Shown here: piece by piece, positions 1 to 34,169 of the stretch | How positions within the stretch are numbered: position 1 is the first letter of the stretch | Layout of the letters: each line of letters begins with the position of its first letter | NCBI GenBank assembly: GCA_018823025.1 | Contig: JAHJJI010000093.1 | Coordinates: 1-34,169 of the forward strand | Direction of reading: 5' to 3' | Length of the DNA stretch: 34,169 bases | From: Gammaproteobacteria bacterium | GTDB lineage: Bacteria > Pseudomonadota > Gammaproteobacteria > Burkholderiales > Sulfuricellaceae | Position numbers and translations under genes: made by a program | The notes under the pieces: model-generated | The model's database searches: none | The model's input: the letters and a program-made list of their open reading frames with translations, nothing else | Told to the model about the DNA's origin: nothing

Positions 1-2613
1 AAAGCCGATCCCGTTGTCATGTATTTTAAGGATAACAGATTTTTCTTCCATCGTTCCACGGATCGTCAGCGTGGGTGACCGGCTGTCGCGGGTGAACTTG
101 AGAGCATTGTCGACCAGGTTGCGCAGCGCCATGACCAAGCCTTCCGGATCGGCACGAGCGGTCAACTCCTGCAATCCTTGCACCTCGACGATCATGCCTC
201 GTGCTTCGATATCCTTGCGCCGCTCGTCAAGAACGCCGGTCACCAGACGAGCCAGATCCACGCTCTGGCCGGTAAGACTGCGCCGTTCCATGCGGGAATA
301 GGCGAGCAGATCCTCGATCAGCAGGCTCATCTGCTCCACGCCATGACGCACATTGTTCAGGAACAGACGGCCCTCTTCATCCAGAAGAGTCTGGTATTGC
401 TCCAGCAGCAGCCGGCTGTAGCCGTCGATGCCACGCAGGGGGGCCTTCAGGTCGTGGGACACGGAATAGGTGAAGGTCTCCAGTTCCTGGTTTGCCGTGT
501 CCAGTTCGGCGGTGCGCTGGCGTACCCGTTCCTCCAGTTCGTCGTTGAGCTGGCGAATGTCATCTTCCATGCGCTTGCGCGCGGTGATGTCATTGATGGC
601 GGCGAAGACAGCCGGCTCATTCTCGAAATCCACGATAGCCGCGGAAACAAGGGCCCAGAAAGGGTGCCCGTCCATGGTTACCATGCCCACCTCAAGATCA
701 TCCACGCGACCGTCTTTTCGCAGATGCTCAATGAAACGATCACGCTGCGCCGGATTCTGATAAAACCTGTCTGCGGGCTGGCCGATACCTTGCTCGCGTG
801 ATATCCCATACTGGATTTCAGCGCGGTGATTACCGTAAAGCAATATGCCGTCCCGCAAGCGGGAAAGCACAGCGGGAAAGGGAGCCATTTCGAGCAAGGA
901 CCGATAGCGGGCTTCGCTCTCCTGCAACACCTGTTCGGCTTGCTTTCGCTCGGTGATATCCTCGGAAAAGATCACTATGCCACCCACGGTGCCGTCGGCG
1001 GCATGCCAGGGCCGCACTTCCCAGCACAGCCACTGGATGGTGCCGTCCCCGCGTTCGAAATGGTCCTCGTCGGCCCGCACCACCTCGCCGGCCAGACCGC
1101 GACGATGTATGGTCTTCCAGCGCTCTGAAATTTCCGGGAAGATTTCGTAATGGGAGCGACCGAGAATGTTACCGCCTTCCAGGCTATAGTCCGTCAGCCA
1201 GCGGCGGCTGACCGCCAGATAGTGCATCTGGCGGTCGAACATGGCCAAGGCGGCCGGCGCGTGTTCGATGAACAGTTGCTGCCTGATTTCGCTTTCCTGC
1301 AGCGCCGCTTCGGCCTGCTTGCGCTCTGTGATGTCCCGGGCAATCCCCAGCACGCCCAGCAGGCGGCCATTGTCGTCATATACCGGCGTTTTGATAGTTT
1401 CGATCAGTTCGCGGTGGCCATCGCTGGCGAAGGTGATCCATTCCTCGTTGGTACTGGGGCCGCCGGCAGCGATGGCGGCCTGGTCCCTCTCGCGGAAAAT
1501 ATCGGCCTGGTCAGCCGGCACGAAATCATGGTCGGTCTTGCCCTTGATATCTGCCTCGCGAGCTCCGACAAATTGCTCGAAACGGAGATTGCAGGTGAGA
1601 TACACGCCGTGGGCATCCTTCAGCCAGATCATGTCCGGGATGGTATTCAGCAGCGCGCGCAGTCTGGCGCTGTAGCGGGCCAAAGCCTGCGCATCGCGCG
1701 CCAGTCGATAGGCCATGATCCCGGCTGCCAGCGCTGCCAGCAATCCCATCAGGCGAATCAGAACGATACTCGTGCCCATCTGTTCCCATCCGTCGACCGG
1801 AACGGCGGCCATTTGCCAGGATCCGCCTGGTAGCGTGGCATCCATGGTCACCGATTGGTTGCCGAAAAGCTTCGCGTCGCCGAAGAACACCGGGCCGTGC
1901 GAACCGGTGCCGTCTGTGCCGCGCAGTGCCAGACGCAGGCCGAGGTCGGGGTCGCGTAACCCGGCCATTCGATAGAGTGTTTCAGCGTCGATAACGGCTG
2001 AGATCAGCCCCCAGAAATGCCGCTTCCCACCAGGTTGGGCAGGATCCAGGAACAACGGCTCACGAACGATGATGGCGATGCCTCCCTGCTGCAACGACAG
2101 CGGCCCGGCGATTACCGTTTTGCCGCTGTCCCGCGCGCGCAGGGCGCCCTCCCGCTGCGTGGGATGAGTACGGTAATCCAGACCCAGCGCAGCCTCGTTA
2201 CCCTGAAGCGGGTACATCAGGGAAATCACCATATCCGGCGCGGCGGCGATATTGCGCAGGGCATGGCGTTCGTCCACCAGGCTATTTGCAATGGCGCTGA
2301 AACCGGCCTGATCAATGTCTGGCCGGCTCTCGATGACGGCAGTGAGGCCATGCACTAGGAACAGATTGGCATTGATCACTCCCTCGAGGCGCGCTCGCAG
2401 GGTGGAAAGGCGGTTGAGTACATCGCTTCTTTCCTGCTCCAGATCGCTCTGACGAGCGAAATGCTCGACGATATGTTCCGTAGCGAACACCAGCAGCACG
2501 GCCAGCAAGGCAAACAGCCAAGGGCGCGCCTTTTCGCCAAGGAAGCGATATCCGGTAGCTAGCATCACCCGCACAGATCCCACCGCGTGAAAACGCCGGC
2601 TGTATGTCTGCAT
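1..2613 (-). CDS. CHASE-domain, triple-PAS sensor histidine kinase (C-terminus off the window)
   Basis: Inner-membrane sensor kinase, 871 residues visible. The first transmembrane segment is at about residues 32-49 and a CHASE-type periplasmic sensor follows (about 70-230, with the ARLEGVINANLFLVHGL signature). A second membrane segment lies near 281-305. Three PAS modules follow (about 310-430, 430-550, 555-680), two of them ending in the DITERKQAE linker. A coiled coil leads to the HisKA box VSHDLKAPLRG with phospho-acceptor H720, then the N-box (LRNLVDNALKF, about 835). The frame runs through base 1 at HDNGIGF, the start of the ATP-binding G1 box, so only the end of the HATPase domain is missing. 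The ATG at 2613 is the best start, though its ribosome site is weak; ATG at 2565 is an alternative. No response regulator is visible in the window; a partner would lie to the left. Ligands of CHASE domains are small molecules, and this one is unknown. Confidence 0.9.
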   Translation of the reverse strand, partial: MQTYSRRFHAVGSVRVMLATGYRFLGEKARPWLFALLAVLLVFATEHIVEHFARQSDLEQERSDVLNRLSTLRARLEGVINANLFLVHGLTAVIESRPDIDQAGFSAIANSLVDERHALRNIAAAPDMVISLMYPLQGNEAALGLDYRTHPTQREGALRARDSGKTVIAGPLSLQQGGIAIIVREPLFLDPAQPGGKRHFWGLISAVIDAETLYRMAGLRDPDLGLRLALRGTDGTGSHGPVFFGDAKLFGNQSVTMDATLPGGSWQMAAVPVDGWEQMGTSIVLIRLMGLLAALAAGIMAYRLARDAQALARYSARLRALLNTIPDMIWLKDAHGVYLTCNLRFEQFVGAREADIKGKTDHDFVPADQADIFRERDQAAIAAGGPSTNEEWITFASDGHRELIETIKTPVYDDNGRLLGVLGIARDITERKQAEAALQESEIRQQLFIEHAPAALAMFDRQMHYLAVSRRWLTDYSLEGGNILGRSHYEIFPEISERWKTIHRRGLAGEVVRADEDHFERGDGTIQWLCWEVRPWHAADGTVGGIVIFSEDITERKQAEQVLQESEARYRSLLEMAPFPAVLSRLRDGILLYGNHRAEIQYGISREQGIGQPADRFYQNPAQRDRFIEHLRKDGRVDDLEVGMVTMDGHPFWALVSAAIVDFENEPAVFAAINDITARKRMEDDIRQLNDELEERVRQRTAELDTANQELETFTYSVSHDLKAPLRGIDGYSRLLLEQYQTLLDEEGRLFLNNVRHGVEQMSLLIEDLLAYSRMERRSLTGQSVDLARLVTGVLDERRKDIEARGMIVEVQGLQELTARADPEGLVMALRNLVDNALKFTRDSRSPTLTIRGTMEEKSVILKIHDNGIGF

Positions 2614-3140
2614 TTCTTGTGACAAACGAGATCCGCTGCCACCCAATGAACAAAAGTGGTTAGCATGCCCCCCCCTTTTTCGACGTGCTTCAAGACATCT
2701 GTAACAACCAAAGTATCGGTAATGCCAGGACACCTGCCAAATGATGCGCTTTCGCATTTACTTGATCAAGTGAACCATTGTGGATATGGGACGAGCTTGA
2801 CGGCCTGATTGAACAAGTTAAAAATCTTTGGCCAAATCAGCCTGAGTAACCGCTCCGGGTAAACGCAACAGCCGTTTGATTGAACTTCCAAATTTGGATT
2901 GCTTATCTCAAAACGCTGCATGAGACGTCGCATCTGATCCGACCATGGAAATTGAAAACTCAAGTCACACCCTATCGCATCAGAGCATCACTTGACCATC
3001 AGGGTTTCCCCTAAATTTGCTGTGCAATTATTTTATGAACGGAATTTGGATCAAGATGAAGAACAAGGGAATGTCTGTACGCTCTCAAGGCACCTGGATA
3101 TTGTGGCTGCCACACAGTACCCTTCTGCGCCAATACACAT
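2614..3140. other. Gene-free spacer
   Basis: Between the divergent sensor kinase and the glycine-zipper gene I find no convincing coding sequence. The two short open frames here (minus 2766-2963 and plus 2992-3204) both begin with TTG, lack a ribosome-binding site and resemble no family I know. The base composition is more AT-rich than the flanking genes. A run of C followed by T lies at about 2668-2680, just upstream of the kinase start. Promoters for both flanking genes must lie here or in the repeat at 3143-3171. Confidence 0.5.
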
Positions 3141-3142
3141 GC

Positions 3143-3171
3143 TTACAATTCTTTACAATTCCTTAACATTT
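3143..3171 (+). promoter_or_regulatory. Triple 10-bp direct repeat, probable response-regulator box
   Basis: TTACAATTC occurs at 3143-3151 and again exactly one helical turn later at 3153-3161. A third, diverged copy (TTAACATTT) starts at 3163. Tandem half-sites with 10-11 bp spacing are the usual binding pattern of OmpR/PhoB-family regulators. The box lies about 70 bp before the start of the glycine-zipper gene. The regulator is not identified. Confidence 0.5.
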
Positions 3172-3240
3172 ACCTGTGCACGGATCCGGGGTGATGTGCG
3201 TTAATCAGGCAAACGCACACACCACTGATTAGGGATAAAC

Positions 3241-3666
3241 ATGAACAGACTTTTGATTCCAGCAATGATCACCACGGCAGTTTTCAGCACCAACGCCTTC
3301 GCAGACCGCGGCTGGGATGACGGCTACCGGGAGCATCGTCGTCACCACCAGGAAAAACGCATCGTAGTACATCACGTCTACGAGGAACCTGCAGTGATCT
3401 ACCAGGTGCCGCCGGTCGTTTATCGCGAACGCGTCGTGTACCGCGACCGTCCGGTCTATTATGAAGCCGAGCCGCGCTACTACGAGCAGCCCGTCGCTTA
3501 TTCAGGGGATAGATCGAACCGATTGGTTGGCCAGGTTATCGGCGCGATTGCCGGTGGTGCCCTTGGAAACCAGGTCGGCAGAGGCAACGGGCGAATCGCC
3601 GCCACCGCGATTGGAGCAGTCGTTGGGAGCGCAATCGGCGGAAACGTCGTTTACACTGGTTATTGA
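3241..3666 (+). CDS. Secreted glycine-zipper 2TM-domain protein
   Basis: A 141-residue envelope protein. Residues 1-21 form a Sec signal peptide ending NAFA before Asp. Residues 22-88 are rich in His, Arg, Tyr and Val, with repeated short Tyr-Arg-Glu/Asp motifs, and are probably disordered. Residues 95-135 carry the glycine-zipper 2TM pattern (VGQVIGAIAGGALGNQVG and a second AIGAVVGSAIGG stretch), as in the Rickettsia 17-kDa surface antigen family. These proteins sit in the periplasm or outer membrane and are often induced by envelope stress; the exact role is unknown. The ATG at 3241 is preceded by AGGGATAAAC, a fair ribosome site. The gene is monocistronic, between a putative regulator box (3143-3171) and a strong terminator (3721-3753). 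Confidence 0.85.
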   Translation: MNRLLIPAMITTAVFSTNAFADRGWDDGYREHRRHHQEKRIVVHHVYEEPAVIYQVPPVVYRERVVYRDRPVYYEAEPRYYEQPVAYSGDRSNRLVGQVIGAIAGGALGNQVGRGNGRIAATAIGAVVGSAIGGNVVYTGY

Positions 3667-3720
3667 CCTGCACTTCAATGGGGTCAGGCCAACCTGAATA
3701 CCCGGTTTTTGCCGACAATC

Positions 3721-3753
3721 AAAAAGGGCCGCTAGTTTTAGCGGCCCTTTTTT
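3721..3753. terminator. Bidirectional rho-independent terminator
   Basis: A near-perfect hairpin: AAAAGGGCCGCTA, loop GTTT, then TAGCGGCCCTTTT followed by further T. The stem is GC-rich and has A-tracts on one side and T-tracts on the other, so it can end transcription of the glycine-zipper gene from the left and of the dsb operon from the right. Confidence 0.9.
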
Positions 3754-3796
3754 CGACTAAATGCCATCGACTCCAATTAACCCATACGTCGCCAGG

Positions 3797-4450
3797 CTAG
3801 CCCCGCGTGGAATTCAGAGCCTCGTCCACTAGCGCTTTCAGTTGCTCGTAACCGAAGCGTGGCATCGGCTTGCCATTCACGAAAAACTCGGGCGTCTTGG
3901 TAACGTTGAGGGTTTTCGCATCATCAAGATCCTGCGCGATCAGGCTGGCAACTTCGGGAGTCATCATGTCGGCCCGGAGCTGTTCAAGATTCATGCCCAA
4001 CCCATCGAGGTGCGCCCAAACCAGATCCACCTGCGGCGTGTGGTGCGGCGCCCAGTCGGCCTGTGTGGCCAGGAGAGCCTCCAGAGCAGGCCAGAACTTA
4101 CCCTGCTTGCGCGCAGCCTCCAGCACCGCCACCACTTTATCCGAGCCGTTATGGAACGGCGCGTAGCGCAGCACAAGCCGGATCCGGCCGGGATTCGCAG
4201 CCATCATCTCCTTGACCAGCGGGTAGAAGTCCCGGCAGGTCTCGCACGCGGGATCGAGAAATTCCACAATGACGACCGGCGCATCAAGCTTGCCAAGGGT
4301 CGGCGAGTGCATGCGGACAAGTGCCGCGCTATTCGCTTCGGCCAACTGCACGGATTGATCCTCTTTCTGGATGGTATAGAGCAGTGTGCCGACGACAAAG
4401 GCCAGCAGCAGGGCCACCAAGGCTACGATGAACAGAGTTTTATGCTTCAT
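3797..4450 (-). CDS. Membrane-anchored DsbA-family thiol oxidoreductase
   Basis: 217 residues. One N-terminal membrane segment (about 5-27) anchors a periplasmic thioredoxin-fold domain. The N-terminal strand APVVIVEFLDPACETC holds the redox site C69-E-T-C72. The cis-proline side appears as KTPEFFVNG near the C-terminus, with an alpha-helical insertion between, as in DsbA/DsbG-type folds. The start chosen is ATG 4450, which overlaps the dsbB stop in ATGA and has GAGG in front; a longer upstream frame exists but would run inside dsbB. It is the last gene of the yjbQ-tlpA-dsbB cluster, so DsbB is its likely redox partner. The Glu in the CxxC (CETC rather than CPHC) is unusual and should alter the redox potential. 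Its role is probably disulfide formation or repair, inferred from fold and neighbour only. Confidence 0.85.
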   Translation of the reverse strand: MKHKTLFIVALVALLLAFVVGTLLYTIQKEDQSVQLAEANSAALVRMHSPTLGKLDAPVVIVEFLDPACETCRDFYPLVKEMMAANPGRIRLVLRYAPFHNGSDKVVAVLEAARKQGKFWPALEALLATQADWAPHHTPQVDLVWAHLDGLGMNLEQLRADMMTPEVASLIAQDLDDAKTLNVTKTPEFFVNGKPMPRFGYEQLKALVDEALNSTRG

Positions 4451-4857
4451 TTTTGACCTCGCAGATACGTTACGATCAGCAACGCAATAATGGTTGAAAA
4501 AGCCACTACTGACAGCAGTGGAATCGTCACAAAACCGAACCACTCGATGACCTTTGCAGAGCACGGCACGCCCTGCGTGCAGGGCTTGATACTTTCGGGA
4601 ATCACCCCGGCGATCAGGAGCAGGTGAAAGACGGCAAACAGCCAGCCGAGCACTGCCAATGGCAGCGCGTAGCGAACCACCTTCGGGTCAAAGGGGAACA
4701 GCCCGATCGGCAGAAGCAGCGCCAGCGGAAACATGAAGATGCGTTGGTACCAGCAGAGAACGCAGGGCGGCAACTGCATCACCTCACCGAAAAACAGTGC
4801 TCCGAGCGTCGAGGCGCTGGCGATCAGCCAAGCGCCGAAAATCAGCATCCAGGCCAT
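4447..4857 (-). CDS. dsbB: Disulfide bond formation protein B (DsbB/BdbC type)
   Basis: A four-helix inner-membrane quinone reductase-type protein, 136 residues from ATG 4857. The first cysteine pair is C32-V-L-C35 in the typical PPCVLCWYQRIFMFPL context; the second pair, C93 and C99 (KPCTQGVPC), lies in the second periplasmic loop. DsbB proteins pass electrons from DsbA to quinone. The length and the Trp-Tyr-Gln-Arg signature match the short DsbB/BdbC branch rather than the 176-residue E. coli form. A TTG at 4902 would add 15 polar residues and has GGGGA about 7 nt upstream, inside the end of the preceding gene; ATG 4857 itself lacks a clear ribosome site, so either start is possible. The gene overlaps its DsbA-like neighbour by four bases (ATGA), which suggests translational coupling. 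Confidence 0.9.
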   Translation of the reverse strand: MAWMLIFGAWLIASASTLGALFFGEVMQLPPCVLCWYQRIFMFPLALLLPIGLFPFDPKVVRYALPLAVLGWLFAVFHLLLIAGVIPESIKPCTQGVPCSAKVIEWFGFVTIPLLSVVAFSTIIALLIVTYLRGQK

Positions 4858-4903
4858 TGTTTCATTGCGCTCGCGCGCAGAGGGTGGGTCGAATTCATCC
4901 AAG

Positions 4904-5767
4904 CTATTTCCCCGATTTTTCCGCTACGTCCTGAAAGAAAGGGAGATATTGCAACCAGCCCTCAATCGGCCCGACATGCGAAAATACCACGATGCCATGC
5001 TTGTCGAGGACGTAGGTAGTAGGGAATGCGACCGCCATTCTGCGATCAGGTATGGTCTTGCCGTTGGCCAGAGCCAAAGACTCAGTGCCCATCTCTTTAA
5101 CCCCGGAGTCATGCAAAGGCAGGGTTAAATGCTGTTGCTGTGCCCACTGGTGTGCGGTGGCAGAATCCTCCCGCATCTGCAGCAGGACTAGCTGCACGCC
5201 AGAGGAAGCGCCCAGTTCCTGATGAAGCTTCTGCAATTCCGGCATTTCACGCCGGCAGGGTGGGCACCATGTACCCCAGAAATGCAGCACCACCACCCTG
5301 CCGCGCAGGTCGGAGAGCTTCATCGGCTTGCCCGCAGGGCTCTTGATGGCGAGGTCGAAGAAGCGGTTGCCCCGTTCCTTGCCAGTGTAAGCCTTGGCGG
5401 CCTTGGCGCGACTCTGGTAGGGGCCCCACAGAGTCGTCCAGCGCTTGGTATCGAACACTATCTTATCATTGACGACATAAGGCACACAGGGCTGTTCAGT
5501 TCCGTTCTGGCATGCCTGAATCGCCCCTTCCACAGCCGAATCAACAGTCAGCTCGCCCCCTTTCCAGGCCCATGCGCCCCCTGGCGCGATCACGAAGGCA
5601 CGGTGTTTCCCCGCTGCAAGAAACTCCCTGAAACCTTCCTTTCCCCCGCTGTCGAGGTGCGGTATGGCCGCAGCATCGCTTGGTTTCGCCGCAATGGCAG
5701 GCACGCAGGTCAGGCACACCGCCAAGACCAACGCAAGTTTCAGGATATTTTGAATTGCCATATTCAT
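4904..5767 (-). CDS. Two-domain periplasmic TlpA-type thioredoxin
   Basis: 287 residues. An N-terminal signal peptide (about 1-27, VPAIAA then Lys) is followed by a small domain at about 40-115 with the pattern APGGAWAWKGG, a helix ending in ACQ, and PCVPYVVNDKIVF. This resembles short Cys-containing repeats found in other secreted proteins. The second domain, about 135-287, is a TlpA/ResA thioredoxin fold with active site C168-P-P-C171 (FWGTWCPPCRREMPEL) and the cis-Pro stretch FPTTYVLDKHG. Such proteins reduce disulfides in the periplasm or act in cytochrome c maturation. The ATG at 5767 overlaps the yjbQ stop in ATGA; ATG 5761 is an alternative. It lies directly upstream of dsbB, so reducing (TlpA) and oxidising (DsbB/DsbA-like) elements are encoded together. 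The substrate is unknown. Confidence 0.85.
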   Translation of the reverse strand: MNMAIQNILKLALVLAVCLTCVPAIAAKPSDAAAIPHLDSGGKEGFREFLAAGKHRAFVIAPGGAWAWKGGELTVDSAVEGAIQACQNGTEQPCVPYVVNDKIVFDTKRWTTLWGPYQSRAKAAKAYTGKERGNRFFDLAIKSPAGKPMKLSDLRGRVVVLHFWGTWCPPCRREMPELQKLHQELGASSGVQLVLLQMREDSATAHQWAQQQHLTLPLHDSGVKEMGTESLALANGKTIPDRRMAVAFPTTYVLDKHGIVVFSHVGPIEGWLQYLPFFQDVAEKSGK

Positions 5768-6186
5768 TCGCCGATCAAATGGATCATTACCTTACGATGC
5801 TGCGGATCGTAACGGTGCTCGTAGAGAAAAACGCCCTGCCAGGTGCCAAGCACCGGCGCGCCACCGACAACCGGGATGGCGAGATGGGTCTGGGTCAATG
5901 CAGCGCGTACATGGGCAGCCATATCATCATTCCCTTCCTGGCGGTGCTGAAAAATCGGGTCGCCGTCCGGTACCAGCCGTGAAAAAAAACGCTCCAGATC
6001 GGCCTGCACAGTCGGGTCTGCATTCTCCTGTATGAGCAGGCTGGCGGAAGTGTGCTGAACAAACACAGTCAGCAGGCCCGCCTGAATGACCGACAAACTC
6101 ACCCAATCGCGCAACTCATGGGTGAACTCATACATGCCCCGGCCTTGGGAAGAAAAAACTGTCAGCTGATGGTGCGCTTGTCGCAT
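5764..6186 (-). CDS. YjbQ/UPF0047 family protein
   Basis: 140 residues from ATG 6186, a single-domain protein of the YjbQ/UPF0047 family, annotated in some genomes as having weak thiamine-phosphate synthase activity. Family marks are VFVQHTSASLLIQENAD, the GNDDMAAHVRAAL stretch and the C-terminal GTWQGVFLYEHR. The cytoplasmic beta-fold forms a trimer in family members. The physiological role is not settled. No good ribosome site precedes 6186; a TTG at 6210 (8 more residues) lies 12 nt after a GGAGG that sits in the terminator loop of clpB. The gene overlaps the next (TlpA) by four bases and so starts the redox operon, although its own function is not obviously redox. Confidence 0.85.
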   Translation of the reverse strand: MRQAHHQLTVFSSQGRGMYEFTHELRDWVSLSVIQAGLLTVFVQHTSASLLIQENADPTVQADLERFFSRLVPDGDPIFQHRQEGNDDMAAHVRAALTQTHLAIPVVGGAPVLGTWQGVFLYEHRYDPQHRKVMIHLIGE

Positions 6187-6195
6187 TGAAATCAA

Positions 6196-6235
6196 TAAAA
6201 AAGCCGGCAAGTTCGTATTTTACCTCCTTGCCGGC
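6196..6235 (-). terminator. Rho-independent terminator after clpB
   Basis: On the minus strand GCCGGCAAG pairs with CTTGCCGGC across a 15-nt loop and is followed by TTTTTTATT. It lies 19 nt past the clpB stop and just before yjbQ. The loop contains GGAGGTAAAAT, which resembles a ribosome-binding site. Confidence 0.85.
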
Positions 6236-6253
6236 CGATGCAGCCATGAAAAA

Positions 6254-8833
<2,580 letters not shown>

Positions 8834-8872
8834 CGTCAATCCCTCTCAATAATAAATAGACAACTAACTCCT

Positions 8873-8900
8873 ATATAGGGAATTATCGGGGAATTTCAAG
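8873..8900 (-). promoter_or_regulatory. Sigma32 (RpoH) heat-shock promoter of clpB
   Basis: The minus strand reads CTTGAAA (8894-8900), 13 bases, then CCCTATAT (8873-8880). This matches the sigma32 consensus CTTGAAA, 11-16 bp, CCCCATNT with one mismatch. It sits about 40 bp upstream of the clpB ATG, as expected for an RpoH-dependent chaperone gene. Confidence 0.85.
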
Positions 8901-8996
8901 ACCAAATGGGATATTCATCAACAAACCTGGCCGGTGAACCGTCACATAACAATGAGTTTGCGCTACACTTACCACTATACAATCCGGGTGTACCCC

Positions 8997-9758
8997 ATGC
9001 TGACTTCCCGACTTTTCACTCTCTGCCTGGCGTTATTTCTTGGCATCTCCGCTGCGTGGGCCGCACCCGCCTCCATGCGCACGTCCACGGGTTCGGAAAT
9101 TTTCCTGCGCACCTTTCCCGGCGAAGGAAACACCCTGATGCTAGGCTTTCCTTGCGACGAGGGGCTCGGCACCGAGGAGGCACGGGCATCGCAGTCGCTG
9201 GCCCGACTCGGGCTTGAAGCCTGGCTACCGGACATGCTCGGCGCTCACTCATTACCTGCATTAGCTAGCAGCATGGATCAGCTCCCGCCTCTGGAAATCG
9301 CCGAAGTCATCGGCCAGACCATCAAACTGTCCGGCAAGAAGGTCGTGCTGGTTACTACCGGACGTGGCGCCCTACCTATCCTCCAGGGTGCATACATGTG
9401 GCAGAATCAGGCCACACCTCAAGAGCGGGCCGCCCTGACAGGCATTATCCTGTTCAGCCCGGAACTCTATTCCGTCAAACCCGCACCAGGCGTGGAGGCC
9501 CGCTATCACAGCATCGTATCGAGAACCTCCCTGCCAGTGTTTATTTATCAGGGCCAGCGCTCCCCCGCACGGTGGTGGCTGGAGCATCTCAAGGTAGAAT
9601 TCACCCTTGGCGGCAGCAAGATCTCAAGCACGGTATTACCCAACGTGCGTGGATATTTCTATTCGGTGCAGGATCCCACAGAGGAAGAAAAAGCGATGAC
9701 CGAAAGACTGCCTGAACTGATACTGGATGCGATCAAACAACTGGAGTCCAAGCAATGA
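8997..9758 (+). CDS. Exported alpha/beta-hydrolase-like protein lacking a nucleophile serine
   Basis: 253 residues from ATG 8997, chosen because it starts a clean signal peptide (about 1-22, SAAWA then Ala). The same frame extends upstream to ATG codons at 8952 and 8934. The rest looks like a small alpha/beta-hydrolase fold: a hydrophobic strand (TLMLGFP), a strand KKVVLVTTGRGALPILQG that should form the nucleophile elbow, and late strands GIILFSPEL and LPVFIYQG. The elbow reads G-R-G-A in place of G-x-S-x-G, so classical serine catalysis seems impossible. I do not recognise the family; DUF3530-like proteins are the nearest memory, weakly held. It overlaps the following TlpA-like gene in ATGA, so the two are probably co-translated and may work together in the periplasm. 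Confidence 0.65.
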   Translation: MLTSRLFTLCLALFLGISAAWAAPASMRTSTGSEIFLRTFPGEGNTLMLGFPCDEGLGTEEARASQSLARLGLEAWLPDMLGAHSLPALASSMDQLPPLEIAEVIGQTIKLSGKKVVLVTTGRGALPILQGAYMWQNQATPQERAALTGIILFSPELYSVKPAPGVEARYHSIVSRTSLPVFIYQGQRSPARWWLEHLKVEFTLGGSKISSTVLPNVRGYFYSVQDPTEEEKAMTERLPELILDAIKQLESKQ

Positions 9759-10249
9759 AAAAACTGATCCTTTTCATTTCATGTCTGTTCCTGCTCTCCT
9801 CTGCACAGGCACAGGACCTGAAACCCTGGAAAGGCGGCTCCACTCCACCACTGGCACTGAATGACCTCAATGGCAAACCGCTCAAGCTGCAGGATTACCG
9901 CGGCAAGGTGGTGATGGTACAGTTCTGGGCCACCTACTGCCCGCCCTGCCTCAAGGAAATGCCCTCCATGATGCGGCTCCAGGCAAAGCTGGCCGGCAAG
10001 CCTTTCGTCATCCTTGCCGTCAACATGGGCGAAACCGAAAAAGAGGTTAAGGATTTTCTCACCAGGGTAAATGTCGATTTCACCATCCTGATGGACAGCG
10101 ACGGCAAGGCACTGAGCGCCTGGAAAGTTTTTGTCGCCCCCTCCACCTTTCTGGTCGACCCTAAGGGCAACATCCGCTATGTCCTGCAGGGCGGTGCTGA
10201 ATGGGACGAGCCGGAATATCTACAGAAGATTGTGGAAATGCTGCCCTAG
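9755..10249 (+). CDS. Periplasmic TlpA/ResA-family thioredoxin
   Basis: 164 residues. Signal peptide about 1-19 (SSAQA then Gln). The remainder is a compact TlpA/ResA domain with active site C62-P-P-C65 (QFWATYCPPCLKEMPSM), the central insertion FVILAVNMGETEKEV, and the cis-Pro segment APSTFLVDPKGN. It is expected to be a thiol-disulfide reductase in the periplasm, as in cytochrome c maturation or cysteine reduction. It starts inside the stop codon of the upstream hydrolase-like gene (ATGA) and shares the two-gene operon. It is clearly distinct from the two-domain TlpA protein at 4904-5767, so the region encodes two TlpA paralogues on either side of clpB. Confidence 0.9.
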   Translation: MKKLILFISCLFLLSSAQAQDLKPWKGGSTPPLALNDLNGKPLKLQDYRGKVVMVQFWATYCPPCLKEMPSMMRLQAKLAGKPFVILAVNMGETEKEVKDFLTRVNVDFTILMDSDGKALSAWKVFVAPSTFLVDPKGNIRYVLQGGAEWDEPEYLQKIVEMLP

Positions 10250-10362
10250 CATGGCGCGGGTCCGTGGCACTCATCCGTAACGTCAAAGTTGCCGGAAATA
10301 ACTGACAAACACCACACTCCAGTCATAACGCGGTGACACTTCGGACTTGATCCGCCCAGAAA

Positions 10363-10385
10363 AAAACCCGCACAAGGCGGGTTTT
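10363..10385. terminator. Rho-independent terminator
   Basis: AAAACCCGC, a 5-nt loop, then GCGGGTTTT. On the minus strand the stem is followed by seven T, ending the glc operon just past the aminotransferase stop. On the plus strand it can also stop transcription from the tlpA-like pair. Confidence 0.85.
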
Positions 10386-10405
10386 GTTTGCAGTCCATGC
10401 ATGGC

Positions 10406-11587
10406 TCAACCAGCCAACACCTTTTGCGCAGCATCCACTGCGACACCGCGTTTGACAGGGGCTTTGGCGCGTCCGAGCGCATCGTCCAGCGCAGCGAGGC
10501 ACACCAGTATGTTGCGAGGATTCGAGGCGTGCCCCATCAAGCCGATACGCCATACCTTGCCGGCCATCGCGCCCAGGCCAGCACCGATCTCCAGTTGATA
10601 ATCATTGAGCAGGATATTGCGCACTGCAACCTCATCCACACCGTCCGGTATGCTGATCGCGTTCAATTGCGGCAGGCGATCTGTTACCGGCACGACGAAA
10701 TTCAGCCCCATCGCTTCCAGACCCGCGCGTAGCGCGAGATGGTTTTTCTGGTGACGCGCCCAGGAATTTTCCAGACCCTCTTCCTGCAAGATCACCAGCG
10801 CTTCGTGCAAGCCGTATAGCGAGTTGATCGGCGCAGTGTGGTGATAAGCGCGTTTGGCGGCTCCGCCCCAGTAGCCCATGACCAGATTCAAGTCCATGAA
10901 CCAGCTTTGAACGGGTGATTTCCGACTCTTGATTTTTTCCAATGCACGGGTGCTGAAGCTCACCGGCGATAGCCCGGGGGTGCACGATAGACACTTCTGT
11001 GTGCCGGAATAGATCGCATCGACCATCCATTCATCCACCTTGAGCGGCGAGCCACCCAGTGAAGTCACTGCGTCCACGATAGCCAGGCAGTTGTGTTGGT
11101 GTGCAATCTCAACCAGCGTTTTTGCATCTGACAGCGCGCCAGTAGAGGTTTCGGCGTGAACAAAGGCGACGATCCTGGCGTCTGGATTGGCTTTGAGTGC
11201 ATCTTCCAGCTTTTGCGGGTCAACCGCGCGTCCCCAATCGTCCTGCACCATCACTGCGATACCACCGCAACGCTCGACGTTTTCTTTCATGCGCCCGCCA
11301 AACACGCCATTCTGGCACACGATAACCTTGTCACCGGGTTCAACCAGATTGACGAAGCAGGTTTCCATACCTGCGGAACCTGGTGCGGAAACCGGCATGG
11401 TCAATTCGTTTTCCGTTTTAAATGCGTATTTCAGCAGAGCCTTCATCTCATCCATCATGGTCACGAATACAGGATCGAGATGGCCAATGGTGGGGCGTGC
11501 CATCGCAGCCAGCACCCGTGGGCTGACATCGGAGGGGCCTGGGCCCATCAGTATGCGTTGAGGGGGATGAAATGATTTGATCGCCAT
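10406..11587 (-). CDS. Serine/alanine-glyoxylate aminotransferase (class V, PLP)
   Basis: 393 residues, normal for the class V aminotransferase family. The start MAIKSFHPPQRILMGPGPSDV, the substrate/PLP loop SAPGSAGMET, the VDAVTSLGG aspartate region and the Schiff-base lysine K198 in SGTQKCLS are all present. It transfers an amino group from Ser or Ala to glyoxylate, giving glycine. ATG 11587 follows AGGAAACAGC. It lies 28 nt after glcF and is the last gene of the glcDEF cluster, so glyoxylate made from glycolate would be aminated directly. Whether serine or alanine is the preferred donor cannot be told from sequence by eye. A terminator follows at 10363-10385. Confidence 0.9.
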   Translation of the reverse strand: MAIKSFHPPQRILMGPGPSDVSPRVLAAMARPTIGHLDPVFVTMMDEMKALLKYAFKTENELTMPVSAPGSAGMETCFVNLVEPGDKVIVCQNGVFGGRMKENVERCGGIAVMVQDDWGRAVDPQKLEDALKANPDARIVAFVHAETSTGALSDAKTLVEIAHQHNCLAIVDAVTSLGGSPLKVDEWMVDAIYSGTQKCLSCTPGLSPVSFSTRALEKIKSRKSPVQSWFMDLNLVMGYWGGAAKRAYHHTAPINSLYGLHEALVILQEEGLENSWARHQKNHLALRAGLEAMGLNFVVPVTDRLPQLNAISIPDGVDEVAVRNILLNDYQLEIGAGLGAMAGKVWRIGLMGHASNPRNILVCLAALDDALGRAKAPVKRGVAVDAAQKVLAG

Positions 11588-11615
11588 GCTGTTTCCTTTT
11601 CAGAGGTTAAAAAGT

Positions 11616-12839
11616 TTAGATTGAGGATTGAGGGTGTACCAGTAATTCGATCCAGTGCCGCACCGGCACCTTGCTGACGCTCTCCAGATGTAACTGGCAG
11701 CCAATATTGCTGGTGACAATCACATCGGGGTCAGCCTGCAGCAACGCTGTAATCTTTTGATTCAGCAGTTGTTGCGACAATACCGGCTGCAGCAGGGTAT
11801 AAGTACCCGCTGCACCACAGCACAGATGGCTGTCTGCAACCGACGTCAGCGTATAACCGCAATATTGCAGAATCTTTTCAACCTCGCCGCCCAGTTTCTG
11901 TCCGTGCTGCAGCGTGCAGGAAGACTGGCATGCAACGCGTCGCCCCTTTCCGATGCCGGCAAACAGGTCCAGATTTTCATTGCGCAGAATCTCGCTCAAA
12001 TCACGCGTGAGGGCGCTGATGCGAGCCGCCTTGGCAGCGTAAGCCGTGTCGTCCTTGAGTGCGTGCCCATACTCCTTCACCATCACGCCGCAGCCGCTCG
12101 CGGTCATCACGATGGCTTCAATTCCTTGCTCGACATAAGGCCACCACGCATCGATGTTGCGGCGCATCATGTCTCGCGCGCTATCGGCTGCCGCCAAATG
12201 CTGGTGCATGGCGCCGCAGCAACCGGCCTGGGGCGCGCTGACCAGACCAATACCGAGCTTATCCAGCACACGTGCAGCAGCCGCATTGGTTGTCGGGGCC
12301 GCCAACGGCTGCACGCATCCCTCCAGCACCAGCATCAGGCGTTGATTCTGCGTTTGAGGGCGTGGCAGGGGTTTGCGCGCACGCGGTAGTTTGTGGCGCA
12401 GCATTGCCGGCAACAGCGGACGCGCAAGCCTGCCCAAGGCAAATGCCACGCGTAAGCGAGAGGTGTAAGGCAATACGCCCAACAACACGTGCCGCACGAT
12501 ATTGGCCCACAGCAAGCGTGGCGAACGTTTTTCGATCTCCTGGCGCCCGATATCAATGAGACGACCAAACTGCACGCCGGATGGGCAGGTGGTTTCGCAG
12601 GAGCGGCAGGTCAGGCAGCGATCCAGATGCAAACGTGTCCTGGCGCTGGATTGATTGCCTTCCAGCATTTCCTTGATCAGATAAATCCGTCCGCGTGGTC
12701 CATCCAGTTCGGAACCCAGCAACTGATAAGTGGGGCAGGTGGCGTTGCAAAACCCGCAATGCACGCAGGCACGCAAAATCGCGTCGGCTTCGGCAATTTC
12801 TGCGCGCTGCAAAAAACTGTGATCGATTGCGGTTTGCAT
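11616..12839 (-). CDS. glcF: Glycolate oxidase iron-sulfur subunit GlcF
   Basis: 407 residues from ATG 12839, the same length as E. coli GlcF; an upstream extension would run into glcE. Two 4Fe-4S motifs are intact: C25-C28-C31-C35 and C75-C78-C81-C85, each ending in Cys-Pro. Two CCG domains follow, with AGCCGAMHQH and HLCCGAAGTY. GlcF passes electrons from the flavin subunits GlcD and GlcE to the quinone pool at the inner membrane. It begins 4 nt after the glcE stop, consistent with translational coupling. No residue looks out of place. Confidence 0.96.
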   Translation of the reverse strand: MQTAIDHSFLQRAEIAEADAILRACVHCGFCNATCPTYQLLGSELDGPRGRIYLIKEMLEGNQSSARTRLHLDRCLTCRSCETTCPSGVQFGRLIDIGRQEIEKRSPRLLWANIVRHVLLGVLPYTSRLRVAFALGRLARPLLPAMLRHKLPRARKPLPRPQTQNQRLMLVLEGCVQPLAAPTTNAAAARVLDKLGIGLVSAPQAGCCGAMHQHLAAADSARDMMRRNIDAWWPYVEQGIEAIVMTASGCGVMVKEYGHALKDDTAYAAKAARISALTRDLSEILRNENLDLFAGIGKGRRVACQSSCTLQHGQKLGGEVEKILQYCGYTLTSVADSHLCCGAAGTYTLLQPVLSQQLLNQKITALLQADPDVIVTSNIGCQLHLESVSKVPVRHWIELLVHPQSSI

Positions 12840-12843
12840 GATC

Positions 12844-13908
12844 TTATAGCCCAGAATACAGACGCCCGGGATTAAAAATCCGGTGCGGGTCAAAGCTGTT
12901 TTTCAGGCGTTGATGGATGGTGAACAGCGCGGCAGACAGGGGTTGAAACACTGCCGCGTCCTGCACAGAAGCCCGAAACTGGCTGACATGCCCGCCAGCA
13001 GCAGCAACGCTTTCACGAATCACGGCGACAGGCTCATCGCTCACTAGCCAGCGCTGCGCACCACCCCAATCCAGCAGCCAGCTTCCCGCTATCGGCAGGG
13101 GCGGTGTGGCAGGCTTCACCAGCACGCGATACAGCGGCTTGCTGCTCTTGAAAAAGGACAGTTGGTGTTCGCGTAGCGCCAGCCAGAAAGGGGCGGATTT
13201 TTCAAGGGTCTCTCCCCCCAACTGTTTCTGTGCGTGCCTGACGGCCTGCTCGCTTCCGGCCAGACGCACATAGCAATGTCCGGAGTGATAACAGGCTGCA
13301 TCCACCGGCACAGGTTGCGACAACAGATGACTCATCTGGTTGATCGCCTCGGTCTGTGGGCATTCATGGATTACGGTAAGGCTGGAGGCGGGACGGGGCA
13401 AGACTTTCAAGCTGATTTCCAGCAGCACGCCCAGAGTGCCATACGCTCCGACCATCAGTCGCGAGACATCGTATCCCGCCACATTTTTCATGACCTGTCC
13501 GCCGAAGCGCAGCAACTCGCCCTTGCCATTGATCAGCTTGCACCCCAGTACCGCATCGCGCGCGGCCCCGGCATAAGGACGGCGCGGGCCGGACAGGCCA
13601 CAAGCGAGGGTGCCGCCCAGAGTGGCGTTTTCACCAAAATGCGGCGGCTCGAAGGTCAGCATCTGGCTTGCCTCGGCCAATGCGCTTTCAATCTCTGCCA
13701 GAGGCGTGCCCGACCGGGCTGTCAGCACCAGCTCGCGCGGGTCATATTCGATCATGCCGCGATGTTCTGACAGTGACAGCACTTCGCCGTCCGCTACGCG
13801 CCCCAGAAAATGTTTGCTGTTGCTGCCGCGGATATTCAGTGCCGTACCTGCATGGATGGCGTTGTTTACTTGTTGCTGCAGTGCTGCGCTTCTATCCATG
13901 TCAGCCAT
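12844..13908 (-). CDS. glcE: Glycolate oxidase FAD-binding subunit GlcE
   Basis: 354 residues. This is the shorter flavin subunit with a PCMH-type FAD domain: IRGSNSKHFLG, GTLACGLSGPRRPY and FGGQVMKNVAGYDVSRLM all match GlcE. The C-terminus ends with the family motif FNPGRLYSGL. GlcE works with GlcD and GlcF in oxidation of glycolate to glyoxylate; all three subunits are needed for activity in E. coli. The ATG at 13908 shares one base with the glcD stop (TGATG); ATG 13899 is an alternative with three fewer residues. Confidence 0.96.
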   Translation of the reverse strand: MADMDRSAALQQQVNNAIHAGTALNIRGSNSKHFLGRVADGEVLSLSEHRGMIEYDPRELVLTARSGTPLAEIESALAEASQMLTFEPPHFGENATLGGTLACGLSGPRRPYAGAARDAVLGCKLINGKGELLRFGGQVMKNVAGYDVSRLMVGAYGTLGVLLEISLKVLPRPASSLTVIHECPQTEAINQMSHLLSQPVPVDAACYHSGHCYVRLAGSEQAVRHAQKQLGGETLEKSAPFWLALREHQLSFFKSSKPLYRVLVKPATPPLPIAGSWLLDWGGAQRWLVSDEPVAVIRESVAAAGGHVSQFRASVQDAAVFQPLSAALFTIHQRLKNSFDPHRIFNPGRLYSGL

Positions 13909-15398
13909 CAGAAGCGATCCAGTTCAGGGTGAGGAAGCTGGCCATGATGCACATGCATGGCGCCCAATTCAGCACAGCGGTGCAGGGTGGGCACTGCCTT
14001 GCCCGGGTTGAGCAAGCCAGAAGGATCAAAGGCGGCCTTGACTGCATGGAACTGGCTGAGTTCGCCACTTTGGAACTGGATGCACATCTGGTCTATCTTT
14101 TCCATCCCGACGCCGTGTTCACCGGTGATCGTGCCACCGACCTCTACACATAACTGCAGGATGCGTCGACCAAATTCCTCTGTGCGCGCCAGCTCACCCG
14201 GCTTGTTGGCATCGAACAGAATCAGCGGATGCAGGTTGCCGTCACCGGCATGAAAGACATTGGCCACCGGCAGGCCATATTCCGCCGACCACTGACTGAT
14301 CTGACGCAATACCCGTGGCAGATGGCGGCGCGGGATGGTGCCATCCATGCAGTAGTAGTCCGGCGAAATGCGGCCCACTGCCGGAAAGGCCGATTTGCGT
14401 CCCTTCCAGAAAAGCTGCCGTTCGGCTTCATCCACAGCAGTGCGCACTTCGGTGGCACCACTCTGTGTCAGCACTTTGCGCACGGCCATTATGTATTCGG
14501 ATACTTCTGCATTCGTCCCATCCAATTCGCACAGCAGTATTGCTTCGGCATCGCGCGGGTAGCCCGCATGGGCAAAATCTTCAGCTGCCTGGATGGCGAG
14601 CTTGTCCATCATCTCCAGGCCCGCAGGAATAATGCCGGCAGCAATGATGGCACCGACGGCTTCACCGGCCTTCACCACATCATCAAAAGCGGCAAGGACA
14701 ACCTGCGCACGCTCCGGCCTGGCTAATAGTTTTACCGTCACCTCGACAATAATGCCCAGCATGCCTTCAGAACCCGTCATCAGGGCAAGCAGATCATAGC
14801 CTGGCGCATCCAGCGTTTCAGCACCGATAGTGAGGAGTTCCCCCTCCATGGTGACGACCTTCAGCATCAGGATGTTGTGTACGGTAAGGCCATACTTGAG
14901 GCAATGCACGCCACCGGAATTTTCTGCGACATTGCCGCCTATGGTGCAGGCAATTTGAGAGGAAGGATCAGGAGCGTAATACAGGCCATGCACGGCAACA
15001 GCTTCGGAAATGGCCAGATTGCGCACGCCCGGCTGCACCGTGGCCTGCGCATTCTGCGGATCGATATTCAGAATTTTCTTGAATTTGGCCAGACTAACCA
15101 ACACGCCATCACTCGATGGCAGCGCCCCACCGGACAGGCCAGTGCCCGCGCCACGCGCCACTACCGGCACCCGTAACTTATGACACAAACGCATGATGGC
15201 TTGCACCTGCGCGATTGTTTCCGGCAAAACCACGACCAGCGGCAAACGACGGTATACCGATAGCCCATCACACTCGAACGGGCGCAAATCCTCAGGGTCG
15301 GTCAAAACCAATGAAGCGGGTAGCAAAGAAAGAAGTCCTTTTAGCAGAACTTCTTGAGCGTGGGCATGCGGATTAATTGCGGTTTTTTCTGCCGTCAT
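13908..15398 (-). CDS. glcD: Glycolate oxidase subunit GlcD
   Basis: 496 residues, catalytic flavoprotein subunit. The FAD-binding PCMH domain (about 50-230) has RGAGTGLSGGALP and GGNVAENSGGVHCLKYG. The FAD-oxidase C domain carries NVFHAGDGNLHPL and GGTITGEHGVGMEK, with the metal/substrate histidines. It oxidises glycolate (or D-lactate) to glyoxylate. It is the first gene of the glcD-glcE-glcF-aminotransferase operon, divergent from nadC. ATG 15398 has only a weak upstream purine run (ATAGGC). In an organism fixing CO2 by the Calvin cycle this operon would recycle phosphoglycolate made by RubisCO oxygenation; no RubisCO gene is in the window, so that is inference. Confidence 0.96.
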   Translation of the reverse strand: MTAEKTAINPHAHAQEVLLKGLLSLLPASLVLTDPEDLRPFECDGLSVYRRLPLVVVLPETIAQVQAIMRLCHKLRVPVVARGAGTGLSGGALPSSDGVLVSLAKFKKILNIDPQNAQATVQPGVRNLAISEAVAVHGLYYAPDPSSQIACTIGGNVAENSGGVHCLKYGLTVHNILMLKVVTMEGELLTIGAETLDAPGYDLLALMTGSEGMLGIIVEVTVKLLARPERAQVVLAAFDDVVKAGEAVGAIIAAGIIPAGLEMMDKLAIQAAEDFAHAGYPRDAEAILLCELDGTNAEVSEYIMAVRKVLTQSGATEVRTAVDEAERQLFWKGRKSAFPAVGRISPDYYCMDGTIPRRHLPRVLRQISQWSAEYGLPVANVFHAGDGNLHPLILFDANKPGELARTEEFGRRILQLCVEVGGTITGEHGVGMEKIDQMCIQFQSGELSQFHAVKAAFDPSGLLNPGKAVPTLHRCAELGAMHVHHGQLPHPELDRF

Positions 15399-15630
15399 GC
15401 CTATAAATTAAGTAAATTAATCAGAATATTGATTTCATCAGAGTTTGAATAGAAAAACAACCTTGATGCTGCCATGGAAATAAATGCGCTGACGTACTCT
15501 GGACTTGAGGCAGTCCAGAAAAAACCTGCCCTGCTTGTCCAGCAGGCTGCGAAAATGACCGATAATGGAACCACTACGCAGATTAATCAGAGTGAACCGG
15601 GGTGAATAGTTTGGCAAAAAGGCTAGAAGC

Positions 15631-16467
15631 ATGGACTTGACTGCACACATCGAAAGCAACGTTGAGGCCTCATTGGCCGAGGATATCGGCAGTGGCGATC
15701 TGACCGCGCAACTGATCCCGACGGGGCAAGAGGCACGCGCCACGATCATCAGCCGCGAAGCTGCAGTTCTTTGCGGCTCGGCCTGGTTCGAGGCCTGCTT
15801 CCGCAGGCTGGATGCCAAGGTGGAAATCAAATGGTTTGCCCGCGACGGCGAGGCTGTGGCTGCCGGGCAAACGCTGGCCGAAATCAGCGGCAACGCACGC
15901 GCCCTGCTCAGTGCCGAGAGACCGGCGCTGAATTTCCTGCAAACCCTGTCCGCTACCGCGACCGCAACGCGGCAATATGTCGATCTGATCAGAGATACTC
16001 ACGCCAAAATCATGGATACGCGCAAGACCCTGCCTGGCCTGCGAGTCGCACAGAAATACGCGGTCAAGTGCGGCGGCGGGAAAAACCAGCGAGTAGGGCT
16101 TTACGATGGCATCCTGATCAAGGAAAACCACATCATGGCAGCTGGCGGCATTCGCGAGGCACTGACACAGGCTGCGAACATTGCCACAGCGGGGATATCG
16201 ATACAGATCGAGGTGGAAAATCTGGACGAACTGGAGCAGGCGCTGGCAGCAGGGGCGAAATTGATCCTGCTCGACAACTTCAACCTGGAAAGCCTGCGCG
16301 CGGCGGTAAAGCTGGCCGGCACCAGGGCCAAACTGGAGGCCTCCGGCGGCATCACCCTGGAAACCGTGCGTGCCGTGGCCGATACCGGCGTTCACCGGAT
16401 CTCAGTCGGCAACCTGACCAAGGACATCAAGGCGGTGGATTTGTCGATGCGCTTCGGAACACGCTAA
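15631..16467 (+). CDS. nadC: Nicotinate-nucleotide pyrophosphorylase (carboxylating)
   Basis: 278 residues, normal for NadC. It converts quinolinate and PRPP to nicotinate mononucleotide, CO2 and PPi in de novo NAD synthesis. The N-terminal LAEDIGSGDLTA, the SAERPALNFLQTLS helix, the MDTRKTLPGLRVAQKYAV active-site loop, GGGKNQRVGLYDGILIKENH and EASGGITLETV are all intact. The ATG at 15631 is preceded by an AGAAG purine run. It is divergent from glcD (232-bp spacer) and convergent with the AEC permease, with the two stops one base apart. No other nad gene is nearby. Confidence 0.97.
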   Translation: MDLTAHIESNVEASLAEDIGSGDLTAQLIPTGQEARATIISREAAVLCGSAWFEACFRRLDAKVEIKWFARDGEAVAAGQTLAEISGNARALLSAERPALNFLQTLSATATATRQYVDLIRDTHAKIMDTRKTLPGLRVAQKYAVKCGGGKNQRVGLYDGILIKENHIMAAGGIREALTQAANIATAGISIQIEVENLDELEQALAAGAKLILLDNFNLESLRAAVKLAGTRAKLEASGGITLETVRAVADTGVHRISVGNLTKDIKAVDLSMRFGTR

Positions 16468-16468
16468 A

Positions 16469-17374
16469 TCATACCCCCCGCAATACCCACCACCAGGCGG
16501 TCAGCGTAAAAAATGACAGGGCTATCCCCACCGCCACCATCAGACTGACGAGAGGCGGGTCGAGATCATGTTCGATCGCCACGATCGCTCCGGTAATCAT
16601 CGGCGCCATGGCGGCCTCGAACAGCGTTACTTGCGTCACCAGTCCGTGTCCACCGAGCGCGCCCACCAACAGGAAATACAGCAGCAGCGGCGCAAGAAAC
16701 AGCTTGAACATCAGCCCCAGGGCCAAGTTGCGACCGTTGCCTGCCAAATGCCCCAGCTGCAACTGAAAACCCACCGACACCAGCGCGAGTGGTGCCAGAG
16801 TATCGCCAAGACGCTTCAGGACAGCCGAAAACCATAACGGGTAATCCACCGGGATCAGAACCACTGCGACCACCAATGCGATGAAAGGCGGAAACAGCAC
16901 GATTTTGCGTGCGATGGTTCGGGCGTCCGGCGCACCGGAGGAATACAGGCCGGCAACAATGATCCCGACTGTGGACAGAGCCAGGAAAGAGCCCAGTTGG
17001 TCGGCAATGATCCCGGTTGCAATGCCCTCATGCCCGTAAAAAGTTTCGATCATGGGCAGGCCGATAAATGAGGTGTTGCCCAGCCCCCCGGTGAGCATCA
17101 AGGCACCGACAGTCGCGCGCGGCAACTTGAGCACGCGTCCGGCCATCCAGAAGAACCCGGCGCCCATAGCAAATAGTATCCAGGGCATGGCGGCCGCATA
17201 CGCTAGCTCGCGCGTGAAATGGATATCATGAATGTAGAGCAGAACCAGCGCCGGCAGGGAGATGTGAATGATGAAGCTGTTCAGCGCAGAAGGCGCGCTC
17301 TCCGGCAGGCGCCCGGCACGGCGCAACAACACGCCGAGTACAAAACAGATAACCAGCAGAATCAGGTTGGACAT
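16469..17374 (-). CDS. AEC-family (auxin efflux carrier type) transporter
   Basis: 301 residues from ATG 17374, chosen since it opens directly on the first membrane helix; the frame also allows ATG 17428. About ten hydrophobic segments are visible in two halves, with a longer polar loop in the middle (about 160-175), the usual AEC layout. The early ISLPALVLLYIHDI and the GLGNTSFIGLPM motif are typical of the family, whose bacterial members export or import small carboxylic acids such as malate. The substrate is unknown. It is not in an operon: nadC is convergent and the SIMPL-domain gene is divergent. Confidence 0.85.
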   Translation of the reverse strand: MSNLILLVICFVLGVLLRRAGRLPESAPSALNSFIIHISLPALVLLYIHDIHFTRELAYAAAMPWILFAMGAGFFWMAGRVLKLPRATVGALMLTGGLGNTSFIGLPMIETFYGHEGIATGIIADQLGSFLALSTVGIIVAGLYSSGAPDARTIARKIVLFPPFIALVVAVVLIPVDYPLWFSAVLKRLGDTLAPLALVSVGFQLQLGHLAGNGRNLALGLMFKLFLAPLLLYFLLVGALGGHGLVTQVTLFEAAMAPMITGAIVAIEHDLDPPLVSLMVAVGIALSFFTLTAWWWVLRGV

Positions 17375-17483
17375 GAGCAAATCACAAGCAGTACACAGTG
17401 CGTGTATTATCCCATAAGCAGATATCATTGCTCATGCACATTCTTTTAAAGTGCCGCTCTTATTCTCTAGCGAGGAAATCCTT

Positions 17484-18188
17484 ATGAATAGACTTGGACT
17501 TGCTCTTGCCACCCTGCTTATATCAACTCATGGTTTTTCTGCTGGAGCAGCCGACCACGCCAATATCAGCGCCGCGCCCACCGTCTCCCTCAGCGCAAGC
17601 GCCATGCGCACAGTGCAGAACGATAACGCCACTGCCCGACTGTTTGTAGAATTGGAAGATAGTGATGCCACCAAAGCTTCAGAAACTGTCACCGTTCAGG
17701 CCAACAAGGCCTATTCGCTACTCAAGAACTTTCCCGAGTTGAAGGTCAAAACAGCGGGCCATCAGGCTTACCCGATCTGGGACAAAAACCGCGTCACACG
17801 CTGGCGCGTGCGACATGAACTTCTGGTGGAAGCTGTTGATTTCAAAACACTGTCCAAGGCTATCGGCGCTGTCCAGCCCTATGCCCAGCTAGGAGGCATC
17901 CAGTTTTCCATATCCGGGAAATTGCGTGAAGCTACTGAAAGCCTGCTGATCCAGGAAGCTTCAACCGCATTCCAGAAACGTGCCGACCTGATACGCCAGT
18001 CGTTTGGCGCCAAGGCCTACCGCATCAAGGAAATTGCCGTGCAATCCGGGGAGCCATCGCGTATCGCCCCCATGTTCAGAGCTCAAATGGCAGCCGCCGG
18101 AGCGGAACACAGCCCGCCGGCTCTGGAAGGTGGCGGCAATGAAATCAGCCTGACGATTTCCGGGAATGTGGAACTGACGATGCCTTGA
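17484..18188 (+). CDS. Secreted SIMPL-domain (DUF541) protein
   Basis: 234 residues. ATG 17484 follows GAGGAAATCCTT, a good ribosome site, so an earlier in-frame start at 17451 is rejected. The signal peptide is about 1-23 (GFSAGAA). The mature part follows the SIMPL/DUF541 pattern: an early beta strand (TVSLSASAMRTVQNDNATA), a long helix of alternating residues (ATKASETVTVQANKAYSLL), a second beta-rich unit and a final helix with KRADLIRQSFGAKAYRIKEI. Family members such as E. coli YggE are periplasmic and linked to oxidative stress; the molecular function is unknown. It stands alone, convergent with thrC. Confidence 0.85.
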   Translation: MNRLGLALATLLISTHGFSAGAADHANISAAPTVSLSASAMRTVQNDNATARLFVELEDSDATKASETVTVQANKAYSLLKNFPELKVKTAGHQAYPIWDKNRVTRWRVRHELLVEAVDFKTLSKAIGAVQPYAQLGGIQFSISGKLREATESLLIQEASTAFQKRADLIRQSFGAKAYRIKEIAVQSGEPSRIAPMFRAQMAAAGAEHSPPALEGGGNEISLTISGNVELTMP

Positions 18189-18217
18189 TTAAGTGAAGAA
18201 ACAGCAGTAAAAAAACC

Positions 18218-19621
18218 TCAACTCGCGTGGGCAACGATGAATCGCTTCACCGCTTCCGCATCAGCCGCCATGACTTCGAAGCGCTGCGGCAGGTTCTCTA
18301 TCCCCACCATATCGGCCGGGCGCTCAGGCTCGCAGCCCAGCGCTTCGCGAATGGTTTCCTCGAATTTGGCGGGCAATGCAGTTTCCAGGCATACCATCGG
18401 GATGCCTGCTTCACGGTGCTCCAGCCCAACCTTCACGCCGTCGGCGGTGTGAGTGTCGATCATCACGCCGTACTTCTGGTGCATGTGGCGTATGGTTTCC
18501 AGCCGGTTGGCATGGCTGCTGGAGCCGGATTCGAAGCCAAATTCCCTGACTCTGGCGAAATACGGCGTTTTCGAAAGATCGAAGCTGCCGCCCGCGTCCA
18601 CTTCCTTCCATAGCTCGTTCACGATGGCCGGATCGCGCCCGACCAGATCGTAAACAAAGCGCTCGAAGTTGGACGCCTTGGAGATATCCATCGACGGGCT
18701 GCTGGTATGTTCGGTTTGCGGACGAGGACGATAAACGCCAGTGCGGAAGAACTCGTCGAGCACGTCGTTCTCGTTGGTTGCAACGATCAGTTTCTTGATC
18801 GGCAGGCCCATCTGGCGGGCGATGTGGCCGGCGCAGACATTGCCGAAATTGCCCGACGGCACGGAGAAAGACACTTCCTCGCCGTTGCTTTGGGTCACCG
18901 CGAAATAGGCCTTGAAATAGTACACTACCTGAGCCGTGACGCGCGCCCAGTTGATCGAGTTGACTGCGCCGATCTTGTGTTTGGCCTTGAAGTCGAGGTC
19001 ATTGGAGACGGCCTTGACGATGTCCTGGCAATCGTCGAATACACCCTTCACGGCGATGTTGAAAATGTTCGGGTCCTGCAGGGAGAACATCTGGGCAGTC
19101 TGGAACGGACTCATCTTTCCCTGCGGCGAGAGCATGAAAACCTTGATGCCCCGCTTGCCACGCATGGCATATTCCGCCGCGCTACCGGTATCGCCAGAAG
19201 TCGCACCGAGGATGTTGATCTCGGAATTTTCCTTGGCCAGCACGTACTCGAACAAGTTGCCGAGCAACTGCATCGCCACATCCTTGAAAGCCAGCGTCGG
19301 ACCGTAAGACAGCCCGAGCAGGTGCAACCCCGGCTCCAGCGTTTTCACCGAGGTGATCTCGTCGCTGCGGAAAATCTCGGCGGTATAGGTCTTGTCGACG
19401 ATAGCTCTGAGGTCGGCGGCGGGAATGTCGTCTGCGAAGCGGCGTATCACCTCGAATGCCAGCTCGCGGTAGCTCATGCCGCGCATCGCGGCAAGCTCTT
19501 CCTTGCTGAATCGAGGATAAGCTTCGGAGATCGTCAAGCCGCCATCGGTAGCGAGGCCGCCGAGCAGGATTTCGGTGAAGGTCTTGGGCGGCATGCCACC
19601 GCGGGTGCTGAGGTATTTCAT
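18218..19621 (-). CDS. thrC: Threonine synthase
   Basis: 467 residues, the longer class of threonine synthase typical of proteobacteria. It turns O-phosphohomoserine into threonine using PLP. The PLP lysine is K113 in GPTLAFKDVAMQ, and the phosphate-binding and substrate loops GATSGDTGSAAEYAM and VPSGNFGNVCAGH are intact. ATG 19621 follows AGGAAGCGAGAAACT. It lies downstream of hom, separated by 147 bp that hold an 84-bp palindrome, so co-transcription is likely but may be modulated by that hairpin. No homoserine kinase gene is in the window. Confidence 0.97.
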   Translation of the reverse strand: MKYLSTRGGMPPKTFTEILLGGLATDGGLTISEAYPRFSKEELAAMRGMSYRELAFEVIRRFADDIPAADLRAIVDKTYTAEIFRSDEITSVKTLEPGLHLLGLSYGPTLAFKDVAMQLLGNLFEYVLAKENSEINILGATSGDTGSAAEYAMRGKRGIKVFMLSPQGKMSPFQTAQMFSLQDPNIFNIAVKGVFDDCQDIVKAVSNDLDFKAKHKIGAVNSINWARVTAQVVYYFKAYFAVTQSNGEEVSFSVPSGNFGNVCAGHIARQMGLPIKKLIVATNENDVLDEFFRTGVYRPRPQTEHTSSPSMDISKASNFERFVYDLVGRDPAIVNELWKEVDAGGSFDLSKTPYFARVREFGFESGSSSHANRLETIRHMHQKYGVMIDTHTADGVKVGLEHREAGIPMVCLETALPAKFEETIREALGCEPERPADMVGIENLPQRFEVMAADAEAVKRFIVAHAS

Positions 19622-19656
19622 AGTTTCTCGCTTCCTGGTTCCCTCCCTTTCAGTGC

Positions 19657-19740
19657 GTAGGATGGGTTGAGGCGTTTCCGCCGATACCCATCGTTTTGCG
19701 GTAATGATAGATGGGTATCGCTACGCTCCACCCATCCTAC
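19657..19740. repeat. 84-bp nested palindrome between hom and thrC
   Basis: Outer arms GTAGGATGGGT (19657-19667) and ACCCATCCTAC (19730-19740) are exact inverted copies. Inner arms GATACCCATC (19683-19692) and GATGGGTATC (19710-19719) are also exact. Both arms share the core GATGGGT. It resembles dispersed extragenic palindromes seen in many beta- and gammaproteobacteria. Only this one copy is in the window, so its repeat status in the genome is inferred. Confidence 0.85.
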
Positions 19741-19768
19741 CCATACTTGAAAGAGGGAATGATTAGAA

Positions 19769-21082
19769 TTATGCGCTGAGTTCTTCCAGCCGTATCCGCG
19801 TCACCTTGCCGGAAATCGAAGACAGTGCCTCGATTTTGGCGATCGCCTGGTTAATGTATTTCTCCACGGTTTCATGAGTCAGCAGGATCACGTCTGCCTG
19901 CTCCTCGCCTTCAGCGGGCTCTTTCTGAATCATGGCGTCAATCGAGATACCCAGATCGGCCAGGATGCGCGTCACGTCGGCCAGCACGCCGGGCTTGTCG
20001 AAAACCCGCAGACGCAGGTAGTAGGAAGTACGGACTTCGTCGATAGTCAGCACCGGCACATCGGACAAGGCGTCCGGCTGGAAGGCCAGGTGCGGCACGC
20101 GGTTCTCCGGATCGGAGGTCAGCATCCGGGTCACATCGACCAGGTCCGCCACCACGGAACTCGCAGTCGGCTCTGCACCAGCGCCGCGGCCGTAATACAT
20201 GGTCGCGCCAACGGCATCGCCTTTGACCAGCACCGCGTTCATCACGCCTTCCACATTGGCGATCAGGCGCTTGGCCGGGATCAGCGTCGGATGAACACGC
20301 AGCTCAATGCCCTGCTCGGTACGCTTGGTGATGCCGAGCAACTTGATGCGGTAGCCCAGTTGTTCGGCGTAAGCGATATCTTCTTTGGTGAGCTTGCTGA
20401 TGCCCTCGGTGTAGGCCTTGTCGAACTGCATCGGGATGCCGAAGCCGATCGCCGCCATGATGGTAAGCTTGTGTGCGGCGTCGATGCCTTCGATATCGAA
20501 GGTCGGATCGGCCTCTGCATAGCCGAGTTCCTGCGCCTGTTGAAGCACGGTATCGAAGGCCAACCCCTTGTCGCGCATTTCGGTCAGGATGAAGTTAGTA
20601 GTACCGTTGATGATGCCGGCGATCCATTCGATGCGGTTGGCAGTGAGGCCCTCGCGCAACGCCTTGATGATAGGGATACCACCTGCCACCGCCGCCTCGA
20701 AGGCAACCATCACGCCCTTGGCCTGCGCCGCCTGGAAAATTTCGTTGCCATGCATCGCCAGCAACGCCTTGTTCGCCGTAACCACGTGCTTGCCGTTGGC
20801 GATCGCTTTCAGGACCAGTTCTTTGGCCAACGACGTACCGCCGATCAGCTCGACGACGATATCGATGTCCGGGTTATTCACTACCGCCATCGGGTCAGCG
20901 GTAATTTCCAGCTCGGGGCCGGCAAGTTTCCGCGCTTTTTCCAGATCGCGCACCGCAGCCATCGTCACCTTGATTTCGCGCCCGGCACGGCGGGTAATTT
21001 CTCCGGCGTTGCGCCGCAATACTGTGAGGGTGCCGCCGCCGACGGTGCCCAGGCCTAACAATCCTACGTTGATGGGTTTCAT
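19769..21082 (-). CDS. hom: Homoserine dehydrogenase
   Basis: 437 residues. Reduces aspartate semialdehyde to homoserine. The N-terminal NAD(P) Rossmann loop is G10-L-G-T-V-G-G-G. The catalytic domain holds ELIGGTSLAKELVLKAI, ANKALLAMHG, IINGTTNFILTEM and the EADPTFDIEGIDAAHKL active-site stretch. A C-terminal ACT domain (about 352-430, YYLRLRVFDKPGVLADV) probably senses threonine for feedback control. ATG 21082 has no strong ribosome site. It follows alaA after 35 nt and precedes thrC, the common alaA-hom-thrC order of betaproteobacteria. It is monofunctional: no aspartokinase domain is fused. Confidence 0.97.
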   Translation of the reverse strand: MKPINVGLLGLGTVGGGTLTVLRRNAGEITRRAGREIKVTMAAVRDLEKARKLAGPELEITADPMAVVNNPDIDIVVELIGGTSLAKELVLKAIANGKHVVTANKALLAMHGNEIFQAAQAKGVMVAFEAAVAGGIPIIKALREGLTANRIEWIAGIINGTTNFILTEMRDKGLAFDTVLQQAQELGYAEADPTFDIEGIDAAHKLTIMAAIGFGIPMQFDKAYTEGISKLTKEDIAYAEQLGYRIKLLGITKRTEQGIELRVHPTLIPAKRLIANVEGVMNAVLVKGDAVGATMYYGRGAGAEPTASSVVADLVDVTRMLTSDPENRVPHLAFQPDALSDVPVLTIDEVRTSYYLRLRVFDKPGVLADVTRILADLGISIDAMIQKEPAEGEEQADVILLTHETVEKYINQAIAKIEALSSISGKVTRIRLEELSA

Positions 21083-21117
21083 ATGTGAGTTTTCAATTAT
21101 CAGTTTTCAGTAGTTAG

Positions 21118-22344
21118 TCAGGAGCCATGCCGCTTGCGGTAATGTTCCAGGAAGCGCGCAATGCGGCCGATGGCCTCGGTGAGGTCGTCCAGATTGGGCA
21201 GAAACACCACCCGAAAATGGTCGGGGCTGGGCCAGTTGAAACCGCTACCCTGGACCAGCAGCACTTTCTCCTCGAGCAGCAATTCGAGGATAAATTCCTG
21301 GTCATCGGCAATCGGGTACATCTTTGGGTCGAGTCGGGGGAACAAATACATCGCCCCCTGCGGTTTGACGCAGGAAACACCGGGGATGTCGGTCAGCAGT
21401 TGCCAGGCCAGGTCGCGCTGCTTGGCTAAACGTCCGCCGGGCGCGACCAGGTCGTTGATGCTCTGATAGCCACCGAGTGCGGTCTGGATGCCATACTGCG
21501 CCGGCACGTTGGAGCACAACCGCATTGAGGCAAGCATGGTCAGCCCCTCGACATAATCCTGGGCATGACGCTTTTCACCCGACACGATCAGCCAGCCGGC
21601 ACGGTAACCGGCGGCACGGTAGTTCTTTGACAGCCCGTTGAAAGTAATGAACAGCACGTCGTCCGCCAGCGACGCAATCGAGGTATGCGTTGCGCCATCG
21701 TACAAGACCTTGTCATAGATTTCGTCGGAATAAATGATCAGCTGGTGCTGACGGGCGATCTCGACGATCTCCTGCAGCAGTTCCACCGGATACAGAGCCC
21801 CAGTTGGATTATTCGGGTTAATCAGAACAATCGCGCGGGTATTCGGGCCGATCTTGCCGCGAATATCGTCCAGGTCGGGCAGCCAGCCTGCCTGCTCGTC
21901 ACAGACATAATGGCGCGGCACACCGCCGGCCAAGGTCACGGCTGCGGTCCACAGCGGATAATCAGGCATCGGCACCAGCACTTCATCGTCAGTATTCAGC
22001 AGCGCCTGCATCGCCATCACGATCAGCTCGGAGACGCCATTACCGATGTAGATGTCCTCCATCTGCACATCACGGATCTTTTTTTCCTGGGTGTAATGCA
22101 TGATCGCCTTGCGCGCGGCGAACAGCCCCTTGGAATCGGAATAGCCGGAAGCATTGGGCAGGTTGTGGATCACGTCCTGGAGAATTTCCTCCGGCGCCTC
22201 AAAACCGAACGGTGCCGGATTGCCGATATTGAGTTTGATGATGCGGTGACCGTCCTCCTCCATCTGCCGGGCGCGCACCATCCCCGGACCACGGATGTCG
22301 TAGCAGACGTTAGCGAGCTTGCTGGATTTGAGTACGGGTTGCAT
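21118..22344 (-). CDS. alaA: Glutamate-pyruvate aminotransferase AlaA (class I/II, PLP)
   Basis: 408 residues, close to E. coli AlaA along its whole length, including SSKLANVCYDIRGP, KLNIGNPAPFGFEAPEEIL and EDIYIGNGVSELIVMAMQAL. The PLP lysine is K240 in TFNGLSKNYRAAGYR, and the NPNNPTGA and YSDEIYDK motifs are intact. It makes alanine from pyruvate with glutamate. ATG 22344 follows AAGGGG at good spacing. It is the first gene of the alaA-hom-thrC cluster; a MITE-like element (22373-22535) lies directly upstream, so its promoter must lie inside or beyond that element. Confidence 0.93.
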   Translation of the reverse strand: MQPVLKSSKLANVCYDIRGPGMVRARQMEEDGHRIIKLNIGNPAPFGFEAPEEILQDVIHNLPNASGYSDSKGLFAARKAIMHYTQEKKIRDVQMEDIYIGNGVSELIVMAMQALLNTDDEVLVPMPDYPLWTAAVTLAGGVPRHYVCDEQAGWLPDLDDIRGKIGPNTRAIVLINPNNPTGALYPVELLQEIVEIARQHQLIIYSDEIYDKVLYDGATHTSIASLADDVLFITFNGLSKNYRAAGYRAGWLIVSGEKRHAQDYVEGLTMLASMRLCSNVPAQYGIQTALGGYQSINDLVAPGGRLAKQRDLAWQLLTDIPGVSCVKPQGAMYLFPRLDPKMYPIADDQEFILELLLEEKVLLVQGSGFNWPSPDHFRVVFLPNLDDLTEAIGRIARFLEHYRKRHGS

Positions 22345-22372
22345 GGCTTCGAGCCCCTTTTTGCGCTGGCTA

Positions 22373-22535
22373 GGAGCCTGTCGGACTCATGATGAATCGG
22401 CTGCAAATCCGCCTGGGCGGTCCATATTTCGCCGCTTTTTTGGCCAATAGAACAACTATTGACCTGCAAAACCAGCAAAATCTGTCCTCACCCAGCCGAA
22501 TTTTCGCTTCGATCCCCATAAATCCGACAAGCTCC
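22373..22535. repeat. 163-bp MITE-like element with 19-bp terminal inverted repeats
   Basis: The left end GGAGCCTGTCGGACTCATG (22373-22391) and the right end CATAAATCCGACAAGCTCC (22517-22535) are inverted copies with 16 of 19 matches. Inside is a further short inverted repeat, CAATAG-5 nt-CTATTG (22445-22461). No coding frame of note lies within. The structure fits a miniature inverted-repeat element. It occupies the space between the divergent alaA and the Mth938-like gene. Confidence 0.75.
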
Positions 22536-22564
22536 CTGCCGCCCCACAGAATGCGCTAAAAAGG

Positions 22565-22570
22565 TATAAT
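22565..22570 (+). promoter_or_regulatory. Perfect -10 hexamer before the Mth938-like gene
   Basis: TATAAT occurs at 22565-22570, 41 bases before the TTG start at 22611. No good -35 hexamer is visible at 16-18 bp upstream, so the promoter call rests on the -10 box and position alone. Confidence 0.4.
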
Positions 22571-22610
22571 CTTACCCGACCGTCCCTTGTCCCGCAAATG
22601 GAGGCCCACC

Positions 22611-22982
22611 TTGAAATTCCACCTGGCCGACGATGCCGGCTTAAATCTTTTCACTGGCTACGACATCGATTATGTCGCGGTCAACCATCAACACTACCAA
22701 GCCAGCCTGATCGTGCTGCCGGATCGGATCGTCGAAGCATGGCCGCCGCAAAGCTTTGCAGCGCTGGAAGCTGCCCATTTTGAAGCCATCCTGGAATTTA
22801 TGCCGGAGATCGTACTGCTCGGCACCGGCAGCACCCTGCGCTTTCCCCACCCCCGCCTGACGGAAGCATTGATCCGGGCGTATATCGGCGTGGAGGTGAT
22901 GGACACCCCGGCCGCCTGCCGCACCTACAACATCCTCGCGTCCGAGGGCAGAAAGGTTGCGGCTGCGTTGCTGCTGGACTAG
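22611..22982 (+). CDS. Mth938-like (DUF498/NDUFAF3-type) domain protein
   Basis: 123 residues starting at TTG 22611. That codon is chosen because GGAGG lies 6 nt upstream and the protein then begins LKFHLADDAGLNLFTGYD, the family's usual start. The Mth938/DUF498 fold is indicated by YQASLIVLPDRIVEAWPP, the glycine-rich PEIVLLGTGSTLRFP, and the C-terminal GVEVMDTPAACRTYNILASEGRKVAAAL. The eukaryotic relative NDUFAF3 is a complex I assembly factor; the bacterial role is unknown. It ends 2 bp from the stop of the convergent GGDEF-EAL gene. Confidence 0.88.
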   Translation: MKFHLADDAGLNLFTGYDIDYVAVNHQHYQASLIVLPDRIVEAWPPQSFAALEAAHFEAILEFMPEIVLLGTGSTLRFPHPRLTEALIRAYIGVEVMDTPAACRTYNILASEGRKVAAALLLD

Positions 22983-22984
22983 AT

Positions 22985-25900
22985 TTACAAGGTCTTGATC
23001 ACGGCATTCTGCAAGTCGGCCAATTTTTCCAGCACCTGGTCCTTCAGTTCCACCAGCTTGGGGCATAAATCCATGGCTGCCCGAATATCGCCGGAATTGT
23101 GCAGACGGATAATTTCCACACCCACCTCGTGCACCATGACATGGCTCGACTCCAGGTCCGCATAGAGGGCAATATGCCCATAGCACTCCTTGCCGCGACC
23201 ATAATACCAGTGTCCAAAACGGCAATGCTGGTGACTCTTTAATTCGCCATCGCTCAATATCAAGCTGCTACCACTGACCACCATCATCACCCGCTTTACC
23301 CATTGCACATGATCGACTTGCGCCATCATCAAAGGAAAATCTTCCAGATCCCATCGCACCTTTGCCCAGCGCTGCCAACTTGGGTCGGGCCTGAACTGCT
23401 CAAGCCATGACGGCACCGCTGCGGCGGGCATCGGATGGGCAATACCATGCCCTTGCGCCATGCCACAACCCAGGCGCAGCAGCAGCACGCCCTGCTCCAT
23501 GGTTTCGACGCCCTCGGCAATCACATCCAGATTGAAAATGCTCGCCATGCTCACCACCCCTTCGATGATGGTGAGGTCGCCCGTATCCTCCAGCATGTTG
23601 TGTACGAACGACTGGTCGATTTTCAGCATATTGGCGGGCAGGCGCTTGAGGTACGCCAGCGACGAATAGCCCGCGCCGAAGTCGTCTATCGCGAAGGTCA
23701 CCCCCAGTTCCTGGCAGCCCAGCATGATTTCACGCACCGTCTGGAGATCATCGAGCGCAGCGCATTCCAGGATTTCCAGTTCCAGCGCGCCAGGCGGAAC
23801 CGTGGGATATTGCGCAAGCATGTCCCGCAACTGACCGACGAATTCCAGCTTTCTGAAATGGCATGACCCCAGGTTAATACTCACCTTGGTATACAGGCCC
23901 TCTTCTCTCCACACCGCCAATTGCCTAAGCGCTTCCCGCAGCACCCACAGACCGATCTCCATGATTAGTTCGGTCCGTTCGATCAGCGGCAGATATTCCA
24001 TCGGCGGCACCACTCCGCGCTCAGGATGGTTCCAGCGCAGCAGCGCTTCAAAGCCGAATACCTCGCCGCTGCGCATGTTCACCTTGGGCTGATAGTAGAG
24101 CTGCATCTCGCCCTGCCTCAACGCCTGAGCAATGCGCTCCTGTTCCTGGTAAAGAAAGCGCACTTCCTTATCGAGTGAAATATCGAACAGGCAATAGCGG
24201 TTGCGCCCGGTTTGCTTGGCCTGATAAAGAGCCTGATCGGCATGTCGCAGGAGGCTGCCGGAGTCTGATTCGTTGAGCGGATAGATGGTCGCACCGATGC
24301 TGGCGGTCAACTCCAGCCTCCAGCCATTGACTTCGTAGGGCCGCGCAATGTCCGTAAGAATCCGCTGCAGCGCCGCATCCACCTCTTCCGTATTGGCGAC
24401 ATTAGTGAGCAACAGCACGAACTCGTCGCCCCCCAGGCGAGACACCGTATCGCCGCCACGCACGCTGAGCGTCAGGCGGTGCGCCACTTCGACCAGGAGC
24501 AGGTCACCCAGTTCGCGGCCGTAAAGTTCATTAATTTCCTTGAATTTGTCCAGGTCGATAAAACCCACCATCAGCAGCTTGCCCGACCGTTTTGAGCTGG
24601 AGATTGCCAGTTCGAGGCGGTCTGCCAGCAAGGAACGATTTGGCAACTTGGTTAGTGCATCATGCCCTTCCTGCCAGGTGATTTGCTGCATCAGCCGGCG
24701 CTTTTCGCTGACATCATGAAACACCAGCACGCAACCCAGCACATCGCCATTGCCATCGCGGATCGGCGCAACAGACTCCTCGATGGAAACCTCACGCCCG
24801 CCACGAGTACGCAGCAAACCGTTGCTCTCCAGTTCGATCACCGTACCCGGAACCAGCATGCGTGCCGCGTGAGTTGCCAATGGAAGTCGTGGAGTTTCAC
24901 CGACCACGTTGAATACTTTCTGCAATTCGAGACCATGCGCTTCCCAGGATGCCCAACCAGTCAACTGTTCCGCCACCGGGTTGAGATATTCCACACGCCC
25001 CATCGCATCGGTGGTAATGACCGCATCGCCTATCGAGGATAAAGTCACCTGTGCTCGTACCTTTTCGGCGCGAAGCTCCGCTTCCGCCTGCTTGAGGGAA
25101 GTGATATCGCGGCCTTCCGCAATCAGCCAGGCAATCTCCTTGTTTTTCTCAAGAAATGGCTTCAGGGAAAAATCCACGGCGCGCGGCATCCCATCCGACC
25201 CCAGGAAATGGGTTTCGTAGCGAACGAATTCACCGTGGGCGGCGCGATCAACCGCCTCGCGCAGACGCGGCGCTTCCGCAGGGTCCCACCATGGCGTATC
25301 CCAGAGCGGGCGACCAAACACCTCGCTGGCTTTGATCCCGGCAGCATCCATGATGCCCTGATTGGCTTCCAGCAATATGCCTTGCCTGTCCACCAGACCA
25401 GTGAACTGGAATGTTTGATCGAAAATTGCCCGAAACCTGTGCTCGCTCTGATCCAGCGACTGCAGCAAATGCTCCACCTCTTCCGCCATTCGGTTGAAGG
25501 CCTGAGCCGCCCTCTTGATTTCCGGATCGCCTCCTGCCTCGACCCGCGCACTGTAGTCGCCCTGCTTGAAACGGATAGCGGAAATCGACAACTGGTGCAG
25601 CGTTTTCAGGTTGCCGCGCAGCAATAAAACAAGGAGCAGGATGACTGCAAAATTCGCCAGTGCAATGATCTTGAGCTGCGTTGACAAATGCTGCCACAGC
25701 CGATTAATCGACGGCACTGGATCGATGCGCAACTTCAGCGTACCGAAATTCGCTTCACCGACATTGATGGATGAAATCAGCTCCTCAGGGGGAATAGGAG
25801 CGAAACGAACAAACCACTCGGGCGCGGAAAGCGGCACTTTGCCGCCGTCCTGAATGACCTGCAAGCCGGAGCCTGACTGCCACTCAATACGACCAATATT

Positions 25901-26176
25901 ATTATGTTCTCCGATCTGAGCGCCAAACAGTTGCTGAATAGCGGCGACATTATTGTTAACCACGTACTTCGGCAACAACTGATCAAGGAAACGCTTCGTA
26001 TCACGCAGCTCAGTCAGATGGTGTTCGCGCACATAGGCGCTTTCATCCGCCATCTGTAGATAGCTGCGCAGGCCACCCGAAGAAAAAATCACCAGTACCA
26101 CAAAGAACAGCAAACGTGGCAGCAGCCCTATCTTGTCCCATACCGGGAATTTCCCTGGACTACTCACCACGTTCAC
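22985..26176 (-). CDS. Membrane GGDEF-EAL c-di-GMP protein with two PAS domains and a C-terminal CZB domain
   Basis: 1063 residues. Membrane helices at about 18-36 and 172-190 flank a periplasmic sensor. A HAMP region (about 190-245) and two PAS domains (about 250-365 and 375-495) follow. The diguanylate cyclase domain has GGDEF at 582-586 with an RGGD inhibitory site five residues before it. The phosphodiesterase domain has E710-A-L, DDFGAGYSS and LKIDQSFV intact. The C-terminus is a CZB zinc-binding domain with H956, C985 (CRFGHW), H1012 and H1016. It should both make and break c-di-GMP, with zinc or oxidant state as one input. The frame opens at GTG 26176; GTG codons 3 and 4 sit better behind GGGAG, so the true start may be slightly inside. 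It lies 77 bp downstream of a paralogue. Confidence 0.93.
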   Translation of the reverse strand: MNVVSSPGKFPVWDKIGLLPRLLFFVVLVIFSSGGLRSYLQMADESAYVREHHLTELRDTKRFLDQLLPKYVVNNNVAAIQQLFGAQIGEHNNIGRIEWQSGSGLQVIQDGGKVPLSAPEWFVRFAPIPPEELISSINVGEANFGTLKLRIDPVPSINRLWQHLSTQLKIIALANFAVILLLVLLLRGNLKTLHQLSISAIRFKQGDYSARVEAGGDPEIKRAAQAFNRMAEEVEHLLQSLDQSEHRFRAIFDQTFQFTGLVDRQGILLEANQGIMDAAGIKASEVFGRPLWDTPWWDPAEAPRLREAVDRAAHGEFVRYETHFLGSDGMPRAVDFSLKPFLEKNKEIAWLIAEGRDITSLKQAEAELRAEKVRAQVTLSSIGDAVITTDAMGRVEYLNPVAEQLTGWASWEAHGLELQKVFNVVGETPRLPLATHAARMLVPGTVIELESNGLLRTRGGREVSIEESVAPIRDGNGDVLGCVLVFHDVSEKRRLMQQITWQEGHDALTKLPNRSLLADRLELAISSSKRSGKLLMVGFIDLDKFKEINELYGRELGDLLLVEVAHRLTLSVRGGDTVSRLGGDEFVLLLTNVANTEEVDAALQRILTDIARPYEVNGWRLELTASIGATIYPLNESDSGSLLRHADQALYQAKQTGRNRYCLFDISLDKEVRFLYQEQERIAQALRQGEMQLYYQPKVNMRSGEVFGFEALLRWNHPERGVVPPMEYLPLIERTELIMEIGLWVLREALRQLAVWREEGLYTKVSINLGSCHFRKLEFVGQLRDMLAQYPTVPPGALELEILECAALDDLQTVREIMLGCQELGVTFAIDDFGAGYSSLAYLKRLPANMLKIDQSFVHNMLEDTGDLTIIEGVVSMASIFNLDVIAEGVETMEQGVLLLRLGCGMAQGHGIAHPMPAAAVPSWLEQFRPDPSWQRWAKVRWDLEDFPLMMAQVDHVQWVKRVMMVVSGSSLILSDGELKSHQHCRFGHWYYGRGKECYGHIALYADLESSHVMVHEVGVEIIRLHNSGDIRAAMDLCPKLVELKDQVLEKLADLQNAVIKTL

Positions 26177-26253
26177 TCCCGGGTTTAATTATTATCCGAG
26201 CAAGCCATTCATTTCAAATAGTCTAACAGCATTTTCAGTCCCTATAGCGGTTT

Positions 26254-29097
26254 TTAAATCACCATGGCATTCTGCAGATCCGCCAGTTTATCCAGCACCT
26301 GATCCTTCAGTTTCAGCAGCTGCGGACATAGTGACTCAGCAGCCCGGATATCGCCAGCATCGCGCAATCGAATGATTTCCGAACCGACTTCATGCACATG
26401 GGCGTGGATCGGCTCCAACTCGGCAAAAACCGGCAGATGGCCGTAGCGCTCCCTGCCTATACCATCGAACCATAAACCGAAACGGCAGTGGTGATGATCC
26501 GTCAACTCTGCCTTGGCCAGCGCCATCGCGGCACTGCTGACCGCTGTCGTCACCTGTTTGACCCATTTCAAATGATCCTGCTGCGCCACCAGCAGCGGGA
26601 AGTCAGCCAGATCCCAGCGCATGTCCGCCCAGCGCAGCCAGGCTGGATCGGGTCTGAACTGCGCACACCATGCCGGCACGTCGACTGCGGGCATGGGGCG
26701 GGCGATGCCATAGCCCTGCGCCTCATCGCAGCCCAGGCGCATCAGCATCACGCCATGCTCCGTTGTTTCGACCCCCTCGGCGATCACGCCCAGCTTGAAA
26801 ATACTCGCCAGACTCACCACGCCCTCGATAAGGGCCAGATCATCCGGGTCTTCCAGCATGTCGCGCACGAACGACTGATCGATTTTCAGAGTATTGGAGG
26901 GCAGGCGCTTCAGGTAAGACAACGATGAATATCCGGTACCGAAATCGTCCAGCGCGAACTTGACACCCTGCTTCTGGCAGGCAGCCATGATCGCCCGCAC
27001 CGACTGTATATCCTCGAGCGCGGCGCTTTCCAGAATTTCCAGTTCCAGAGAACCGGGCGAAACCGTGGGATATAACTCAAACAGGTCGCGCAACTGGTCG
27101 ACCAAATCCGTGTTCTGAAAATGACGCGCCGCGATATTGACGCTCACCGTGGTGCGCATCCCCGCTTTCTCCCATACCGCAAGCTGGCGCAAGGCTTCCT
27201 GCAAAACCCATAAGCCGATTTCCACGATCAGATCGGTATGTTCAACCTGCGGCAGAAAGTCCAGCGGCCCGACCAACCCGCGCTCCGGATGCTGCCAGCG
27301 CAGCAGCCCCTCGAAACCGATAACCTGGCCGGTACGCATGTTCACCTTGGGCTGATAATATAGCCGCAGCTCTCCCTGTCGAAGCGCCTGGGCGACACGT
27401 TCCTTCTCGCGAAAACGGGAACGCGTCTGCTGGTCGAGCGACACATCGAAAATGGAATAGCGATTACGGCCCGCCTGCTTGGCCTGATACATGGCCTGAT
27501 CGGCGTGGCGCAACAGGCTTTCTGGATCGGCATCGTTGAGCGGGTACACCGTCACACCGATACTGGCGGAGACCTGCACCTCCCGGCCGTCGATATGGTA
27601 GGGCCTGGCAACATCGATCAGAATCCGGTCCAGCGCCACCTCCATATCGTCAATATCATCAACATCGTTGAGCAGTAGCACGAACTCGTCCCCACCCAGC
27701 CGGGCCACCGTATCCCCTCCGCGCACGTCATGCAGGAAGCGTTGCGCCACCTCTTTCAATAACTGGTCGCCCAGCTCATGCCCATAGAGATCGTTGACCT
27801 CCTTGAATCCGTCCAGATCGACAAGGGCCAACACCAGCAATTTATCCTGCCGTTCCGAATTGGAAATCGCCTGATCCAGCCGGTCGGATAACAAGGAACG
27901 GTTGGGCAACCCGGTCAGCGAATCGTGCCCAGCCTGCCAGGTAATTTGCTTGATCAGCTTGAGCTTGTCGCTGACGTCACGAAAAGTCAGTACGCAACCC
28001 ATCACGCTGCCATCCTGATTGCGAATCTGCGTGAAGGAAAAATCGATATCGAATTCGTGGCCGGCGCGCGTCACCAGCAGGGAATTGATTTCCGGCTTGA
28101 CTACCTCGCCATAGAGTATCGCCTGGCAGCTAAGATTCAGCGGCAATCGGGTAGTTTCGCCGATGACTTTGAACACCTCGTGCAGTGACCGCCCCTGTGC
28201 TTCTGCCACGCTCCAGCCCGTCATCTGCTCCGCCAGTGGATTGAGATACTCCACCTGCCCCGACATGTCGGTGGAGATCATCGCCTCGCCAATCGAGGAC
28301 AGAGTGGCCTGGACGCGCGATCTCTCGGTACTGAGATTGTTCTCGCTTTGCAGCAATGACTGCAGCAGCTGCTCCACTTTTCCCACCATACTATTGAAGG
28401 CGTGGGCGGCAGCCCGGATTTCCGTGGCGCCTCTGGCCTCTACCCGCACGGCACGATCACCCTGCTCGAAACGAAGGGCAGCAGCCGATAACTGGCTTAG
28501 CGTTTTCAGGTTGCTGCGCAGCGCCCATGCAGTCAGCAGCAGAATAACCAGCATCACCACGCAAACAATTTTGATCTGAACGACCAGATGGCTCCACACG
28601 ATATTGATTACCGGGGTGAAATCGGCGCGCAGTGTCAGCGTGCCGTAGTTCCCTCCGCCAGACTCGATGGGGAACGATTCTTCCATCTCGGGAATGGCGG
28701 CAATGCGCAGTAACCAGTCAGGTGCTTCAAGCCGCACCGGCACAGGGCGTTGGGCAAGCAGCGAACCTGAGCGCGACTTCCACTCGATGCGACTGATATA
28801 TCCACGCTCTCTGACCTGGGAATCGAGCAATTTCCGGATCCGGGCAAAATCAGCGATCACCTCCGGCTCAGCCAGTAATAACGCCAGGGAACTCCCGGTC
28901 TCGCGCAGTTCCGCCTGAAGGTGGCCGCTAAAGTAGGCACTCTCGTCGACAATCAGGAGATAGCTACGCGTGCTGGCCGCAGTCAGTATCACCAGCACAA
29001 TGACGAGCATCAGACGAGGCAATAGCCCGACACTTCCCCATAACGCCAATAATTTTCCCGGTTTTCGCACTACGCCAGCACCCCCTGATCCAAACAT
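26254..29097 (-). CDS. Membrane GGDEF-EGL c-di-GMP protein with one PAS domain and a C-terminal CZB domain
   Basis: 947 residues, paralogue of the next gene. It has the same plan: two membrane helices around a periplasmic sensor, HAMP, then a single PAS (about 265-385), GGDEF at 468-472 with RGGD five residues before, an EAL-type domain, and a C-terminal CZB domain with H842, C871 (CRFGLW), H898 and H902. The signature of the phosphodiesterase domain is E596-G-L in FEGLLRW, not EAL; DDFGTGYSS and LKIDQSFV are intact, so activity is possible. ATG 29097 has no clear ribosome site. Compared with its neighbour it lacks the first PAS domain entirely, the sequence being joined at the same point after LLQS. 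The two genes probably arose by tandem duplication and may be co-transcribed. Confidence 0.93.
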   Translation of the reverse strand: MFGSGGAGVVRKPGKLLALWGSVGLLPRLMLVIVLVILTAASTRSYLLIVDESAYFSGHLQAELRETGSSLALLLAEPEVIADFARIRKLLDSQVRERGYISRIEWKSRSGSLLAQRPVPVRLEAPDWLLRIAAIPEMEESFPIESGGGNYGTLTLRADFTPVINIVWSHLVVQIKIVCVVMLVILLLTAWALRSNLKTLSQLSAAALRFEQGDRAVRVEARGATEIRAAAHAFNSMVGKVEQLLQSLLQSENNLSTERSRVQATLSSIGEAMISTDMSGQVEYLNPLAEQMTGWSVAEAQGRSLHEVFKVIGETTRLPLNLSCQAILYGEVVKPEINSLLVTRAGHEFDIDFSFTQIRNQDGSVMGCVLTFRDVSDKLKLIKQITWQAGHDSLTGLPNRSLLSDRLDQAISNSERQDKLLVLALVDLDGFKEVNDLYGHELGDQLLKEVAQRFLHDVRGGDTVARLGGDEFVLLLNDVDDIDDMEVALDRILIDVARPYHIDGREVQVSASIGVTVYPLNDADPESLLRHADQAMYQAKQAGRNRYSIFDVSLDQQTRSRFREKERVAQALRQGELRLYYQPKVNMRTGQVIGFEGLLRWQHPERGLVGPLDFLPQVEHTDLIVEIGLWVLQEALRQLAVWEKAGMRTTVSVNIAARHFQNTDLVDQLRDLFELYPTVSPGSLELEILESAALEDIQSVRAIMAACQKQGVKFALDDFGTGYSSLSYLKRLPSNTLKIDQSFVRDMLEDPDDLALIEGVVSLASIFKLGVIAEGVETTEHGVMLMRLGCDEAQGYGIARPMPAVDVPAWCAQFRPDPAWLRWADMRWDLADFPLLVAQQDHLKWVKQVTTAVSSAAMALAKAELTDHHHCRFGLWFDGIGRERYGHLPVFAELEPIHAHVHEVGSEIIRLRDAGDIRAAESLCPQLLKLKDQVLDKLADLQNAMVI

Positions 29098-29108
29098 TTC
29101 ATAAATCT

Positions 29109-29239
29109 ACCACAGAGGCGCGGAGACACAGAGAAAACCATGCGCCAGAGGGTTAACCTGTTTTCCATCCACAACCCCGTTTAGCGCTGCCCTTTGCCGC
29201 AACTTATCTGAAACAAAAAACGCTCAGCGTCTCTGTCGT
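29109..29239. repeat. 131-bp intergenic element with 17-bp inverted ends
   Basis: ACCACAGAGGCGCGGAG (29109-29125) and CTCAGCGTCTCTGTCGT (29223-29239) are inverted copies with 14 of 17 matches. The ends are of the CACAGAG/CTCTGTG kind that recurs as dispersed intergenic repeats in many proteobacteria. No gene lies inside. It fills most of the gap between yrfG and the upstream end of the GGDEF gene. Confidence 0.6.
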
Positions 29240-29254
29240 GAAAAACTCATACCC

Positions 29255-29908
29255 TCATCGCGGAATAATTTCCAGAAAGTCATGAATGGCATCGAATTCC
29301 GCCACATCCTTGGCAGGCAGTTGCGTGTCCGGTCGATGCACCGCGAGCAGATGGGCGATGCCATAATTCCGTGCCGAGCGCAGCACCGGCAAGCTGTCGT
29401 CCACCAGCAGCGTGGCAAGAGGATCGTAGCGCTCGGCGGACTGAAGCTTGTCCCAGAACCCGGGATGCTCTTTGGGCACGCCGATGTCGTGGGCACAGAT
29501 GACCGAATCAAAAAAACCATCCAGACGGGTTTTGCGCATCTTCAAGGCCAGGCTCTTGTGGTGGGCATTGGTGACCAGCACGACGTGCCGACGGCCGCCG
29601 CGCAGCGCCGCAAGAAAGTCGGTGACATGCGGATGCACGGCGATGAGATGCTCTACCTCCTCCTTGAGCTGGGCGATGTCCAGCCCCAGTTCACGCGTCC
29701 AGTAATCCACACAATACCATTCCATGGTACCCACCACCTTGTGGTAGCGTGGCGCCAATGCATCCTGCGCTGCCTGATGGCTCAGGCCGTGTTTTTCGGC
29801 GTAGCGCAGCGGGACGTGCTCGAGCCAGAAATGGTTGTCGAAATGCAGGTCGAGCAGGGTGCCGTCCATATCGAGGAAAACGGTCTGTATGGTGTTCCAG
29901 GCTAGCAT
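29255..29908 (-). CDS. yrfG: HAD-superfamily GMP/IMP nucleotidase, YrfG type
   Basis: 217 residues. HAD motif I is D13-M-D15 in VFLDMDGTLLDL; motif II is the VLVTNAH strand, the lysine is in GVPKEHPGFW, and motif IV is LLVDDSLPVL. The cap is helical. The start MLAWNTIQTVFLDMDGTLLD and HFDNHFWLEHVP match YrfG of E. coli, which dephosphorylates GMP and IMP. It is a cytoplasmic protein. ATG 29908 lies 7 bp from a heptamer tandem repeat, and the gene ends next to the 131-bp inverted-repeat element, so it sits between two repeats. There is no functional link with the signalling genes around it that I can see. Confidence 0.88.
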   Translation of the reverse strand: MLAWNTIQTVFLDMDGTLLDLHFDNHFWLEHVPLRYAEKHGLSHQAAQDALAPRYHKVVGTMEWYCVDYWTRELGLDIAQLKEEVEHLIAVHPHVTDFLAALRGGRRHVVLVTNAHHKSLALKMRKTRLDGFFDSVICAHDIGVPKEHPGFWDKLQSAERYDPLATLLVDDSLPVLRSARNYGIAHLLAVHRPDTQLPAKDVAEFDAIHDFLEIIPR

Positions 29909-29914
29909 TTTATT

Positions 29915-29977
29915 GAGTCCTGAGTCCTGAGTGCTGAGTGCTGAGTGCTGAGTGCTGAGTGCTGAGTGCTGAGTGCA
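29915..29977. repeat. Heptanucleotide tandem repeat, nine units
   Basis: Two GAGTCCT units (29915-29928), six GAGTGCT units (29929-29970) and one GAGTGCA (29971-29977), without interruption. An inverted copy, ACTCAGGACTCAGCACT, follows at 29986-30002 inside the 3' end of the hybrid kinase gene. The unit is far too short for a CRISPR repeat. Confidence 0.97.
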
Positions 29978-29983
29978 AAGATT

Positions 29984-32900
29984 TTACTCAGGACTCAGCA
30001 CTGTTTTTTCACTCGGCACTATATTTAAAGCCTCATCGATCGCGGTAAGCAGCTTGTCGACCGCTATTGGTTTGGTAACAAAATTCGTGAAGCCGGCTTC
30101 CAGCGCCAGTGCGATATGACGGGGGGTGGCGTCCGCGCTCACGGCAATCACCGGAATAGTGCAAAGCTGATCATCTTCACGCAGAACGCCAAATGCTTCC
30201 ATGCCGCTCATGCCGGGCAGGTTCATGTCCATCAGGATAAGGTCTGGCCGAGTGGTGTGCAGGAGTTCCAACCCCTGCTCTGCGGTCAAGGCCGAAATCA
30301 GCGTCAAGTCCGGGCGTCGACTTTTAAGCACACTGCTCACCAGCGCCTGATTCGCCGAATTGTCTTCGATATACAACAGCACATGGCCGGTATTAGCAGC
30401 AACAGGAGCCACCCCGGCAGTCGGGTCATCGTCGCCGTACTCCGGCAATTCGATCCAGAAAGTCGTTCCTTCGCCCTCCCTGCTTTCAACCCCGATTCCG
30501 CCACCCATCAGCTCCACCAGGCGCTTGGCGACAGCCAGCCCGACACCGGTACCTTGGATCTGTAATTTGTCCGCGTCCAGCCGGTTAAAAGACACGAACA
30601 ATTCATCCAGCCTGTCGGCCGGAATGCCGGCGCCAGTATCGGTCACGCTCACCTTCTGCCAGCCGGGGGCGGAGCGCTGGCATGCCAGGGTGATCGTACC
30701 CCCCTCACGGTTGTATTTGATCGCGTTGGAAAGCAAATTGAGCATCACCTGCTTGAAGCGGGTGTAGTCAGCCCAGACAAAGCACTCGCCGCAGGCCGAC
30801 ACATGTTCTTTGATCATTAGCTGGCGCTCGCTCGACAAGGGCGAAACCAGATCGATGCATTCCTGCACCGCCTGAGCCAGCATCACCCTCTCCAGATGCA
30901 TCTGCATTTTACCGGCCTCGATCCTGGCAAGATCGAGAACCTCGTTGACCAGAGCAAGCTGATGCCAGCCGGCCTGGATAATATGCTTGACGTTTTCGCT
31001 CTGGGAAGGCGACAGCGGCTCCACCGAGTCATACTCCATCAGCTGCGCAAATCCGAGGATGGCATTGAGTGGGGTGCGCAATTCGTGGCTCATGCGCGAG
31101 AGGAATTCGGACTTGGCGCGGTTGGCCTGTTCCGCCTCTTCCTTGGCGCGCAGCAGCTCCTGGCCGGACCGCATGTTTTCGGCGGCCAGCCGCAGCGATT
31201 TGATGCCGTAGGCGAGGTTCCCGGCCAGATCCCGCAGCAGTTCAACCTCGTCCTTCTCGAACCCGCCGGCAGTGGCCGAATAAACTGTCAGCACACCGGC
31301 CGGATCGTCATCCAGCGACAAGGCAATCACCGCAGCGTAACCGCGCGCCAGCGCCTCTTCGCGCCACGGCGTCATGATGGGATCGGTGGCGATATTTTGG
31401 ACCAGACAATGCTGGCCACTTCGAATCGCCACGCCGATCGGCCCCCTGCCGTATTCGCTGTTGGCGTCCCAGACCACGCCAGCCTTCCCCAGATAGTCCA
31501 GCTCCGCACCCGCCACCGCGACCGGACGCACCGATTTCGCCGCGTCTTCCATGGCAAAACCGACCCAGGCCATGCGATAGCCGCCGGCATCCACGCAAAT
31601 CTGGCAAATCTCATGCAGCAGTTGATTTTCGTCCCTGATGCGCACCAGCGCCTCGTCGCACGAGTTCAGCATTTTCAGCGTGCGGTTAAGCTTGACCAGC
31701 GCTTCTGCCGACTGCTTGCTCGCCGTAATGTCGGTACGGATCGCCACATACTGGTAGGGCTTTCCCGAGTGGCCCAGAAAGGGGACGATGGTGGTATCCA
31801 CCCAATAGTAGCTGCCATCCTTTTTGCAGTTGCGGATCTCGCCCCGCCACACCTCGCCGCGCGCGATGGTCGTCCACATCTGTATAAAAAAACCATGGGG
31901 ATGGTAGCCGGAATTGAGCAGGCGATGATTCTGCCCGAGCAGTTCCTCGCGGGAATACTGGCTGATCTCGCAAAACCTGTCGTTGGCGTAAACAATCTTG
32001 CCGGCGGGGTCAGTAATCGCCACGATCGAATGCTGATCCAGGGCGAATTTCTGCGATTCCAGCTCACCCAGAGTTTTTTCGAGCATGAGCGCGCGTTCCG
32101 CCAACTTCTCCTCGAACTGTTTGCGCTCGGCGATTTCCACTTCAAGCTGCCGATTGCTCTCGTGCAGCTCATGGGTACGCTCTTTGACGCCCTGTTCAAG
32201 CGCCTCATGAGAGTGCGTAAGCTCACGAAAATTTTTCCCCAGGCCGACCGCCATGTCGCCAAAATTGGCGACCAGTGTATTGATTTCGATAATCGGACTG
32301 GCCGGGAGATAGACGCTCTCTCCTTCGAGCACTTTCCATCTCAGATTGGTCGAAGCGTCCGCCAGCCTGGACAGCGGGTCGACGAGTCGGTAGCTGACCA
32401 GCCTGCCCAGCACAAAAATCAATACAGCGAAGCCCAGCATTGACCGTAGGCTGCTGAAAAAAGCCTGCCGCATCGCCTTCTGATAGAGTTCGCCGGGAAT
32501 TTCCACCAGCAGGGTCAGCCCGCCATTTTCCGGCAGTGCCGTTGCCCTTTCGAAATAATAACCCTCTCGATAAATCGCGTCGGCGGTAATAATGTGAGGC
32601 GCCTGGCTTTTGCCGTCCAGGGTAGATCCTGGGGCCAGTCTGATGTTGCCTTCATGCGCATGAATCTGGCCGGGAACGAGATCGCCGCGCGATGCGGCAA
32701 CAATACGCCCGGCCCGATCAAGAACTGTCAGTGTTATTTGACCTTGGAAGTCATGCGCTTTCAACTCCGAGGCCATTTCTGCTGGATCGGAATGCCCGCT
32801 CAACTCTTGCACCAAAGCATCGGAAAGAAAACTCAGCTCCCGGCCGATATTGGCCTCTATCATCCCCTGCTGATGGCGAATGCCGGATGCGGTCAAAACC

Positions 32901-33478
32901 AGGAGCGGCAGCAGCGCCGCAATCAACAGTAAAGTGAATATCGCCTGACGCAGCGAGATTTTCTGTCTGCTATGCGAGGACCCGCCCAGCAGGGTCGGCA
33001 ACTGCATGATCAGAAGAGCGGCTATTGCGTTGCCGATGCCGTTGACACCATTGCGCAGTGCATAATAGGTGGCCATACTGCTGTCGCCGCTGCCGACCCA
33101 ATAATTGAGCAGCCAGGTTGCGGGCATGCCGATCAGCAGCCAGTAAACGCTGTCCAGCGCAACGATATTGCGCCGGCTGTACTGGCAGGCAAAGATCAGG
33201 GCGATTGCCTCGCCGCCATACAAGAGCGGGCCGAACGGGTGATGCCAGACGGCAACCAGGGGAATGATGGAAACGGCGCCGACCACCAGAGCCCAGAACC
33301 GACCGAGTGTCCGGGCCGCAATCAGCACGGCGATGCTGCCGAACAGGATTTCGACGCCGGGGAATAACCATAGCGTAAAATGATTGCCCAGCACACCCGC
33401 AAGGGCTAAAACCAGCGAGGCTGCAACGGCTTTCAACGAGAATTTCGACTGCCCAAATAGGAGCTCTTTGTCCTGCAT
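29984..33478 (-). CDS. Hybrid sensor histidine kinase (multi-TM, PAS, GAF, HisKA, HATPase, receiver)
   Basis: 1164 residues. An N-terminal multi-helix membrane sensor (about 15-170) is followed by a helix near 180-200, an extracytoplasmic region (about 205-340), a helix near 345-365, a HAMP-like segment and a coiled coil (about 415-480). Then come PAS (about 485-605, ending [13 protein letters not shown]), GAF (about 620-775), HisKA with H798 in [13 protein letters not shown], a full HATPase ([32 protein letters not shown]), and a receiver with D1084 in [10 protein letters not shown] and the TKPIA lysine. The phosphate probably passes on to an unlinked Hpt or regulator. ATG 33478 follows AAGGTAAAAT. 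The last residues (VLSPE) are encoded by repeat-like DNA next to the heptamer array. It is divergent from the gene at 33596. Confidence 0.93.
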
Positions 33479-33595
33479 ATTTTACCTTGATCGATTGGCC
33501 CCAGCCATGTAATCATGAAACCCACCATAACCACAATCACAAAATATGTATCGTAAGGAAAATACGCGGCCAACCTTCCTTGTCAGCATTGAATT

Positions 33596-34169
33596 ATGAA
33601 ATTATCAAATAATATGGCAAAACAAATGATCTCGAATTCGACGCGCTACTTCATATCCGGCACAACAGCCGGCATCCTGATCGGCCTTGGCGCTGTGCTG
33701 ATCGAATTGTTCTTAGGAAAATCGTCCGAACTCACCACATTAATTGGCAGCTTCCACCTTATTCTGATCGGTGCCGTTTACTTCGGCTGGATGATGGTGT
33801 TCCTGCTGACGCTGCGCCGCTTCGAGGCCAAGGCGGCAGAGGAATGGAAAATCGCCGATGGCGAAATCCACGAGCTCAGCCGCCGTACCCATGATTTGTT
33901 CGTTCAGCTTTCCGCGGAATTCAATGAGCAGATGGAAATCACCAGAACCGAAGTCCAGCAAATGCAGGATCTGCTTCGGGACGCCATCGAGAAACTGCTG
34001 AACAGTTTCACCGGCATGGAAGCCAGTACGCGCAAGCAGCAGGAACTGGCGCTGGAGATGACCGCGCTTCAGCAGGGCGAAAATGGCAACCAGACCGCCA
34101 GTTTCGAGAATTTCGTGAGCGAAACATCAGAAACATTGAGCCTGTTTGTCGACTCCACCGTAGAAACCA
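33596..34169 (+). CDS. Membrane-tethered coiled-coil protein, chemoreceptor-like, cut by the window edge
   Basis: 191 residues visible; the frame is open to the last base. Two membrane helices (about 18-42 and 50-75) are joined by a loop of only a few residues (KSSELTT), so there is almost no extracytoplasmic domain. A long charged, Gln- and Glu-rich helix then runs to the end, like the HAMP-less cytoplasmic arm of methyl-accepting chemotaxis proteins. The conserved signalling hairpin is not in view, so the assignment is tentative. Start is ATG 33596, with ATG 33614 or 33626 as alternatives; none has a clear ribosome site. It shares a 117-bp promoter region with the hybrid kinase, which suggests a functional link. 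Confidence 0.6.
   Translation, partial: MKLSNNMAKQMISNSTRYFISGTTAGILIGLGAVLIELFLGKSSELTTLIGSFHLILIGAVYFGWMMVFLLTLRRFEAKAAEEWKIADGEIHELSRRTHDLFVQLSAEFNEQMEITRTEVQQMQDLLRDAIEKLLNSFTGMEASTRKQQELALEMTALQQGENGNQTASFENFVSETSETLSLFVDSTVET

Follow-up and report, generated by a model that had tools for sequence, protein, structure and literature searches.

CZB domains have been described in several settings, each of which resembles in part the two tandem proteins presented here, P1 and P2. E. coli DgcZ (YdeH, PDB 3t9o/4h54) shares CZB sequence, fold and c-di-GMP output with the pair, but its CZB is N-terminal and followed by a GGDEF domain only, with no EAL domain or membrane part, whereas in the pair the CZB is C-terminal and an EAL domain is present. 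In the sections of the literature drawn on here, zinc-bound DgcZ is reported to be inhibited, the CZB to pass from an ordered zinc-bound to a disordered zinc-free state, and the affinity of DgcZ for zinc to be subfemtomolar (PMC8262984), whilst hypochlorite together with zinc is reported to raise DgcZ activity (PMC8846402). TlpD-like and McpA chemoreceptors carry a C-terminal CZB as the pair does (PMC8262984), yet their output is a chemotaxis signalling domain, and neither P1 nor P2 has an MCPsignal match at E<=1; for Salmonella McpA, part of a 2026 preprint has the CZB reading zinc availability as a redox proxy (PMC13370339). The MID domain of DosC (PF21118, PDB 4zvc) has a CZB-like fold, as in the pair, but lies mid-protein, and the pair retains the full zinc site. 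Lastly, LapD has the same periplasmic domain family and GGDEF-EAL order, but the pair lacks the docking Trp, keeps intact catalytic signatures, and adds PAS and CZB domains.

The original prediction had treated the arrangement itself as unusual. However, a 2021 CZB census, in the portion used here, already lists EAL-containing cyclases and EAL-CZB proteins which likewise unite GGDEF, EAL and CZB, with the 3His/1Cys site and a Trp at His+3; a periplasmic LapD/MoxY domain and a tandem arrangement, both seen for P1 and P2, go unmentioned in that portion (PMC8262984). The GGDEF-EAL-CZB combination is already known and little studied, and our search of the open-licence literature found no biochemistry of an EAL-CZB protein. 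We consider it likely, if well short of certain, that P1 and P2 act as a two-input c-di-GMP switch, with a periplasmic signal at one end and cytoplasmic zinc or an oxidant at the other.

The tandem locus and its history

The window, the whole stretch of 34,169 nucleotides that was analysed, corresponds to contig C85; the genome it belongs to measures 3.35 Mb, and among named relatives Sulfuricella sp. T08 stands nearest (86% in the best-matching segment of the P2 tail). The hybrid histidine kinase, nucleotidase, P2 and P1 genes form a minus-strand run with gaps of 75, 157 and 77 bases (Table 1). The DUF498 gene keeps its place in the related loci L096 and L097, and in the family genome G003 a HAD gene with near-identical ends stands where the GMP/IMP nucleotidase gene is found here; this nucleotidase could process the GMP at the end of c-di-GMP degradation. 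A search of the window for a Zur-type box, whose pattern we take to be GTTATANNATAAC, returned a single site at 2 mismatches against 1.49 expected, at 11845 and far from the pair. Scans of positions 22600-30200 returned 5 promoters (3.7 expected) and 9 terminators (6.8 expected), and since the promoter count is close to expectation, a minus-strand promoter-like site between P2 and P1 (26217-26188) is not above chance.

Table 1. Features of the tandem locus, with window coordinates and the evidence for each.
Feature	Coordinates	Strand	Evidence
DUF498 gene, downstream and conserved, given for context only	22587..22982	+	Pfam
P1: LapD/MoxY-HAMP-PAS-PAS-GGDEF-EAL-CZB, 1063 aa, GTG start	22985..26176	-	ORF and Pfam
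P1 CZB, residues 956-1023 (H956, C985, H1012, H1016)	23108..23311	-	Pfam 48.9 bits, genome search, residues
P1 EAL, residues 680-915, signature motifs present	23432..24139	-	Pfam, residue reading, 4rnh alignment
P1 GGDEF, residues 505-660, RGGD I-site and GGDEF	24197..24664	-	Pfam, residue reading
P1 HAMP, residues 191-235			Pfam
P1 periplasmic LapD_MoxY_N, residues 39-161, without LapG-docking Trp	25694..26062	-	Pfam; loop: weak alignment, E 0.82
P2: LapD/MoxY-HAMP-PAS-GGDEF-EAL-CZB, 947 aa	26254..29097	-	ORF and Pfam
P2 CZB, residues 842-909 (H842, C871, H898, H902)	26371..26574	-	Pfam 50.5 bits, AlphaFold2, Foldseek, residues
P2 EAL, residues 566-801, EGL for EAL, Glu retained	26695..27402	-	Pfam, residue reading
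P2 GGDEF, residues 390-546, RGGD I-site and GGDEF	27460..27930	-	Pfam, residue reading
P2 periplasmic LapD_MoxY_N, without LapG-docking Trp	28594..28947	-	Pfam; loop read by eye
GMP/IMP nucleotidase (HAD), directly upstream of the pair	29255..29908	-	NCBIfam PRK14988 209.2 bits, cut-off 189
Hybrid histidine kinase	29984-33478	-	

That two such genes lie in a row had been called striking, a view we would temper: the two genes are local duplicates, and the genome that carries them has 42 EAL matches. Judged by CZB positions and frame lengths, tandem CZB frames above 700 aa occur in 2 of 22 family genomes, this one (G000) and G003, a count in which several fragmented assemblies could conceal further pairs. 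The P2 ortholog is 94.5% identical in G003 and 81.3% in T08, the P1 ortholog 87.8%, and P1 and P2 are 58.3% identical to each other; in the tail tree P1, P2 and the T08 P2 fall closest together, with weak support. In T08 a convergent DUF498 gene directly follows the P2 frame (L097: 9016 and 9039, stop codons excluded), and none of the six CZB matches of G004, probably the genome of this strain, lies in a frame of P1 length, from which we take P1 to be missing there. The simplest reading of these sequences would be a within-lineage duplication older than the P2 split, then loss in T08. Compared with G003 at the DNA level, the first ~470 residues of P1 are 93-98% identical and its GGDEF-EAL-CZB part 69-93% (60-column windows), with identity falling near residue 480. 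The output half of P1 has probably been swapped by recombination, with all zinc ligands retained.

Catalytic and periplasmic domains

The proteins had been predicted to be membrane-bound, to carry both GGDEF and EAL domains, and to place a periplasmic domain at the end opposite the CZB. All of this is borne out: TM-like segments at 16 and 168 in P1 and at 23 and 171 in P2 (hydropathy) bracket a LapD_MoxY_N domain that scores over its Pfam cut-off in both proteins, and both catalytic domains are present with their signatures. A third, weaker hydropathy peak lies inside the EAL domain of each protein and is taken as the domain core. Pfam finds two PAS domains in P1 and one in P2. Both proteins have the complete signature motifs of GGDEF, I-site and EAL, with residue roles that we presume to hold in P1 and P2, and the GGDEF-EAL chain 4rnh ('Motility regulator') aligns with 416 residues of P1. 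Going by their families, P1 and P2 probably both synthesise and degrade c-di-GMP. Could they instead be one-way phosphodiesterases, with a GGDEF domain that binds GTP allosterically and a CZB that tunes the EAL domain only? This reading, which overlaps with the two-input switch, is possible, though we would lean against it: in NCBIfam both score best against the phosphodiesterase DibA (422.6 and 439.7 bits, under its cut-off of 980), and the nucleotidase gene upstream of the pair, with the HAD gene in the same place in G003, would suit it, but neither P1 nor P2 lacks any part of the GGDEF motif or the I-site.

The periplasmic domain raises the question of whether the pair could be LapD-type c-di-GMP receptors that hold the protease LapG. 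In favour of such an identity, LapD_MoxY_N exceeds its cut-off, no LapD_MoxY_N match is found in the genome outside P1 and P2, and two LapG-family (PF06035) matches lie on contig C50 of the same genome. The GWxQ loop is described, in the part of the source used here, as the LapG-docking motif (PMC4359373); in its place P1 has GEAN, by a weak alignment to 4u64 (E 0.82), and P2 has GGGN, read by eye. Six LapD-like proteins found in the family (L098-L103; scores of 130.6-162.2 bits, frames 643-692 aa long), also read by eye, all have the docking Trp, four of them with the full GWxQ, and in all six the EAL DDFG motif is altered, whereas it is intact in the pair; the Trp is absent from all four of L104, L105, L106 and L107 (by eye). 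Moreover, the NCBIfam LapD equivalog gives 172.9 and 170.5 bits against a cut-off of 1020, and the LapG genes adjoin ~690-aa proteins, one of which has PAS and HD_5 domains on examination. We thus reject LapD identity on the Trp-less loop, the intact DDFG and the missed equivalog cut-off, and regard it as highly improbable. Considering the lack of the docking Trp, the LapD_MoxY_N domain of P1 and P2 is more likely a sensory input than a LapG dock, and so a sensor rather than a LapD output.

The LapG-family genes themselves lie at L095:9325-10044 (-) and 14065-14742 (+). Each adjoins one of the ~690-aa proteins, which have similar ends, and the one examined also has a sub-threshold dCache match. 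As the pair accounts for all LapD_MoxY_N matches of the genome, an HD-domain protein may replace LapD here.

The CZB domain and its zinc site

A CZB domain at the end of both proteins, as originally predicted, is confirmed: Pfam CZB (PF13682, curated cut-off 29.4 bits) matches P1 with E 8.4e-13 and P2 with E 2.8e-13, the four ligands of each stand where they had been placed (Table 1), and these positions give the 25- and 21-residue spacings. A Trp sits three residues past the first His. A phmmer search of the PDB with the P2 tail finds the DgcZ CZB (E 1.5e-5), and the AlphaFold2 model of this tail (residues 800-947, 29-row alignment; pLDDT 92.8) has the expected four-helix fold; predicted helices contain the three His, and the Cys immediately precedes a helix. 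In Foldseek, its top PDB match is the DgcZ CZB 3t9o_B (prob 1.00) with a modest E of 5.8e-3, no match reaching 0.001, and its second is the DosC MID domain; VIA-align puts the DgcZ CZB at rank 10 (Z 11.7) behind a top-ranked unrelated sensor bundle (13.0), and does not separate CZB from other four-helix bundles. Since helical bundles resemble many folds, the case for a CZB rests more on the sequence profile than on the fold. Zinc binding and dimerisation of the P1 and P2 CZBs are inferred from the families to which they belong. The ortholog CZBs also score over the cut-off (52.3 and 55.5 bits in G003, 58.4 bits in T08), the P1 CZB region is only 67.6% identical to that of G003 yet retains all four ligands, and dN/dS over the CZB region is 0.27, 0.23 and 0.19 in three ortholog comparisons.

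The least expected result concerns the first zinc His. We aligned 59 EAL-linked tails, from 46 best-scoring-relative loci, 10 family loci, the pair and a third paralog of the same genome (L010:5610-8387, -). All four ligands are complete in 36 of them and the first His is missing from 23, and no tail misses another ligand while the first His is present; the Cys is found in 53/59, and the two later His in 55/59 and 52/59. Of the first-His-less tails, 20 group together in a single clade (SH-aLRT 100; the tree was a quick one with no bootstrap, and the branch is long), and three further losses are separate: in the third paralog, which has Ile at this position, in L033 and in L074, which, like L034, is a long branch of unsure placement. 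The clade is still homologous to tails with a complete site by hhalign (prob 98.9, E 1.2e-17, 140 columns), keeps the Trp in 20/20 rows, and gives a model of pLDDT 93.7 for which Foldseek ranks the DgcZ CZB first, at an insignificant E of 0.22; Pfam CZB is matched at E<=0.01 by 12 of its 20 rows against 29/29 full-site rows. The ligands are also invariant in alignment A2, which proves nothing as its motif filter requires them; this filter excluded the full-site tails L027, L028, L029, L054 and L066, and L109 and L122 were outside its source list. With the first His gone from 23 of 59 tails, a complete zinc site is evidently not required for the domain to persist.

How, then, might the CZB serve P1 and P2? 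As a two-input switch, they would be membrane-anchored paralogous c-di-GMP enzymes that receive sensory signals at both termini, in which the periplasmic LapD/MoxY-type domain and the cytoplasmic PAS domain(s) would act via HAMP on GGDEF-EAL. The C-terminal CZB dimer, with its intact 3His/1Cys site, would bind cytoplasmic zinc very tightly and, when loaded, fix the relative arrangement of the two EAL domains; zinc loss or Cys oxidation would loosen the bundle and shift the balance between phosphodiesterase and cyclase. Zinc or oxidant control of phosphodiesterase output is plausible by likeness to DgcZ and TlpD. The direction of control and the physiological signal are guesses: as zinc-free DgcZ makes more c-di-GMP, the zinc-loaded state would favour phosphodiesterase activity and the zinc-free or oxidised state cyclase activity.

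On the other hand, given the affinity of DgcZ, the site in P1 and P2 may be always loaded and purely structural. The CZB would then be a zinc-stapled dimerisation element for the EAL dimer that carries no signal, leaving regulation to the periplasmic and PAS domains alone, a reading that we regard as unlikely, though worth keeping in mind. It draws on that reportedly subfemtomolar affinity (PMC8262984), on the 20-row sister clade, in which the zinc site is lost while the Trp and the predicted fold remain, and on the separate Pfam entry for the CZB-like domain of DosC (PF21118); against it, the Cys is kept in 53/59 tails, seemingly more than a purely structural bundle needs, and signalling is reported for the CZBs of DgcZ and TlpD in the part of the source used here (PMC8262984). 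A protein of the P1/P2 type would reveal whether the CZB governs c-di-GMP synthesis, degradation or both, and the series from full-site to first-His-less proteins of the same architecture offers natural controls for the role of the zinc site.

Distribution and a possible CZB network

PF13682 is found in 22/22 family genomes (120 matches), and in 34 of the 114 genomes of a class sample that includes our own (71 matches; 30 genomes over the cut-off), the sample admitting only genomes with a completeness of 90% or more, a limit that the family search did not have. CZB is expanded in the family by these counts and, given kinship, the excess may go back to a single expansion rather than to 22 events. 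GGDEF-EAL-CZB occurs in at least 10 of the 22 genomes: G000, G001, G003, G004 (as T08 record L013), G018 and one protein of G021 are Pfam-verified, and the others, including G005, G011, G015 and G019, rest on the motif. The 20 family stretches had been picked by frame length instead of randomly, and L115, L118, L119, L120 and L124, unclassifiable by the motif scan, were left uncounted. Beyond this set, among the 80 best-scoring relatives, 46 continue past the EAL domain for 100 residues or more with a tail that aligns with the CZB tails, which is no unbiased rate, as the search was queried with EAL-CZB tails and the 80 are the best-scoring of 454 confirmed loci, not a random sample; the other 34 had no detected 100-residue tail, some ending at the EAL domain and some being truncated. 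L112, from another genus, has the same layout, LapD_MoxY_N included.

Our own genome has six CZB matches: the pair, the third GGDEF-EAL-CZB paralog, a DgcZ-type CZB-GGDEF cyclase (L011:4289-5212), and two short frames, one of 148 aa in which Pfam finds a CZB and nothing else, the other of 134 aa, for which the scan covered CZB alone. No CZB chemoreceptor is seen in this genome. According to the part of the census used here, species seem to own either CZB chemoreceptors or CZB cyclases, not both (PMC8262984). A CZB chemoreceptor and a GGDEF-EAL-CZB protein are found together in G003 (both by Pfam), in G015 (Pfam and motif, respectively) and in G001 (motif and Pfam, respectively).

Perhaps, if the McpA idea is extended to sulfide, the CZB set of the sulfide-oxidising Sulfuricellaceae, made up of chemoreceptors, DgcZ-like cyclases, GGDEF-EAL-CZB enzymes and lone CZBs, could form a zinc-availability network that senses the sulfide/oxygen boundary, because sulfide removes zinc from solution by zinc sulfide precipitation. 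The tandem would add a periplasmic signal, and first-His-less paralogs would be zinc-blind or weaker-binding partners. Sulfuricella oxidises sulfur compounds, and our literature search for Sulfuricella together with c-di-GMP found nothing; we hold this network to be a doubtful proposition.

Two further proteins broaden the range of architectures. In G021, the GGDEF-EAL-CZB protein at L121:392-3268 has a phosphonate-binding-like domain at its N-terminus. On the Aeromonas caviae plasmid pKAM497_1, typed as conjugative, a HAMP-PAS-GGDEF-EAL-CZB gene (L129:2855-6067; CZB 44 bits) lies two genes from a recombinase gene.
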